Of a stretch of DNA of 64,000 bases, positions 1 to 64,000 are shown piece by piece. Position 1 is the stretch's first letter. Every line of letters begins with the position of its first letter. The position numbers were made by a program, and so were the translations under genes. Source of the stretch: an uncultured Ectothiorhodospiraceae bacterium (lineage in GTDB: Bacteria > Pseudomonadota > Gammaproteobacteria > UBA6429 > Thiohalophilaceae); contig CAMYOL010000055.1 in the NCBI GenBank assembly GCA_947260005.1, positions 1 through 64,000 on the forward strand. The letters are read 5' to 3'. The notes beneath the pieces are model-generated. The model saw only the letters and a program-made list of their open reading frames with translations, was not told the DNA's origin and made no database searches.

Positions 1-172
1 CTACCGCAGCTGCAAGTTTATCCGAATGTTTGTCATAAGCAACATCAACGCCTGCGACTGTTTTAATCTTTGTAAAATCATCATATCTAATAACTTTTGT
101 AGATAATTTTTCCTGTAGTTTCTTTGCTTCATCGGTGGAAAGATGCCAGTCGTGTTCTAGAGTTGGTTTCAT
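1..172 (-). CDS. nfi: Endonuclease V, N-terminal part (runs off the window)
   Basis: Only the first 57 codons are present; the gene continues beyond base 1. The family cleaves DNA near deaminated bases, above all deoxyinosine, to start repair. The visible protein begins MKPTLEHDWH and contains VAGVDVAYDKHSDKLAAAV. This matches the first conserved block of the family, where the Asp of the AG-x-DV motif (residue 43 here) is a catalytic metal ligand. The identification rests on this one block, but the spacing from the N-terminus also fits. It is followed at a distance by the chemotaxis receptor on the same strand, whose terminator separates the two. Confidence 0.72.
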   Translation of the reverse strand, partial: MKPTLEHDWHLSTDEAKKLQEKLSTKVIRYDDFTKIKTVAGVDVAYDKHSDKLAAAV

Positions 173-390
173 ATAAAAATCTTACATATAATTGATAAAT
201 ATATTTACTGTATAGCATTATACAAACATATAACAGTCTCGAACGCTAGCTTAATTATCTAGCTACATAGGTAAAACCGTGAATGAACAAAATTTAGAAT
301 ATTATATATCCTTATGAATACTGAAATATTAAAGATCCTTTCAAAGAATTGAATTTATTATCGGACTGAAAAATAACAACAATAATGTAA

Positions 391-420
391 AATAAAACGG
401 GCCCTGAGATGGGCCCACAA
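391..420 (-). terminator. Rho-independent terminator after the MCP gene
   Basis: Read on the minus strand, a GGGCCC-ATCTCA-GGGCCC hairpin (stem arms 399-404 and 411-416) is followed by GTTTTATTTT. It lies about 20 bases past the stop codon of the chemotaxis receptor, where a terminator is expected. The stem is short but all G/C. Confidence 0.7.
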
Positions 421-436
421 TATCAATTTATTCCGT

Positions 437-2320
437 CTACATTACTCTAAACTGAGATATCAATCCCTGCAGTTGCTGAGCAAGGTTAGATAACTCGCCA
501 CTTGCGTTTGCGGTTTGTTGAGCACCATCTGCGGATTGTTCGGCAACCCGGCTAATTTCAACGACATTTTTATTTATCTCTTCAGCCACCTTGCTTTGTT
601 CTTCTGCGGCCGTGGCAATCTGGATATTCATCTGACTGATGTTCGCGACTTTATCCGTGATGTGCTGTAATGAACTGCCTGCTGATGAAGCGTTGTCGAC
701 GGTCTGCTGTGCTTTTTCCTGACTGCTGGCCATCGCGCTCACGGCTTGTTGTGCGCCGGATTGTAGCTGTTCAATCATCTCCTGAATTTCCTGGGTCGAT
801 GTCTGGGTGCGACTGGCCAGGGTGCGGACTTCATCGGCGACCACGGCAAAGCCGCGTCCTTGTTCTCCGGCTCGGGCGGCTTCAATCGCGGCGTTTAAGG
901 CAAGCAGGTTGGTTTGTTCGGCGATGCTTTTTATCACATCAAGAACACCACCGATTTGTACGCTATCGGATTCGACTTTTTTAATCACCTCGGCGGCGTT
1001 AACAATGTCGCCTGCCAGGTTACTAATGGAGGAAACCGTCTCGTTCACAACCGAGCTACCCGTGTTGGCTTCCTGGTCGGCTTCATTAGCTGACTCGGCG
1101 GCTTGTTGTGCATGTCGTGCGACTTCTTGCACGGTTGCGGTCATTTCATTCATCGCCGTGGCTACTTGTTCGATTTGGCTTTGTTGTTGCTTGACGCCGG
1201 TACTGGTGATTTCGGTGATGCCCATTAGGTTACCGGACGAATCGGTAATTGTTGATGTCGATGAGGTCACTTCGGAGATCATACCTCTAAGACGAGCTAC
1301 CATTGCGTCTACTGAGGCTAACATCTGGCCGACTTCATCATTGCTTTTTACGTGAATCTCAGCCGTTAGATCACCATCGGCAACAGCGCTTAATGCGTCT
1401 TTAACTTCATCTAACGGTTTTAATGACCGGCGTATATACCAGTTCAGAAGTGCCAGGACTAAGACAAAGGCAATCGTAATCGCGGCGAAAGCATAGATTC
1501 GGATCATTTGTTGGGCATGATAACTTTCGGTATGTTTGCTAATGTTCACTAAATGGGCGACAGGTTTTCCATCTGCACCAATAACTGGTTGCGTCAAAAC
1601 GGCATAGACATCATCTGCAACCGGCTGAATGGTAAATGAAGTATTACCCAGTTCAGGGTGCTGATTATTTACCGCCTGATAAAGGTCATCATTGGTTGAG
1701 AATTCTTTATTTCCTTTGCTATCAACAATAAATACATCCGAACCGGTACTTTGTTTGAATTCGTTAATCAACGCGCCCATGTTTCGATAATAAAGACCTA
1801 CACCGGTGGCTTTTCCGGGGGCACTATATAAAGGTAAGGCAAAGATGAGTTGTAACTGTCCCTGCGTGTTTCGTTCCAGACCGGTTGAAACTTTCCCGCT
1901 TGCGAGTGCTTGTTTGACCAGACCGTTGGTGCTGGCGTTGGCACTGTTTTGTGGTTGGGCAAAGACGACGGAGTTAGAAGTGGTGACCACCTGCATGCCA
2001 TCAATGACTTTCGATGCCTTGAGACGATTAAAGGTCGGCTGTAAATTACTTGCAATTTCATCGGCATTGTTGGCTTTGAGTGCCGACATCGCGCCCTTAT
2101 TGCGGGTGATCGAGAATAACTCGGCGCGCATAGAATCCAGTTCACCTTTGGCAATACGTTCCCAAAGCAGACGTTTACTGTTTAGCGCTTCAGATTCGTA
2201 ACGGGCTTCAGCCTCTTGTTGTAACAACGATGCTGTTACCAGTAATGCAGCGGTTATCATGGCAATGGCCATCGCGCTCACCAATACCAACCGGGTTTTT
2301 AATAATCTAAATATTTTCAT
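437..2320 (-). CDS. Methyl-accepting chemotaxis protein
   Basis: This is an inner-membrane chemoreceptor that signals through CheW and CheA to the flagellar motor. It has a first membrane segment at about residues 10-30, a periplasmic sensor region to about 268, a second membrane segment at about 272-296, a HAMP domain to about 349, and a long cytoplasmic coiled coil. The signalling tip at about 465-500 contains [19 protein letters not shown] and [15 protein letters not shown], the hallmark hairpin. The sensor looks like a single Cache-type domain, but no ligand can be inferred. The start ATG lies just 24 bases after the rhodanese stop codon, so the two are probably co-transcribed. A sigma-28-like promoter upstream of the rhodanese would then drive both. 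Confidence 0.95.
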
Positions 2321-2344
2321 ACCTTCACCTGCTCGATAATAATT

Positions 2345-2761
2345 TTATTCAACTGCATAACCACTGGCTTGCCAGTTTGGATAGCCAAGTCGATAGTAAT
2401 AGACATTCTTATACCCCCACTCGACGGCTTTTTTACAGGCCTTCGAACTGCGCATGCAGCCAGTGCTATTACAATAGATAACCAGACTGTCGTTTTGTGA
2501 CGCGACCGTGGCCAATGATTCCTGGTTGTAAACCTTTTTTAACTCCAGATGCTTTGACCCTGGGATACGACCGGCTTCCCAGTCGCGATTACTGCGTACA
2601 TCCAGAAAGATAACGCCTTGATCAAACAGTTTTTTAGCTTCTTCCGTATCGATGGTTTTGGCTCCAGCGACCTGCTCTGGCGATATTTTTTTCGCGGCAA
2701 GGGCGTGGGGGGATACGAAAGCGAATATAGATATAAATAGGAATATGGCGTGTTTATTCAT
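2345..2761 (-). CDS. Exported rhodanese-domain protein
   Basis: This is a single-domain rhodanese, a family that carries sulfane sulfur on an active-site cysteine. After a signal peptide (MNKHAIFLFISIFAFVSPHALAA) comes the domain, with FLDVRSNRDWEAGRIPGS and the active-site loop VIYCNSTGCMRSS. The protein should therefore be periplasmic. I chose the ATG at 2761 rather than an in-frame start 30 bases upstream: a GAGG Shine-Dalgarno lies 6-7 bases before it and the signal peptide begins there. It sits directly upstream of the chemoreceptor, and a sigma-28-like promoter lies about 36 bases upstream. A periplasmic sulfur carrier made together with a chemoreceptor suggests a role in sensing, but this is inference. 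Confidence 0.85.
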   Translation of the reverse strand: MNKHAIFLFISIFAFVSPHALAAKKISPEQVAGAKTIDTEEAKKLFDQGVIFLDVRSNRDWEAGRIPGSKHLELKKVYNQESLATVASQNDSLVIYCNSTGCMRSSKACKKAVEWGYKNVYYYRLGYPNWQASGYAVE

Positions 2762-2796
2762 AGCGGCCTCAGATTCATTTGCACGGTGCATAGGTC

Positions 2797-2824
2797 TTAT
2801 CGGACCAAAGGCCTTACTACTTTA
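2797..2824 (-). promoter_or_regulatory. Sigma-28 (FliA)-like promoter for the rhodanese-MCP operon
   Basis: On the minus strand, TAAAGTAG (2824-2817) is followed after 12 bases by TCCGATAA (2804-2797). The known enterobacterial FliA consensus is TAAAGTTT-N11-GCCGATAA, so the boxes match at 6/8 and 7/8 with a spacer one base longer. Transcription would begin near base 2790, about 30 bases before the rhodanese ATG. The assignment is by pattern only. Confidence 0.5.
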
Positions 2825-2864
2825 GTTCCTTCTAATATTGATTTTTGTATTGTTATTAGGTGAG

Positions 2865-2896
2865 AAACCGCTAATTTCGTCCTGATTTAGCGGTTT
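2865..2896 (-). terminator. Hairpin, likely terminator of the DsrE-like gene
   Basis: AAACCGCTAA (2865-2874) pairs with TTAGCGGTTT (2887-2896) in a perfect 10-base-pair stem. It lies about 140 bases downstream of the DsrE-like gene and just upstream of the sigma-28-like promoter of the next gene, so it would insulate the two. The following T run is short, so its strength is uncertain. Confidence 0.5.
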
Positions 2897-3038
2897 TGAT
2901 GGGAATTAGATTAACATAGACCCATTGTGGCGAAAATGTGTATCAAACAGCTCGAATGTTCACAGTTGTATGAGAGGCCATCGGGGTGAGTACCGATTCC
3001 ATCGCTCCCCTTTATTGGACAATGCGTATCACACAAAG

Positions 3039-3617
3039 TCAGGATATAAAATAAGCGGTTCTGGCATTTAACGCCACTTCATACATTGCCGCCACGCCGC
3101 AAATATCAACCGGGACGACCCACTCATCATGATCAAAACCCATTACGCTTAATGAAGGCGCACAAACCTGAAATTTCACCCCGGCTTCTTCGGCAATCTC
3201 AATTTGTTCCTCAAGCGAGGCCATATTCTTTTTCATCATGAAATTAAACATCTTTCGACCAAGCCCACCAAATGACATTTTAGATGGCGGTAAATCCTTT
3301 GCGCTGCCAGGGACCATCAGGTTAATGAGTTTGTTGGGGAATGTTTTTCCTTTTAGTCGCTTACCTTTTTTAATAACACTACAACCCCAGAAGGTAAAAT
3401 ACATGGTGACTTCCATACCCATACCGATCGCACCATTGGCCATAATGAAGGCGGCAATGGCTTTATCAAATTCACCCGATAATAAAATAATGGATACGCG
3501 GTTATCGGGTACTCTGGCTTTAATGTCATTTAACTGACTATCTAAACTGGCAACCTTTTGGGTTAGCTCAGCAAGTTCGGCGAGGTGGGGTTTGGAATTA
3601 TCGATTACAGCGCTCAT
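3039..3617 (-). CDS. DsrE/DsrF-like family protein
   Basis: This is a cytosolic DsrE/F-like protein. The family includes sulfur carriers and peroxiredoxin-related proteins of unknown role. The N-terminal 40 residues look like a coiled coil (LAELAELTQKVASLDSQL), followed by the fold's first strand (VSIILLSGEFDKAIAAFIMA) and MEVTMYFTFWGCSVIKK. Cysteines occur at FWGCS and QVCAPS, positions that carry function in some homologues. An AGGAG site lies six bases before the ATG. The gene is divergent from a MarR-type regulator, which probably controls it. With the neighbouring rhodanese it suggests reactive-sulfur metabolism, although the substrate is unknown. Confidence 0.8.
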   Translation of the reverse strand: MSAVIDNSKPHLAELAELTQKVASLDSQLNDIKARVPDNRVSIILLSGEFDKAIAAFIMANGAIGMGMEVTMYFTFWGCSVIKKGKRLKGKTFPNKLINLMVPGSAKDLPPSKMSFGGLGRKMFNFMMKKNMASLEEQIEIAEEAGVKFQVCAPSLSVMGFDHDEWVVPVDICGVAAMYEVALNARTAYFIS

Positions 3618-3705
3618 GTTAGACTCCTGTGCGTTTGGGTACTGAATTTATAATTAAGCTTATATAAGATAATCATGATTTAATATATTCGAGCCCGGGC
3701 TTTTT

Positions 3706-3724
3706 GTTAGTTGCCCTAACTAAC
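3706..3724. promoter_or_regulatory. Inverted repeat, candidate MarR operator
   Basis: GTTAGTT-GCCCT-AACTAAC is a perfect 7-base inverted repeat with a 5-base centre, 29 bases upstream of the MarR start and between the two divergent genes. MarR dimers typically bind such 16-20-base palindromes. A second palindrome, AGCCCGGGCT, lies just upstream at 3692-3701. Function is inferred from position. Confidence 0.5.
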
Positions 3725-3753
3725 TTGATTGCAAGTTCGCTAAAAGGAAAGGT

Positions 3754-4164
3754 ATGGAACATTTAAATGTACTGAAATTTATAGACGTGACCGGTGTATT
3801 CGAACGAAAGATTAACCTGGCGTTAAACTATGCCGGGTTGCGTCTTCCGCATTTTAAGGCCATCAATTATCTGGAAAAGGCAGGCAAGGTAACGGTGTCG
3901 GACTTGAGTCGTTCGATGTGTGTCACCCGGGCGACGATGAGTGTGCTGGCGAATCAGTTAATCAAGGCCGGAGTCGTTGAAACACACGAAAACAGTGCTG
4001 ATAAACGATCGCATTATTTAAAGTTAACCACGCTGGGTTTAAATCGACTGAAAGTAGCAAAACAGGAAGTGGCCCTGGTTGAAGAGAAAATCAGTATGAA
4101 GTTATCTCCAGAGCTAATTGAAACACTTAATCAAGTTTCTAATATGGTGTTGGAAGAGTTATAA
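3754..4164 (+). CDS. MarR-family transcriptional regulator
   Basis: This is a 136-residue winged-helix regulator of the MarR type, which usually works as a dimeric repressor released by a small ligand or by cysteine oxidation. The DNA-binding part is visible: VTVSDLSRSMCVTRATMSVL is the helix-turn-helix, followed by the wing ETHENSADKRSHYLKLT with its conserved DxRxxxLxLT pattern. One cysteine lies within the recognition region (SRSMCVTR), which could be a redox or sulfur sensor, but this is speculation. A good ribosome site (AAGGAAAGG) precedes the ATG. It is divergent from the DsrE-like gene and overlaps the end of the convergent methyltransferase gene by six bases. Confidence 0.9.
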   Translation: MEHLNVLKFIDVTGVFERKINLALNYAGLRLPHFKAINYLEKAGKVTVSDLSRSMCVTRATMSVLANQLIKAGVVETHENSADKRSHYLKLTTLGLNRLKVAKQEVALVEEKISMKLSPELIETLNQVSNMVLEEL

Positions 4165-4758
4165 CTTTACTAATTTAATGCGACGAAACCAGCCGCCGAC
4201 CATAGTTGGTTCGTCATTAACCAGTTTTAGTTTTGGCGCATGTGATAATACTTGTTCAAATACGACGTTTGTTCGAGTCGCAATATGACGAATAAATAAA
4301 TTTAACAAGCGACGACAAGGAGCAAGTTGGCCAGGGCGGATAAATTTATCCAGAATTAATACTTCCCCTCCCGGTTTGATAACGCGCTCAACCTCCATAA
4401 TTAGTTTCTCAGGTGTTGGCACCACCGCCAAAATTAAATGACAGATCACAATATCAAATTCCTCATTTTCAAAAGGTAAGTCAGTGACATCACCCTGGTG
4501 CAGAGTAATGGATTGATCGGGTTTTATGCGTTGAGCGGCACGCTTTAACATCGCGGGCGTGAAGTCAATACCATGATAATCTGCGCCAGACGGAAGATGT
4601 TCAAAATCAAGTCCGGTACCCACACCAGCGAGCAATATTTTTTTACCACTGACAGTACCAAGTTGTTCGAGGCTTTTTTTGCGTATCCCCATCGTACCAG
4701 CGGCCACCATGGCATCATAAATAGGGGCGAGTAACGTGTAACTGTGTTTTAAACTCAT
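4159..4758 (-). CDS. Class I SAM-dependent methyltransferase
   Basis: This 199-residue protein has the Rossmann methyltransferase fold. Motif I is KILLAGVGTGLDFEHLP, the acidic residue after strand 2 is in YHGIDFT, and GDVTDLPFENEEFDIVICH covers motifs II and III. It resembles UbiE-like and PmtA-like (phosphatidylethanolamine N-methyltransferase) enzymes. The substrate could be a quinone, a lipid or another small molecule and cannot be told from the sequence. It lies 97 bases downstream of apaG on the same strand and its end overlaps the convergent MarR gene. No clear Shine-Dalgarno precedes the ATG. Confidence 0.85.
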   Translation of the reverse strand: MSLKHSYTLLAPIYDAMVAAGTMGIRKKSLEQLGTVSGKKILLAGVGTGLDFEHLPSGADYHGIDFTPAMLKRAAQRIKPDQSITLHQGDVTDLPFENEEFDIVICHLILAVVPTPEKLIMEVERVIKPGGEVLILDKFIRPGQLAPCRRLLNLFIRHIATRTNVVFEQVLSHAPKLKLVNDEPTMVGGWFRRIKLVKL

Positions 4759-4855
4759 GAGAGTATTCTACACACGAACAGCATTGGTGCGAATCTAATA
4801 ATAAGTTTGCGACATCATAGCGGGTTAAGCTTTACGGGTGGAGATGGAGCCGGAT

Positions 4856-5239
4856 TTAATGCAGTTTGTTGGGCATCGACAAGGTAAACGGGGCAATCGG
4901 ACATTCAAATTCATTACCATCGTCAGCGACCATTTGATAACTGCCTTGCATGCTGCCAACCGGAGTATCGAGTAAGGTGCCACTGGTGTATTGGAAGCCT
5001 TCGCCGGGATCTAAATGCGGCTGCTCACCAACAACGCCTTCACCACGCACTTCCTGGGTGTTGCCATCGGCATCTGTGATAATCCAATGTCGTGTAAGGA
5101 GTTGAGCGGGAACGCTGCCCTCGTTTTTGATAGTAATTGTATATGCAAAGGCATAACGCTCATTGTCAGGATCAGATTGTTCAGGGATATAAGTGGTCTC
5201 CACTGAAACCGTGGTGTTGTATGTGTTTGATTGGTCCAT
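4856..5239 (-). CDS. apaG: ApaG family protein
   Basis: ApaG is a small fibronectin-III-like beta-sandwich protein found across proteobacteria. Its biochemical role is unsettled, with links to Co2+/Mg2+ resistance and an ATP/GTP-binding fold. The 127 residues match the usual length of about 125. The conserved core is present: FAYTITIKNEG, QLLTRHWIITDADG, VRGEGVVGEQPHLDPGEGF and GSMQGSYQMV. In enterobacteria apaG directly follows rsmA. Here a three-gene unit (CheW-LysM, HEAGH, ComFB) separates them, and apaH is not next to it. Confidence 0.95.
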   Translation of the reverse strand: MDQSNTYNTTVSVETTYIPEQSDPDNERYAFAYTITIKNEGSVPAQLLTRHWIITDADGNTQEVRGEGVVGEQPHLDPGEGFQYTSGTLLDTPVGSMQGSYQMVADDGNEFECPIAPFTLSMPNKLH

Positions 5240-5331
5240 AATATTACGGGTTGCCTGCGTTATCTGAGTTGGAATAGGTTTATTCTACTATTAAGCCGGC
5301 TGCGGGTAAATTTATCCTGACTCGGGACTCA

Positions 5332-5616
5332 CTAAGCTGTGCTTTCACGATCGTTGCGATGCTGGGTGACATATTCAATCGCTGCGGTGACCGCTTTGTG
5401 TACTTCGTAATCAATTTTTTCACGCTCAGCCTGACTCATGTAGTAAACCATGTCGACGTCGTGTTTGACATAACGAGAGGGCAGTTGGTTCAATGACACA
5501 CAGGCAACATCCTCCAGAAATAGCGGATCAGTCTCGATAAATTCGGCCTCAATCATGTCGTTAAGGCGTCTCACGACTAAAAACTCATAGTAATTGTGGA
5601 TATTATCAAAGGCCAT
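5332..5616 (-). CDS. ComFB-family protein
   Basis: This 94-residue protein matches the ComFB (late competence development) family. Members in some bacteria have been reported to bind cyclic dinucleotides, so a regulatory role in motility or surface behaviour is plausible. Visible family features are DNIHNYYEFLVVRRLNDMI near the start and DVACVSLNQLPSRYVKHDV in the middle. I prefer the ATG at 5616 over one 15 bases upstream, because a GGAGG sits eight bases before it and would lie inside the coding region of the longer form. It follows the HEAGH gene by 28 bases, so it is most likely the third gene of the CheW-LysM operon. Confidence 0.8.
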   Translation of the reverse strand: MAFDNIHNYYEFLVVRRLNDMIEAEFIETDPLFLEDVACVSLNQLPSRYVKHDVDMVYYMSQAEREKIDYEVHKAVTAAIEYVTQHRNDRESTA

Positions 5617-5644
5617 GCCTTGGACCTCCATAGGTTTTTATGGA

Positions 5645-6187
5645 TCAAATCCGGCTGCGTAACTGCCAGCTGGGTTGCCCGGTTTCATCGATAATTCCTT
5701 TTTCAATCAGCCAGTTACAGGCATCTTGAGCATCGTGTTCAAACCATTTTTGGGTCGAACCGAGGCGAAAGGTATATCCCCATTGATCCATATCGGCCAT
5801 CATGCGACTTTTATTTAGACCTGCCAGTTGATCGGCAAGTAATATTTGCAGGTAACAGACCCCATTTTCCTCGTCGTAATCCCCGCCCGCATTGGTGTCC
5901 AGCTTATGGCGGCGATCAGGACTCATGCAAATGTAATGACCTGCTTCGTGTAGGGCTGAATGGATGGGAGTGTCTGGACGGATGTATAAGCTATCACCAA
6001 CCAGGCCGGCCTCTTCATCCCCCCAAAAGCTGCCTGGGATCGGCTGTTTTGCAGCACTTAATTGGACGTTCAGTTGATAGGGGGTCAATAGCGTAATTAG
6101 CGCCTTGAGATCGATGTCTCTCACGCGTAACACGTCAACCTGCTTAGCGTTTGTGTTTTGTTCTGACTTTTTTGATGATGCGGACAC
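5645..6187 (-). CDS. Unknown protein with HEAGH metal-binding motif
   Basis: I do not recognise a named family. The protein is soluble, with no signal peptide or membrane segment. Residues 80-84 are HEAGH, an HExxH motif in the context IHSALHEAGHYICMS, which often binds zinc in peptidases. A possible third ligand could come from the acidic GGDYDEENGVCY or the downstream His/Asp region (WFEHDAQDACNWL). The predicted start is GTG and the first 44 bases overlap the end of the CheW-LysM gene. An alternative GTG just past that gene's stop, with AGCAGG before it, is also possible. The overlap implies translational coupling and a shared function with the CheW-LysM protein. Confidence 0.75.
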   Translation of the reverse strand: MSASSKKSEQNTNAKQVDVLRVRDIDLKALITLLTPYQLNVQLSAAKQPIPGSFWGDEEAGLVGDSLYIRPDTPIHSALHEAGHYICMSPDRRHKLDTNAGGDYDEENGVCYLQILLADQLAGLNKSRMMADMDQWGYTFRLGSTQKWFEHDAQDACNWLIEKGIIDETGQPSWQLRSRI

Positions 6188-8288
6188 GGTTGCCTGGGTA
6201 TATTAGATCTGGGTTTTTAATATTGCTTAGCCGAGCTAACTCGGGGTATTTATATGGGTTATTTACATAGCGAATGGCAATATGCCATAGAGTATCACCT
6301 TTGACTACTATATGAATAATCTCAGTACTCGAGATTGAGTTTGTCTGAGTTGGCTGGGGCTTGGTTTTTACCTTGGGGAGAGAACGGGTCATGTCTGTAT
6401 TAAGGTCATTGGTAACCTGATCAGTGCTATTTTTATCGACCGTAATCGCAATGTCGATTTCTTTATCATGTTGATCGTCAGCAGACTCGTCGACAGGTGG
6501 TATATCGTGTTTGAATACGGTGGTTTCTTCTGGAACCTCGAGCACGATGGTGATGCCGGTATTATCAGATTGGATATCAGCATGAAAATCAGAGCGTTCA
6601 TTTTGTTGTGATGAAATTGTTTCGGTTTCGGTCTGATTAATGGCAGGCGAATCAATCGCCTGGGCATCTGCGGTTTCGTCAATTGTGTTTTCGGTGGTCG
6701 AATTTGCTGAACCGATGTCACTTAATCTGTCATTATCGTGACCGTCGTTTCGCAGATTATCGGTGGTGTTGGTTTGTTCTTGAGCCTTTATCCGTAACTC
6801 AGAAATGCTTATTTCATTCAGGTTTTTAGATACATCGCCGGTCTGTTTAGTATTTTTTTCAGAATAAGAAAATAAATTCTGTGTATCGTTTTCGTTGGTA
6901 TTAGATTCATTAACGCCAGACACTGATTCTTTTACCGGTTTTGATTTTGTATCACTTTTTACGATTTGACTTGTTTTTGTATCGTCATAACTATCACTAC
7001 TTAGATACCAGACTAATCCAGGTATCATAATTAAAGCCACCAGTAGAAAGAATATAATTAAAGAAACTGAATGATTGTTTTCGTGTTCTTTATTTATTTT
7101 TTTTGACCTGCCAGGGCTATGTTTTTGCGAAGTTGAAATATTATTAACAGAGTTGGTCGGTTCGATATTATTTGTTGAATTAGAACTATGTGGTTGAATT
7201 TCCTGTTGGTTATTTATCGTTTGAATAGCGCTTGTTTTATTTTGTGAAGATCGTATGCCTGTCGATAAGCTGGCAGGTGAAGATGGACCGAGTTGTTTTT
7301 CTTTTCGATCTTTGTTTTTCTTTGTCTCACTAGTATTTAAATTTTCCGAAAACTTACTAAGTTGTGACGAGTGTGTCTGCGCTGGTTCTTTTTTCGCGTC
7401 CTGCTTGATGGTTGATGTTTCGTTATTTTTAGAATTGGATTGAGTTCCAGTTACTGAGTTTGTTTTAGCTTTTTTACTTGTTGTATCTGACTTTAGTGTA
7501 TCAGACTGGGTTTGAGTAACCATCGATGGATTAATTTTGTCTTTTCCCAATGTGGTGGGTGTAAGGGACTGGAATGCAGCCGATTCATTGTTTGAGGTCG
7601 TCGAAATAGGGGGAGTGGAGGAGGTTGATTTCAACTTCGTTGTCGAAGATGTTAAACGGGGTGAGTCATCTTTAATGGTTTTTGTTTTGTTGTCCTCTGT
7701 ATCGGATTCAATAGCGGTGATTGTTTTTTTATCTGTTATTGAAGATTCGCTGTGTTGAGTTACTCGAGACCCAATCGTTTGTTTTGTCACTTCCGGGGCT
7801 GGTTTTGATAAGGCCTGTTGTGTTAGTAGATGTTCGATATAGACACGTAAATAACCGCTGGTCGGTATGTTGTATAAGTTTTCAAACTCAGCGTAAAGAT
7901 ATATCTTTTTATCTAATAATAATGTTTTTGTGAATATTCCGCGTGGTAATAGCGGGGGTAAAGTTCCCCAACCACTTGCGGGAATTTCCATGACTTCTCG
8001 AATTTCGTCTACCCAAAAACCCACATGTCCCGTTTCAATTTGGGTAATGATGACACGGCCGGGGTGTTCCCATTGCTCTTTATCAACGCCAAACTTAAAG
8101 CGCAAATCCAGGTTACTGACGATATAGCCAGAATGTTTAAAAATACCCGGTTTAGCCAAATCACTGCCGGGGGGACGGGTTAAGGTAGGTGGGTGGATGA
8201 TACTGAGAACCGGTAAAGAAGGGGCACAACAAAGCACCGGGCCCACCCGGAATAGTAACAACGAGTTATTGTTGGTTAGTTCAACCAA
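6144..8288 (-). CDS. CheW-like domain / TM / LysM fusion protein
   Basis: This 714-residue protein has an unusual layout. Residues about 8-135 look like a CheW-type adaptor domain (LLLFRVGPVLCCAPSLPVL, GHVGFWVDEIREVMEIP). Then comes a Ser/Thr/Asn/Lys-rich linker to about 395. A basic stretch (GRSKKINK) precedes one membrane segment at about 408-429 (SLIIFFLLVALIMIPGLVWY), followed by a second low-complexity acidic region. A LysM domain covers 659-705 (VVKGDTLWHIAIRY, PDLIYPGNRVRI). Charge bias puts CheW in the cytoplasm and LysM in the periplasm on peptidoglycan. The start codon is TTG, and no upstream in-frame ATG exists after the preceding stop. A sigma-28-like promoter lies 33 bases upstream. 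It could anchor or tune a chemoreceptor array at the cell wall, but this is inference. Confidence 0.85.
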   Translation of the reverse strand: MVELTNNNSLLLFRVGPVLCCAPSLPVLSIIHPPTLTRPPGSDLAKPGIFKHSGYIVSNLDLRFKFGVDKEQWEHPGRVIITQIETGHVGFWVDEIREVMEIPASGWGTLPPLLPRGIFTKTLLLDKKIYLYAEFENLYNIPTSGYLRVYIEHLLTQQALSKPAPEVTKQTIGSRVTQHSESSITDKKTITAIESDTEDNKTKTIKDDSPRLTSSTTKLKSTSSTPPISTTSNNESAAFQSLTPTTLGKDKINPSMVTQTQSDTLKSDTTSKKAKTNSVTGTQSNSKNNETSTIKQDAKKEPAQTHSSQLSKFSENLNTSETKKNKDRKEKQLGPSSPASLSTGIRSSQNKTSAIQTINNQQEIQPHSSNSTNNIEPTNSVNNISTSQKHSPGRSKKINKEHENNHSVSLIIFFLLVALIMIPGLVWYLSSDSYDDTKTSQIVKSDTKSKPVKESVSGVNESNTNENDTQNLFSYSEKNTKQTGDVSKNLNEISISELRIKAQEQTNTTDNLRNDGHDNDRLSDIGSANSTTENTIDETADAQAIDSPAINQTETETISSQQNERSDFHADIQSDNTGITIVLEVPEETTVFKHDIPPVDESADDQHDKEIDIAITVDKNSTDQVTNDLNTDMTRSLPKVKTKPQPTQTNSISSTEIIHIVVKGDTLWHIAIRYVNNPYKYPELARLSNIKNPDLIYPGNRVRIIKKVRTKHKR

Positions 8289-8320
8289 GTCATGTTCTAG
8301 CGGTATTCATATATAAGGTG

Positions 8321-8347
8321 TTATCGTCTGAAATTGGGGATCATTTA
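8321..8347 (-). promoter_or_regulatory. Sigma-28 (FliA)-like promoter for the CheW-LysM operon
   Basis: On the minus strand, TAAATGAT (8347-8340) is followed after exactly 11 bases by GACGATAA (8328-8321). Against the known consensus TAAAGTTT-N11-GCCGATAA, the -10 box matches at 7/8, the TAAA core of the -35 box is intact, and the spacing is exact. Transcription would begin near base 8313, about 25 bases before the TTG start. The terminator after rsmA lies upstream and separates this unit from the rsmA operon. Confidence 0.6.
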
Positions 8348-8430
8348 TAGCCTGGAAGGTGCTGGGAATTATTTATCGTTAATTTGTGAAAGAGTTTTAA
8401 AAACAGCGGCTTAACGGGGCGTTGCGATTA

Positions 8431-8468
8431 AAATAAAGAGCCGTTTTAGCGGGGCGCGACTAAAACAG
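8431..8468 (-). terminator. Rho-independent terminator after rsmA
   Basis: On the minus strand, GTTTTAG (8466-8460) and CTAAAAC (8449-8443) form a perfect 7-base stem around a GC-rich loop, followed by GGCTCTTTATTTTAAT. It starts about 20 bases after the rsmA stop codon and so ends the lptD-surA-pdxA-rsmA transcript. A second, imperfect copy of the GC-rich core lies just beyond it (about 8402-8430). Confidence 0.65.
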
Positions 8469-8484
8469 CGGTTGAAGACCGGGA

Positions 8485-9276
8485 TTACTGGTTCGCCGAA
8501 GCTTCAGCTGATCGGGTGAGTCGTATGAAGGTTTCAAGATCGAGTGTTTCGGGCCTGGCGGCTGGGTCGATTTGAAGCGCCTCAAGCTGTGCAGGCGTGA
8601 ACCAGGTTTTCAGACTGTTGCGAATGGTTTTGCGTCGTTGAGAAAAGGCCTGTTTCACAATGGTTGAGAACACGTCGTTGGAGACATCGATCGGTTCGAG
8701 GTGAGGGATCAATTGCACGATGGCTGACTCAACCTTGGGGGCCGGGCTAAAGGCGTGACGACTCACGGTAAATAAATTATGAGTTTGGCAATAGAATTGT
8801 GTCATGACACTCAGGCGTCCATATATCTTTGATCCGGGTACAGCGGTAATCCGCTCAACGACTTCTTTTTGCAACATAAAGTGCATGTCTTTGATGCAGG
8901 GTAAAAACTTAAACAGATGAAACAGTAATGGGGTTGAAATGTTGTAGGGTAAGTTACCTACAATACGTATATTTTGTTGAGATGAGGTCGGGTACAGCGA
9001 ACATATATCGACTTTCAGCGCATCAAGTTCATGCAAATACAGATGGGCTAATTGTTTTTCTTGCCACCAGCTCACCAGGTCACGATCAATCTCAATGACA
9101 TGGAGTTGTTTTAGAGTTTCTAATAGCGGTAGTGTTAAGGCGCCGCGCCCAGGTCCGATCTCAACAAGCTGGTCGTCGGCTTGTGGATTGATTGCGCTAA
9201 TGATTTTGTTAATTATATTTTGATCATGTAAAAAATTCTGACCAAACCGTTTGCGTGGTGATTTAAATTCTGACAT
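8485..9276 (-). CDS. rsmA: 16S rRNA dimethyladenosine transferase RsmA (KsgA)
   Basis: RsmA dimethylates the two adjacent adenosines in the 3' terminal hairpin of 16S rRNA (A1518 and A1519 in E. coli numbering) late in 30S assembly. The 263-residue protein has FGQNFLHD at the N-terminus, SAM motif I VEIGPGRGALTLPLL, HVIEIDRDL, and the catalytic NLPYNIST. The C-terminal helical domain contains AFSQRRKTIRNSLK. I use the ATG at 9276; an in-frame TTG precedes it by one codon. The start lies four bases after the pdxA stop, so translation is likely coupled. It is the last gene of the lptD-surA-pdxA-rsmA operon. Confidence 0.97.
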   Translation of the reverse strand: MSEFKSPRKRFGQNFLHDQNIINKIISAINPQADDQLVEIGPGRGALTLPLLETLKQLHVIEIDRDLVSWWQEKQLAHLYLHELDALKVDICSLYPTSSQQNIRIVGNLPYNISTPLLFHLFKFLPCIKDMHFMLQKEVVERITAVPGSKIYGRLSVMTQFYCQTHNLFTVSRHAFSPAPKVESAIVQLIPHLEPIDVSNDVFSTIVKQAFSQRRKTIRNSLKTWFTPAQLEALQIDPAARPETLDLETFIRLTRSAEASANQ

Positions 9277-9280
9277 CAAT

Positions 9281-10282
9281 TTAAACTTGTGCTTGAATCA
9301 TTTGTCGAGCGGTTACAATGGCGACCTGCAAGCTGGTTATATCCGCCTGGCCGCTACCTGCCAGTTCGAGTGCCGTACCGTGATCGACAGAGGTTCTTAC
9401 GAAAGGCAGGCCGAGGGTAATGTTTACTGCATTACCAAAACCAACATGCTTTAGTACGGGCAAGCCCTGATCATGATACATCGCCAGATAGGCATCCGTC
9501 TGATGCATTAACTTTGGTGTAAAGGCCGTGTCGGCAGGTAGTGGACCGGTTAAGGTCATCCCTTGTTGATTTAATTTGTTAATGACCGGTTCAATGACTT
9601 CAATTTCTTCCCGGCCGAGGTGTCCAGATTCTCCGGCATGGGGATTTAAACCGCACACGGTGATACGTGGTTTAGGAATATTAAACTTATTTTTTAAATC
9701 AGAGTGCAGGATAGTCAGTACCTGCTCAATTAACGGTTGGGTTATCATCGCAGGGATACTGGATAGAGGTATATGGGTGGTTGCCAATGCGACACGCAGG
9801 CCGGTTGTTGCCAGCATCATCACGGGTCGATCTATATTTGAACGTTCTGCAAGGTATTCAGTATGACCACTAAACGGGATGCCAGCGTCGTTTATATTGC
9901 CTTTATGCACGGGGCCTGTGACTAAGGCGTAATGTTGATTAGCAAGGCATAACTCTACGGCTTTATCCAGGCAGTCTAATACATAGCGTGCATTTTGCTG
10001 CTCAAGCTGACCTGTGGCACAGGCAGTGGCAAGTGGAATATGGATGAGGTTAAGTACTTTTGGCCCGGTTTTTAGGGGCTCATTTGTGCCTGATTTATTT
10101 TTAAAGGGCTCATGCAGATTAATGTCCAGCTTAAGTCGCTGTGCGCGTTTTTCAAGTAAGTCTCGATCGGCAATGACCAATAAATCGTTTGAATCGTGCT
10201 GATCGCAGTATTGAAGAATCAGATCAGGGCCAATCGCAGCGGGTTCACCTGGGGTGATAATCAACCTTGGGACAAGAGGCAT
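9281..10282 (-). CDS. pdxA: 4-hydroxythreonine-4-phosphate dehydrogenase
   Basis: PdxA oxidises and decarboxylates 4-phosphohydroxy-L-threonine in pyridoxal 5'-phosphate synthesis, using NAD and a divalent metal. The 333 residues match the family length. Visible signatures are IITPGEPAAIGPDL at the start, VTGPVHKGNINDAGIPFSGH with the substrate-binding His, GLNPHAGESGHLG with a metal-ligand His, and MYHDQGLPVLKH with another. It lies between surA and rsmA, the conserved gammaproteobacterial order. The surA-pdxA junction forms a perfect hairpin whose 3' arm runs into the pdxA ribosome site. Confidence 0.97.
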   Translation of the reverse strand: MPLVPRLIITPGEPAAIGPDLILQYCDQHDSNDLLVIADRDLLEKRAQRLKLDINLHEPFKNKSGTNEPLKTGPKVLNLIHIPLATACATGQLEQQNARYVLDCLDKAVELCLANQHYALVTGPVHKGNINDAGIPFSGHTEYLAERSNIDRPVMMLATTGLRVALATTHIPLSSIPAMITQPLIEQVLTILHSDLKNKFNIPKPRITVCGLNPHAGESGHLGREEIEVIEPVINKLNQQGMTLTGPLPADTAFTPKLMHQTDAYLAMYHDQGLPVLKHVGFGNAVNITLGLPFVRTSVDHGTALELAGSGQADITSLQVAIVTARQMIQAQV

Positions 10283-10293
10283 GCAGTCAATCC

Positions 10294-10320
10294 CTTGAAG
10301 AGTACCGATTACTCTTCAAG
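10294..10320 (-). other. Perfect stem-loop at the surA-pdxA junction
   Basis: On the minus strand, CTTGAAGAGTA-ATCGG-TACTCTTCAAG is an 11-base-pair stem with a 5-base loop. The 5' arm contains the last surA codons and begins its TAA stop; the 3' arm ends in the AAG of the pdxA ribosome site AAGGGA. No T run follows, so it is not a standard intrinsic terminator. It could expose the pdxA ribosome site only when ribosomes reach the end of surA, or act as an RNA-processing site. Confidence 0.6.
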
Positions 10321-11631
10321 TCGGAATTCTACGTAAGCTTCATCACGGATACGACGTAACCAGTCACGTGTTTGCTCAGCGGTTTTACGCTTTTGAATTA
10401 ACTTGCGGGCTTGATTCTTTATATAGTCATCCGTGTTGTCATGAGTGCGCCGTGACAGGACTTGAATAATATGCCAACCAAAGCGTGATCGAAATGGCTC
10501 ACTGATCTCGCCCGGGCCAAGTTTATCCATTTGATCCTGGAATTCCGGAACCATTTGTCCCGGGCTGGTCCAACCGAGATCACCACCCTGAACTGCACTG
10601 GCGCGATCATCTGATGAGGCCTTGGCAAGCGCCCCAAAGTCATCACCATCGATGATACGAGTACGTATACGATTTAGTTTAACCGCTGCTTGTTGGCTTG
10701 ATGTGACATCATCGGGGCGAATCAGGATGTGACGAGCAAGCGTTTGTTCAATGACATGTTGTTTTTCGTGTGAACGTCGGTTGATCACTTTAACAATGTG
10801 GAAACCTTCAGGGCTGCGAACAGGCTCACTGATCTCGCCAGGGTTTAAGTTTGGAATAATTCTTTCAGCGACGAGAGGAAGTTGTCCTTGTTTTATCCAG
10901 CCCAAATCACCACCATTCAATGCTTGTTGTCCGGCGGAGACACTGATGGCGGTTTTCGCAAAATCGGCGCCAAATTTTAGCTGGGTGATAACCTGATCGG
11001 CTTTTTGTTTGGCTGCCTCAATCTCTTCTGGTTTGGCTGATTCGGGAATCGGGATTAATATATGGCCGAGATGAAACTCGTTATCGAGGTTTTGTTTACT
11101 GGTCATTGACGCCAGTTGTTTTCTAACCTCTTGCTCGGTCACGAAGGTTTTGCTTTCGACCTGGCGTTTTCGTAACTGGGTGATGATCATTTCTTTGCGC
11201 ATCTCTTCGCGAAACAGCGCGAAGTCATAGCCGTCATTTTCAAGCGCTCGACGGAAAGTGTCCAGGTCCATATTGTTACTTTCGGCCATATTGGCCAACA
11301 CCTGATTCAGGTTTTCATCGCTGATGCGGATACCGGTTTGTTTGGCTAGTTGGAGCTGAATCTGGTCAATTACAATTCGTTCCAGCACTTGTTTGCGCAG
11401 TACGGACTTGGGCGGTAATTGGGTGTTTTTCGCCTCTAGCTGACGGGTAATCTCCTGAAGCTTGCGTTCCAGCTCGCTATTGGTAATCACGTCTTTGTTG
11501 ACGATGGCTACAACATAGTCTAACTCTATGATTTCTGGTCGTTTTGCGTTAACTAGGGAGGTCAATAAACTGGCCAGCAAGAGGCCAGTTAGAACCTGGC
11601 CCAGCAGGTTCGATTGGAATAGCTGTTTCAC
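10309..11631 (-). CDS. surA: Periplasmic chaperone and peptidyl-prolyl isomerase SurA
   Basis: SurA escorts unfolded outer-membrane proteins through the periplasm to the BAM complex. The 440-residue protein has a signal peptide (residues 1-29, ending LVNA), then the N-terminal chaperone domain beginning with DYVVAIVNKDVITNSEL. Two parvulin (PpiC) domains follow at about 190-290 (HLGHILIPIPES, GGDLGWIKQGQLP) and 300-400 (ARHILIRPD, GGDLGWTSPGQMVPEFQ), then a short C-terminal helix. It sits directly downstream of lptD, one of its main clients, in the conserved order. Confidence 0.97.
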   Translation of the reverse strand: MKQLFQSNLLGQVLTGLLLASLLTSLVNAKRPEIIELDYVVAIVNKDVITNSELERKLQEITRQLEAKNTQLPPKSVLRKQVLERIVIDQIQLQLAKQTGIRISDENLNQVLANMAESNNMDLDTFRRALENDGYDFALFREEMRKEMIITQLRKRQVESKTFVTEQEVRKQLASMTSKQNLDNEFHLGHILIPIPESAKPEEIEAAKQKADQVITQLKFGADFAKTAISVSAGQQALNGGDLGWIKQGQLPLVAERIIPNLNPGEISEPVRSPEGFHIVKVINRRSHEKQHVIEQTLARHILIRPDDVTSSQQAAVKLNRIRTRIIDGDDFGALAKASSDDRASAVQGGDLGWTSPGQMVPEFQDQMDKLGPGEISEPFRSRFGWHIIQVLSRRTHDNTDDYIKNQARKLIQKRKTAEQTRDWLRRIRDEAYVEFRLEE

Positions 11632-11657
11632 GGTCTAATCTCTTACATTTGCTGATT

Positions 11658-13871
11658 TTATCGAGTGCCAAGGATACCACTTTCCAGGATACTATCGATC
11701 CTTTTTTCTGAGCCCAGGCTTGATAATCCTTTCAGTTCCAGCTCGAGCCAAACGGCACTTTCAAAGCGGGCGTTGCCAGTACCCGGTTCAAGACTATCGA
11801 AGTACTTATGGCCGATAATTCGGACGCCCCAGCAGCAATTGTCATAGCGGATGCCCAGGAAGTCCTGCAGGAGGTGATCATTTTCGAGGTCATCTTCATA
11901 ACCGGCAAAAACCCGCCATCCAGGATTTATCTGCCAAATAAAGGCAATGCCCTGGGTTCTTAATTCGTTTCGTCTGAAACGGTAATCGTAATTAATGAGC
12001 GAGTGAGGCCCGGCTTTATATGAAATTCGAGTGTTCGAGACTTCCGTGTGGTCTAGCTCTGAGTCAAAATAAAATTCACTGGCGATTTTGATTTTTGGGT
12101 CAGGCGTAAACGACAAGGTAGTGATATAACTTGAGGCATCGGTTACCTCAGGGCTACCATCGGGTAGTAAAGCGACGAGCCGATCTTCAAAATATAATAT
12201 TTGCCCTATCGCCGCATTAAACATCTCTGTTCCGTTATCTTGTCGATAAAAGCGGGTTATCAATGCTGCGGTAAGCTGGTTTGCATCGCCTACACGGTCC
12301 TTTCCACTAAAGCGATTCTCTGAGAAAAATAAAGACTGGCCAAATGGCGTGAGTGCAGTATCAAAAACAGGTAAATCACTCTGATCGACGTAGGGGGCAT
12401 ATAAGTAAAATAAGCGTGGTTCCAATGTGTGCAATAAATCAGTTTTGGCAAAACTGGTATCGCGTTCGAAAAATACACCCATGTCTGTACTAAAGACAGG
12501 AACGGTTGCGCTGGGTGTTGGATCATCTGTTGGTGAGCTGAGCTGCTCAAGATTATATTGCATATGATGTAAAGATAATTTAGGTATGAAAAAACCCGGA
12601 TCCGATTGAATCGGGTAACTGATAAAGGGATTTATCACTACACGATCGCCAATGACTTTCTCTGAATCTGAGTGATCAAAGTGAACAAATTCTGAGTTAA
12701 CGTCATAATTTAATTTATTATCGACATTCGTAAAACGACTGTTTAACGTTAATTGCGGTGCCCGGGCATAGGGTTGCTCTCCAGACAGGCGTTGATAGTT
12801 TTGCACCAGGCCACTGAAAAGAAAATATTCGTGGTTATAGTTTAAGGTTGCCTGACGATTTAAATGGGTGAGACTGGAACTGGCCAGGCTGTTAGAAAAG
12901 TCACTGATGTAATCTGTGTCACTGACGGACTTGTAATCGACGGTTGTAGACCAGCCGGCAGAGGGGGTGCCCTTGTATAACCAGGCGACCATACTGCGGT
13001 CATCGCCATACAATTTATCATCCAGCAAATAATCAGCCTGTATGACACCATTGCCATTCTCAGTAAGATAACGGAATTCATTTTCCAGCATGAGTCCGCG
13101 TTTAGTCATATTCCGAAAAGTAAAGGTCGCGTCCATACTAGGAGCGATATTCCAGTAGTAGGGAAGAGAAATTTCAGTGCCGTGTTTATTCGAGATAGCG
13201 ATTCCCGGATAAAGCAGGCCGGATAATCTATCTTCACTGATCGGAAAGCGAAAGTAAGGAAAGTAAAAGACAGGAACATCGGCGACTCTGAGTACAACGT
13301 TGGTTGCACTACCTTGCTTCGATTCGTTATCCAGGAAAATACTACTACTGTCCAGTCGCCAGGCTTCAGCATCGGGTGGGCAGGTCGTGTAGTTTGCCGA
13401 ACTCAACTCAAGTTGATTTTTATTCAAAATATTAATCGTTTCGGCATGACCTCGACCGTTGACGGTCCCGGTAAAATAATTGGCATTTTGCAAAACACCT
13501 TGTGATGTTTTTAGATTAAATTCAGCCTGATCCCCTGTGATTCTGGAATTATCGATGGAGTAAACGATATTACCCGTTGCTGTTACTTCTTCTGTGGTCC
13601 GATCGTAACGTATTCGATCGGCTTCAAGTAATCGGTTTGCCTGTTGCGCACGAACGGCACCCTCAAAATAAGTGACGGCATCGGAGTCGACCCGGGCGCT
13701 ATCGGCGGTGACGTGGATGCGTTGGTCATTTGTATTTGAGGAAATAAATTTTGGCTGGCTCGCAAGGAAATCCGCAGGGCAGAGTGCCGGGTTTATTTCT
13801 CCGGCATGGGAGGCCGTCATGCTTATGAGCAGACTAAATGCCAGGCTAAACTGTTTAAAATCGGGCGTCAC
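11658..13871 (-). CDS. lptD: LPS-assembly protein LptD
   Basis: LptD is the outer-membrane barrel that, with the LptE plug, inserts lipopolysaccharide into the outer leaflet. The 737-residue protein has a signal peptide, a periplasmic LptA-like jellyroll (ADSARVDSDAVTYFEGAVRA), and a large barrel (LSGLLYPGIAISNKHGTEIS). Four cysteines are in the canonical pattern: C31, C164 and the adjacent pair C679-C680 in YDNCCWG. These form the two interdomain disulfides needed for function in E. coli. The predicted start is GTG. It heads the conserved block with surA, pdxA and rsmA. Confidence 0.96.
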   Translation of the reverse strand: MTPDFKQFSLAFSLLISMTASHAGEINPALCPADFLASQPKFISSNTNDQRIHVTADSARVDSDAVTYFEGAVRAQQANRLLEADRIRYDRTTEEVTATGNIVYSIDNSRITGDQAEFNLKTSQGVLQNANYFTGTVNGRGHAETINILNKNQLELSSANYTTCPPDAEAWRLDSSSIFLDNESKQGSATNVVLRVADVPVFYFPYFRFPISEDRLSGLLYPGIAISNKHGTEISLPYYWNIAPSMDATFTFRNMTKRGLMLENEFRYLTENGNGVIQADYLLDDKLYGDDRSMVAWLYKGTPSAGWSTTVDYKSVSDTDYISDFSNSLASSSLTHLNRQATLNYNHEYFLFSGLVQNYQRLSGEQPYARAPQLTLNSRFTNVDNKLNYDVNSEFVHFDHSDSEKVIGDRVVINPFISYPIQSDPGFFIPKLSLHHMQYNLEQLSSPTDDPTPSATVPVFSTDMGVFFERDTSFAKTDLLHTLEPRLFYLYAPYVDQSDLPVFDTALTPFGQSLFFSENRFSGKDRVGDANQLTAALITRFYRQDNGTEMFNAAIGQILYFEDRLVALLPDGSPEVTDASSYITTLSFTPDPKIKIASEFYFDSELDHTEVSNTRISYKAGPHSLINYDYRFRRNELRTQGIAFIWQINPGWRVFAGYEDDLENDHLLQDFLGIRYDNCCWGVRIIGHKYFDSLEPGTGNARFESAVWLELELKGLSSLGSEKRIDSILESGILGTR

Positions 13872-13946
13872 CTAATGTGCCGATCCTGCATTGGTATGAG
13901 TTGACAACTATTATAAGGTGTCTGGCTACGGATTGATAAGTTGATT

Positions 13947-14684
13947 TTATTGATTGAGCATTTGGTACAGGTTTAACAGACCAAAAAATAGTGGTTGGTG
14001 TAGCAAATAGATGAGTAGAGAGTGGATGCCTGCAAAAACCAGTGTTTTTGCAATGGTCGACCTGGCCTGCCAGTTTTGAATGAAATTAACGTGTTTTTCA
14101 GTGATCGCCCAGCGGGCAAAAAATATCCCAATTAATACGATCCCAAACCAGGGTAATAATGGGGCATAGTCATCGGTAGCTGGTTTATAGGCCATGAAGC
14201 CAATCCATTGTAGGTAAATGTTATGGAACAGTGGGTTTTCATAGAGGTTTGCTAAAGTGATCAAAATTAGACCAATTATTAAATTACCCCAATATAATCT
14301 TAAGAATGGAATTGCGAACAGGCTGGCGACGAAAATAAAATGCAGAATGCCGAAGTAAATGAAGCGGTCGCCACTGGTAAAATAGGTTGAAACCGTAACC
14401 AAAAGTGCCGCAGCAAGTAATATAGATACTCGTTTTAAATATTTGCGCCAATTTATCCCATTTTTGTTTGCTAAATAAAGACTCATTCCCATCACAAAAG
14501 TGAAAATGGAAACGATCAAGGTCCGAAAGTGCAACCAAAAAGGGGAATGATAAAAGTCAAAATCAGCGTATTTGAACAGGGTAAGATCAAAACAAAAATG
14601 AAACACAATCATCATGGCGATAGCACTGCCTCTGAGTGCGTCAATAAGAGGGTATCGCATTAATCGTTTCTGCTCTTGAGCCAT
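13947..14684 (-). CDS. DUF1624 / heparan-alpha-glucosaminide N-acetyltransferase-like membrane protein
   Basis: This is a polytopic inner-membrane protein of the DUF1624 family, related to the catalytic part of heparan-alpha-glucosaminide acetyltransferase, which moves acetyl groups across a membrane onto sugars. The N-terminal signature RYPLIDALRGSAIAMMIVFH is clear, with the conserved DxLRG and the His that is catalytic in related enzymes. About seven to eight hydrophobic segments follow, ending in LLIYLLHQPLFFGLL. I prefer the ATG at 14684; an upstream in-frame GTG would add 12 residues, and an ATG eight codons later is also possible. It lies upstream of lptD on the same strand and is divergent from amgK. 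A role in modifying envelope glycans is inferred. Confidence 0.8.
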   Translation of the reverse strand: MAQEQKRLMRYPLIDALRGSAIAMMIVFHFCFDLTLFKYADFDFYHSPFWLHFRTLIVSIFTFVMGMSLYLANKNGINWRKYLKRVSILLAAALLVTVSTYFTSGDRFIYFGILHFIFVASLFAIPFLRLYWGNLIIGLILITLANLYENPLFHNIYLQWIGFMAYKPATDDYAPLLPWFGIVLIGIFFARWAITEKHVNFIQNWQARSTIAKTLVFAGIHSLLIYLLHQPLFFGLLNLYQMLNQ

Positions 14685-14745
14685 GATGGGCTTATTGTGA
14701 AATGAAAACAAACAAATCACAAGTTAATAAAGTATACTCAGGTTA

Positions 14746-15759
14746 GTGGATAAACGACTGGAAAAAATAAACAATTGGGCAAAGTATCTATTTGCGGGTG
14801 ATGACATTCGGGTTTCTCCTGCTTCTGCCGATGCAAGTTTTCGTCGTTATTTTCGCGTTGAGCATCAATCTGATTCCCATATCATAATGGACGCGCCACC
14901 TGACAAAGAAGATAGCGAACCCTTTGTCAGAATTTCATCTTATTTAGCAAACCTAGGTCTTAATGTTCCCCGCGTACTGAATAGTCAGGATGAGCTCGGT
15001 TTCTATTTGCTAACTGACTTAGGTTCGATTCCTTATCTCGATCGATTATCCACTGATAATGCCGATCGCCTCTATCTGGATGCGATGCAGGCATTGATGG
15101 TAATGCAAACCCGAGGTGTACAGCGTGAGGTAAATATTCCGCCATATGATCAAGCGTTATTACTTCAGGAAATGAGTTTGTTTAGTGAGTGGTTTTTAGG
15201 TCATGAGTTAAAGGTTTCAATATCGAAAAAACAGAATGATACCCTGCAGGCGGTTTATCAGTTATTAGCAGAATCTGCACTACAACAACCCAGGGTGTTT
15301 GTGCACCGGGATTATCATTCCAGAAATTTAATGTACATTGAGCCGGATAATCCGGGTATTTTGGATTTTCAGGATGCGGTATGGGGGCCTGTTACTTATG
15401 ACCTGGTTTCATTATTACGGGATTGCTATATAGCCTGGCCAAAACAACAGGTTGAACTCTGGGTTCATCATTATTATAAATTACTATGCGAAGCAAAATT
15501 GCTTGTTAATGTGAGTGCCCCCCAATTTATGCGCTGGTTTGACCTGATGGGTATCCAGCGACATCTCAAGGCAACTGGGATATTTTCTCGTCTTAAATAT
15601 CGCGATAATAAGTTGAGCTATGTCAAAGATATACCGCGAACGATGAGTTATATTGTATCTATTGCTGCACAATATTCTGAATTCGAAGATTTTCTATGTT
15701 TGCTGGATGAGCTTGGAATTCCGCAAACACTTTCTTTAACACAGGTTGAAAACGTTTAG
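14746..15759 (+). CDS. amgK: N-acetylmuramate/N-acetylglucosamine kinase AmgK
   Basis: AmgK phosphorylates the anomeric carbon of MurNAc or GlcNAc recovered from peptidoglycan turnover. This feeds a shortcut to UDP-MurNAc that bypasses MurA and lowers dependence on fosfomycin-sensitive synthesis. The 337-residue protein has the aminoglycoside phosphotransferase fold: ASADASFRRYFRV near the start, the catalytic loop VHRDYHSRNLMY and the metal-binding ILDFQDAVWGPVTYDL. It begins with GTG. Its TAG stop overlaps the GTG start of murU by one base, the usual coupled pair. The close divergent spacing from the DUF1624 gene implies a shared promoter region, with a TATACT near 14733. Confidence 0.92.
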   Translation: MDKRLEKINNWAKYLFAGDDIRVSPASADASFRRYFRVEHQSDSHIIMDAPPDKEDSEPFVRISSYLANLGLNVPRVLNSQDELGFYLLTDLGSIPYLDRLSTDNADRLYLDAMQALMVMQTRGVQREVNIPPYDQALLLQEMSLFSEWFLGHELKVSISKKQNDTLQAVYQLLAESALQQPRVFVHRDYHSRNLMYIEPDNPGILDFQDAVWGPVTYDLVSLLRDCYIAWPKQQVELWVHHYYKLLCEAKLLVNVSAPQFMRWFDLMGIQRHLKATGIFSRLKYRDNKLSYVKDIPRTMSYIVSIAAQYSEFEDFLCLLDELGIPQTLSLTQVENV

Positions 15760-16427
15760 TGAAGGCAATGATTTTAGCCGCGGGCCGCGGTGAACGAATG
15801 AGGCCATTGACCGACTCAAGTCCTAAACCATTATTAAAGGTCGCGGGTAAACGACTGATTGAATACCATTTGGAAAATCTTGCTCGCTCCGGCATTAAGG
15901 AAGTAGTGATAAATCATGCATGGTTGGGTGATCAGTTTGAACCGGCTTTAGGATCTGGCGAACAGTATGGGCTTCGAATTCATTATTCCGATGAAGGAAA
16001 AAAGGCCCTGGAGACGGCGGGTGGAATAATCCGGGCATTACCATATTTAGGGGTGGAGCCATTTTTAATTATAAATGGAGATATCTGGACCGACTATGAA
16101 TTATCAGCTTTAACCACGCAAAAACATAAAATGGACCAATTAATCCATTTAGTTCTGGTTAATAATCGTGCTCACCATCCTCGCGGTGATTTTGATATTG
16201 ATGAAAATAATTTTTTACTAGATCGCCCCGCCTACACTTATTCTGGAATCGGCATCTATTCTCCAAAAATATTTACTAAACTTAAAGTGGGTGTACAGCC
16301 GTTGGCGCCTATAATACGCCAGGCAATTAAACAGCAGCAGGTAACGGGTGAGCTTTATAATGGGGCCTGGGAAGATATAGGTACACCAGAACGATTAATA
16401 GAATTGGAAACTAAGCTAGAGACATAA
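15759..16427 (+). CDS. murU: N-acetylmuramate-1-phosphate uridylyltransferase MurU
   Basis: MurU turns MurNAc-1-phosphate (made by AmgK) plus UTP into UDP-MurNAc. The 222-residue protein is a nucleotidyltransferase of the sugar-1-phosphate type, beginning AMILAAGRGERMRPLTDS with the nucleotide-binding GxGxR(M)xPLT signature, then PKPLLKVAGKRLIEYHL. The metal-binding Asp lies in FLIINGDIWTDYEL, and NGAWEDIGTPERL closes the fold. The GTG start overlaps the amgK stop. The family could also be read as a glucose- or mannose-1-phosphate enzyme, but pairing with amgK makes MurU the best call. Confidence 0.92.
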   Translation: MKAMILAAGRGERMRPLTDSSPKPLLKVAGKRLIEYHLENLARSGIKEVVINHAWLGDQFEPALGSGEQYGLRIHYSDEGKKALETAGGIIRALPYLGVEPFLIINGDIWTDYELSALTTQKHKMDQLIHLVLVNNRAHHPRGDFDIDENNFLLDRPAYTYSGIGIYSPKIFTKLKVGVQPLAPIIRQAIKQQQVTGELYNGAWEDIGTPERLIELETKLET

Positions 16428-16445
16428 AAAAGGAAATAGCTCGTT

Positions 16446-17879
16446 ATGGGAGAGGAAATCAAGAGCAGTCATTTCGTTGCGAGTGACTTTAGCCGGTTTG
16501 AATCTTCATTAGCAGAAGAGACTGATTATTTAACTGAACTTTTTGCTCAAAATGAATTTGTTAATGAACACCCTGTTTCTGGTTTTGAAATAGAATCCTG
16601 GTTAGTCGATTATGATTATCATCCTGCTCCACTCAATGAAGCTTTCTTAAAAGCCTTTAATAATCCACTTGCCAGTCCCGAGCTTGCTAATTTTAATGTT
16701 GAAATAAATACTGAGCCACGGACTTTAAATGGACATGTTTTTTCAGCCATGCACCAGTCACTAATCGATACCTGGACGCGTTGTAAAAATACAGCAGCCG
16801 ATCTGGAAGCAAAAATTCTAATGTGTGGAATTTTACCGACGATAAAGAATGAAGATCTGAATTTATCGAATATGTCGAAAATGAAACGATATCGCGCACT
16901 CAATCGAGAAGTCTTTCATCGGCGTAAAGGGAAACCCATTACGCTGGATATTAACGGCAAGGAACATTTAAAAGTCACTCATCGGGATGTCATGTTGGAG
17001 TCGGCAGCCACTTCATTTCAGATTCATATACAGGTGAGTCCGCAGCAGGCGGTTCGTTTTTATAATGCCAGTATATTATTGTCGGCACCACTCGTCGCGC
17101 TAACGGCTAATTCTCCATATTTGTTTGGTAAAGACTTATGGGACGAAACGCGTATTCCTCTTTTCGAACAAGCTGTGGCAGTTGGTGGATTTGCTGGGGC
17201 TGCTTTTGGGCCTATCAGTCGGGTCACCTTTGGTTCAGGTTATGCGCGAGACTCATTATTAGAGTGTTTTACTGAGAACTTGGAGCATTATCCGGTTTTG
17301 CTTCCGGTCGAACTTGATGGTGGTAAAAATAAGTTAGCTCACTTGCGCTTGCATAATGGCACGGTCTGGCGGTGGAATCGACCTTTGATTGGGTTTGATG
17401 AGCAAGGTAAACCGCATTTACGAATTGAACAAAGAGTGGTGGCTGCAGGCCCGAGTAATCTCGATGCGATTGCAAATGCGGCGTTTTATTATGGTGTGGT
17501 CAATTATTTAGCCAATGCCGAAATTCCTCCGGAAAGATTATTAGGTTTTGCCCAGGCAAAAGATAATTTTTACCGAGCCAGTCATCTAGGGTTAAAAGCT
17601 CAATTAACCTGGTTAGACGGTGTACAGGCTTCGGCTCATGAGTTGTTAACCGAAAAATTGTTACCGATGGCCTACCTTGGCCTGGAACAGCTCGGTATTT
17701 CTAAAACCGATATTAATGAGTATTTGTCGGTAATAAAAAATCGGTTACAGTTAAAAACCAATGGGGCTACCTGGCAACGTCAGTATGTGAAAAAGCATGG
17801 TAAAGATATGGTTGCCTTAACTGAAATTTATTACCAACAACAGAACAGTGGTCTGCCTGTTCATGAATGGCGAGTGTAA
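16446..17879 (+). CDS. GCS2-type glutamate--cysteine ligase-like protein
   Basis: This 477-residue protein belongs to the carboxylate-amine ligase superfamily related to GCS2 and YbdK. Members join amino acids through ATP-dependent acyl-phosphate chemistry. Visible signs are FEIESWLVDYDYHPAPL, NFNVEINTEPRTLNG, TSFQIHIQVSP (the His/Gln-containing metal- and substrate-binding strand) and LRLHNGTVWRWNRPLIGF. It is often annotated as glutamate--cysteine ligase, but the acceptor is not proven for this branch. It follows murU by 18 bases and is followed by an AstE/AspA-type hydrolase. Such a ligase-hydrolase pair could make and break the same amide bond, possibly on a recycled cell-wall peptide. 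Confidence 0.75.
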   Translation: MGEEIKSSHFVASDFSRFESSLAEETDYLTELFAQNEFVNEHPVSGFEIESWLVDYDYHPAPLNEAFLKAFNNPLASPELANFNVEINTEPRTLNGHVFSAMHQSLIDTWTRCKNTAADLEAKILMCGILPTIKNEDLNLSNMSKMKRYRALNREVFHRRKGKPITLDINGKEHLKVTHRDVMLESAATSFQIHIQVSPQQAVRFYNASILLSAPLVALTANSPYLFGKDLWDETRIPLFEQAVAVGGFAGAAFGPISRVTFGSGYARDSLLECFTENLEHYPVLLPVELDGGKNKLAHLRLHNGTVWRWNRPLIGFDEQGKPHLRIEQRVVAAGPSNLDAIANAAFYYGVVNYLANAEIPPERLLGFAQAKDNFYRASHLGLKAQLTWLDGVQASAHELLTEKLLPMAYLGLEQLGISKTDINEYLSVIKNRLQLKTNGATWQRQYVKKHGKDMVALTEIYYQQQNSGLPVHEWRV

Positions 17880-17881
17880 TT

Positions 17882-18898
17882 ATGTTAACCGTATTCGAAT
17901 CACTACCAAAAGGTCTATTAAACTGCGAGCCAAACGAATTACATGACTTTTTACCAGGACCCAGTCTCATTCATTTAGCAGGTGAAATAAAACAGCCTCT
18001 TTTCATTTCCGTGTTGTTACACGGAAATGAAACAACCGGTTGGTATGCAGTGCGGGAATTATTAAAAGAGTATCAGGAAAAACCATTACCTCGTGCGCTA
18101 AGCCTGTTCATCGCCAATGTTGCTGCAGCGAAGGAGGCTGTTCGTCATTTAAATACTCAACCGGATTATAATCGTATCTGGAAGATGGAAGAGGATCGTA
18201 TTGAGAATGAAATGGTGCATGAAGTATTAAGGCAAATGGAACAGCGCGATGTATTTGCTTGCATTGATATTCATAATAATACCGGGCGTAATCCACATTA
18301 TGCCTGTGTCAACCGTCTGGCGGCTCCCTTTTTCCAGCTGGCGACGTTATTTGCCAACACAGTTGTTTATTTCATTAAGCCGGATACGGTTTTATCCCTG
18401 GCATTTTCAAATTTGTGTCCTGCGGTAACGATCGAGTGTGGTAAGCCGACTGAGCCAAACGGGATCGATCATGCCAGGGGTTATTTAAGTTCAGTCTTGG
18501 ACCTGCAAGAGTTGGATGAACAAAGCCGTGATGTTCACGACATTAGGGTGTTTCATACCGTGGCGATCGTAAAGCTAAAGCAAGGGATTACTATTGGCCA
18601 GAAAGGCGAAAATGTGTCGTTACAGATCTCTCCCGAACTGGATCAGCTTAATTTCAGTGAGTTAATACCTGAAACGATAATGGCCGTCACGAATCAGGAT
18701 GATTTTATGCCGATTGAGGCGATCAATGAGTTTGGCAAGGATGTGGCCGACCGGTATTTTGAGGTCAAAAACGGTACGTTACGCACTATCAGAACGGTAA
18801 TGCCATCCATGTTGACATTAGATACCGAAATTATCCGTCAGGATTGCTTTTGTTACCTGATGGAACAACTGGATTTGAGCACAACCCTGTCGGCTTAA
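17882..18898 (+). CDS. Succinylglutamate desuccinylase/aspartoacylase-type metallohydrolase
   Basis: This is a zinc hydrolase of the M14-like AstE/AspA group, which removes acyl groups or cleaves C-terminal amides. The zinc-binding motif is HGNETTGWYAV (HxxE), a later ligand is in CIDIHNNTGRNPHYACV, and VTIECGKPTEPNG carries the likely catalytic Glu. AspA-like enzymes are about 310-350 residues and this one is 338. I chose the ATG at 17882; an in-frame ATG 15 bases upstream would overlap the ligase gene by 13 bases. The substrate is unknown, and by position it is probably the partner of the upstream GCS2-like ligase. Confidence 0.8.
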   Translation: MLTVFESLPKGLLNCEPNELHDFLPGPSLIHLAGEIKQPLFISVLLHGNETTGWYAVRELLKEYQEKPLPRALSLFIANVAAAKEAVRHLNTQPDYNRIWKMEEDRIENEMVHEVLRQMEQRDVFACIDIHNNTGRNPHYACVNRLAAPFFQLATLFANTVVYFIKPDTVLSLAFSNLCPAVTIECGKPTEPNGIDHARGYLSSVLDLQELDEQSRDVHDIRVFHTVAIVKLKQGITIGQKGENVSLQISPELDQLNFSELIPETIMAVTNQDDFMPIEAINEFGKDVADRYFEVKNGTLRTIRTVMPSMLTLDTEIIRQDCFCYLMEQLDLSTTLSA

Positions 18899-18931
18899 CA
18901 GTAAGCTGAGGTTTATGCCAGGCAAGTTAGC

Positions 18932-18959
18932 TTGAGCTGATAGGCTAAGTTGGTATAAT
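18932..18959 (+). promoter_or_regulatory. Sigma-70 promoter for the TPR/L,D-transpeptidase pair
   Basis: TTGAGC (18932-18937), a 16-base spacer and a perfect TATAAT (18954-18959), preceded by TG one base upstream (extended -10). It lies 60 bases before the TPR gene start in the only gap between two plus-strand units. Confidence 0.6.
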
Positions 18960-19018
18960 CATTGCAGATTTTCATGAACCAGCTATATTATTAACAAGCT
19001 AGGCTAAAGAGATCAATA

Positions 19019-20023
19019 ATGATGTTGTTACGTGCTTTTCTCTATTGCTGTGTAGCCAGTTGCTATTGGGTCGTACCGGCATTTGCAGATGACCTGCAAC
19101 AAATACAAGCCCGGCTAGCGTCAGGGCAAGGTGATACAGCACAACTTCTTCAGGACGTTAATGTCTTTTTGCAACAATCCCCGAATCATTTTGAGGCGCT
19201 ATTCTTAAAAGCACGCTTACTCGAGAAAAATGAACAGTTCGCACTGGCTGAAGAAGTCTATCGTGAGACCATTGTTTCTCACCCGAATGCCCCTGAACCC
19301 TATAATAATCTAGCGCGTTTACTGGTAAAAGACGGTAAGCTGGCTGAGGCTCAATCCTTGCTTGAAACGGCAATGCATACCCACCCAGGCTATGCAACGA
19401 TTTACGATAATTTAAGTCAGATTTATGTTGCCATGGCACGAAACTCATATGGGAAGGCCCTGCAGTTAAATGCTGCAAACTCACCAATAAGCCTTGCCAG
19501 TCTGAATATTGTCGGGAATCCCTCAGCTGGTTTTGAAAACAAAACTCCGGGGTCTGATACAAGCAACTCAGAAACAAGTCCAAGCCTGACCCCGATCCAG
19601 AAAGATTCAGAGAACATTGCCCCCATTGTTTTGGCTTCAACCAATCAAAAGCCTTCTGCTTCGAAATCATTACAGGATAGAGATGAGATCATTACCACTC
19701 TGCAGGGTTGGGCGGCTGCATGGTCAGAACAGGCAACGGATGTTTACTTTATATTTTATGCCGATGACTATCATCCTCCAGGGCAATCACGCATTGCCTG
19801 GAAAAAGGAGCGGCGAGTTCGATTAAATAAACCTAGCTGGATTCAGATTGGTCTGGAAGGGATTAACATTAAATCAATATCCAATGAAGTTGCAAAAGTT
19901 GAGTTGATACAGGAATACCGTGCCAGCAATTATCAGGATAAAACTCGCAAAGAATTAAAATTACGCCAGACTGAAGATGGTTGGCGAATAGTAGAAGAAC
20001 GGAATTTAGCCAAGATAAATTAG
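19019..20023 (+). CDS. Periplasmic TPR protein with Cds6-like C-terminal domain
   Basis: The 334-residue protein has a signal peptide (residues 1-23, ending PAFA), three TPR-like repeats at about 35-140 (FEALFLKARLLEKNEQFALA, EPYNNLARLLVKDGKLAEA) and a Ser/Thr-rich linker at about 165-220. A C-terminal domain covers about 225-334 (LQGWAAAWSEQATDVYF to DGWRIVEER). That domain looks like the NTF2-like domain found at the C-terminus of L,D-transpeptidases such as Cds6, and the next gene ends in what appears to be the same domain. The start is just one base before the end of the previous line of the operon's leader, behind a strong promoter. It probably partners the L,D-transpeptidase, and the TPRs offer a protein-binding surface. 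Confidence 0.72.
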   Translation: MMLLRAFLYCCVASCYWVVPAFADDLQQIQARLASGQGDTAQLLQDVNVFLQQSPNHFEALFLKARLLEKNEQFALAEEVYRETIVSHPNAPEPYNNLARLLVKDGKLAEAQSLLETAMHTHPGYATIYDNLSQIYVAMARNSYGKALQLNAANSPISLASLNIVGNPSAGFENKTPGSDTSNSETSPSLTPIQKDSENIAPIVLASTNQKPSASKSLQDRDEIITTLQGWAAAWSEQATDVYFIFYADDYHPPGQSRIAWKKERRVRLNKPSWIQIGLEGINIKSISNEVAKVELIQEYRASNYQDKTRKELKLRQTEDGWRIVEERNLAKIN

Positions 20024-20024
20024 T

Positions 20025-21422
20025 ATGCACTTAATATATCGAAAATCTTTTATTTTAGGGTGTTCTGCACTTTTAATGGTGATGGCGGTGGTGACCCAGA
20101 GTCAAACGGTGTCAAGTTTAGTACAACCTAAGATAATACAGTCCAATATAGTGAATTCTGATTCAATAAATTCATTAGCAACACAAACCACGGTTATCAA
20201 AAGTGCCATACCAGAGATTGATTTAACGACATCGGCATTAACCGAGTTAAAACAGCGTATGGCTGATAGGGTTTCCAGGGATGAAAAAGATTATGAGGCA
20301 CGTTTCATAAAAAGTGTCGCCACTTATCAGCTTGGTGAGCCCCAGTTGGCTTTTAATGAGATTACGCAACTATCAAATCAAGTTCCACAATTCCATTTGG
20401 CTCATCTGCTGCGTGCTGATATGTTGGCAGGCCGCGCTAATATGATGAGTGACATTAGTTCACTAGGACTCAGTGTAGATACTGAAACCCTTCAAGTTCA
20501 GGTAAGCGCATTAAGAGATGAAGCCCGTATGCGTATTCAGGCCAATCTTGCTCCAATTAGTGGGGATAAGTTTCCGCTGCAACTATTAAATTTGAGCTCT
20601 ACCATTAAAACGGCCTTATTAGTTGATAAGACTAATCACCGTTTATACGTCTTTAAACGAAAGAGTAGCAATACACCTGCTCAATTAGTGAAAGATTTTT
20701 ATATTAGTACGGGCAGAAAAAGTGGTAACAAAATCACTGAGGGTGATCTTAAAACACCAGAAGGGGTTTATTTTATTACTTCCTGGATCCCGGATGGTGA
20801 GTTACCTGAGAAATATGGAATCGGCGCATTTCCGACTAATTATCCGAATGCTCTGGATCGAAAGTTAGGTAAAACAGGTAATGGCATCTGGTTGCATGGA
20901 ACCGACAGGATCTACTACAGTCGCCCACCACTAGATAGCGAAGGCTGTGTCGTTTTATCAAATCCGGACCTGAACAATATTAAAAGTTTGATTACGCCAG
21001 GGGTAACGCCTATTGTTATTGCTAAAAAAATACAATGGGTATCAATAAATGAATGGAATGATACTCGTGCAGAAGTTTTAAAGTCTATTGAGCGCTGGCG
21101 CCTGGACTGGGAAAGCTTAGATGTACAGAAGTATCTGAGCCACTATGGAAAAGAATTCTGGAGTGGGCGACATAACCAACGTAGTTGGATCCAATATAAA
21201 ACCCGAATAGCTAAACAAAAAACTTTTCAAAAAGTCACCCTCAGTGACTTGTCACTCTATTATTATCCTGTACGAAATCAAGGTAAAACTGCTTCCCACG
21301 ATATGGTGTTAGCGCGGTTTACGCAGAAGTATCAGTCGAATAACTATAATGGTGAGATTAGAAAAAAAATCTATCTTGGCAAAGAAACGGGAACCTGGCG
21401 TATTCTCTACGAAGGTCGTTAG
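20025..21422 (+). CDS. L,D-transpeptidase (YkuD fold) with C-terminal Cds6-like domain
   Basis: This periplasmic enzyme is expected to cut or cross-link peptidoglycan stem peptides at meso-diaminopimelate. After a signal sequence there is a helical region to about residue 185, then the YkuD domain at about 196-345 (TALLVDKTNHRLYVFKR). The catalytic motif is intact: H291 in IWLHGTD and C308 in SEGCVVLSN. The remaining 115 residues (about 350-465) form a domain with the pattern W..DW..LD...YL..Y, RRSW-like WIQYKTR and TWRILYEG, which matches the end of the upstream TPR protein. The start lies one base after the upstream stop, and the 3' end overlaps convergent ydcF by four bases. Confidence 0.88.
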   Translation: MHLIYRKSFILGCSALLMVMAVVTQSQTVSSLVQPKIIQSNIVNSDSINSLATQTTVIKSAIPEIDLTTSALTELKQRMADRVSRDEKDYEARFIKSVATYQLGEPQLAFNEITQLSNQVPQFHLAHLLRADMLAGRANMMSDISSLGLSVDTETLQVQVSALRDEARMRIQANLAPISGDKFPLQLLNLSSTIKTALLVDKTNHRLYVFKRKSSNTPAQLVKDFYISTGRKSGNKITEGDLKTPEGVYFITSWIPDGELPEKYGIGAFPTNYPNALDRKLGKTGNGIWLHGTDRIYYSRPPLDSEGCVVLSNPDLNNIKSLITPGVTPIVIAKKIQWVSINEWNDTRAEVLKSIERWRLDWESLDVQKYLSHYGKEFWSGRHNQRSWIQYKTRIAKQKTFQKVTLSDLSLYYYPVRNQGKTASHDMVLARFTQKYQSNNYNGEIRKKIYLGKETGTWRILYEGR

Positions 21423-22183
21423 TAATATCTGAGTTTATACCAAAGTCGACCCATCCATTCATGAAATACTCTCGCGGATTTTCTGGCGGCGCCGATACTG
21501 GGGAAAATTCTCATGAAAATAGATCTTGTGTCTGGGGTATAAAAGCCCATAGGTGCAGGGATAACGGTAAATCCTGCTTGTTCAAATGCTTCCGTGGCAC
21601 GGGCCATATGTAAAGCATGCGTCACAAGTATAATGTTGGTATTACTATTCGTACTTAACATATCGTAACTGTATTTAGCATTTTCATATGTTGTGCGACT
21701 CTTGGTTTCTGTCCAATGAGCAACGCCGCTGAAAGAATTTTCAATGACCTCTTTCATTAAAAATGCTTCGGATTTTCGACCTCCATATACACTACCACCT
21801 GTAACTAAAATGGGTAATTTCAATTGACGTTGTAGGTAGGCACCATAGCGGCAACGTTCCAGGGCATGTCGTGAAACAGTATCTTTGGATTGATATTCAG
21901 GTGCATCGGCATAGCGACCGCCACCGAGGATCACGATAGCTTTAGCTGATACGTTGCTGAATTGGTCGTGGTTTAAAGGTGAGTCCACCTGGGTAATACT
22001 GACTAAAGTAGAACTAACAAGAGGGACACTTATAAGAATTAAGCTAATCAAGCCGGAATAAAAGAATATCTGTCCAGTTCGATAAAATCGAATTCGTACC
22101 AGTAGACCAATTAGTATAAGTGAAAAAAATAACCCAGGGGGAACCAGGAGGCTTGAAACGAGTTTGGTAATAAAGACTTCCAT
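21419..22183 (-). CDS. YdcF/SanA/ElyC-family membrane protein (DUF218)
   Basis: The 254-residue protein has two N-terminal membrane segments (about residues 8-27 and 36-60), followed by a DUF218 domain in the periplasm. Conserved blocks are AIVILGGGRYADAPEY, LPILVTGGSVYGG, TKSRTTYENAKYSYDML and ILVTHALHMARATEAF. E. coli relatives (SanA, ElyC) affect envelope integrity and lipid-linked precursor use, but the enzymatic activity is unclear. It lies 26 bases downstream of lipA and may be read through from that operon. It is convergent with the L,D-transpeptidase gene. Confidence 0.85.
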   Translation of the reverse strand: MEVFITKLVSSLLVPPGLFFSLILIGLLVRIRFYRTGQIFFYSGLISLILISVPLVSSTLVSITQVDSPLNHDQFSNVSAKAIVILGGGRYADAPEYQSKDTVSRHALERCRYGAYLQRQLKLPILVTGGSVYGGRKSEAFLMKEVIENSFSGVAHWTETKSRTTYENAKYSYDMLSTNSNTNIILVTHALHMARATEAFEQAGFTVIPAPMGFYTPDTRSIFMRIFPSIGAARKSARVFHEWMGRLWYKLRYY

Positions 22184-22209
22184 GTGAGATTGCTCTTATT
22201 AATTTTAAG

Positions 22210-23178
22210 TTAATTTAAATCTTGAGCCTGAATATCAGCATGATATGAAGAACGCACCATCGGTCCGCTAGCGACATTTTTAAAACCCATAGCATATCCT
22301 GCGAGTTCCAATTCTTTAAATTCATCAGGTGTGACATACCGCTCAACTGGAAGGTGGTGCTGACTTGGTTGTAGATATTGTCCGAGCGTTAACATGTCAC
22401 AACCATGATTATGCAGGTCTTGCATCACCTGTTTTACTTCTTCGAGTGTTTCACCCAGGCCTAACATTAATCCAGATTTTGTTGAAACGTCAGGATTATC
22501 AGATTTGAAATTCTTGATAAGATCTAATGACCACTGATAGTCTGAACCGGGTCGAGCTTTTTTGTATAAACGTGGTATGGTTTCGAGATTGTGGTTAAAT
22601 ACATCAGGTAGTTGACGAGTGATAACAGGCAAGGCCTTTTCCATTCGTCCTCGAAAATCGGGTGTGAGAATTTCAATTTTTGTTTCCGGGCAGTGTTCGC
22701 GAATAGCAGCGATGCAGTGAGCAAAGTGTGCGGCACCTCCATCTCTCAGGTCATCACGATCGACTGATGTGATGACGACATAACGTAACTTCATGGCCGC
22801 AATCGTTTTAGCCAGGTTAAGTGGCTCATCAGTATCGAGTGGCTCTGGACGACCATGGGCGACATCACAGAAAGGGCAACGTCGAGTACAGATATTTCCC
22901 ATGATCATAAAGGTTGCGGTGCCATGGGCAAAACATTCTCCGATATTAGGACAGGCGGCCTCTTCACAGACGGTATGTAAATTATGCTGCCGGAGAACAT
23001 CTTTGAGATTGGCCACAGCGGGCGAATTTGGTGAGCGTGCCCGGATCCAGTTGGGTTTCCTAAGTGGTTGATCTTTAGGAACGACTTTTATCGGTATACG
23101 CGCCGTTTTACTGGCCCCCTTTAAGGGATTGGCCGCCTGGGGCAAGACTTCATTATGTTCATTTTTGGGGTCTTTCAT
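22210..23178 (-). CDS. lipA: Lipoyl synthase
   Basis: LipA is a radical-SAM enzyme that inserts two sulfur atoms into protein-bound octanoyl groups to make lipoate. The 322-residue protein shows both iron-sulfur motifs: the auxiliary cluster [12 protein letters not shown] and the radical-SAM CTRRCPFC. The C-terminal Ser ligand of the auxiliary cluster lies in [13 protein letters not shown]. It follows lipB by 24 bases, the usual order in which octanoate is attached and then thiolated. Confidence 0.98.
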
Positions 23179-23202
23179 CGAGATGTCTATCGGGATTGGC
23201 GG

Positions 23203-23859
23203 TTATTGGATTTCACTATTGTACCCTAAATGCTGGCACAGGTGATGGTGGAGACCGGTTTTTACCGCGTTCAAATCAGGACAGGGGAGATCGACTAAAT
23301 CTTTAATCTGAGTAACGGCCATGTTCTCATAACCGCATGGATTAATGTTGTTGAATGGTTTCAAATCCATATCAACATTGAGTGAGAGTCCATGGTAGGT
23401 GCAGTTTTTTTTCACTCTTAAACCCAACGCGGCTATTTTCGCACCCGCAACATAAATTCCAGGTGCGCCCATTAAGCGTTCAGAGCGGATATCCAGACTA
23501 TCGAGATAATCTATTATGGCTTGTTCCATCGCATAAACGATGTTTTTAATGCCGAGATTTTTACGTTGCATGTCAATTAACAAGTAAGCGACAAGTTGAC
23601 CAGGACCATGATAAGTCACCTGGCCACCCCGATCGACAGGGATAAGTGGAATGTTATCCGTTTGATGTACGTGTTCTTTTTTACCGTTGAGACCTAGTGT
23701 ATAAACCGGAGTATGTTGCAAGTACCAAATTTGGTCCTGACTGGTTGGCGTGCGATTGAGCGTGTAATTTCGCATGTTGTCCCATACAGGCTGATAATCA
23801 CTTATCCCTAAATCACTGAACAGCAGGTCTGTGGCAGGTGTTGTATATAGTTTTTGCAT
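23203..23859 (-). CDS. lipB: Octanoyltransferase
   Basis: LipB moves octanoyl groups from acyl carrier protein onto lipoyl domains. The 218-residue protein has the catalytic pattern of the family: DRGGQVTYHGPGQLVAY, then VAGAKIAALGLRVKKNCTYH with the invariant Lys, and LSLNVDMDL with NINPCG carrying the active Cys. It lies 25 bases after ybeD and just before lipA. Confidence 0.97.
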   Translation of the reverse strand: MQKLYTTPATDLLFSDLGISDYQPVWDNMRNYTLNRTPTSQDQIWYLQHTPVYTLGLNGKKEHVHQTDNIPLIPVDRGGQVTYHGPGQLVAYLLIDMQRKNLGIKNIVYAMEQAIIDYLDSLDIRSERLMGAPGIYVAGAKIAALGLRVKKNCTYHGLSLNVDMDLKPFNNINPCGYENMAVTQIKDLVDLPCPDLNAVKTGLHHHLCQHLGYNSEIQ

Positions 23860-23884
23860 TGGATGAGTTGAAGCAGGGAAAAGT

Positions 23885-24157
23885 TTATAGTGCCATTATC
23901 ACTAATTCAGATGCGGTCAGGTCCATATAGATTGCATCGAGTTGTTTGCGACTGGTTGCAGTAATGGTGACAGTCAATGCGGCATAATTACTCTTCGCAC
24001 TATCACGACGAGTGATGGCCGAATCTTCAAATCCGTCTATATGGCGCTGCATGATCTGAATAACTTCTTGTTCAAACTCCTGGATTGCCTTACCCATTAC
24101 CTTAATCGGAAACTGGCAGGGGAATTCAAACAGGGTTTCTTGATCGGGATCTTTCAT
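23885..24157 (-). CDS. ybeD: DUF493/YbeD-family protein
   Basis: The 90-residue protein is of the YbeD type, a small alpha/beta (ACT-like) fold of unsettled role that is usually encoded between dacA and lipB. The family signature is visible: FEFPCQFPIKVMGKA, VIQIMQRHI, SKSNYAALTVTITATSR and DAIYMDLTASELVIMAL. A regulatory role for lipoate attachment has been suggested only from gene order. Confidence 0.92.
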   Translation of the reverse strand: MKDPDQETLFEFPCQFPIKVMGKAIQEFEQEVIQIMQRHIDGFEDSAITRRDSAKSNYAALTVTITATSRKQLDAIYMDLTASELVIMAL

Positions 24158-24165
24158 AAGATAAA

Positions 24166-25035
24166 TTAGTCATCGTTGTGTTTCAATTCAGATTTATAAC
24201 GCTGAAAAATCTCGTACATGTTAACGCTGACGGGACCAGGTTTACCGTCACCAACCATTTCGTCATTTAATTTAACAATGGGTAGTACTTCTTTAGTTGA
24301 GCTGGTTAGCCACACTTCATCTGCCGCCGATAGCTCGGTACGAGAGAAGTTCGATTCAATACATTCAATATGGTTCTTTTTAGCTAATTCAACGATCAAA
24401 TCACGAGTAATGCCAGGTAACAAACGGCTACTTTTGGGAGGTGTTTTAATGACACCATCGATAACAATAAATATGTTACTGGCTGATCCTTCAGTGACTT
24501 CGCCATCTCGAACCAAGATGGCTTCTGAGGCGCCTTCATCGATTGCGGTTTGCTTTAGTAATATATTCGGCAGTAAGGTGATGGCTTTTATATTACAGTA
24601 TTGCCAGCGGATATCATCGAGCGTAATCGCACTTACACCTTTGTTGAACGTTTCCGTATCAGTAACTTTTAACGGGTTCGACATCATAAATACGGTTGGG
24701 GTGATGTCTCCAGGAAAGGCATGATCACGCTTTGCCACGCCGCGGGTAACTTGTACATAAATAGACTGATCCTCAATATCATGTTTCATGACAAGCTGAC
24801 TGAGGTATTTTTTCCATTCCGATTCTGGATAGGGATTGGGAATGCGAGTCGCGTCTAGGCTGTTATTTAATCGGTCCAGGTGTTCATCCAGACGAAATAA
24901 ACGTTTTGCATAGACTGGAATGACTTCGTAGACGCCATCACCAAAAATAAAACCTCGGTCAAGAACCGGCACCCTGGCTTCATCTAGTGGCATAAATTCG
25001 CCATTTAAAAAAACAATGGAATCAGTCATGGCCAT
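24166..25035 (-). CDS. dat: D-amino acid aminotransferase
   Basis: This is a PLP enzyme of fold type IV that interconverts D-alanine and D-glutamate with their keto acids. The 289 residues fit the family. Signatures are VPVLDRGFIFGDGVYEVIPV, VTRGVAKRDHAFPG, the PLP-binding CNIKAITLLPNILLKQ with the catalytic Lys, and EAILVRDGEVTEGSASNIF. A branched-chain aminotransferase or aminodeoxychorismate lyase has the same fold, but the N-terminal Tyr and Arg pattern and the position after dacA favour the D-specific enzyme. The start lies three bases after the dacA stop. It may reuse D-alanine released by the carboxypeptidase. Confidence 0.88.
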   Translation of the reverse strand: MAMTDSIVFLNGEFMPLDEARVPVLDRGFIFGDGVYEVIPVYAKRLFRLDEHLDRLNNSLDATRIPNPYPESEWKKYLSQLVMKHDIEDQSIYVQVTRGVAKRDHAFPGDITPTVFMMSNPLKVTDTETFNKGVSAITLDDIRWQYCNIKAITLLPNILLKQTAIDEGASEAILVRDGEVTEGSASNIFIVIDGVIKTPPKSSRLLPGITRDLIVELAKKNHIECIESNFSRTELSAADEVWLTSSTKEVLPIVKLNDEMVGDGKPGPVSVNMYEIFQRYKSELKHNDD

Positions 25036-25038
25036 GGT

Positions 25039-26181
25039 TTATTGAAATAAAAGTTTAATGTTATCAACTGTGCGCCGCCAAAAACCACCTTCATTTACGT
25101 CTTCGAGTGCCACCAGTGTTCGCTCAGCAATGAGTTCTTCGCCTAGTTTTACTTCAACCTTGCCATAAGCCTGGCCCTTGGTGATAGGCGCAACGATAGT
25201 TGCATCAACATTCATATGCGCTTTTATTTTGTTTCGTTTGCCACGGGGTGTGGTAATGAATAAACTTTTGGAAAGGCCCAGAGGCACACTTTCTTTCTCG
25301 CCTTTCCATATACGCATATCCGTTAAAGGTGCGTTGGCAGCATGAAGTTTAAAGGTTTCAAAAAAACGAAAACCGTAATTTAATAATTTACGGCTAGCGG
25401 TTTCACGGGCGCGTTCAGATTTTGTACCCGCCACAATGGCAATAAGCCGCATATCGTTTTTAAGTGCTGAAGATATTAGACAGTAGCCAGCACTTTCAGT
25501 GTGACCCGTTTTGATTCCATCGACTCGTTCATCAACCCACAATAGTCGATTGCGATTAAATTGTGGAATGTTGTTGTAGGTATAATTTTTTGTCTTATAC
25601 AATGCATAATGTTCAGGAAAATCATTGATGAGTGCTCGTGACAAAATTGCCAGATCCTCAACCGTTGTATAGTGCTCTTTATGAGGCCAGCCAGTTGAAT
25701 TAACGAAATTAGAATTTTTCATTCCTAATTGCTCGGCGTATTTATTCATTAAGGTTGCAAAGCTGTCTTCACTGCCCGCAGTGTGTTCGGCCAGTGCAAC
25801 GCTGGCATCATTACCAGACTGGATAATCATCCCCAGCAGTAGCTCTTTTATACTTACTTTGGTGTCAACCTTAATAAACATGCGTGAGCCTTTCATGCGC
25901 CAGGCCTTTTCGCTGATGACAGTTTCATCTTCCAGTTTAATTCCGCCATTTTCAATTTCTTGCATGACCACGTAAGCGGTCATCATTTTTGTCAGACTTG
26001 CTGGTTCAATTTGATCGGTTATATTTTTTTCGGCTAAGAAGTGGCCACTGTGGTGGTCTAATAGGGCATAGGCTTTTGCTTTTACGGTGGGTGCTGTTGG
26101 AATAAGACTGGCCTGGGCACCTGAAACGGCAGCCATCAGACTTAGACAAAATACTAAAAAAAGCTTTTTACTCAACAACAT
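25039..26181 (-). CDS. dacA: D-alanyl-D-alanine carboxypeptidase (PBP5/6 type)
   Basis: The enzyme trims the terminal D-alanine of peptidoglycan pentapeptides in the periplasm. The three catalytic motifs are present: SLTKMM (SxxK), SGND (SxN) and DGIKTGHTESAG (KTG). The signal peptide (MLLSKKLFLVFCLSLMAAVS) starts at the ATG used here. A longer in-frame start 21 bases upstream is less likely, because GAGAGG lies five bases before the chosen ATG. The C-terminal domain ends in an amphipathic helix (FWRRTVDNIKLLF) that typically anchors the enzyme at the membrane. Confidence 0.97.
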   Translation of the reverse strand: MLLSKKLFLVFCLSLMAAVSGAQASLIPTAPTVKAKAYALLDHHSGHFLAEKNITDQIEPASLTKMMTAYVVMQEIENGGIKLEDETVISEKAWRMKGSRMFIKVDTKVSIKELLLGMIIQSGNDASVALAEHTAGSEDSFATLMNKYAEQLGMKNSNFVNSTGWPHKEHYTTVEDLAILSRALINDFPEHYALYKTKNYTYNNIPQFNRNRLLWVDERVDGIKTGHTESAGYCLISSALKNDMRLIAIVAGTKSERARETASRKLLNYGFRFFETFKLHAANAPLTDMRIWKGEKESVPLGLSKSLFITTPRGKRNKIKAHMNVDATIVAPITKGQAYGKVEVKLGEELIAERTLVALEDVNEGGFWRRTVDNIKLLFQ

Positions 26182-26334
26182 AACGACCTCTCTTAACGAC
26201 ATTTAGGCGTATTGTAACGTGCTTGAGGTGATTTCGCATGCCTTGTGCACACAATTTACCAGCTCTATGAAATAGCCGATATGCCACCCTATCTGGTCAA
26301 TTCAGGCTGAGAATACAAAGCAGAGGGATAGGAT

Positions 26335-27153
26335 TTATTCGATAATCACTTGCGGGGTCGGGTGGCCATTATTACTAATGGTTTGGGCAATGCGGTCGGC
26401 TTCTTCGACCGAGCTAATTGGGCCAATGCGGACCCGAAAAAGTTGGTCCTGAGTATTTTTGGCAAGTTGGATTGGTTTGTTGGGAAACAGAGAAACGAGC
26501 TGTTTTTGTAGCTGATTCGCATTATGTTGACTGGCGAAGGCGCCGGCTTGAATGAACAGGCTATTGAAGTTGGAGGGTGTCTGGCGAATTTGGGCTTTTG
26601 GTGATTTTTGCTGTTGCTCTTTCTTCCAACTACGTGGATTAATACTACGGACCTCAACCAGGCCGGTACCGGTGCCCGCAATTCCGAGTTTCTTGGCGGC
26701 GACATAAGAAAGATCAATGATCCGGTTGTTGTGAAATGGACCTCGATCATTAACGCGGACAATAATGGATCGACCGTTTTTTAAATTTCTGACTTCAACA
26801 TAGGTGGGAATTGGCAGCGATTTATGGGCGGCCGTCATTTGATACATGCTATAGGTCTCGCCATTGGAGGTTTTTTTACCGTGAAAGGCCGTGCCATACC
26901 ACGAGGCAATACCACGTTCAACATAGCCGTGTGAACTACTCATTACTTTGTAGGTTTTGCCAAAAACCACATAGGATTTAGGATTGCCGCCTCTACTTCG
27001 TGGTTCAACGCGCGGAACGGCATCCGGGATATCGGCGACATTCACATGTCGTTTGGGAGCGGCATCTTTTTTCGCGAATGTACAAGCGCTCATTGCTATG
27101 CAAATCAGCATAATGGCGACGTTTCGGTATAATATGTGATCGTACTTCAGCAT
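26335..27153 (-). CDS. rlpA: Septal ring lytic transglycosylase RlpA with SPOR domain
   Basis: RlpA is an outer-membrane lipoprotein that cleaves denuded glycan strands at the septum. A lipobox AMSAC follows the hydrophobic leader. The double-psi beta-barrel lies at about residues 80-165 (GIASWYGTAFHGKKTSNGE, IIVRVNDRGPFHNNRIIDL). The SPOR domain is at about 196-272 (LFIQAGAFASQHNA to RVRIGPISSVEEA) and binds denuded peptidoglycan. I use the ATG at 27153; an in-frame TTG starts two codons earlier. Confidence 0.95.
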   Translation of the reverse strand: MLKYDHILYRNVAIMLICIAMSACTFAKKDAAPKRHVNVADIPDAVPRVEPRSRGGNPKSYVVFGKTYKVMSSSHGYVERGIASWYGTAFHGKKTSNGETYSMYQMTAAHKSLPIPTYVEVRNLKNGRSIIVRVNDRGPFHNNRIIDLSYVAAKKLGIAGTGTGLVEVRSINPRSWKKEQQQKSPKAQIRQTPSNFNSLFIQAGAFASQHNANQLQKQLVSLFPNKPIQLAKNTQDQLFRVRIGPISSVEEADRIAQTISNNGHPTPQVIIE

Positions 27154-27173
27154 AAACAACGACCTTGAATCGA

Positions 27174-28187
27174 TTATCTGGATTCCAATATCTCCTGGCT
27201 CAACTGAAATACCGCCATCGAGTAGAGCGCACTGTGATTATAACGACTAATGACATAAAAGTTATCCCAAATAACCCAATATTCGGGCCCATCGCCACTA
27301 TCTAATTCAATCAATTTTCCTTTTATATCCTTAGGGATGTCGCCAGGCAAGGTGACTCCTGCGAGCATTAGCTCATCCTGGGTATGTTTGGGTTTTAGTG
27401 ATTTAGTCAGCAATTCTTTATATTTAATGCCATTGACTTCAACTTTATGGGCAATGGGTTGCCCCGCAGTCCAGCCATGACGTTTAAAATAATTACCCAC
27501 ACTACCGAGGGCATCGGCCGTGTTTTCCCAAAGATCTCGTTTACCATCATTATCAAAGTCGACCGCATAGCTTCGGAAGCTGCTCGAAATAAATTGTGGC
27601 ATCCCCATAGCCCCAGCATAGGATCCTTTATGTTCCAGCGGGTCGAAACCTTCCTCTTTTGCCATCAGTAAGTAATGCTTAAGTTCGCTGCGGAAGAATT
27701 TTGCTCTTGGTGGATAGGCGAAAGCTAATGTCGCCAGCGAGTCCAGGATAGGGTAGTTTCCCTTGTGTCGCCCGTAACGTGTTTCGACCCCCACGATGGC
27801 GACAATAATTTCGGGTTTAACCTGGTATTTTTCAGAGACTTGTTTAATGACCGCCTCGTTTTCCTGCCAGAACAGGACACCACCGCGAACCCGGGAGCGA
27901 GTGACAAAGATGGGACGATATTCATACCAGGGTTTACTCTCGGCTGGACGCGAGATGGCATCGATAATCGATTGGTGCAGGCGTGCTTTGTCAAATAATG
28001 CGGTGAGTTCTTTCTTATCGAACTTATGTTCAGCGACCATTTCATCAATGAACAGGTTTATCTCCGTTCTATCTTCAAAAGGGCCTGGTTCTTCACCTGC
28101 TGCCGATGCGTTAACACTAACAATATAGACCAAAGTCAGACCAAATATAGACAATAGGGCTTTACTACAATACACGCTTATCTCCAT
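27174..28187 (-). CDS. mltB: Lytic murein transglycosylase B
   Basis: MltB cuts glycan strands with formation of 1,6-anhydromuramic acid. The 337-residue protein has a signal peptide and the soluble-lytic-transglycosylase core. The catalytic Glu is in IIVAIVGVETRYGRHKGNY, and the family motifs YAGAMGMPQFISSSFRSYA and DFDNDGKRDLWENTADALG follow. It has no obvious lipobox, so it may be free in the periplasm or held by its leader. It lies between rodA and rlpA in the elongasome operon. Confidence 0.96.
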   Translation of the reverse strand: MEISVYCSKALLSIFGLTLVYIVSVNASAAGEEPGPFEDRTEINLFIDEMVAEHKFDKKELTALFDKARLHQSIIDAISRPAESKPWYEYRPIFVTRSRVRGGVLFWQENEAVIKQVSEKYQVKPEIIVAIVGVETRYGRHKGNYPILDSLATLAFAYPPRAKFFRSELKHYLLMAKEEGFDPLEHKGSYAGAMGMPQFISSSFRSYAVDFDNDGKRDLWENTADALGSVGNYFKRHGWTAGQPIAHKVEVNGIKYKELLTKSLKPKHTQDELMLAGVTLPGDIPKDIKGKLIELDSGDGPEYWVIWDNFYVISRYNHSALYSMAVFQLSQEILESR

Positions 28188-28195
28188 TCAATTAT

Positions 28196-29344
28196 TTAAC
28201 TTGCAATTAACTTCCGATGTGTCTGTATCGACATTAGGATACCGAATCCTGCGCACAGCGTCACCATTGATGTTCCGCCAAAGCTCACCAACGGTAGAGG
28301 TATGCCTACTACGGGTAGCAGACCGCTGACCATACCAATATTAATAAAGACATAGATAAAAAAAGTGATAATGATGCTGCCAGCCAGCAATCTTGAGAAG
28401 GTATCCTGGGCCTGGGCCGCAATAATGAGGCCACGCGCAATAATGATCCCATAGATAAAGAGTAAGATAACGGCTCCGATCAAACCAAATTCTTCGCTAA
28501 AAGCTGAAAAAATAAAATCTGTTTTTCTTTCGGGCAGAAAATCGAGATGAGATTGAGTTCCGTTAAGCCAGCCTTTTCCGTACAAACCCCCGGAACCAAT
28601 CGCGATGGAAGATTGAATAATGTGATAGCCGGAACCCAGTGGATCTGATTCCGGATTCAGGAAAGTCAACACACGTGTGCGCTGATAGTCATGCATCCCG
28701 TAGAACCACAAGACTAACGAAGCGGGAATTAACAGAATAAAACTCAATACAATATAGAACCAGCGCAGGCCTGCAAGAAATAACACAAAAATTCCTGAAC
28801 TGGCAAGTAACAAAGACGTTCCCAGGTCAGGTTGTCTGGCAACCAATATAGTTGGAAGCAAAATTATGAGTAGAACTAAAATAACCTGTTTAAATTTTGG
28901 TGGTAAATGAGCTTCGGATAAATACCAGGCCAACAACATGGGTAAGGCCAGCTTCATTAATTCGGAAGGTTGGAAGGTGAAGAAACCTAAATTCAGCCAA
29001 CGTTGTGCACCTTTGCCTTCTTCACCGAACAGCAATACTGCAATCAGCATGATCAGGCTGATAATAAAGAGCCATGGACTCCAGTAGCGCAATGTATCGG
29101 GAGAAAGCTGGGCAATAACAAACATCACGACAAAGGCGATGGCCAGTCGAATGAGTTGTTGCTCGACTAACTTATTGTCCTGTTCACTGGCGCTATAGAG
29201 CACCAAAATACCAACCACCACCAACACCAGTAAACTGACTAACAACGGTAGATCAATATGAAAACCATGCAATATACGACGCCCCGCCTTAATGCGGGTG
29301 GTATCGGCAAATTCTGATTTAGAAAATCCTGGCATCGGCTTCAC
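28196..29344 (-). CDS. rodA: Rod-shape glycosyltransferase RodA
   Basis: RodA is the SEDS-family glycan polymerase of the elongasome, working with PBP2 in the inner membrane. The 382-residue protein has about ten membrane segments. Family signatures include FQPSELMKLALPMLLAWYL, RQPDLGTSLLLASSGIF, FLPERKTDFIFSAFSEEFG and a C-terminal GIPLPLVSFGGTSM. The start overlaps the mrdA stop by four bases (ATGA), typical of coupled translation. Confidence 0.97.
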   Translation of the reverse strand: MKPMPGFSKSEFADTTRIKAGRRILHGFHIDLPLLVSLLVLVVVGILVLYSASEQDNKLVEQQLIRLAIAFVVMFVIAQLSPDTLRYWSPWLFIISLIMLIAVLLFGEEGKGAQRWLNLGFFTFQPSELMKLALPMLLAWYLSEAHLPPKFKQVILVLLIILLPTILVARQPDLGTSLLLASSGIFVLFLAGLRWFYIVLSFILLIPASLVLWFYGMHDYQRTRVLTFLNPESDPLGSGYHIIQSSIAIGSGGLYGKGWLNGTQSHLDFLPERKTDFIFSAFSEEFGLIGAVILLFIYGIIIARGLIIAAQAQDTFSRLLAGSIIITFFIYVFINIGMVSGLLPVVGIPLPLVSFGGTSMVTLCAGFGILMSIQTHRKLIAS

Positions 29345-31203
29345 TTTTGTTCTTTTACTAGATAGGCATCCATCACTTTACGAGCGATCGGTGCGGCCAC
29401 AGCGCCACCGCTGCCGCCATTTTCTACTATGACAGCAATGGCAATTTTAGGTTCATCAATAGGGGCATAGCCAATAAATAAAGCATGATCGCGTAATTTT
29501 TTGGCAATTTTTTCTTCGTCGTATTCTTCATCTTCCTTGATGCCAAATACTTGTGCGGTACCTGTTTTTCCCGCGGCCTTATAAGTCAGATCTCGATTGA
29601 TACCACGTGCTGTCCCATAAACACCGTGTACAACCTTGGTCATGGCGTTGGTGATGGATGTCCAGTGGTCTGGATTTTTTTTATCAACAATGCCAACAAA
29701 TCGAGGTTTCTGGATAGTGACCTCCTCAAAGCCAGGTTCTCCGATTGCATGAATAATACGCGGTTTATAGATTCGACCAAAATTACTAAGGGTGGCGGTA
29801 ATGTGCGACAGTTGTAATGGTGTCGTTAAGGTAAAGCCTTGTCCGATTCCAGTTATCAAAGTTTCACCAGGAAACCAGGGCAAATTATAGGCCTTACGTT
29901 TCCAGGCTTTGGACGGCAATAGCCCCGGGGCCTCGCCGCGAATGTCGATACCGGTCGTTTGTCCTAAACCAAAACGAGCAAGGTAATCATGCATTCGATC
30001 AATTTTTAATTGTAATGCCAGATCATAGAAATAAACATCACATGACTGCACAATAGCTTTCGACATATCAGTTTCACCATGGCCGTGCTTTTTCCAGTCG
30101 CGATACTTTCGATCATCATTTTTTAATCTGTAATAACCGGGACATTTAATTTCTTCATTGCCCATAATCAAGTTATATTCTAAACCGGCTAATGCGATAA
30201 ATGGTTTAAGTGTTGATCCTGGTGGATATTGGCCACGGAGTGCACGGTTAAATAAAGGTCGATCTGGAGAGGTGCTAAGCGCTTTATAAGTTTTACGATC
30301 AATACCATTAACAAACAGGTTCGGATCAAATGTTGGCATACTAACAAAGGCCAGTACTTCACCGTTATTTGGATCAATTGCGACCAATGCACCATTATTT
30401 TCTGATTCTTTAAAGGCTTGTTCGGCTTTTTCCTGGACATTAATATCAATGGTCATATACAAGTCTTTACCCGGCTTAGGATCAACTTCAGGTGTGCTGG
30501 TCAATATTCGGCCCTGTGAATTGGTTTCGACACGCTCAAAGCCAACTTCGCCATGTAATATGTCTTCATAAGCTCGTTCTACGCCGACCTTACCAATGTG
30601 TTTAGTCGCGCTATAGCGAGAAATATCCAGGCGCGTGAGTTCCTGTTCATTGATGCGTCCCATATAACCTATCGCATGTGAGGCGAGTTTACCTTTGGGG
30701 TATTCGCGAGTCAGTTCAGCAGCAATTTTGACACCGGGAAATCTGTCCAGATTAACCGCGATTTTGGCGCGTTCTGTGGGGTTTAATCGATAGCGCAGAG
30801 TTATACCTTCAAAACGTCGTTTCTTTTTCCTCAGGGTATTAAATCGTTCAACTTCATCGTCACTTATTGAGATTAATTTTTTTAATTCAAGCAGAGTTTG
30901 ATTCGTATCTTTAGTTCGTTCAGGAATGATCTGCAAGGCAAAGCTGGGAACATTCTGTGCCAGTAGAATCCCATTGCGATCGTAAATTAAACCCCGAATG
31001 GGTGCGATTGGTAATATATCAAGACGGTTTTCTTCTGATAATGTTGTGTAATGTTCGTGATCAATGATCTGCAAAAAAAATAATCGAGCAATAAGCACAC
31101 CTAGCAAAACGATTACGAATATCGTCATGACCAATAGACGTTGCTGGAAGAGGTGGGTTTCCCGAAAATGATCTTTAATGGTTAATGATGAATGGCGCGC
31201 CAT
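29341..31203 (-). CDS. mrdA: Penicillin-binding protein 2
   Basis: PBP2 is the D,D-transpeptidase of rod-shaped growth. The 620-residue protein has one N-terminal membrane anchor (about residues 22-45), a dimerisation region starting with RLFFLQIIDHEHYTTLSEEN, and the catalytic domain. Its motifs are PPGSTLKP (SxxK), SCDVYFYDLALQ (SxD/N) and AAGKTGTAQVFG (KTG). It precedes rodA and follows mreD. Confidence 0.97.
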   Translation of the reverse strand: MARHSSLTIKDHFRETHLFQQRLLVMTIFVIVLLGVLIARLFFLQIIDHEHYTTLSEENRLDILPIAPIRGLIYDRNGILLAQNVPSFALQIIPERTKDTNQTLLELKKLISISDDEVERFNTLRKKKRRFEGITLRYRLNPTERAKIAVNLDRFPGVKIAAELTREYPKGKLASHAIGYMGRINEQELTRLDISRYSATKHIGKVGVERAYEDILHGEVGFERVETNSQGRILTSTPEVDPKPGKDLYMTIDINVQEKAEQAFKESENNGALVAIDPNNGEVLAFVSMPTFDPNLFVNGIDRKTYKALSTSPDRPLFNRALRGQYPPGSTLKPFIALAGLEYNLIMGNEEIKCPGYYRLKNDDRKYRDWKKHGHGETDMSKAIVQSCDVYFYDLALQLKIDRMHDYLARFGLGQTTGIDIRGEAPGLLPSKAWKRKAYNLPWFPGETLITGIGQGFTLTTPLQLSHITATLSNFGRIYKPRIIHAIGEPGFEEVTIQKPRFVGIVDKKNPDHWTSITNAMTKVVHGVYGTARGINRDLTYKAAGKTGTAQVFGIKEDEEYDEEKIAKKLRDHALFIGYAPIDEPKIAIAVIVENGGSGGAVAAPIARKVMDAYLVKEQK

Positions 31204-31224
31204 AGATGATTGTATTACTGTCGT

Positions 31225-31713
31225 TTACTTGACATGGTAAGAACGCCTTATCCGGCGTAAAGAAATAAAGACCAGAGGCCAAAAAATTGCAGAAGTGAAA
31301 CTCGGGGTTATGATCAACCAGACGTTTGGTGCACTGCCTGATATGCCTTTAATCCATAACACAATCAAATTGAATATAATACAAAAGACAAATATGACGA
31401 TGGCTTGTTGCCAAAAGGGAAAGACACGCAGTCGTTGATGTAAATGAGCCGTTAAAAAGGCAATAAAGGCGAGGGCTAACGCATTTTGTCCAAGTATCGC
31501 TGAGTTGGTCACATCTAATAACAATCCCATCACCCAGCCTGTACCAACACTGATCCGTTGTGGTAAGGCCATAGACCAGTATATTAATACCAACACAACC
31601 CATTGAGGTCGAATCTCTTCAGCCCAGTTGGGTAAATCGATGATGCTGAGCATGAGTGCGACAACAAACGATAAAATTATGATTAATCCACCTTGTCGCT
31701 GTGCAACGGCCAT
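31225..31713 (-). CDS. mreD: Rod shape-determining protein MreD
   Basis: MreD is a small polytopic membrane protein that bridges MreC and the elongasome. It has about five membrane segments in 162 residues, and the family pattern RPQWVVLVLIYWSMALPQR followed by GWVMGLLLDVTNSAILGQNA is clear. The ATG overlaps the mreC stop by one base (TAATG). Confidence 0.95.
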   Translation of the reverse strand: MAVAQRQGGLIIILSFVVALMLSIIDLPNWAEEIRPQWVVLVLIYWSMALPQRISVGTGWVMGLLLDVTNSAILGQNALALAFIAFLTAHLHQRLRVFPFWQQAIVIFVFCIIFNLIVLWIKGISGSAPNVWLIITPSFTSAIFWPLVFISLRRIRRSYHVK

Positions 31714-32588
31714 TAAGAATCTTCCTCAGGGCCACGGCAGTCACTTTGCTTATTTCCGCCAAAGTCAGGCCATACTAACAATACTTCACGGTTTTTATCG
31801 AGTTGCGCAGTGGGCTGAACAATAATTTTAGCAAACGGCAGACTTAAATTGGTTGTGATGTCGGTGACCCGACCGACCGGATAGCCTCCCGGGAATATAC
31901 ACCCCAATCCTGAAGTAACCAGCAAGTCATCGACTTTGATGTCGGCATTGTTAGGTTGGTGTATGAGTTCAAGTTGATTATTTTTGGGTATACCCATGGC
32001 TATCGCACGAACATTATTACGATTAACTTGTACGGGAATAGAATGGTTTGCATCGGTGATCATTAATGCAGTACTTGATAAGGGGCCAATATGAATGATC
32101 TTTCCCATCACACCCTGGGCGCCAATGATCGGCTGGCCAATGTAGACGTCATGGCTGCTGCCTTTATTAATGACGACTTTGCGGCGGAACGGATCCAGAT
32201 CAACGGAAAGAATCTCGGCAATTAGTACCTGCTCCAGCTTGTCTTCATATTTTTTGGCTGATTTCAGCAAACCGCGTAAATTTGCATTTTCAGCTTTTAA
32301 AGAGGCATATTTTTGCAATTTTGCCTTGAGTAGCTGGTTTTGAGTTTTGAGGGTCTGGTTTTCATCTTCAAGGGTCGTATGCGAAACCAGGGATCCCGCG
32401 GCCCAGTTTTTTATGTCGGTCGGTAAATTGACAACATATCGAATAGGATCAACGACGATAGAGAGCGTAGAGCGGATCGCGTCAGTGGCATGAAATCGGT
32501 GATCCAGCACCATTAGGATCAGTGAAATCATGCTGAATATCAGCAGACGAATGGCAAGTGACGGGCCTTGTTTAAATAGGAGCTTTAC
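31713..32588 (-). CDS. mreC: Rod shape-determining protein MreC, apparent GTA start
   Basis: MreC is a periplasmic scaffold anchored by one N-terminal helix; it joins MreB, PBP2 and RodA. A coiled coil at about residues 70-115 (LEDENQTLKTQNQLLKAKL) is followed by the beta domain (VINKGSSHDVYIGQPIIG, VTSGLGCIFPGGYPVGRV). The first in-frame ATG (32531) would remove 19 residues, but those codons read VKLLFKQGPSLAIRLLIFS, which lines up with the conserved family start MKPIFSRGPSLQIRLIL. The first of them is GTA, seven bases after an AAGGAG ribosome site. I therefore place the start at that GTA, either a rare start codon or a GTG-to-GTA change. Confidence 0.85.
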   Translation of the reverse strand, partial: VKLLFKQGPSLAIRLLIFSMISLILMVLDHRFHATDAIRSTLSIVVDPIRYVVNLPTDIKNWAAGSLVSHTTLEDENQTLKTQNQLLKAKLQKYASLKAENANLRGLLKSAKKYEDKLEQVLIAEILSVDLDPFRRKVVINKGSSHDVYIGQPIIGAQGVMGKIIHIGPLSSTALMITDANHSIPVQVNRNNVRAIAMGIPKNNQLELIHQPNNADIKVDDLLVTSGLGCIFPGGYPVGRVTDITTNLSLPFAKIIVQPTAQLDKNREVLLVWPDFGGNKQSDCRGPEEDS

Positions 32589-32626
32589 GAGAATTCTCCT
32601 TGTTCGGAAGCCTGAAGCGCGAACAT
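32585..32626 (-). other. Possible 13-codon leader ORF upstream of mreC
   Basis: A short ORF (MFALQASEQGEFS) starts with ATG in the gap between mreB and mreC and ends at a TAA that overlaps the apparent GTA start of mreC by two bases (GTAA). Ribosomes ending here could restart on mreC, which would help explain a weak start codon. There is no proof that it is translated; its ribosome site is poor. Confidence 0.25.
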
Positions 32627-32647
32627 ACCAGATCCAGCAGTTTTAGT

Positions 32648-34092
<1,445 letters not shown>

Positions 34093-34108
34093 CAAACGAA
34101 GACGTATA

Positions 34109-34217
34109 AGACCCTTCACTTCGTTCAGGGTGACAATCGTCTTGTCTGTCTGGACGGGTTAATCGAGATCGTCAACCCGGTAAATAAGATTGTCATCCTG
34201 AGTGAAGCGAAGGATCT
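34109..34217. repeat. Inverted pair of TGTCATYCTGA-type intergenic repeats
   Basis: Two copies of the same short repeat face each other between gatC and gatA. The copy at 34109-34137 reads on the minus strand as ATTGTCACCCTGAACGAAG..., and the copy at 34189-34217 reads on the plus strand as ATTGTCATCCTGAGTGAAG.... They share TGTCAYCCTGARYGAAGYGAAGG. Related copies lie at about 37417-37450 and 62993-63029. RNA across this gap could fold into a long hairpin between gatC and gatA. Confidence 0.75.
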
Positions 34218-34253
34218 TAACTTTAAATAAAATTAAGAAAGTATTTAACAAAA

Positions 34254-35714
34254 ATGAGTTTACATACAAATACATTAAAACAACTGTCGACTGAACTAAA
34301 AAGTAAAAGCGTCAGTAGCGTTGAATTAACCCGGCATTTTTTGGATCGAATCGAAAAATTCGATGGTGATCTGAATAGTTTTGTAACGGTGACAAAAGAT
34401 CATGCTCTCGCTCAGGCTAAACAAGCCGATGAACTGATCGCAAAAGGCAAAGCTGGACCGCTAACCGGGATCCCGATCTCGCAAAAAGATATTTTTTGTA
34501 CTGAAGGCATTAAGACCAGTTGTGGATCGAAGATGTTAGATAATTTTATCTCTCCTTATAATGCTACTGTAGTTGAAAAATTTAATCAGGCCGGTGCAGT
34601 CATGCTGGGCAAACTCAACATGGATGAATTTGCGATGGGTTCTTCCAACGAAACCAGTTTTTATGGTCCGGTGAGTAACCCATGGAATACCGATTGTGTG
34701 CCTGGCGGTTCATCGGGTGGGTCTGCCGCTTCAGTTGCGGCACGTTTAACTCCGGCTTCGACGGGGACGGATACCGGGGGGTCGATTCGTCAGCCTGCTT
34801 CATTATGTGGTATCACCGGTTTAAAACCAACCTATGGTCGGGTTTCACGTTACGGCATGATTGCGTTTGCTTCGAGTCTCGATCAAGCAGGACCTATAAC
34901 ACAAACAGCAGAAGATGCGGCTTTAATGTTAAATGCGATGGCCGGTTTTGACGCAAAAGATTCGACCAGTGTTGAAAAAGATGTGCCTGATTATACGGCT
35001 GACCTGGCTAACAATTTAAAAGGCTTAAAGATTGGCTTGCCGAAAGAGTATTTTGGTGGGGGCCTGGATAGTGACGTCGGAGATGTCATCAACGCAGCAG
35101 TCGATCAATACAAAAAATTGGGTGCTGAAGTCGTTGATATAGAATTACCGAACAGTGGTCTGTCAGTACCGGCATATTATGTGGTTGCGCCAGCGGAATG
35201 TTCTTCGAACTTGTCACGTTTTGATGGGGTTCGATTTGGTTACCGATGTGAAGATCCTGTTGACTTGGAAGACCTGTACAAGCGTTCGCGCAGTGAAGGC
35301 TTTGGGCCTGAAGTTAAACGTCGCATTATGATTGGGGCCTATGCTTTATCAGCAGGTTATTACGATGCTTATTACTTAAAAGCACAAAAGGTTCGCCATT
35401 TGATTAGTGATGATTTTAAAAAGGCATTTGAAAAAGTCGATGTGATCATGGGACCAACTTCACCGAATGTTGCCTTTAACAAAGGTGAACGCAGTGATGA
35501 TCCAATTGCGATGTATTTATCGGATATCTATACCATCGCGACCAATCTGGCAGGCTTACCGGGGATGTCCGTACCAGCCGGTTTCGCCAACAACATGCCG
35601 GTGGGCTTGCAAATAATCGGCAATTATTTTGGTGAGTCGAGGCTGCTGAATGTAGCACATCAATTTCAAATGAATACGGACTGGCACACTCTAATGCCGG
35701 ATGTATTTAAATAG
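34254..35714 (+). CDS. gatA: Aspartyl/glutamyl-tRNA amidotransferase subunit A
   Basis: GatA is the amidase subunit that releases ammonia from glutamine for tRNA-dependent amidation. The 486-residue protein carries the amidase-signature Ser-Ser-Lys triad: Lys in [14 protein letters not shown], and the Ser pair in [17 protein letters not shown] with [12 protein letters not shown]. It is separated from gatC by 161 bases holding an inverted pair of intergenic repeats. Confidence 0.98.
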
Positions 35715-35760
35715 AATAGTAATTCTGAGTGATATTCTGGACTTCAGATAGAAATTCAAA

Positions 35761-35962
35761 CTGGATTCCCGCCTCCGCGGGAATGACGGTAAAAAATAGA
35801 ATTGTCATTTCTTGTAGTTAAGGAATAATGAACTGAAGTAAAAAACAACTTTTGTCATTCCCGCGGAGGCGGGAACCCAGAGTAAAAAAATTTGTCATTC
35901 CCGCGCAGGCGGGAATCCAGAGTAAAAACAATTTTGTCATTCTCGCGCAGGCGGGAATCCAG
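35761..35962. repeat. Cluster of four REP-like palindromes
   Basis: Four copies of a 28-30-base palindrome with the core ATTCCCGC-N4-GCGGGAAT occur at about 35761-35790, 35853-35880, 35893-35920 and 35935-35962. The first is inverted relative to the other three. Copies 2-4 read TGTCATTCCCGCG-(G/C)AGGCGGGAA-CCAG, with copy 4 having TTCTCGCG. They resemble REP/dRS3-type elements known from many proteobacteria. Translated in frame, the last copies give the SFPRRRESR peptide seen in front of gatB. Confidence 0.85.
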
Positions 35963-35978
35963 ATATATAGGTAAATAT

Positions 35979-37406
35979 ATGGAATGGGAAACAGTCATCG
36001 GCCTGGAGATTCATACTCAACTGGCCACAACAAGTAAAATTTTCTCCGGTGCTTCTACTGCCTACGGGGCTGTGCCTAATACTCAGGCCTGCGCGGTTGA
36101 TTTAGGTTTACCGGGTGTATTGCCTGTTGTAAATAAAGAAGCCATCACTATGGCGATTAAGTTTGGCCTGGCGATAGGTGCGGAAGTATCTCGCCATTCA
36201 ATCTTTGCGCGTAAAAACTATTTTTATCCTGATCTACCCAAGGGTTACCAGATTAGTCAGATGGATCATCCTATTGTGGGGGAAGGATCGGTTGATATCG
36301 AATTAGAAAATGGTAACACCAAAACGATAGGTGTAACTCGTGCGCATTTAGAGGAAGATGCCGGCAAATCTTTGCATGATGCTTATGACGGTATGACGGG
36401 TATTGACTTGAATCGTGCTGGCACACCCTTATTAGAAATTGTTTCTGAACCCGATATGCGATCTGCTAAAGAGGCGGTGGCCTATATGAAAAAAATCCAC
36501 TCATTGGTGCGTTATCTCGAAATCAGTGACGGTAATATGCAGGAAGGTTCATTCCGCTGTGATGCGAATGTGTCGGTGCGACCAAAAGGTCAAAAAGAGT
36601 TTGGTACTCGTGCTGAGTTGAAAAATATTAACTCATTTAAAAATGTTGAAAAGGCCATTAATCTGGAAGTCTTGCGCCAGATAGAAGTCATTGAAAGTGG
36701 TGATGAGGTTGTGCAGGAAACCCGGCTATATGATGCGGATAAAAACGAAACGCGTTCAATGCGCTCGAAAGAAGAAGCAATGGATTATCGCTATTTCCCC
36801 GATCCTGATTTGTTACCTGTTGAAGTGACTGATGCGGAAATATCTGACATACAGGATCACTTACCGGAACTCCCTGCTGCCAAACAAGCACGGTTTGAAA
36901 AAGATATGGGGCTAAGTACCTACGATGCGGCGATTTTAACGGTCGATAAAGATCTGGCAAGTTACTTTGAAGAAGCCGCTGATAAATCAGGTGAGGCTAA
37001 ATTAACTGCAAATTGGGTCATCGGTGATTTATCGGGTCGTTTAAACAAGGACGATAAAACGATAAACCAATCTCCAATAAGTGCGGATATGTTGGCCGGC
37101 ATGCTAAAGCGTTTGGCCGAAAACGCAATTACCTCAAAGATGGCCAAAGAAGTTTTTGAGGCTATGTGGAATGGTGAGGGTGATGCCGATACGATTATTG
37201 AAAAGCGTGGTCTCAAACCTGCTGATAGTGGCGAAGTTGAAAAAATCATCGATGACATTATTGCCAGTAATCCAGATCAGGTTGAACAGTTTAAGGCTGG
37301 CAAGGGTAAAGTGATGGGCTTTTTTGTTGGCCAGGTTATGAAGGCCTCTAAAGGTAAAGCTGATCCGGCGCAAGTTAATAAACTACTAACTGAAAAGTTA
37401 AAATAA
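35979..37406 (+). CDS. gatB: Aspartyl/glutamyl-tRNA amidotransferase subunit B
   Basis: GatB binds the misacylated tRNA, phosphorylates its side chain and channels ammonia from GatA. The protein begins [17 protein letters not shown], the canonical family start. It contains [20 protein letters not shown], the GatB signature, and a C-terminal YqeY-like domain at about residues 330-475. An open frame continues 87 bases upstream, but that stretch is translated REP repeat (SFPRRRESR twice) and is not part of the gene. A weak ribosome site (AGG, seven bases upstream) supports this ATG. Confidence 0.97.
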
Positions 37407-37416
37407 TTTATTACTT

Positions 37417-37450
37417 TATCATTCTGAGGAACACCATGACGAAGGATCTT
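37417..37450 (+). repeat. TGTCATYCTGA-type intergenic repeat, diverged copy
   Basis: TATCATTCTGAGGAACACCA followed by TGACGAAGGATCTT is a diverged member of the repeat family found between gatC and gatA. It lies ten bases after the gatB stop codon. The pairing between its ends is weak here. Confidence 0.55.
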
Positions 37451-37537
37451 ATGCTTCTTAGGTACTGCGTTATCTTTGATTACTTATCATGTCTATGACC
37501 TGATATTAATATTAAGTCTTATTAAAGATTAACGACT

Positions 37538-38416
37538 ATGTCCGACAACGACACACTACAACGATTTTTATTTGAACACACGCCGATTCGTGGTGAGGTG
37601 GTGCATCTTGATGCAACCTGGAAAGCTATTCAGGAAAAACATGAGTACCCGCCTTTAGTACGCAATATGCTCGGTGAAATGATGGCGGCGGCGGTTTTGT
37701 TAGCAGCAACATTGAAATTAAATGGTCGTTTGGTCATTCAATTACAGGGTAGTGGCCCCATTACTTTGATGATTGTTGAATGCAGTAATGCCCAGGAATT
37801 ACGCGGATTGGCTCACTGGCAGTCTTTACCTGATGAGGGTGATCTCATGACATTGGCAGGTAATGGTAAACTGATGATCACATTAGATCCTCAGGATGAT
37901 AATGAACGCTATCAAAGTATTGTTGAGTTAAAGGGTGAGCGATTATCTGATGCATTAATGAATTACCTGCAACAGTCGGAACAACTGGATACCTATCTTT
38001 GGTTGGCGGCAAATGATCAACGTGCTTCTGGTTTATTATTGCAAAAATTACCTGGTGATAAGGTTACACATGACGGGGATAGCTGGAATCGAATTATTAC
38101 CTTAACCAGTACGGTGACAAACGATGAGCTGTTAGAGATTCCTGAACTCGAATTATTACATCGCTTATACAACGAGGAAGAAGTACGAGTATTTGAACCT
38201 TCTCCCGTTTGTTTTCGGTGTTCATGCTCAAAAGAACGAGTTATCAATATGTTGCGTAGCCTTGGATTAGATGAAGTGAAATCGATCATTGCCGACGAAG
38301 GTGAAGTAGCCGTCGCCTGCGAATTTTGTAACCAAAAATATGCATTTGACTCCGTTGATGTTGAAGAATTATTTGTCAGCAGTACGCCATCAGGCTCATC
38401 GTCGACTCGCCATTAA
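37538..38416 (+). CDS. hslO: Redox-regulated chaperone Hsp33
   Basis: Hsp33 is a cytosolic holdase switched on by oxidative stress through zinc release and disulfide formation. The 292-residue protein has the N-terminal domain (EHTPIRGEVVHLDATWKAI), EMMAAAVLLAATLKLNGRL, and the C-terminal redox switch with the four cysteines in CFRCSCSKERV and CEFCNQKY. The linker region LEIPELELLHRLYNEEEVR is also conserved. It follows gatB by about 130 bases, with a diverged intergenic repeat in the gap. Confidence 0.97.
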   Translation: MSDNDTLQRFLFEHTPIRGEVVHLDATWKAIQEKHEYPPLVRNMLGEMMAAAVLLAATLKLNGRLVIQLQGSGPITLMIVECSNAQELRGLAHWQSLPDEGDLMTLAGNGKLMITLDPQDDNERYQSIVELKGERLSDALMNYLQQSEQLDTYLWLAANDQRASGLLLQKLPGDKVTHDGDSWNRIITLTSTVTNDELLEIPELELLHRLYNEEEVRVFEPSPVCFRCSCSKERVINMLRSLGLDEVKSIIADEGEVAVACEFCNQKYAFDSVDVEELFVSSTPSGSSSTRH

Positions 38417-38621
38417 GTTTGATATGCGTTTCAGCTCCAGACTAAATTTTTACCGTTTGTAACAATTTGGCGATATTTTTGACCAATCTTCTCTAAACAG
38501 GGGCCTCCTTTATTAAATGCTTCGATATCCCCCTTCAGAAAATATAGCCAGGGTCGAAATAAAAGAGTGTGCTTTTTAAAGAATATCTAATCTGATACTG
38601 ATACTGATAGGGAAACATAGG

Positions 38622-39065
38622 ATGCTAGACATTATTAATATAAATATTTCTGTTGCCCTGCTCATTGTTTCTTGCTTGCTACTTGTACTGGCTGCGTTAG
38701 CAGATGATGAACTATAAATGGGAATATTTCATAGGCGAAATACACAGATGACCGTTAAGTCGTTTAAACCGATGACCACGTATTTATCAGAAAAACCAGG
38801 CCAAAAAGTTAAAGTGGTGGCGGCAAAAAACTTTCCAACCTTCTGGAAAAATGTAAATCAGAAAAAATACGATATTGTTCGCGGTAACCAGCTGCATGAT
38901 ATCGTATCTCACGAAAATTATGCTTATCAGTTCATCGCTAGCAATATTTAGTTTGGCGTCGATACAGTGAACAAAATTAAGTATTTCATTCAAAGCATAA
39001 AGCATCCGAATGGTTATATATCTGGTGGTATTAAAATGAATGATGGAAAAACAAAGTTTTCATAA
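38622..39065 (+). pseudogene. Decayed PhnD-type substrate-binding protein, two in-frame stops
   Basis: One reading frame carries a signal-peptide-like start (MLDIININISVALLIVSCLL then LAALADDEL), a TAA stop, and MGIFHRRNTQMTVKSF with PMTTYLSEKPGQKVKVV. FPTFWKNVNQKKYDIVRGN and HENYAYQFIA follow, then a TAG stop and FGVDTVN. This is the order expected at the start of phosphate/phosphonate (PhnD) binding-protein homologues, which act as periplasmic receptors. The homology past each stop stays in the same frame, so point mutations and not frameshifts broke it. The C-terminal two thirds are missing. Three copies of the hexamer CTGATA precede the start. Confidence 0.6.
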
Positions 39066-39276
39066 AGGTCTTGGGCTTGGTACCAGGTTTTCCCTATTAG
39101 TTATTTGTATCCTGGTTATAACACTAGGATTAAATGCCTATAAATTAATTACTTCCCAAAAAGATTTTTTTAAAGACCAACTGGAACAACATGGCGCTGG
39201 AGCCAGTTTTTTTATTAAAATTCCGGTATCTAAAGCAGACGATCACTCAACTGGAAAAACTAATATTGTCCAGTAG
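39040..39276 (+). pseudogene. Truncated N-terminus of a membrane sensor
   Basis: The 78 codons encode a basic N-terminus, one membrane segment (FSLLVICILVITLGLNAYKL) and the start of an extracytoplasmic region (TSQKDFFKDQLEQHGA), ending abruptly. This looks like the beginning of a chemoreceptor, sensor kinase or GGDEF protein, which often sit next to PhnD-like binding proteins. No HAMP or output domain follows in the next 140 bases. It overlaps the end of the decayed binding-protein frame, so both appear to be remnants of one lost signalling unit. Confidence 0.5.
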
Positions 39277-39417
39277 ATCTAATTAAAGATAGCAACATAA
39301 AAATAATCTAAACTATTTTTTTACGATTACGATTAATAGTATCGTACCTCATGTTGCTAGTGATCCATAATTATTTTCGACATGACTACAATTGTGTGAA
39401 GCCTTAAAATCACCTAA

Positions 39418-40413
39418 TCATCTTATGCAATAATCAAATCTGGAAATAAATTTCCGGACCAATGGACTTTCTTTGTTTTGTTTTTTTAACACCTCAGTCC
39501 AATACTCATGTGATTTTTTTAATGTAGCGTACTCCCAGCTGGCTTTGTCATTAATTAATTTCCGAATTAACGCCTCATTAATTCTATGATCGTTATATAT
39601 CCCGGTAAACTGACCAATAACCCGTGCACCAATTAATGCAATAGCCCCAAGGCTGGTTACCATTTCGTGCCGAATAAATTCATTGTCATAACGCAGTCCT
39701 TCTTTATTAACGATAGTTCCATTGTTAATTAATACGCTATTCTCTAAAGTGCCATTCTGCAATAGCCCTCTTTTGCGCAGCGCGTCAATTTGATCCGAAG
39801 AGACAAATACGCGCGCGGCCGCCAATTCATCTTCGAATATTTTTCGATGAATCGGTGCGGAGAAACTTCCGTTTGTCATATGACATTTATGGCTATTGCA
39901 TTCATTCTCCATTTCCAACCATGAAACAGGTGAAGGCGTAAATGATGCGAATTGTTCACCATCAGTAACGGATACAGGTTGTTTTACAATGAGAGCGTGT
40001 CGTTGAGCCTTCTGTTTTTGACGGCCTGCCTGGTTAATTAATGAAACAAAGATATCGGCACTACCATCCATAATTGGAATTTCCGGACCATCAATCAGAA
40101 CCCGGGCATTATCAATGTCACAGGCATAAAGTGCAGCCATTATATGATCCACTGTACTTACACTGACGTTTAATGCATTCGAAAGCGTGATTGAAAAGCG
40201 GGTATCACTGATATTTTGCCAACTGGCCTGAATTTCTGAACGTGATTTATCAACATCACGGCGTTCAAACACAATGCCGGTATTTTCGTTACCTGGTAAC
40301 ACACGCAAAACGGCATTTTTACCGGTATGTAGTCCTTGTCCCATGCAGGTAAAAGAACTCTTTAACGTATGTTGATAATACGAAGTATCAATAAAATCCT
40401 TGTTGCTAGTCAT
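39418..40413 (-). CDS. LpxC-like paralogue lacking key active-site residues
   Basis: The protein aligns along its length with LpxC, the zinc deacetylase of lipid A synthesis: MGQGLHTGKNAVLRVLPG, TVDHIMAALYACDIDNARV, GPEIPIMDGSA and WEYATLK. Ligand His equivalents remain at 90 and 276, and His at 249. But the motif RHKxLDxxGD has become RHEMVTSLGA: the zinc-ligand Asp (E. coli D242) is Thr253, the Lys is Glu and the second Asp (D246) is Ala257. The catalytic Glu before the first His is Asp, and RTF has become RVF. It is probably inactive as a deacetylase. A GAGG site lies seven bases before the ATG. The true lpxC is expected elsewhere. Confidence 0.85.
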   Translation of the reverse strand: MTSNKDFIDTSYYQHTLKSSFTCMGQGLHTGKNAVLRVLPGNENTGIVFERRDVDKSRSEIQASWQNISDTRFSITLSNALNVSVSTVDHIMAALYACDIDNARVLIDGPEIPIMDGSADIFVSLINQAGRQKQKAQRHALIVKQPVSVTDGEQFASFTPSPVSWLEMENECNSHKCHMTNGSFSAPIHRKIFEDELAAARVFVSSDQIDALRKRGLLQNGTLENSVLINNGTIVNKEGLRYDNEFIRHEMVTSLGAIALIGARVIGQFTGIYNDHRINEALIRKLINDKASWEYATLKKSHEYWTEVLKKQNKESPLVRKFISRFDYCIR

Positions 40414-40735
40414 GATTCATCCTCAGTCTGTAAGTTTATACCGGTGAGGATAGGAATTTGGTAGGGATATAACTTGTCTTGCACCGCCAACAAGTTATCG
40501 GATACTTATCTTTTTACGCCAAACTGTTGTCTTTTATAAACAGGCTTTATTTATAGGAATTTTATTGTATTTTAACAATTTTATATTCAGTTTTTATACT
40601 TTATCTATGTGCGCGAGTGACATGAATAATATTATCGATCTGATAAACGAATGTCATTTTATGACAAGTAGCCATCAACCAGGATCCCTATTATCTCCTC
40701 AACAAAAACGTTAACTGTGACAAAAGGAGTAATTG
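40414..40735. other. Divergent intergenic region between the lpxC-like gene and the 55-residue gene
   Basis: This AT-rich gap holds a perfect 9-base inverted repeat, ATAACTTGT-N12-ACAAGTTAT (40469-40498), close to the lpxC-like start. It also has a good sigma-70 promoter toward the plus strand and a short palindrome, TGTCA-TTTTA-TGACA (40652-40666), between that promoter and the next gene. The first repeat could be an operator or an mRNA hairpin for the lpxC-like gene. No open frame of interest was seen. Confidence 0.5.
40572..40600 (+). promoter_or_regulatory. Sigma-70 promoter for the 55-/163-residue gene pair
   Basis: TTAACA (40572-40577), a 17-base spacer and TATACT (40595-40600), each box 5/6 to consensus. 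It lies about 135 bases upstream of the 55-residue gene, leaving a long leader that contains the TGTCA-TTTTA-TGACA palindrome. Confidence 0.6.
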
Positions 40736-40903
40736 ATGAACGGCAAGTTGGATGTAAAGCATTTTGGTTACAACGTAGAAACTTTAGACCCTGAAGTGAT
40801 GGAGAAATTAGCAACGATGATGGTTGAGTTATCTCCAGAAGATATTACTGCGTTAAATAATTTAAAAGAAAGATTAACTTTGGAGGCCAATGATGAGTTA
40901 TAA
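40736..40903 (+). CDS. Unknown 55-residue protein
   Basis: This short gene was found by reading the sequence around a strong ribosome site (AAAAGGAG, eight bases upstream). It encodes MNGKLDVKHFGYNVETLDPE, then VMEKLATMMVELSPEDITAL and a short acidic end (LEANDEL). It is small, soluble and acidic, with predicted helices and no known motif. It ends 11 bases into the next gene. The pair has one promoter, so the two products may interact. I do not recognise the family. Confidence 0.65.
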   Translation: MNGKLDVKHFGYNVETLDPEVMEKLATMMVELSPEDITALNNLKERLTLEANDEL

Positions 40904-41384
40904 AAAAATGTTGTCAGGTCATACGGATGATATTGAGTCGGATATGAATACCGTGATTAATTTTTTATTCGATAAATTCGGAGCGGTTGCTCATAATCAT
41001 CCTTTCTTAACTAACATGGTAATTTTAGGTGGGAAGTCGTGGTGGGTAATACCGACGACGTCATCTAAGGACGTTGAGTTGTGCTATGGAGAAGAATGTA
41101 CCATACGTAGTTTGTTATATCATACGGACAAATTAAATGCGGGTATTTTATTGTTCCGCCAGTTTGATGATAACCAGTTATGTATCTATTTGCTTGAAAA
41201 TATGGATAAGTTAGAGCGTCATTTTTCTCAAAATTCGACAATTGACTGGGAGGCTATAGATAACATTAAGTCCTTAGCTGAAAACGGAATTATGGTTGGA
41301 ACTGAATTAATGGGATTCAAGACGTTGAGACGATTACGTCATGACATTATCAACCCGGTTCCTGAATATTCTCGAATAGCTTGA
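40893..41384 (+). CDS. Unknown cytosolic protein
   Basis: The 163-residue product shows no signal peptide or membrane segment and I know no family for it. It begins MSYKKMLSGHTDDIESDMN and includes FDKFGAVAHNHPFLTNMVI, ILGGKSWWVIPTTSSKDVE, a Cys pair in ELCYGEECTIR and a basic end (LRRLRHDIINPVPEYSRIA). I prefer the second of two adjacent ATG codons, six bases after a GGAGG. It overlaps the 55-residue gene by 11 bases. Confidence 0.65.
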   Translation: MSYKKMLSGHTDDIESDMNTVINFLFDKFGAVAHNHPFLTNMVILGGKSWWVIPTTSSKDVELCYGEECTIRSLLYHTDKLNAGILLFRQFDDNQLCIYLLENMDKLERHFSQNSTIDWEAIDNIKSLAENGIMVGTELMGFKTLRRLRHDIINPVPEYSRIA

Positions 41385-41411
41385 AAGAAATGAGAGATGT
41401 ATGCTGTCTGA

Positions 41412-41450
41412 GATGAGTCGTGGTGCAATGGAAATGTACCATGGCTCATC
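41412..41450 (+). terminator. Stem-loop downstream of the 163-residue gene
   Basis: GATGAGTCGTGGT (41412-41424) pairs with ACCATGGCTCATC (41438-41450), a 13-base-pair stem with two G-U pairs and a 13-base loop. It lies 28 bases after the stop codon. The following sequence is CTTTCC, so no proper T run exists; it may be a weak terminator or a 3'-end stabilising structure. Confidence 0.4.
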
Positions 41451-41748
41451 CTTTCCAAAGGCATGACCATCTATATATTAATGGCTATAGTGCAAGCTTG
41501 TTTTAATATATCTTTGATTAAGTATCCTTCCCAAAACCTACATTGTTAAATCATAATATTCATTTACGTTCCTATAGAACTGTGTATCTGGCAGAATTCC
41601 TATCAGGCGTGATAATGAATTGCCCTCTATCTGGAATTTCCAGTAAATTCTCCGCTTAAAATATACCGTATACTCTAATATACTTAGTTATTGCTGAATG
41701 AGCGATTCGCTCAAGTTTCGGCCAGTCATTACAATGGAGGGAAGTCTG
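41451..41748. other. Intergenic region before the 83-residue gene
   Basis: Mostly AT-rich with no convincing open frame or promoter. A perfect palindrome CTGGAA-T-TTCCAG lies at 41631-41643. A TATACT-like box near 41672 lacks a good -35 partner. An in-frame upstream ATG of the next gene lies at 41698. Confidence 0.35.
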
Positions 41749-42000
41749 ATGTCTGAGAAACGCTATGCCGTGATTCATTTTACCGATGGTACAAAATTAA
41801 CCCTGGATTTTCCCAAACAAGGCGAAGATGTTAATGTTGTAAAAAAAATGCAAAAGTTAATGGATAGTCCGGTTTTGATGATTGAAGCTGATGGAACACT
41901 CTTGACGATCCCGATGAGCAGTATTAAATATATACAATCTCACCCAAGACCCAATATTTTGCCTGACATTGTCATAACCGGCGCGAGTATTATCGATTAA
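41749..42000 (+). CDS. Unknown 83-residue protein
   Basis: The product starts MSEKRYAVIHFTDGTKLTLD and continues with ADGTLLTIPMSSIKYIQSHP, giving a pattern of alternating beta strands. It has no signal peptide. The chosen ATG has GGAGGG seven bases upstream; an in-frame ATG 51 bases earlier lacks a ribosome site. The strand-rich, HxFTDGxxLxL pattern is common in small proteobacterial proteins of unknown role. It precedes the lipase-like lipoprotein gene by 60 bases and may be co-transcribed. Confidence 0.65.
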   Translation: MSEKRYAVIHFTDGTKLTLDFPKQGEDVNVVKKMQKLMDSPVLMIEADGTLLTIPMSSIKYIQSHPRPNILPDIVITGASIID

Positions 42001-42060
42001 TAAAATAACTATATTAGGGCGAGCATTATCGACTGATTTATTTTACAGGGACATTTAAAA

Positions 42061-43323
42061 ATGGTTTGTAATAAAAATAAAGTTCTGCGCATTTCAATTT
42101 TATTTTCCGTGTTCGCAATGTTGCAGCTGACTGGCTGTAGCCTGATGGAAATTACCGATCAGGCTAAAGTAATCGAAAATGCAGGTACACTAAAGGGAGA
42201 GGTTTTCAATAAGAGCAACAAAAAGGGACCGATTATTTTCGTTATTTTTAAGAAAGAAGATGATTTTTTAAAAAATAAAGTCAAATTCAGGGTACCGGAC
42301 GATGGCTCATTCAGTGTTACCGTATTACCTGATAGTTATATGGTGGCTGCTTATGTCGACAGTAATAACAACAATAAATACGATAAAGGTGAAGCCGGTA
42401 AATTTTATTCTGCAGCCTCAGTAGTGAAAGTTGCGGCAAAACAAAATATCGAATTATCTACCATGACCATTGTTGGGCCGCCAAAAGTGCTTCCCAAAAA
42501 TATTAAATTAGTCTCTGCAGAGAAAAAGATTGTTAGAAATATTGGCAAGGTGACCACACTGAATGATCCCACCTTCACGCCTGAAAACTATTCAATGGGA
42601 ATGTGGAAGCCATTAGATTTTATCGATCAAGTCGGTGGTGGGCTATTTTTACTGTCACCCTACGATAAATCAAAGACCCCCGTTTTATTTATTCACGGAA
42701 TTGGCGGTGGACCTACGAATTTTAACGATGTTATTGCGGCTTTGGATAAAGAGCGTTTTCAACCAATCGTATTATATTATCCATCTGGGGTAAGACTTAA
42801 TATCATCACCGATTACCTGTCTAAAGCCGTGTCAGATTTACAAGCACAATATCGGTTTAAAAAACTGATTGTAGTCGCGCATAGTATGGGTGGCCTGGTT
42901 TCCCGCTCCTTTTTAAAGAAATATTTTACCCGTTACCCTAAAAACGCTAACGCTATCCAACTGTATATGACCATCAATAGCCCGATGCAGGGAATTAGTA
43001 GCCTGTCGTCAATCAATTACTATCCAGTCGTTGTACCGGTTTGGCGTGATTTAGTGCCGGGTTCTGCGTTTATTCAAGATATTCTCGAGTGGCGTTTACC
43101 CAGTACAGTAAAATATCATATGATTTTTTCATTTAAAGATGGTAAAGACAGTGATGGTGTTATTGCCATAACGAGTCAATTGCCATACAGCCTTCAAGAA
43201 GAAGCGGTCAGAGTGTATGGGTTTAATACAAACCATATTGGTCCCTTGCACGATGAAAAGCCGCTGGCGATAATTAAGTCTATAATTGAACACGGTGATG
43301 CGAAGAAATTAACGAAACGTTAA
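42061..43323 (+). CDS. Lipase-like alpha/beta-hydrolase lipoprotein
   Basis: The signal peptide ends in a lipobox (LQLTGC), so the protein is lipid-anchored, probably in the outer membrane. Residues about 40-140 form a separate beta-rich domain (GEVFNKSNKKGPIIFVIF, YVDSNNNNKYDKGEAGKF) whose DSNNNNKYD loop resembles a calcium-binding site. The hydrolase fold follows from about residue 200: oxyanion motif IHGIGGGPTNF, nucleophile elbow VAHSMGGLVSR, a later Asp in FKDGKDSDGV, and a His in NHIGPLHDEKP. It is probably an esterase or lipase with unknown substrate. It is followed 16 bases later by a SpoIIAA-like gene. Confidence 0.8.
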   Translation: MVCNKNKVLRISILFSVFAMLQLTGCSLMEITDQAKVIENAGTLKGEVFNKSNKKGPIIFVIFKKEDDFLKNKVKFRVPDDGSFSVTVLPDSYMVAAYVDSNNNNKYDKGEAGKFYSAASVVKVAAKQNIELSTMTIVGPPKVLPKNIKLVSAEKKIVRNIGKVTTLNDPTFTPENYSMGMWKPLDFIDQVGGGLFLLSPYDKSKTPVLFIHGIGGGPTNFNDVIAALDKERFQPIVLYYPSGVRLNIITDYLSKAVSDLQAQYRFKKLIVVAHSMGGLVSRSFLKKYFTRYPKNANAIQLYMTINSPMQGISSLSSINYYPVVVPVWRDLVPGSAFIQDILEWRLPSTVKYHMIFSFKDGKDSDGVIAITSQLPYSLQEEAVRVYGFNTNHIGPLHDEKPLAIIKSIIEHGDAKKLTKR

Positions 43324-43339
43324 TAAGAGGAAATTAATT

Positions 43340-43699
43340 ATGCCGATAGAATACAGTATAAAGGATGACAACCTGATTGAACTGGTCGTTACTGGGCAGC
43401 TTGTTTATACAGAATTTCAAGCGATGCAAGGTCAGTTTGAAACTGTCATCCGAGAAAAGGGGAAATGTCGGGTTTTAGTTTTGCTTAAGAATTTTGGCGG
43501 TTGGGATGCCAATAAAGGTTGGGAAGATTCATCGGCGACAGATCGCACCGATCCTTATATCGAAAAATTTGCCATTGTTGGAGAAGAAAAATGGCGTGAT
43601 ATGGTTGAAGTCTTTACCTTAAAGGGATTACGGCCTATCCCGATTGAATATTTTTCAGAAGATAAGGAACACGAGGCGAGGGCCTGGCTAGAAAACTAG
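43340..43699 (+). CDS. SpoIIAA-like (STAS/SEC14-type) protein
   Basis: This 119-residue protein matches the SpoIIAA-like family, small cytosolic domains related to anti-anti-sigma factors and Sec14-type lipid carriers. Visible are DDNLIELVVTGQLVYTEF, CRVLVLLKNFGGWDANKGWE and KFAIVGEEKWRDMVEVF. The phosphorylatable Ser of true STAS proteins is not obvious. A good ribosome site (AGAGGAAA) precedes the ATG. It lies 16 bases after the lipase-like lipoprotein gene. It may bind a lipid or nucleotide, but its exact role is unknown. Confidence 0.75.
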   Translation: MPIEYSIKDDNLIELVVTGQLVYTEFQAMQGQFETVIREKGKCRVLVLLKNFGGWDANKGWEDSSATDRTDPYIEKFAIVGEEKWRDMVEVFTLKGLRPIPIEYFSEDKEHEARAWLEN

Positions 43700-43716
43700 T
43701 GAGCTTATTTTAATTG

Positions 43717-45081
43717 TTACCAGTGATACTGTAAATAGAAGGTTGTATAGTTACTACCACCCTTGATTCGACCAAAGGCCGATGAGGTTTCAAATATACC
43801 TGAACGGTGATGGATACTGTAACCCAACCATAAATCTTCCATTGCCTTAGAATTAAATAAATCCCCAAGATCAATATCAATCGAAAAGTCTAAAAAGTTA
43901 AGTAAATTACTAGCGCGATAATCTTTTTCGTCCATCTCGGTTTGTTCTATATAGGTTATTTCGGTGCTATAAGATAATCCTTCTGCGACACCGACGCGCC
44001 AGTTGGTTGGCCATTTAATGGTGTAATAGGCCTTAATTGCAACCACATATTCTGGAAAACTGCCCTGTACTTCAGAGCTATGATGCCAGACAAAACCCGG
44101 CGTGAAATAAATTGGCATATTGATTCCGAACAACGTGTCCGAGAGTGGAACGCCATAAAAGGTTGAGGTCAGGCGGTTACCATATGGATCTGATTCCTTA
44201 TCCCCGCGGATAATTGTACCAAGGTTAGAGGGTGTAGCCTTACCATGAGCGACACGAATATAAGGTTTAGATTTAAGAAACTGAGGTTTTGTTTCGCGTT
44301 TATCATCAAAGAAGGCAATGCCAAGATAGAGTTCAGTCTGGTTCGGTGTATCAACGACGGAGGTACGATAAGTATCGGGCCCAAACATGGTAAGCGAAGC
44401 GCGACCCAGTAAATAAAAGTTTTGATAGACGTGGTAACGCACGGTCCCACCAATGGTCATATCAAATTCACTGCCCGGCTGGTCAATGCCAAGACCATAA
44501 TAGTGGTTATTAAACTCACTGCTTTTCCAGCGTAAAGTCGCGTAGGGCATCAAGTCCCAATCACCGCTGTCCCAGTGAAAGTTAGCCTTGGCATTTGCGT
44601 GTATCCGACCTTCAGTGTCATTCATTAATTCGAAATCGGCATTAAGCTCTGGAGAGGCTTTGTAGCGATAACGAAAGCCAAGGTCATAGGCATTGCCCCG
44701 AATCTCATTTTGAAATTCAGCCGGGATGTCAAAATACCGATATCGTCCCATCACGGCCATACTCCAGCGCTCGTATTCGGCAAAGTTATAACCTGCTTCA
44801 AGGCCACGCCAAAAAAAACGTCCGTCTTCATAAAAGAGCAACGGCACCACGTCGCTGACGGTGTCCTCTTCAGCTGCAAAGGGAATTTCAGCAGTTCGAA
44901 AAGTAAGTGCGATACCCCATAGATCCGGGCCTTGAGTTAAAGCCGGGTCATTCTTTTTAACTTCATCTTCCGGTTTTAATCTGGAGAGATCGAGTTCAGG
45001 TCCAGTCTCATTGGCCATTGGATCGGCGCAAATGAGAGATGTATAAACCAATAGCGGTATGAAAAAGAACAGTCGGATCAT
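43717..45081 (-). CDS. MipA/OmpV-family outer-membrane protein
   Basis: The 454-residue protein has a signal peptide and a beta-barrel of the MipA/OmpV family, scaffolds or channels in the outer membrane. Typical pieces are LWGIALTFRTAEIPFA, VVPLLFYEDGRFFWRGLEA and NAYDLGFRYRYKASPEL. Strands alternate to the C-terminal SNYTTFYLQYHW, ending in aromatic Trp as outer-membrane barrels do. In E. coli, MipA binds the transglycosylase MltA; here a transglycosylase-like gene is the next one upstream. It faces the SpoIIAA-like gene convergently. Confidence 0.85.
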   Translation of the reverse strand: MIRLFFFIPLLVYTSLICADPMANETGPELDLSRLKPEDEVKKNDPALTQGPDLWGIALTFRTAEIPFAAEEDTVSDVVPLLFYEDGRFFWRGLEAGYNFAEYERWSMAVMGRYRYFDIPAEFQNEIRGNAYDLGFRYRYKASPELNADFELMNDTEGRIHANAKANFHWDSGDWDLMPYATLRWKSSEFNNHYYGLGIDQPGSEFDMTIGGTVRYHVYQNFYLLGRASLTMFGPDTYRTSVVDTPNQTELYLGIAFFDDKRETKPQFLKSKPYIRVAHGKATPSNLGTIIRGDKESDPYGNRLTSTFYGVPLSDTLFGINMPIYFTPGFVWHHSSEVQGSFPEYVVAIKAYYTIKWPTNWRVGVAEGLSYSTEITYIEQTEMDEKDYRASNLLNFLDFSIDIDLGDLFNSKAMEDLWLGYSIHHRSGIFETSSAFGRIKGGSNYTTFYLQYHW

Positions 45082-45195
45082 AAAGTATTACTCAATAAGC
45101 AAAATTTACTTAGCTATGTTAGCAATATAGAGATAGGTTAATTATATATTATCATTAACGCTTTTTTATATTATACCGGTTTATATTGATAAATA

Positions 45196-46665
45196 TCATT
45201 GCTGTTTAACGGTAGATAACATGGCTTCTCGCTGATTGCGTGCCAGGCGATAGGCAATATAGTACTTATAGATATTGCTGACATATTGAACGGTTTCGCG
45301 GCCAATTTTTTTTGCGGCTACTATTTCAACATTACCAAACCAGACGTTTGGGTCCAGTCCCATTTTCTTTGCTTTAGTACGTAAACGACGTACCTTGGCC
45401 GGACCGGCATTATAAGCAGCAAATGTAAATAGATTTTGGTTCAAAGCATCGATCGCAGGATCACTGAAATAACGGTTGCGTAGAAAACGAAGATATTTGA
45501 TACCGGCATGTATGTTTTGTTCGAGTTTATCTATATCAGGGATAGCAACATTTTTATCGGCGGCCGTACTTGGTAACACTTGCATTATGCCAATTGCGCC
45601 GACATGGCTACGGCTGCTGTGATCAAGTTTCGATTCCTGATAGGCCAATGCCGCCATCATCAGATAATCAAAGTCGTATTGTTGCGAGTATTTTTTAAAT
45701 AAGTCAGTCAAGTCCTGTAATTTTTTTAGTTCCTTTGGGTTGATGGCATTACGTGCCCATTTGTTTTTAACCAGGTACTGTTTATAGAGAACATTGCCTA
45801 ATAACCGTCCTTTTTTATTTTTCTTAATAAACTGGTTAGCAATGTTTTTTAATTTCGGGCTATCTTTGCGGATTGCCCAGGCGATGTTACCTCCACTATT
45901 TAATACGAAATTTTTGTGCAGGGTGATTTTATCGAAGATTTGGGCCCAAAAATTTGCTTTGTGTTCGTCTACCACGGTCATTGGAATCAAACCGGCATTG
46001 ACCATCTCCAAAAGATCGGAGTCTTCCATATACTCGCTTGCGGGAATAATTTTTATCAAAGGTCGATTTTGTTTTTTGAATTCGAGGTTGAGCTTAGCTA
46101 GGTGTTCAAAGTAACTACTGGAACGACGAACATGTATTTCCTTACCCGATAAATCTCCGATTGAATTCATGTGTAATGTGTTTGAATTGCTAATCACAAT
46201 CTCGTTTACATTTCTCAATAGTGGACGAGTGAAATCAACCACCGCTTGCCGATTATCGGTAATGGTCAGGTTAGCGGCTGCAATATCGCCACGTCCTTGG
46301 TTAAGCATGGGTAGGAGCTGATCCCTGGAGACCGGTAAAAAGACCACCTTGATCTTTCGGGTACCCGTTTTGAGTTTTTTATTAATGTATTTTTCAAATT
46401 CGCGAAAAGCGTCATGGGTTATGCCGCGGATTCGCGCCTTGTCAAAGAAAAACATCATTTTGTTATGTACGACCAGGACACGTATCAGGCGATTTTCGAC
46501 CATTGCATCGAAGTCGCCATGCCATTGTTTGTTAAGCTGCCATTGCTGGCTAAAATCACTTGTTTGATCCGCTTGTACAGCGACAGGGTAAAGGCAGAAT
46601 GCCATTGCATACAGTAACACGATGACGGTGTATAAAGGTGGTGACAATGATTTTCCTGGTAACAT
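45196..46665 (-). CDS. MltF-like membrane-bound lytic transglycosylase
   Basis: The 489-residue protein has an N-terminal membrane anchor or signal sequence. A solute-binding-protein-like domain follows at about residues 55-300 (RLIRVLVVHNKMMFFFDK, GRGDIAAANLTITDNRQAV). The soluble-lytic-transglycosylase domain is at about 325-460, with the catalytic Glu in AALAYQESKLDHSS, then GAIGIMQVLPSTA and FAAYNAGPAKVRRLR. This is the MltF layout, in which the binding domain regulates cleavage of peptidoglycan. It lies upstream of the MipA-like gene on the same strand and may form an envelope pair with it. Confidence 0.88.
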   Translation of the reverse strand: MLPGKSLSPPLYTVIVLLYAMAFCLYPVAVQADQTSDFSQQWQLNKQWHGDFDAMVENRLIRVLVVHNKMMFFFDKARIRGITHDAFREFEKYINKKLKTGTRKIKVVFLPVSRDQLLPMLNQGRGDIAAANLTITDNRQAVVDFTRPLLRNVNEIVISNSNTLHMNSIGDLSGKEIHVRRSSSYFEHLAKLNLEFKKQNRPLIKIIPASEYMEDSDLLEMVNAGLIPMTVVDEHKANFWAQIFDKITLHKNFVLNSGGNIAWAIRKDSPKLKNIANQFIKKNKKGRLLGNVLYKQYLVKNKWARNAINPKELKKLQDLTDLFKKYSQQYDFDYLMMAALAYQESKLDHSSRSHVGAIGIMQVLPSTAADKNVAIPDIDKLEQNIHAGIKYLRFLRNRYFSDPAIDALNQNLFTFAAYNAGPAKVRRLRTKAKKMGLDPNVWFGNVEIVAAKKIGRETVQYVSNIYKYYIAYRLARNQREAMLSTVKQQ

Positions 46666-46735
46666 CTTTAGCGTTCTCTCGGATTCATTTTTGTATTGAT
46701 ACTACTGCAAATGGATTTTTTGCGATGGCTACTGT

Positions 46736-46764
46736 TTGGTCAGTTAGTTATATAAACCTATAAT
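46736..46764 (+). promoter_or_regulatory. Sigma-70 promoter for the 47-63 kb cluster
   Basis: TTGGTC (46736-46741), a 17-base spacer and a perfect TATAAT (46759-46764). It lies in the 311-base gap between the divergent MltF-like and DUF4136 genes, about 210 bases before the DUF4136 start. The long leader holds no convincing gene. Confidence 0.55.
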
Positions 46765-46976
46765 AAAAAAGGTTATGTGCAAATAATATTTGATAATGTC
46801 TCTAATCATATCACTTGCGTTACCGATCGCGACACAAGTGGGCGATGCAAGTATTTTTACGGTAACATTGTTGGTAATGAGAGCTTCTAACAACGTTGTT
46901 ATGGGGCCGTATGTATTCTTCTGCTATTGTGGTTGTAGCTCATATTATTACAATAATGACCTATCGGGAGTGACTA

Positions 46977-47546
46977 ATGATAAAATATTTCAATCAGTTC
47001 ACAGCATTGTTTGTTGCCGTATTCCTACTTTCTGCCTGTAGCAGTATCTCGATTGAACATGACTGGGATACGAGTGTTGACTTCACAAAATTAAAATCGT
47101 TTTCTTTATTGGAAAATGCTGACAAGTCGATCAACCGACTTGTCGATCAGCGTATCAGGGCGGCCATTGCAGACGATTTGTCAAACAAGGGATTAGAAAA
47201 ATTAAAAACAAAAAAAGAAGCTGATTTGGCCGTTGCCTACACTGTCACGACCGAAGATCGGACCTCATATCAGACGGTACATAGCAGTATGGGTGCCGCA
47301 CATGGTTTCAGTCACCGTGGTATGCGAGTGGGCGGATCTGTGAGAAGCAGCCGCACGGTCCAGCATAACTATACTGTTGGGACATTGATCATTGCGATTT
47401 ATCAAGTTAACAGCAAGGAACTTATCTGGGAAGGAACCGCCAGTGGTTCGATCAATCCAAGTCGAAATCCAGAAGAGAGTGAGCAACTTATTAATAATTC
47501 AGTGTTACGCATTCTAGAAAACTTTCCACCGAAGGATAAAAAATAA
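46977..47546 (+). CDS. DUF4136 lipoprotein
   Basis: The 189-residue protein has a lipobox (LLSAC) after the signal peptide and a DUF4136 domain: EHDWDTSVDFTKLKSFSLL, RIRAAIADDLSNKGLEKL and ADLAVAYTV. The domain ends in ELIWEGTASGSINPSRNPEE. Such lipoproteins are common in proteobacterial envelopes; their molecular role is unknown. A GGGAGT ribosome site lies five bases before the ATG. It opens the ten-gene plus-strand run. Confidence 0.85.
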   Translation: MIKYFNQFTALFVAVFLLSACSSISIEHDWDTSVDFTKLKSFSLLENADKSINRLVDQRIRAAIADDLSNKGLEKLKTKKEADLAVAYTVTTEDRTSYQTVHSSMGAAHGFSHRGMRVGGSVRSSRTVQHNYTVGTLIIAIYQVNSKELIWEGTASGSINPSRNPEESEQLINNSVLRILENFPPKDKK

Positions 47547-47646
47547 GTAAATATTTTAATAAGAATAAGGGCGGCGCTCTACTATAAAGAGAAAAAAGTA
47601 CATTTAGTTCTCATATCGTTTGCATGAACAAAAGGAGAGGAAATTT

Positions 47647-49554
47647 ATGGCACGATGTAAAGGTTCTACATCTCTAGGAATATCTCTTATTTTATTTATT
47701 ACGACCAATATGGCCATAGCTTCGCCTCAGGAGCGCGTGGTCACTAAAGAGGATTTCATCGAGGAAAAAATTTACTCTCCTTTTGTTGGTCGTAATTATC
47801 CTGATAAAGTTTTATTCGGTGATACTCACTTTCATACTAATTTATCCTTTGACGCAGGACTGGTTGGGACCACGCTAGACGTCGATGTCGGTTATCGCTT
47901 TGCCCGCGGTGAGAAAGTGATCTCCAATACCGGGCAACCGGTACAGCTCATTCGGCCACTCGATTTTTTGGTGATCACCGATCATTCTGAGTTGATAGGG
48001 CTGGCACCGATGATACGCGAATCTAACCCAACATTACTGGCCGATCCCTGGGGGCGTTGGATACATGAACGGTTTAATGCGGGTCCAGAAGGCAGAATGG
48101 AGGCCTTTGCCAATATCATTGAGGCCGGCGTAAAGGGCAAGAATCCCTTTAGTACGGACGAAGCTACACGTAGTATCTGGCTCGATTTCGTTAAAAAGGC
48201 CGATCTCTATAATGAACCCGGTCGCTTTACCGCGATGACTGGCTTCGAATGGACTTCAACCCCAAACGGTAATAACCTGCATCGAGTTGTAATTTTTGCA
48301 GATGATGCCAGTAAAACCAGCCAGACCATACCCTATTCATCCTTTGATAGCCTGGATCCTGAAGATCTTTGGAAGTATTTAGCTAATTACGAAGACAAGA
48401 CTGGCGGCCAGGTCTTCGCCGTGCCCCATAATGGTAATTTGAGTAACGGCTTGATGTTCAATGGGAAAACATTCTCTGGTAAAAAGATTAATCGTAAATA
48501 CGCTGAAACTCGAAGCCGTTGGGAACCCGTCCACGAGTTGACTCAAATTAAAGGTGATGAAGAGTCCCATCCATTGCTGTCGCCAGAAGACGAGTTTGCC
48601 GACTTTGAAAACTGGGATGTGGCTAATCTCGATGGTTCTGCTGCCAAGAAAAAAGAAATGCTGCAATATGAATACGCACGCTCGGCACTTAAACTAGGAC
48701 TCAAGCTTGGCAAAAAGCTCGGTGTTAACCCATACAAGTTTGGCTTGTATGGTGCGTCAGATACCCACACTGCACTTGCAACCACGCGGGAAGAGAATTA
48801 TTTCGGTAAATATCAAAAAACGGAACCTTCTGCGCAACGGCACAATAATGAGGTCATTCCATCCGATAACCCGTCATTGCGAATTATGACTTCACAAGAA
48901 TCGGCTTCCGGATTGACGGCTGTTTGGGCGCGTGAGAATAATCGACGCGAAATTTTTGGTTCTATGAAGCGTAAGGAAGTCTATGCCACAACGGGTACCC
49001 GTATCCGGGTTCGTATGTTCGCGGGTTGGGACTTCAAAGCTGACGAGGTAACCAGGCATGATTTTGTTGCGCAAGGTTATCGACGTGGTGTACCCATGGG
49101 AGGTGATTTGCGAAAAGCACCCAACGGTAAATCGCCGAAGTTTATGATTCGTGCGCTGCGTGATCCGGATGGGGCCAATCTGGACCGCATTCAGGTTGTG
49201 AAGGGTTGGTTAGACAAAAATGGAAAAACTTTCGAACGCATTTATGACGTCGCGGTTTCTGATGATCGTGAAATAGGTGCAAATGGACGAGCCAGGAAAC
49301 CTGTTGGTAGTACTGTTGATGTTGATAAAGCAACTTACAATAATACTATAGGCGACGCACTCTTAGTTGCACATTGGTCTGATCCTGAGTTTAATCCAAA
49401 AGAACATGCATTCTATTATGTGCGTGTTTTGGAAATACCAACGCCACGCTGGACGACATATGATGCGGCTTTTTATAACATCGAGCGTCCTAAAGTCGTA
49501 CCACCCACTGTGCAGGATCGAGCTTATACTTCACCTATTTGGTATACCCCGTAG
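47647..49554 (+). CDS. Exported DUF3604 protein
   Basis: The protein has a signal peptide (MARCKGSTSLGISLILFI...) and a DUF3604 domain, a PHP-related metal-dependent hydrolase fold. Likely metal-binding motifs are FGDTHFHTNLSFDA, DFLVITDHSELIGL, FAVPHNGNLSNG and YGASDTHTALATTREE. The C-terminal part may form a beta domain (DRIQVVKGWLDKNGK, ALLVAHWSDPEF). The family's reaction is not known to me. The ATG used has GGAGAGGAAATTT before it; an upstream in-frame TTG would add nine residues. It precedes an SLC13-type transporter by 74 bases, a pairing suggesting use of an anionic substrate. Confidence 0.9.
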   Translation: MARCKGSTSLGISLILFITTNMAIASPQERVVTKEDFIEEKIYSPFVGRNYPDKVLFGDTHFHTNLSFDAGLVGTTLDVDVGYRFARGEKVISNTGQPVQLIRPLDFLVITDHSELIGLAPMIRESNPTLLADPWGRWIHERFNAGPEGRMEAFANIIEAGVKGKNPFSTDEATRSIWLDFVKKADLYNEPGRFTAMTGFEWTSTPNGNNLHRVVIFADDASKTSQTIPYSSFDSLDPEDLWKYLANYEDKTGGQVFAVPHNGNLSNGLMFNGKTFSGKKINRKYAETRSRWEPVHELTQIKGDEESHPLLSPEDEFADFENWDVANLDGSAAKKKEMLQYEYARSALKLGLKLGKKLGVNPYKFGLYGASDTHTALATTREENYFGKYQKTEPSAQRHNNEVIPSDNPSLRIMTSQESASGLTAVWARENNRREIFGSMKRKEVYATTGTRIRVRMFAGWDFKADEVTRHDFVAQGYRRGVPMGGDLRKAPNGKSPKFMIRALRDPDGANLDRIQVVKGWLDKNGKTFERIYDVAVSDDREIGANGRARKPVGSTVDVDKATYNNTIGDALLVAHWSDPEFNPKEHAFYYVRVLEIPTPRWTTYDAAFYNIERPKVVPPTVQDRAYTSPIWYTP

Positions 49555-49628
49555 TGTAATTATTAAACTTAAAATATTGAAGTTAGATAAGCGTTAAGCT
49601 TATTCATGACAGGGGGATTTGGCTTCAT

Positions 49629-51455
49629 ATGTTTAGTGACTCGAGTTTTGTTTTTGGATTGATTGCTGTTGCAGCCATTCTCATGGCGAGCAACCGGGTT
49701 CGATTTGATATGGTCGCGCTGTTGGTTGTATTGGCATTAATGATCAGCGGGGTGTTAACACCGAGCGAGGCCTTGATGGGCTTTGGTAGTACAGTGGTGA
49801 TCCTGGTGGCCGGTTTGCTGGTCATTGGCGAAATGCTGGCACGCACCGGGGTTGCTCGTGCGGTGGGAGACTGGATCCTTAAAAAAGGAGGAAGCAATGA
49901 GACCCGCCTGCTAGTTTTGATTATGTTTGGTGCAGGTATCTTGGGCTCAGTAATGAGTTCGACCGCAGTGGTCGCAATATTTATTCCGATTGTGTTGCGC
50001 ATCGCGGCTGAAACGAATCTTAACTCGTCGCGCATGTTAATGCCGATGTCATACGCCGCTTTAATTAGCGGCATGCTAACCTTGATTGCAACGACGCCAA
50101 ACATCGTTGTTCATGAAGAACTCAAGAATGCTGGCTATGCCGGTTTTGGATTTTTTAGTTTTGTCCTGGTCGGCCTGGCGATTCTGGTGGTTGCGATTGT
50201 TTATGTCTTACTTTTGGGTCGACGACTGCTACCAGGTGAGGATCATAATACGGGGAGCAGTAAAGTTGGACGCTCTGTGTTTGAGCTTTGGAACGATTAT
50301 CGAACCAATGAGGTATTCGAAAACCTTCTTATCGAAAAAACTTCCCAACTAGCTGGACAAACGATTGCGGAGAGTCAACTTGAGAGCCACTATAATATAA
50401 GAATATTAGGGATTGTTCGCCCTACAGGGAGGAACGAACATCGTATTGCCTCACCATCACCGGGCACATTACTTCAGGCACAAGATGTATTGTTGGTGAT
50501 CGGTAGTACCGATAATATCGAACGAGTGGCGAATGAGCAAAATCTTACACACCAACCCAAAACGGAGAAAAACCGGCAACGTTGGTTCTGGGAGTTGGGT
50601 ACCGTCGCGGTACTTATTCACCCTGAATCAAAGTTGATCGGCAAGACCTTACGTAATTCTGAATTTCGCTCTCAATACAACTTGCATGTAGTTGGGATAC
50701 GCCGGAATAAACAGGCCATAACCGACTTTAAGGATGTTGTCCTGCACTCTTCAGATAGTCTTTTGGTGGTTGGTCCCTGGCAACAGATACAGGCCCTGCA
50801 GTCACGCAGTCACGATTTCGTAGTATTAGAAATGACTACTGAACAGGCGGAAGTGGTGCCCTCCTATCGACGAATGCCTACTGCACTCGCGATTCTAGCG
50901 GGCATGGTATTACTGACTATATTTAATATCGTTCCGCTGGTTACCGCCGTATTGATTGCCGCTATGGCCGCCGTTTTCACTCGTTGTTTGACTATGGAAG
51001 ATGCTTATCGAGCTATACACTGGAGCAGTCTGGTATTGATTGCTGGTATGTTGCCACTTGCGGATGCACTGGATAAGACAGGCGGCACCAGGCTTATAGT
51101 TAACCAGTTAATGACTACCGTAGGTGATGCGGGCCCCTATGTGATGATGAGTGTGATCTTTTTTCTTACTGCAGCATTAGGATTGGTTTTATCGAATACG
51201 GCCTCGGCGGTATTGGTTGCGCCAATCGCTATTTATGCAGCAAACGCGCTGGGTGTTTCCCCGTATCCATTTGCTATCGCGGTATTAATAGCTGCTTCTG
51301 CAGCCTATTCAACCCCCGTGTCAACGCCGGTAGTGACGCTGGTGGTTGATCCTGGCCGTTATCAATTCACCGATTTTGTTAAAGTCGGTACTCCTTTGTT
51401 ATTGCTGACCTATCTTGTGACTTTATTGGTCGCGCCGTTGATTTTTCCTTTTTGA
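49629..51455 (+). CDS. SLC13-family permease with two TrkA-C domains
   Basis: This 608-residue transporter of the DASS/SLC13 group moves organic or inorganic anions (such as sulfate or carboxylates) with cations. About ten to eleven membrane segments are split by two RCK_C (TrkA-C) domains at about residues 215-300 and 320-400 (GQTIAESQLESHYNIRILGI, SEFRSQYNLHVVGIRRN), a layout known for this family. Conserved membrane motifs are MSSTAVVAIFIPIVLRIA, LITIATTPNIVVHEEL-like TLIATTPNIVVHEEL, and LSNTASAVLVAPIAIYAA. The substrate is unknown. GGGGGA precedes the ATG. Confidence 0.92.
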   Translation: MFSDSSFVFGLIAVAAILMASNRVRFDMVALLVVLALMISGVLTPSEALMGFGSTVVILVAGLLVIGEMLARTGVARAVGDWILKKGGSNETRLLVLIMFGAGILGSVMSSTAVVAIFIPIVLRIAAETNLNSSRMLMPMSYAALISGMLTLIATTPNIVVHEELKNAGYAGFGFFSFVLVGLAILVVAIVYVLLLGRRLLPGEDHNTGSSKVGRSVFELWNDYRTNEVFENLLIEKTSQLAGQTIAESQLESHYNIRILGIVRPTGRNEHRIASPSPGTLLQAQDVLLVIGSTDNIERVANEQNLTHQPKTEKNRQRWFWELGTVAVLIHPESKLIGKTLRNSEFRSQYNLHVVGIRRNKQAITDFKDVVLHSSDSLLVVGPWQQIQALQSRSHDFVVLEMTTEQAEVVPSYRRMPTALAILAGMVLLTIFNIVPLVTAVLIAAMAAVFTRCLTMEDAYRAIHWSSLVLIAGMLPLADALDKTGGTRLIVNQLMTTVGDAGPYVMMSVIFFLTAALGLVLSNTASAVLVAPIAIYAANALGVSPYPFAIAVLIAASAAYSTPVSTPVVTLVVDPGRYQFTDFVKVGTPLLLLTYLVTLLVAPLIFPF

Positions 51456-51542
51456 GCGGATATTCGGGAAATATGTGAATAGATAATATCAATCTAAATA
51501 ATATTGGATATAATATTAAAAATTATTAATGGGATAAATTCG

Positions 51543-52739
51543 ATGATTCGAAATAAACGACGTGCTAAATACATTTTACTGACGGTCATTATTTTACTTG
51601 TCGTCACGGGCATCTGGATTTATCGCACAGTGTATGTATCGACAGGGTCGGCATTATCACGTGCGGAAGCATTTTTATTTCAACGCATGAATGTGGCCAA
51701 ACTCAGTGAACAGTATAGCTTGCGTTATTTTTATATAACAAACCGAAAACAGACTCAGGATAATAATGAACTCGAAGAAAGTTTTAGTAGTGAACGTGAA
51801 GGCAATCTAAAGTTTGGATTTTACGATACACGTATTGAACCGACGGTCGGTCTGGGTATGTTTATAAACCCTAGTGAATGGTTTCAAACCGAAGAAATTC
51901 GAGTTAAACAATTACGTGAGTTGGAAAAAAAGGCCTTTGTTGAGCAGTTACGCGAGCAAGTCAAACAATCGCCTCACCAATCCTTACTCGTTGTCGTGCA
52001 TGGTTTTAGAGAGCGTTTTCCTTCCGCTTTACGTAAGACCGCTTTTCTTGGGCATGTGCTCGATATTGACTCACCCATTTTGGTTTTTGACTGGCCGGGT
52101 GATCAGGGTTCGTCCTTACGTGGTTATCAACGTGCACGCGGTATCGCGACGGAATCTGGCGTCGAACTTGCAAAAACGTTAGAGCTGATAATCCGCGATG
52201 TAAAACCGAAGAAACTCTGGTTAATCGCCAATAGCATGGGTGGGCAAGTGGTTGCTAAAGGGTTTAGTGAATTATATCAAAATCCAGAATTCGCCGACTC
52301 AGAAATTGAAATTGAAGATGTGGTACTGACCGCACCGGATGTTAGTCGAGAGGAATTTGACGAACAATTTAAACAGGAGATCAGTGCGTTAACGCGAAAT
52401 CTCACCGTGTATGTTTCCTCAAACGATCGTGCCCTGGTCATGAGTCGAATCATAAATCGAGATACTCGTTTAGGTGAGAGCAGTCTCAATCCCAGTATGT
52501 TAGATGAAGCTGATCGTATTTCTGAGCTGATCGATAAAGATTCCGAATTAATCACCCTCGTTGATGTCACACCCGTCAATCGTACGCGGAATTTTCATAA
52601 TTTTAGCCTGGAAACGCCTGAATTTTTTGATGACCTGTTTCTCCGATTGACCAATGAACAAACTCCCAGAACTCGGTTACTGTACCGCTTTGAAACTGAA
52701 AAGGGCTCTAATTACTGGGTTCTTACTCCTGGGCGTTAA
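51543..52739 (+). CDS. Membrane-anchored alpha/beta hydrolase (DUF900-like)
   Basis: After one N-terminal membrane segment (YILLTVIILLVVTGIWIY) the protein has an alpha/beta hydrolase domain of the DUF900 type. The oxyanion region is LLVVVHGFRERF, then PILVFDWPGDQGSS, and the nucleophile elbow is LIANSMGGQVVAKGF. The acidic residue may lie in VVLTAPDVSREEF and a His in RNFHNFSL. I use the ATG at 51543; a TTG 39 bases upstream is less likely. It is probably a periplasmic esterase or lipase tethered to the inner membrane. It is followed 25 bases later by a second hydrolase. Confidence 0.82.
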   Translation: MIRNKRRAKYILLTVIILLVVTGIWIYRTVYVSTGSALSRAEAFLFQRMNVAKLSEQYSLRYFYITNRKQTQDNNELEESFSSEREGNLKFGFYDTRIEPTVGLGMFINPSEWFQTEEIRVKQLRELEKKAFVEQLREQVKQSPHQSLLVVVHGFRERFPSALRKTAFLGHVLDIDSPILVFDWPGDQGSSLRGYQRARGIATESGVELAKTLELIIRDVKPKKLWLIANSMGGQVVAKGFSELYQNPEFADSEIEIEDVVLTAPDVSREEFDEQFKQEISALTRNLTVYVSSNDRALVMSRIINRDTRLGESSLNPSMLDEADRISELIDKDSELITLVDVTPVNRTRNFHNFSLETPEFFDDLFLRLTNEQTPRTRLLYRFETEKGSNYWVLTPGR

Positions 52740-52764
52740 TTTTATATATTGGGATCTAAACCTT

Positions 52765-54210
52765 ATGAAAATTAAAACAACCGTCGCCGTTAATTTCACG
52801 GTGTTAATGATGTTTGCCGCTTTATACGGATGTGGTGGTGTCCCACTTGAGCCATGGCACACAGAAAAATTAACTGAAGAATTTACGCAAGACAAAGCGG
52901 ATGAAGTGGTCTCCTTTGCAGACTACCTGAAATTAGAAGATCGTTTATTTAATGAACTGGATGAAAAAGTATATGCACAGACTGAAAGCGGCCCAGGATA
53001 TGTGATGGATCGCTATAGCACAGGTAGTGCAGCCGATCCCCGTCAAAAAGCGCCGAACTGGAATCGTAGCTTTGAACTGAAGACTGAAAACCCTCAAGGT
53101 GCCGTGCTGTTAATACATGGCATGTCCGATTCCCCTTATGCGCTACGAACCTTGGGCAAGGCCCTGAATAAAAAAAACTATTGGGTCGTGGCTATGCGCA
53201 TGCCTGGTCATGGTACCGCCCCATCGGGATTACGTTATATAGATCGCCATGACATGGCAGCAGCCGTTCGCATTGGTATGAGGCATCTTGCACAAAAGGT
53301 GGATGGCAAGCCCGTCCACATGATCGGTTATTCAACTGGGGCGCCGCTGGCATTAGAGTTTAGTCTGGATGCACTTGAAGGTAACAGCACACCAATACCA
53401 GGAAGTCTTATCCTGATCTCACCGGCGATTGGTGTTCACCCCAGCGCTGCGATGGCGGGTTTTAAAAATTGGCTGGCAAATATTCCCGGTTTTGGAGGCA
53501 TGGCCTTCCTGCAGGTACAACCTGAGTTTGATCCTTACAAATATAATTCGTTTGCGACCAATGCGGGTACTGTGGTGCATCGGGTGACCCGTTCAGTTGC
53601 CAGCCGTATTGAAGAACGCGCTAAAACAAAACCCAAGGTCGTTTTACCGCCGATATTAGTTTTTAAATCTACGGTTGACTCTACGGTAACAACCGATGCC
53701 GTTGTCGATCGCTTATTGAATTACCTAAATCCAAATCGTCATGAGCTGGTGTTATTTGATATAAATCGATATTCGATTGTGAAATCCCGAATTCTAATCG
53801 ATGACCCGGCGCCATTAACGGATCGGGTGATGGATGCAGATAACTTACCCTTCTCGGTTACCCTGGTGACGAATGCGAATGAAAAAACCACTAAAGTGGT
53901 AAGCAAACATAAATTACCTTTTTCGGCCGATGCATCGAAAACAAAAAAGCTTAATATGGCCTGGCCACCCGGAGTAATTTCTTTATCTCATGTTGCCTTA
54001 CCTATTTCACCTGGTGATCCATTATATGGACAACGTGCGCCTGATAATGAGAATTTTTTATTCCTGGGCCAGTTGGGTGTGCAGGGTGAACGCGGTTTGT
54101 TACGCATTCCCGCAGACTGGATGTATCGGCTAAGATATAATCCATTTTATGACTATCTTGAGCAGCACATGCTTGAGTGGATTAAAAGCATTGATAATGA
54201 AAATAAGTAA
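52765..54210 (+). CDS. Alpha/beta-hydrolase lipoprotein
   Basis: The chosen start gives a signal peptide with a lipobox (AALYGC), so the protein is a lipoprotein. An earlier in-frame start overlapping the previous gene lacks this support. The hydrolase core shows VLLIHGMSDSPYALRTLG, MRMPGHGTAPSGL and the nucleophile elbow HMIGYSTGAPLALE. Catalytic Asp is likely in VFKSTVDSTV and His in GVISLSHVALP. It resembles serine hydrolases acting on acylglycerols or esters, but the substrate is not known. It and the preceding hydrolase are a tandem pair within the envelope cluster. Confidence 0.82.
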   Translation: MKIKTTVAVNFTVLMMFAALYGCGGVPLEPWHTEKLTEEFTQDKADEVVSFADYLKLEDRLFNELDEKVYAQTESGPGYVMDRYSTGSAADPRQKAPNWNRSFELKTENPQGAVLLIHGMSDSPYALRTLGKALNKKNYWVVAMRMPGHGTAPSGLRYIDRHDMAAAVRIGMRHLAQKVDGKPVHMIGYSTGAPLALEFSLDALEGNSTPIPGSLILISPAIGVHPSAAMAGFKNWLANIPGFGGMAFLQVQPEFDPYKYNSFATNAGTVVHRVTRSVASRIEERAKTKPKVVLPPILVFKSTVDSTVTTDAVVDRLLNYLNPNRHELVLFDINRYSIVKSRILIDDPAPLTDRVMDADNLPFSVTLVTNANEKTTKVVSKHKLPFSADASKTKKLNMAWPPGVISLSHVALPISPGDPLYGQRAPDNENFLFLGQLGVQGERGLLRIPADWMYRLRYNPFYDYLEQHMLEWIKSIDNENK

Positions 54211-54260
54211 TCCATTCTGATAAATTTTATCAATGGCCCTGATTATTAGAAGTCATTCAA

Positions 54261-55553
54261 ATGTTGAACAAACTCTATAATTTCCATTTATACTATTTGG
54301 TTATCATTTTTTTTATTCCCGTACATTTGTCTGCTGAAACGATACCATCGCCTGAAGCTGAAGAAAATCAACAGCCACCGATAGAAACAGTCGAACCGAC
54401 TCCCGAACAGGAAATGGAGTTGTCACGTGAGCGAGAAATAAAATCAGAAGAAGATCCGGTGATGCAGCGTCAAAATGAGCGGCTCGAAAAACCGGTTAGT
54501 TGGTTTTTCAGACCAGATGAATTTAAGATTTATGGTAGTGCGCGGATTCGTTACCGGTATACTGATACAGATTCATTTTTAGGTGATGGTGGGTCGCGTG
54601 TCGGGATGTCAGGGCATAAAAGATTTAATTCAGACATACGGTTATTCGCTCGGGCTGAATTGGGTGTCAATCTGTTAGACGAATTGGATTTACTCTTTAG
54701 CCGGGGTGATAGCGCACAAGGCAATAATTTCGGTGATACGGTTTTTATAAGATTACTCAACGCCGGATTTGAAACACCGGATAGTATCGTGACTCTTGGT
54801 AAGAGCTGGTCCACTTACTATCAGGTAACCAGTTTTACCGATCGTTTTCAGGGCGCGGGCGCGAGTGCGAGCGGTACGTTTAATTCAGGTACGGATGGCG
54901 GTTATACCGGGACTGGACGTGCCGACCGAGTACTACAAGGACGGTTTTTAGTTAATACTGCTGAACGACTTGGGCGTCTAAAACCATTTAAACTAAATAT
55001 GCAGTTACAACATGGTGAGCCCATTCCAACGATAGACGGGTTTAACTATCAAACCACATTCGGATTGAGTGCCATCATGGAAAACCGTGATGATTTTTCA
55101 TTTGGAATAGCCTATAACCATGCCATTATCGACTCTGACGATCTCAACGCATTAAGAAACTATGGTATAGATGGTGATGCGACTGCGTTGGCGCTTGGCT
55201 TACGTTGGTTTGGATCAAACTGGTATCTTGGTACGGTCGTTTCACGTCTGGAAAATCATGAAACGACAGATGAGGATATCTATTTTGATGGTATTGGTTG
55301 GGAAGTGTATGGTCAGTATAATTTCTATAAAAAATGGTGGGCCGTAGCTGGCTGGAATTATCTTGAGCCCGACCGGGATGAAGTTCAGGCTGGAGAGTTT
55401 GAAATCGATTATAGTATCTTAGGCCTACGTTATGCTTTTAGAGACTTTCAACAAATGATATTTGCGAATGCGCGATTTGAATCAAGTAACATACAAGATG
55501 GCACTGCGTTAGGAAACGTCTATACGATCGGCTTTCGTTGGGATCTGCCCTGA
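54261..55553 (+). CDS. Porin-like outer-membrane protein
   Basis: The 430-residue protein has a signal peptide, then an acidic, Pro/Glu-rich stretch (about residues 26-75) and a 16-strand-like barrel: FKIYGSARIRYRYTDTDS, FNSDIRLFARAELGVNLLD and SIVTLGKSWSTYYQVTSF. It ends in VYTIGFRWDLP. The motif KSWSTYYQV resembles the lumen loop of general Gram-negative porins, with a Gly-rich loop (GAGASASGTF) that may form the eyelet. Substrate is unknown. The acidic N-terminal stretch is unusual for a porin. Confidence 0.82.
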   Translation: MLNKLYNFHLYYLVIIFFIPVHLSAETIPSPEAEENQQPPIETVEPTPEQEMELSREREIKSEEDPVMQRQNERLEKPVSWFFRPDEFKIYGSARIRYRYTDTDSFLGDGGSRVGMSGHKRFNSDIRLFARAELGVNLLDELDLLFSRGDSAQGNNFGDTVFIRLLNAGFETPDSIVTLGKSWSTYYQVTSFTDRFQGAGASASGTFNSGTDGGYTGTGRADRVLQGRFLVNTAERLGRLKPFKLNMQLQHGEPIPTIDGFNYQTTFGLSAIMENRDDFSFGIAYNHAIIDSDDLNALRNYGIDGDATALALGLRWFGSNWYLGTVVSRLENHETTDEDIYFDGIGWEVYGQYNFYKKWWAVAGWNYLEPDRDEVQAGEFEIDYSILGLRYAFRDFQQMIFANARFESSNIQDGTALGNVYTIGFRWDLP

Positions 55554-55632
55554 TGATACACCTTAATAATTCTACTAATTGATCAGGATTAGTACTAATA
55601 TTGGAAATCAGTGTAAAGCAAAAGCATAAATT

Positions 55633-56853
55633 ATGATGCCTATAAATCAAACACTATTTTCGATGATCCTGGCTATCTTTTGTCTCAGCCTCAATACCAT
55701 GGCGATAGCTCAAAATGGTAATTCACAGTTTTATGATGCTTTAGATGGTCGTTTCGATGTTTCTGGATATCTTTCCGAGAATGCATACGGCTTTTTACCG
55801 GTTCCAATCATTATTACCGATCCCGCAGTAGACGGAGGACTCGGAATGGTAGGACTGTTTTTTCACGAAACCGAAGAAGAAAAAGAACAACGTCTTAAGG
55901 CAATGCAATCAGCTGATCGCAATGCGGGCAAACATCTCCTTCCGCCAAGTGTATCTGCCGTCGCGGGGGCTTATACCGGTAATAATTCCTGGTTTGTCGG
56001 CGGTGGTCACATGGGATTTTTTAAGCAAGGCCGTATACGTTACATGGGTGGCGGGGGATATGGCGATATTAATCTTGATTACTATGGTTCAGGCAATATT
56101 TCTCTGGATCGTCCCGTAGAACTAAAAACCAAAGCAACGGCTATATTCCAAACTTTGAAATTTAAAATAAAAGACAGCTCATGGTTTGTCGGTGCTTCCC
56201 AGCGATACATCAGTGCAAATGTTTCGGTTAATAGTTTCGGGAATATCGAAAATGTTCTACCGCCCGGTTTTGTTGAAGAACTAAAACGACTCTTTAATAC
56301 CGATGTGACCACATCGGGTCTGGGTTATAATATCGAATTCGATACGCGTGATAATTTCTTCTCGCCGCATACTGGTTATCGATATACGTTTGAGCAACTA
56401 TGGTTTCGGGAACAGATTGGCAGTGATATCGACTACGAGTTGTATAGCTTACAAGGATTAAACTATTGGGCATTAAGCGAACACTGGCGCCTTGCTGTAA
56501 AAATTGATACGGAGTATGCTCGCAGTGATGGTTTGCTACCACCCTTTGCTACACCTGCGATCAATTTACGTGGTATTCCTGCGATGCGTTATCAGGGTAA
56601 TTTTGTCGCGGCAACAGAAGCTGAACTGACCTGGCAGATAGATTCACGCTGGGCCGTATTGGGTTTTGGCGGTATTGGCCGTGCGTCTAATAGTCCTGAT
56701 GAGTTTTCTGATGCCCCATCCCGAGTGACCAAAGGTCTCGGATTTCGATATCAAATTGCTCGACGCTATGGTTTAGACATGGGCATCGACATTGCCCGTG
56801 GCCCGGAAGATACGGTGTTTTATATCACCGCCGGCACAGCCTGGGGTCGATAA
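55633..56853 (+). CDS. BamA/TamA-like outer-membrane barrel without POTRA domains
   Basis: The 406-residue protein has a signal peptide and goes almost directly into a surface-antigen-type barrel: FLPVPIIITDPAVDGGLGMV, then FFHETEEEKEQRLKAM, a charged loop or helix, and strands such as SGLGYNIEFDTRDNFFSPH. The motif RDNFFSPHTGYRY and FGGIGRA are typical of the Omp85 barrel. No POTRA repeats are present. POTRA-less proteins of this type occur in several gammaproteobacteria, but their role is unknown. It lies between a porin and two other barrels. Confidence 0.82.
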   Translation: MMPINQTLFSMILAIFCLSLNTMAIAQNGNSQFYDALDGRFDVSGYLSENAYGFLPVPIIITDPAVDGGLGMVGLFFHETEEEKEQRLKAMQSADRNAGKHLLPPSVSAVAGAYTGNNSWFVGGGHMGFFKQGRIRYMGGGGYGDINLDYYGSGNISLDRPVELKTKATAIFQTLKFKIKDSSWFVGASQRYISANVSVNSFGNIENVLPPGFVEELKRLFNTDVTTSGLGYNIEFDTRDNFFSPHTGYRYTFEQLWFREQIGSDIDYELYSLQGLNYWALSEHWRLAVKIDTEYARSDGLLPPFATPAINLRGIPAMRYQGNFVAATEAELTWQIDSRWAVLGFGGIGRASNSPDEFSDAPSRVTKGLGFRYQIARRYGLDMGIDIARGPEDTVFYITAGTAWGR

Positions 56854-56951
56854 TAGATTGATATTATTTTGGCTATCTGATACTTAATTATTTGTGGTAA
56901 TTATTAACCTTAAAGAAATGACATACTTATTGACACAAAAATTTAGCCAAC

Positions 56952-57806
56952 ATGTTTGATTGCAAAAACCGACAACTAGAAAAATATATTTTTAGATTTT
57001 TCGTAGCACCATTTCTTGCGTTCACATCTATGCTTGCGTTTTCGCAAGAAAATGCGGGTTTTGAAGACAAAGATATGGGGCTAGGTATTGGTTATGCGCT
57101 GGTTCGGTTCAATACGAACTTCAAATTCACGGACAAACAAACGAACCAATCGATTTTTATTGATGCAGAAGGCACATTAGGTCTACCCGACTACGATGCG
57201 GTTCCGGTCTTTTATGGAACCTACCGATTTTCTCCTAAACATGCGATAGGATTCTCTTATTTTAAGGTCAGACGTGAGTCATCGATCTTAGACTTTGATG
57301 ATACGGTGGACGATGCTCATATCGTTGGCCAGGCCACCTTTAGTGATGATACCCAGTTTTTTAATGTTTTCTATGCTAACACCCTACATGAAGACGATCG
57401 CAGCCGGATACTGGGTTTGTTCGGAATCAACTTTCTCGATATACGTTATGTGTTTGACGCCGAGGGTACGATTACTTACGACAATATGACCACGGTCGGC
57501 ACATTGCACGAAGATGCTGGCGTGCTTGCACCGATGCCATTACTTGGCCTGGATTTCTGGTATGCCTTTACACCGAAGTGGGGCATTGGCACGAAAGTCT
57601 CTTTAGTCGCGGGCAGTTATGAAGATATTCGTGGCTGGGTAGTCAGTACGAATCTTAATGCAAAATACCGTTTCAGCAAAAATTTTGGCGCTATTATTGG
57701 TCTGTCCTATTTTGATGCCGACATAACCATTGAGGATTCACTTGAACGCACGGACATTGTATATGGGTACGAAGGTTTATTTGTCGGTTTTCATGCATTA
57801 TTTTAG
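56952..57806 (+). CDS. OmpW-like outer-membrane barrel
   Basis: The 284-residue protein has a signal peptide (cleavage near MLAFSQE) followed by an 8-to-10-strand barrel: GLGIGYALVRFNTNFKF, DAVPVFYGTYRFSPKHAIGF and GIGTKVSLVAGSYEDIRGW. It ends YEGLFVGFHALF, with the C-terminal Phe used for barrel assembly. OmpW-like proteins often carry hydrophobic molecules. The family call is by fold pattern and not a diagnostic motif. Confidence 0.7.
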   Translation: MFDCKNRQLEKYIFRFFVAPFLAFTSMLAFSQENAGFEDKDMGLGIGYALVRFNTNFKFTDKQTNQSIFIDAEGTLGLPDYDAVPVFYGTYRFSPKHAIGFSYFKVRRESSILDFDDTVDDAHIVGQATFSDDTQFFNVFYANTLHEDDRSRILGLFGINFLDIRYVFDAEGTITYDNMTTVGTLHEDAGVLAPMPLLGLDFWYAFTPKWGIGTKVSLVAGSYEDIRGWVVSTNLNAKYRFSKNFGAIIGLSYFDADITIEDSLERTDIVYGYEGLFVGFHALF

Positions 57807-57892
57807 AGGAGCGTGACTATAATTATCTAAATAATAAAGATTTAGGTGGCGGCAATGATCATTGTGATAAGTAATTTAGACCTCCAAGTTAA

Positions 57893-59305
57893 ATGAAGAT
57901 TTCGTCATCAATAATATATATATTTATATTTTTATTATTCTGTTCCACCAGGCTCTATGCGGGCGATATTCCTGGCATCCCAATTGTTCAGCCACCAGGT
58001 TTACATGAAGATTTCCAAATTCAGCTTAGTAATGATTTTTTCAGTCTTTTAGCGAATGCCGATGATTTTCGTACTCAGCAAATTTCCCTTTCAGCTAAAT
58101 TATCGGATAAATGGTTATTTATATTCGATCAAAGCCTGTTAACGCTACGTGGTGCTCAATATGATCAACCCGATCCAATCGGTACCGAAGGTCGTCTGGA
58201 TCAGTTAAGTGTTTCATTGGCTTATCAGTTTTATCACCAGCAGCACAAAAGTAACATCGACCAGTTGCTAATTGGAACCGGGTTACGCTCTTACGGAAAT
58301 TTTGATGGTGCACGCATCCAAAATGGTGTGCATCGTATGTTGAATAATGATCTGGTCAACTTACCGTATGTGGATACAGAACGTACCGACGTTGTGATCT
58401 GGTTGCGTGCCAGCAAGCAACACTATTTCACCTCAGAAAATAAAGAAGTTAATAGTTCACTACGGCTGGGTTATTGGCTAGATGGAAGTGCATTATTTAC
58501 GACTGATGTTCAGTTCGATGCGACCCTCGGTGCTTACGGTCTGTTAAAATTGTTTGATATTGATTTTTGGTACGGTCTGCGTGGTGATTGGCGCGAAGGT
58601 TATGATCGCGATATTGTACAACAGTCAGTTGCCGAACATGAGCGAGGTGTATCGCTGGCATTAGGTTTTGCTTATGGCTCGTTGCGACTCGAGACCATTG
58701 GCGGGGTGGGGGATAATGACAATAGTTTTGGTCGGTTAGTGTTAACGGCGTCGAATGATCCGGGTACCGATAAATCCATATCTGGCCCAACCATTGCTTA
58801 TCAATTCGGTTTGTTGTCACCAGAGGTGGCCATCCAGAACCAACTGCGTTGGTCACCACAGGAAAGTAATAAGCCGTATCGTGTTGCCTGGGTGTTTGAC
58901 TATCGTTATGGAACCGCGTCAACAAACGATACGGCGACTCAGTTTAATATCAGTCAGCAATACGTGCTCGGTGTCGATGTGAGTTTAGCATCCAAATCCA
59001 GTGCTGACTGGCTACAACCTTATTTTATGATTGGGGCAGGTTATCGAAGTGAATATCTTGAAGGGCAGGGTGTTTTGGCCAGCGAGCAATCCAACAAGGT
59101 GAGTAGCCCGGTTCTCGTGGGTGATCTGGGTTTACGCCTGTACATGGCTGGTAAGCCCAATAAATGGCAATTACAATTTCAATTAGGTTTGACGGGATGG
59201 GTACCGTTGCAAAGTGAACAAGTTGACTTCAACAATCAACGCGTTGAAGTATTGAAAACCGACACATCCTGGACATCCGGTGTGAGTATAATGTGGCAGT
59301 ATTAA
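57893..59305 (+). CDS. Unknown outer-membrane beta-barrel
   Basis: The 470-residue protein has a signal peptide ending RLYAG and many alternating strands. Examples are FQIQLSNDFFSLLANADDF, QISLSAKLSDKWLFIFDQ and WQLQFQLGLTGWVPLQ. It ends in SGVSIMWQY, an aromatic C-terminus typical of barrels. I do not recognise a named family. The long extracellular loops carry many Gln, Asn and Tyr residues. It lies between the OmpW-like gene and the AsmA-like gene on the same strand. Confidence 0.7.
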   Translation: MKISSSIIYIFIFLLFCSTRLYAGDIPGIPIVQPPGLHEDFQIQLSNDFFSLLANADDFRTQQISLSAKLSDKWLFIFDQSLLTLRGAQYDQPDPIGTEGRLDQLSVSLAYQFYHQQHKSNIDQLLIGTGLRSYGNFDGARIQNGVHRMLNNDLVNLPYVDTERTDVVIWLRASKQHYFTSENKEVNSSLRLGYWLDGSALFTTDVQFDATLGAYGLLKLFDIDFWYGLRGDWREGYDRDIVQQSVAEHERGVSLALGFAYGSLRLETIGGVGDNDNSFGRLVLTASNDPGTDKSISGPTIAYQFGLLSPEVAIQNQLRWSPQESNKPYRVAWVFDYRYGTASTNDTATQFNISQQYVLGVDVSLASKSSADWLQPYFMIGAGYRSEYLEGQGVLASEQSNKVSSPVLVGDLGLRLYMAGKPNKWQLQFQLGLTGWVPLQSEQVDFNNQRVEVLKTDTSWTSGVSIMWQY

Positions 59306-59374
59306 TGAGATCTTGCTATCGAGTGGAAGCATCGCCACACTAATACCATTCGCAATGGTTAGTGAAATGAGAAA

Positions 59375-62300
59375 ATGGATTTAATTCGAAAAATAACACG
59401 CAAGCAGCTACTGATCGGAATTGGATCCATGATCGGTCTGTTGTTCCTGTTGAGCGTATTGCTTGCTATATATATTGGTACACGCTCGGATGAATGGTGG
59501 CGTGATCAGGTGACTAATACTCTTTCGGAATCACTCGGACGCGAGGTGGAAATCCAGGGGGCCTTCCATCTGGACCTTGGGCGTAGATTGAAGATCGAAA
59601 TGGCGTCCGTGCGCATTAGCAATCCTGCCTGGGCAGAATCGAAGGATTTTCTACAATTAGGTTCACTGTTGCTTGAGTTTGATTTGTTTTCTGTATTAAG
59701 TGATACCGTGTTTATTCATCGACTGATACTGGCGGATGTTGTACTGGCGCTGGAGGAACACAAAGACGGCGAACAGAACTGGGACTTTGCGCCTAACACC
59801 TCATTACCAGCAACCACGCTACCAATCGACGATAAGCAAACTAAAGAAATTATACATCCGGCACATATTGAACAGCTCTCACTGGAACGTGCGCAACTTA
59901 CCTTAATTCAACCACGTTGGAATTCGCCATTAGTACTTAAGGTGGATGCCATTACAGGTGGTCAGTCAGCGGATGACAAAGCGATCCTTCATAGTCGCGG
60001 TGAGCTTGGAAATCTACCGTTTTCGATCGAAGGTAGCGTCGGTACGATTACCAGCGCATTGAATAACGGTCCGGTGTCTTATCAACTCAACGGTAATATT
60101 GGCAAGGCCAGGCTTAAAAGCGAAGGCCATATCGATTCGCTGGCTGCACCATTACGCCCAAAACTCGAACTAGTATTTAGCGGCCCTGACATCAAAAAGA
60201 TCACCCAGGCAATGGGGGCCCCGACGATCGCGAAAGGTCCGTTTGAAGCACGCGTAAACACAGGACCAGGTGGACTTGGTGTCAGTACCCAGGTTCGGGC
60301 GAAGTTTGGAGCCATACAATTTCATGCGGATGTCTCAAGTGAAGATCTTAGTTCGACTAAAAAAATGGAGCTCACCGCCGGGTTATCCGGTGAAAACCTG
60401 GCTGCTTTTTCCGATTTGCTGGGGTTACCACCGTTACCTAAGGGAGCCTTCAAGCTAGAGACGGCCATGCAAAGTGATGAGCATGGTGCGCGCATTAAAA
60501 AGCTGATGGCCAGTGTCGATTCGCACCATATGTCAATTGAAGGAAAAATTGGCTCCTGGCCTGAGCTGAAGGAAACCCAGCTTGCACTAACCATGAAAGG
60601 GCCCAATCTTGCGGCATTCAACCCAACAGTTAAAACCATTAGCTTAGGTGAGTTACCACCGGTTGCGTATACCGCTGCGGCATCAGTTGAGTCGAATAAA
60701 CAAGGCTTACGCGTCCATTCTACTAAAATTGTAGCGGGTGACTACCAGGCGACGGCCGACGGTAATATTTATACTCAGGATCGATTTCGTACCGAACTAA
60801 ATGTTACAGGTGCTGGTCCGGATTTATCGATGATTTCTCGACTGACGGATATTATTCCGCTACCAGCCTGGCCTTTTCACGCTCATGGCAAGATAGAAAT
60901 AACTCACGATGCAATAAAATTAATCAACACGGTTGGTAACACGGGTATAACCAAGAAAGAGGACACATCAGATCAGCATAATGTAAGCGTCGATGGTTCG
61001 ATTGCTTTTTCCAGGGAAGGGCCGGTCTTACTCAATGTGAAAGGTCACGGACCTTCGTTGCATGCCGTATTAGACGGACTGGGTTATCCAGATATTCCGG
61101 CAAAGGCGGCATATCAAGTAGAGGGACAGGTTGGGTTTAGTCGAAATCGTTTAACGGTTAAGTTGCCACATGCCAGACTCGAACCAGCCACAGCATCCGG
61201 CATATTCAGTATTCCCAACATCAATACACCCACTACTATGATACTTGATGTTGATCATATGCAGACCAGTGATATCTCGGCTGCACTAAAGTTAGTCGGC
61301 GTGAAGCTGAATTTACCACGAGCGATGGCCGCGAACTTTAACGGAAAAATAAATCGTATCGATGGTGTGACTAAGTTGTCAAATATCCGGGCCATTATAG
61401 GTTCTACCAATGCGTTAGTGGATGGCTCGATTGGTGATCCACCGCGATATGAACACTCACGTTTAAACCTGGATATTAGCGGGCCAAACCTGGAACACTT
61501 TTTCAAGCGACCGGTTAAGTTGGCGATTCCTTTTCATATTAAAGGCGGTGTGTCGCTGGAAAAGGATTTAAAACACTTTCATAACCTGAAATTAAAACTG
61601 GCCAACCTGGATGCAACTGTGGACGGTCAACTGAATAGTTTAGAAAAAACTCAAAACTCCGAGTTAAATATTTCTGCGAGCGCCCCGAACCTGGATGCCA
61701 TTGCGGCTATATTTGAGGTATCTCTGCCTGCAGGATCAGCTAAATTAGAAAGTCACATCACAGGTATGAAAGACGGAATTCACATCGATCGCTTGCATGC
61801 AGAATTCGACAAAAGTAATCTCACTGCAAACCTGAAATGGGTACGTGGTGAAACACCATTGCTCGTGGGTCAAGTCAATTCAAGTTACATCGACTACACT
61901 CCTTTCCAGAAAAAAACGGATCCAATAAAACAAAATCAGGAAAAGCCGGTCAATCTGCAAGATAATAACAAGCGAGATAGAAAGATTAATGAAGACGATG
62001 AGAATGATTATATACAAAAACCCCAAAAATGGTTGTTTCCCGATAAGCCAATAGAAATTCCGATATTTGAACGAATGGGAGTTGATCTGGATCTGGATGT
62101 TCAGATTGACAAACTGGATAATTTACTGGCTCGGGGTCTGTTACGAAGCATAAAGACTAAGGTGGACTTAAAGGGGCGAACTCTCCATTTATCTAACTTT
62201 CAGATGCACAGTGCCAGTGGTGCAAACGTACAAGGCGAACTAAATATTGTCCAGGATGCGGAGCATACTCGTCTTGATATCGATATTACTGGTGAACAGT

Positions 62301-62959
62301 TACGGATTGGCTTGGCCGCCGCACCTACACAGACGCCAGAAACATACTCACCGTCAAATGTTGAAATAAAAATATCTGCAACGGGTAGTACTTATCGTAA
62401 ATTAGCGAGTTCATTACAAGGGCGTATTAAGTTGATTCAGGGCGAAGGTCAGATCAGTAATCAACGTGTTGTGAATTTACTTTCAAATACTTTTTATGAA
62501 TTATTCCAGACCTTGAATCCCTTTTCTAGAACTGAAGCCACGACGCGTCTGAACTGTGGTGTTGGTATTATTAACGTAGCGAACGGAATAGCCGATATTC
62601 AGGCTGCGGTGATGCAAACGGATAAATTAACAATCGTCAGCGCCGGAAAAATTAATCTGAAGACAGAGCGGCTTAACCTTGGATTCAACACTCGCCCACG
62701 CAGAGGATTAGGGATCAGTGTTAGTGCGATTACTAATTCTTATATTAAACTGGGTGGACATTTAACCAGACCGATAATAACACTGGATCCGGAAGGCGCG
62801 ACGCTAGCCACCGGTGCCGCAGTTGCAACTGGTGGACTTTCATTTTTATTTAAGGGTTTCTGGGATCGTTTTCTTACCAGCCGTGATCCTTGTGGTGAAG
62901 CGTTAAAAATCGATGCTGAGATTCAGAATGAAAAAAGAAAAAATTCCACACAACCATAG
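59375..62959 (+). CDS. AsmA-like protein with about eight repeated units
   Basis: The 1194-residue protein has one N-terminal membrane anchor (residues about 12-34). A classic AsmA start follows (EVEIQGAFHLDLGRRLKIEM, VRISNPAWAESKDFLQLGSL). From about residue 265 to 830 a unit of roughly 65-75 residues recurs about eight times. Each opens with a G-P-x-L-like turn (SGPDIKKITQ, SGENLAAFS, KGPNLAAFN, GAGPDLSMIS, GHGPSLHAVL, SGPNLEHFF, SAPNLDAIA). The C-terminal AsmA_2-like part covers about 970-1160 (GRIKLIQGEGQISNQRVVNL, GINLNLG-type strands). Such repeats form long beta-grooves in AsmA/TamB-like proteins that carry phospholipid between membranes. It ends with a charged tail. Confidence 0.88.
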   Translation: MDLIRKITRKQLLIGIGSMIGLLFLLSVLLAIYIGTRSDEWWRDQVTNTLSESLGREVEIQGAFHLDLGRRLKIEMASVRISNPAWAESKDFLQLGSLLLEFDLFSVLSDTVFIHRLILADVVLALEEHKDGEQNWDFAPNTSLPATTLPIDDKQTKEIIHPAHIEQLSLERAQLTLIQPRWNSPLVLKVDAITGGQSADDKAILHSRGELGNLPFSIEGSVGTITSALNNGPVSYQLNGNIGKARLKSEGHIDSLAAPLRPKLELVFSGPDIKKITQAMGAPTIAKGPFEARVNTGPGGLGVSTQVRAKFGAIQFHADVSSEDLSSTKKMELTAGLSGENLAAFSDLLGLPPLPKGAFKLETAMQSDEHGARIKKLMASVDSHHMSIEGKIGSWPELKETQLALTMKGPNLAAFNPTVKTISLGELPPVAYTAAASVESNKQGLRVHSTKIVAGDYQATADGNIYTQDRFRTELNVTGAGPDLSMISRLTDIIPLPAWPFHAHGKIEITHDAIKLINTVGNTGITKKEDTSDQHNVSVDGSIAFSREGPVLLNVKGHGPSLHAVLDGLGYPDIPAKAAYQVEGQVGFSRNRLTVKLPHARLEPATASGIFSIPNINTPTTMILDVDHMQTSDISAALKLVGVKLNLPRAMAANFNGKINRIDGVTKLSNIRAIIGSTNALVDGSIGDPPRYEHSRLNLDISGPNLEHFFKRPVKLAIPFHIKGGVSLEKDLKHFHNLKLKLANLDATVDGQLNSLEKTQNSELNISASAPNLDAIAAIFEVSLPAGSAKLESHITGMKDGIHIDRLHAEFDKSNLTANLKWVRGETPLLVGQVNSSYIDYTPFQKKTDPIKQNQEKPVNLQDNNKRDRKINEDDENDYIQKPQKWLFPDKPIEIPIFERMGVDLDLDVQIDKLDNLLARGLLRSIKTKVDLKGRTLHLSNFQMHSASGANVQGELNIVQDAEHTRLDIDITGEQLRIGLAAAPTQTPETYSPSNVEIKISATGSTYRKLASSLQGRIKLIQGEGQISNQRVVNLLSNTFYELFQTLNPFSRTEATTRLNCGVGIINVANGIADIQAAVMQTDKLTIVSAGKINLKTERLNLGFNTRPRRGLGISVSAITNSYIKLGGHLTRPIITLDPEGATLATGAAVATGGLSFLFKGFWDRFLTSRDPCGEALKIDAEIQNEKRKNSTQP

Positions 62960-62992
62960 ACGAGCTAAGGGATGCGATATAAAAACAAAAAC

Positions 62993-63029
62993 TGTCATTC
63001 TGAATGAGCGAAAGCGAATGAAGAACCTT
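62993..63029 (+). repeat. TGTCATYCTGA-type intergenic repeat
   Basis: TGTCATTCTGAATGAGCGAA followed by AGCGAATGAAGAACCTT is another member of the family seen near gatCAB. It lies in the gap between the AsmA-like gene and the broken sulfatase. Confidence 0.6.
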
Positions 63030-63218
63030 AAAGAACCTTCGTCATTGTATTGATCAGGGTTCCTCCGGATGTCAAAGAGGCCTGCCATTAGAATCAAATC
63101 ATTACTCCGTGTTCCCGTTATTGTTCTAGATCAACTAAGCTTTAGTAACGCCTTTGAGGATTATTTTAAATGAATTATATTTACAAATAGGGTTATCAGA
63201 TTAATAATAGCGCGTGGC

Positions 63219-63695
63219 ATGAGTGACAATAATGCGGACCCGTTAGTAAAAAAATGTTGCGAGTGGATGGAAGTACGCGAGTAGTTGCAAGCTCTGTGTC
63301 CTGATGTGCTCAATCTTTGGATGAGGGCGCATGACTTCCCGACGGTGCTGGAACTCACCGGTACAGCACACCCAAAAGAATTTAAAGGGAATAAGATTGA
63401 ACCGATTCGGGGTAAATCACTAGCCGGATTGCTAAAGGGCACAACGCAGACGGTTTATGCCAAAAATGATTTCGTCGGTGGTGAAATGGGTAATGGTAAA
63501 TGGATGCGACAGGGTGACTTTAAAGCAGTTTCCATTTCAGCCCCTTATGGCACTGGCGATTGGAAACTCTTTAACGTGGTTGACGATCCAGGCGAAACCA
63601 AAGACCTGGCAAAAAGCCACCCGGATAAATTGAAAAAATTGCAAGCGGCGTGGGATGACTATGCCAAGGAAGTTGGAGTGGTGTTAGCAGAATAA
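63219..63695 (+). pseudogene. Arylsulfatase remnant
   Basis: The last about 125 codons match the C-terminus of AtsA-type arylsulfatases: DFPTVLELTGTAHPKEFKG, IEPIRGKSLAGLLKG, GKWMRQGDFKAVSISAP, and WKLFNVVDDPGETKDLAKSH. Upstream, in another frame, MSDNNADPLVKK recalls the family's VSDNGA motif and is cut by a TAG. The region between those parts and the whole N-terminus with the formylglycine cysteine are missing. This gene cannot make an active sulfatase. Confidence 0.75.
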
Positions 63696-63762
63696 TTCTT
63701 TTTCAAAATAGCAATGCTAAAGCATATTAACCGTTTTACAGGCTTTAAAATGGGAGAATAAA

Positions 63763-64000
63763 ATGAAAAAAATACAGTATATGTTACTTTTCACGAGCCT
63801 CTGTGTGTTCGCAGCCTTGGGTGGTTGTGGGAAAGAAGATACGACTTCTGGAACTATAGGAGAGGCAGACAAAGTCTCTTCTCCTACTTTTACAGATGAA
63901 CAGATCGAAAATATTGTTTTGCGTTCATACCAGTATGTGGCGATGTATAACGTCAATAATAAATTCGCCATGGGTGCAGGAGGCTGGAATCGTTGTACGG
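63763..64000 (+). CDS. DUF1254-type lipoprotein, N-terminal part (runs off the window)
   Basis: The first 79 codons show a signal peptide with lipobox (AALGGC) and a likely DUF1254 start: FTDEQIENIVLRSYQYVAMY followed by NVNNKFAMGAGGWNRC. In this family the RSYQYVA and GGWN stretches are conserved, and the function is unknown. GGGAG precedes the ATG. The rest of the gene lies beyond the window. Confidence 0.6.
   Translation, partial: MKKIQYMLLFTSLCVFAALGGCGKEDTTSGTIGEADKVSSPTFTDEQIENIVLRSYQYVAMYNVNNKFAMGAGGWNRCT

Follow-up and report, generated by a model that had tools for sequence, protein, structure and literature searches.

A CheW-like domain joined to LysM through a single predicted membrane helix: a candidate tether between chemoreceptor arrays and the cell wall

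What might a CheW-like domain do in a protein that also appears to cross the membrane and to end in a LysM domain? The question is raised by one gene in the window, by which we mean the whole 64,000-nucleotide stretch of DNA analysed here, from an uncultured Ectothiorhodospiraceae bacterium. A sequence-only reading of this DNA had taken the product for a chemotaxis adaptor that links the receptor array to the cell wall. The proposed link gains indirect support from the fold, the topology and the repeated joint loss of the gene with flagellar chemotaxis, whereas the view of the protein as an ordinary CheW adaptor is not supported. In the systems reviewed, array placement involves curvature and Tol-Pal in E. 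coli and, elsewhere, ParC/ParP with HubP or FimV, where the link between ParC and HubP is not known (PMC7534058). One protein connecting an array-type domain with the wall would anchor the array directly and physically, and anchoring could be tested with one gene.

Protein layout and gene neighbourhood

The gene, the parts of its product and its two neighbours are as follows.

6144..8288 (-): CheW-TM-LysM gene, 714 aa, with a TTG start at 8288 and a stop ending at 6144 (ORF and translation, homologues)
7806..8264 (-): CheW-like domain, predicted to be cytoplasmic, aa 9-161, Pfam core aa 10-131 (PF01584, AlphaFold2, Foldseek)
7074..7805 (-): N-side linker, aa 162-405 (composition; pLDDT mostly <50)
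6999..7073 (-): single membrane helix, aa 406-430 (Kyte-Doolittle 2.95 and predicted helix)
6336..6998 (-): C-side linker, probably periplasmic, aa 431-651, acidic and mostly disordered
6531..6587 (-): beta-hairpin motif YxAxI..(G)ITIxL..P within the C-side linker, aa 568-586, conserved
6177..6314 (-): LysM domain, aa 659-704 (PF01476; PDB matches 6ve2 and 3jc8)
8485..9279 (-): rsmA (PF00398), the upstream neighbour marking the conserved locus
5645..6187 (-): HEAGHY-motif neighbour, whose listed ORF has 44 bases in common with the end of the CheW-LysM ORF

Both terminal domains are recognised by Pfam above the curated family cut-offs. PF01584 (CheW) matches aa 10-131 (E 1.3e-12; 48 bits against a cut-off of 23.5), and the isolated domain was modelled by AlphaFold2 with a mean pLDDT of 92.0. 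The top PDB matches of this model in Foldseek are CheWs (E 2e-10 to 1e-6), those of E. coli, Thermoanaerobacter and Thermotoga ranking before CheA P5. Profile and fold thus place the domain within the CheW family of Pfam. At the other end, PF01476 (LysM) matches aa 659-704 (E 8.9e-9; 35.6 bits against a cut-off of 20.9), which assigns the protein by profile to the LysM proteins; the nearest LysM domains by sequence are of the TsaP type, and the matching PDB entries are 6ve2 and 3jc8.

Apart from one stretch within the CheW domain, Kyte-Doolittle hydropathy exceeds 1.6 only in a strong membrane segment at aa 408-426 (2.95), which lies between the two domains. On its N-terminal side is a low-complexity linker rich in S, T, N and Q, with a net charge of +11 over aa 158-406 and predicted disorder from about aa 177. 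On its C-terminal side the linker carries a net charge of -24 over aa 431-655. A full-length AlphaFold2 model, built with 23 aligned relatives, consists of the CheW domain (9-161), a low-confidence stretch (177-404), the helix (406-430), a second low-confidence stretch interrupted by a hairpin (569-585), and LysM (652-709). The basic linker on the CheW side and the acidic linker on the LysM side recur in most relatives; in three relatives the N-side linker is acidic, not basic. Because of this charge distribution, the sequence fits a bitopic inner-membrane protein with the N-terminus in and the C-terminus out. Of 24 family ORFs scanned, 20 contain the hairpin motif, which some LysM-only paralogues share; the motif may be a second, periplasmic binding site.

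Thus, the layout proposed from sequence alone (CheW-like domain, one membrane segment with positive-inside bias, C-terminal LysM, long flexible linkers on either side of the helix) is borne out. Either the profile search or the predicted structure could have spoken against it, and both favour it. We rule out a chance or misread ORF, as 23 genomes share the layout despite free divergence of the linkers, and an assembly artefact that joined two genes, as the same fusion occurs in many independent assemblies and in several GTDB families.

The gene belongs to a conserved order, surA-pdxA-rsmA-[CheW-LysM]-HEAGH-apaG, and in most loci it lies directly after rsmA. The HEAGHY-motif neighbour has no Pfam or NCBIfam match; its motif resembles that of metal-dependent proteases. 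It was considered as a functional partner and left out of the system because it is retained at the locus where the CheW-LysM gene has been lost.

Distribution, relatives and joint loss with flagellar chemotaxis

In the window's family, a single ORF encodes both domains in 23 genomes from 13 genera, and five further genomes have the gene in fragments at contig ends. Across these family members the CheW and LysM domains are conserved and the linkers are not. In a sample of the class, the profile of the CheW domain has a match at E 1e-15 in 34 of 369 genomes; ordinary CheWs account for many of these matches. CheW and LysM in one protein were confirmed by Pfam in the GTDB-level families f137, f53, f127, f65, f34, f102 and f49, as well as in a metagenome-assembled genome (MAG) labelled Thermodesulfobacteriota (L089); L090, a second MAG, which is labelled Desulfobacteraceae, has matches to both domain profiles. 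Members from other gammaproteobacterial families are divergent in form, and most, not all, of the distant members have a membrane segment by hydropathy. Of 398 genomes sampled across the phylum and searched for close relatives at E 1e-20, none but that of the window passed. The architecture is rare beyond the window's family, the gammaproteobacterial families listed and the two MAGs.

In a tree, the CheW domains of these proteins cluster apart from the sampled soluble CheWs (branch support 100/100), the sole intruder being the PilI of the host on a very long, unreliable branch. This clustering makes a single origin of the CheW domains possible.

Several related genes were noted. Four genomes of the family encode a second, divergent CheW...LysM protein of 535-867 aa (L068:8702-10882, L069:8817-11420, L070:3879-5486 and L071:1243-3009), with Pfam support in L068 and L069; a fifth copy (L072) is incomplete. 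This gene is preceded by a 449-aa ORF in L068, where that ORF is dihydrolipoamide dehydrogenase-like, and in L072; the L068 gene is situated about 10 kb or less from a Pil-Chp cluster. In four genomes (L053:10276-11592, L056:9166-10188, L058:9650-10858 and L064:633-2120) the CheW-LysM gene is directly followed by a membrane-LysM gene; the N-terminal part of these four proteins belongs to no known Pfam family, and three of the four carry the hairpin motif. Short membrane-LysM proteins of 210-223 aa that lack CheW occur in the window's genus (L076:8005-8649, L077:7570-8241, L078:531-1163), with a LysM resembling that of the CheW-LysM protein. A LysM-pattern scan of the genome contigs returned mostly LysM-only matches, which by position are probably TsaP.

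The genome G160, a single contig, has the CheW and membrane-LysM parts in different overlapping frames (L205:7900-9469; also L178), which is a frameshift or a sequencing error. A gene of family f36 at the rsmA-apaG locus (L204:6927-8909) encodes a CheW domain and a hydrophobic segment, with no LysM match at a Pfam E of 0.01. At L089:5476-5922, a PilZ-domain gene (c-di-GMP receptor type) is immediately followed by the CheW-LysM gene. In f117 and f57, chemotaxis operons encode long proteins with a CheW domain (L215, L216); these were rejected as relatives, as a search for a membrane segment or LysM found neither.

Within the window's family, all 28 carriers of the gene (five of them with the gene in pieces) also have a short, non-ChpA CheA. 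Nine of the 37 family genomes lack the gene. In six of these (G004, G007, G011, G012, G021 and G026) the only CheA is a ChpA of about 2000 aa (visible only as a fragment in G007), there are 0-1 MCPs, and FliG is absent. The other three (G025, G027 and G032) are 75-82% complete. Their lack of the gene is best read as assembly gaps, since rsmA is also absent from G027 and G032, and the contig of G025 ends about 2 kb past rsmA; in G014, a genus-mate of G025, the gene is several kilobases from rsmA. The association of the gene with flagellar chemotaxis gives a Fisher p of 3.6e-5 for the 37 genomes and of 4.9e-4 for the 24 genomes that are at least 90% complete, values that ignore relatedness. As the genomes are not independent, a tree of SurA, PdxA, RsmA and ApaG carries more weight. 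It places five of the six losses on four branches (G004 with G021, G007, G011, G026), the position of G004 and G021 near the root depending on the outgroup. In four of the five placed losses (G004, G007, G011 and G021) no gene separates rsmA from the HEAGH gene and apaG, which indicates clean loss of the gene from an operon that was kept. In G012 rsmA itself was not found; thus, this genome was not counted as an independent loss.

Short CheA was also present in all 13 distant carriers or candidates tested, and FliG in 10 of the 13. One carrier, G030, has CheA and no FliG in its assembly, which may be a gap. The CheW-LysM gene tracks flagellar chemotaxis in the window's family: a gene of a housekeeping operon has been dropped by relatives that were losing flagellar chemotaxis. 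The joint loss does not separate chemotaxis from flagella.

Function of the CheW-like domain and of the protein

In 13 soluble CheWs, including that of E. coli, Q37, E38, N60, L61, R62 and G63 (E. coli numbering) are invariant. Of 27 close family members, all or nearly all lack the first five, and about half keep G63. The domain thus lacks the signature (Q37/E38 and N60-L61-R62-G63) of a functional CheW adaptor, and the view of the protein as an ordinary one is not supported. In E. coli, a salt bridge between E38 and R62 keeps the receptor- and kinase-binding sites in register (PMC3828127). Given the residues lost, the domain is unlikely to replace CheW in signalling. The fold positions G57, V102, D103 and F75 are kept, and the motifs LLLFRVGP, PGIFKH and GFWVDEI are strongly conserved in the family. 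Evolution appears to have retained the CheW fold after its signalling residues were lost.

A better fit is a structural role like that of ParP. The chemotaxis cluster of the host reads CheY-CheZ-CheA-CheB-Mot-ParC-ParP-CheW, where Mot stands for two motor proteins, ParC for a ParA-like ATPase assigned by its position, and ParP for a ParP-like protein. This ParP lacks E38 and R62, as does the CheW-LysM protein; the host's CheW, CheV and PilI keep both. The CheW-like AIF domain of V. cholerae ParP integrates into arrays, which it tethers to the pole, and its L209, which matches V27 of T. maritima CheW, is needed for receptor binding (PMC5706961). Of the four hydrophobic positions in the receptor-binding groove of T. 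maritima CheW (L14, V27, I30 and V33), three are hydrophobic in the CheW-LysM family, and the V27 position is Ser, Thr or Ala. From these comparisons, the domain may join arrays and probably does not signal as CheW does.

On balance, we favour the view that the protein is an inner-membrane tether for the flagellar chemoreceptor array, i.e., a structural, non-signalling, ParP-like array component tied to peptidoglycan. In the cytoplasm, the CheW-like domain would join or contact the array baseplate or a protein of the array, as the AIF domain of ParP does. The long, flexible, basic linker would supply the reach to the membrane, where the single helix (406-430) would cross and fix the protein. 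The acidic linker with its conserved hairpin would then lead through the periplasm to LysM, which would bind peptidoglycan, so that the array would be held against the cell wall and could be kept or placed there. Domains, fold, the one membrane segment, conservation and joint loss are documented here, whereas the orientation of the protein, its binding to array and peptidoglycan, and what the tether is for are proposed. For LysM the proposal draws on other LysM proteins such as FimV, whose LysM binds peptidoglycan and which helps place chemotaxis proteins (PMC12918733).

Some observations weigh against a tether. The groove position that corresponds to ParP L209 is Ser, Thr or Ala; the gene lies outside the che operons, in a housekeeping operon; the linker that should be basic is acidic in three relatives, and the f36 protein lacks a LysM match. 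In addition, FimV is encoded by most family members with or without the CheW-LysM gene (the host copy is elsewhere, at C56:52212), and with FimV and ParC/ParP the host might place its arrays in any case. A broader proposal is more tentative: a new, patchily spread class of wall-anchored array proteins that would tie flagellar chemoreceptor arrays to peptidoglycan, with the wall also influencing array position or output, for example during division or surface contact.

As the main alternative, the CheW fold might have been repurposed to bind another partner at the flagellated pole, such as ParC, FlhF, FimV or the flagellar motor, and the protein would then act at the pole or the motor of flagellated cells without being part of the array. 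The residues for coupling CheA and receptors are lost while the three family motifs are conserved, and the joint loss would fit a flagellar partner equally well. In addition, there is no direct interaction between ParC and HubP, and the factor linking them is not known (PMC7534058). We nevertheless consider a new partner rather unlikely. As ParP indicates, integration into arrays does not require E38 and R62, and carrier G030 has CheA and apparently no FliG. Furthermore, CheW folds are known chiefly as parts of arrays.

The protein could also be a sensor, in which wall stress, surface contact or the state of peptidoglycan at LysM or the hairpin alters array output via the CheW-like domain. A link that spans the membrane and has a conserved periplasmic hairpin as well as LysM would suit such a sensor. 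However, more than 350 residues of predicted disorder surround the helix and would transmit a conformational signal poorly, and the protein lacks E38-R62, the pair coupling receptor to kinase, making this explanation improbable.

A role with type IV pili (Pil-Chp), combining a PilI-like CheW with a TsaP-like LysM, is very doubtful. It would agree with the closeness of the LysM to TsaP, with the position of PilI near the CheW-LysM clade (on its very long, unreliable branch) and with a divergent paralogue in G028 about 10 kb or less from a Pil-Chp cluster; however, relatives that keep ChpA and have lost flagellar chemotaxis have lost the gene. Least probable is that the protein merely maintains the envelope as part of the surA-pdxA-rsmA-apaG operon and has no role in chemotaxis. 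The company of surA and, further upstream, of lptD would fit such a role; however, the operon is intact without the gene in non-flagellated relatives and divergent homologues of the gene sit in unrelated contexts.

Comparison with known systems

The sequence-only reading knew of no characterised protein with a CheW-TM-LysM layout, and a search for CheW joined to LysM in the searchable literature likewise found no study of one. One survey counts 30 undescribed CheW architectures in Pfam 35 (PMC10653840); thus, the layout may already be listed among them, unstudied. The same source describes CheWS of Treponema, a CheW-CheRlike hybrid, which resembles the CheW-LysM protein in joining a CheW domain to an added domain and differs in having a CheRlike domain in place of the membrane helix and LysM.

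Soluble CheW and CheV have the CheW fold in common with the CheW-LysM protein, which differs in being, by prediction, membrane-anchored and in lacking Q37, E38, N60, L61 and R62. Among LysM domains of solved structure, that of TsaP, the secretin-associated LysM protein of type IV pili, is nearest in sequence, but TsaP has no CheW domain and belongs to a different machine.

FimV/HubP, on which the placing of chemotaxis proteins depends, sits in the membrane with its LysM in the periplasm and an extended, flexible region in the cytoplasm, as is predicted for the CheW-LysM protein. Its order is the opposite, with LysM towards the N-terminus and the acidic cytoplasmic part and TPR C-terminal (PMC12918733), and it lacks CheW; neither the FimV core (TIGR03505) nor the FimV C-terminal domain has a match in the CheW-LysM protein. 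ParP combines a degenerate CheW-like domain with an anchoring part, as the CheW-LysM protein appears to do. However, ParP is soluble, with its CheW-like AIF domain at the C-terminus and an N-terminal part that binds the ATPase ParC, whereas the CheW-LysM protein has an N-terminal CheW-like domain followed by a membrane helix and LysM, and the host encodes a separate ParP beside ParC, so that the protein is not itself a ParP. Although the defining features of both ParP and FimV/HubP are lacking, the protein would by analogy work most like ParP, an array domain with an anchor, joined to the membrane and LysM parts of FimV/HubP.
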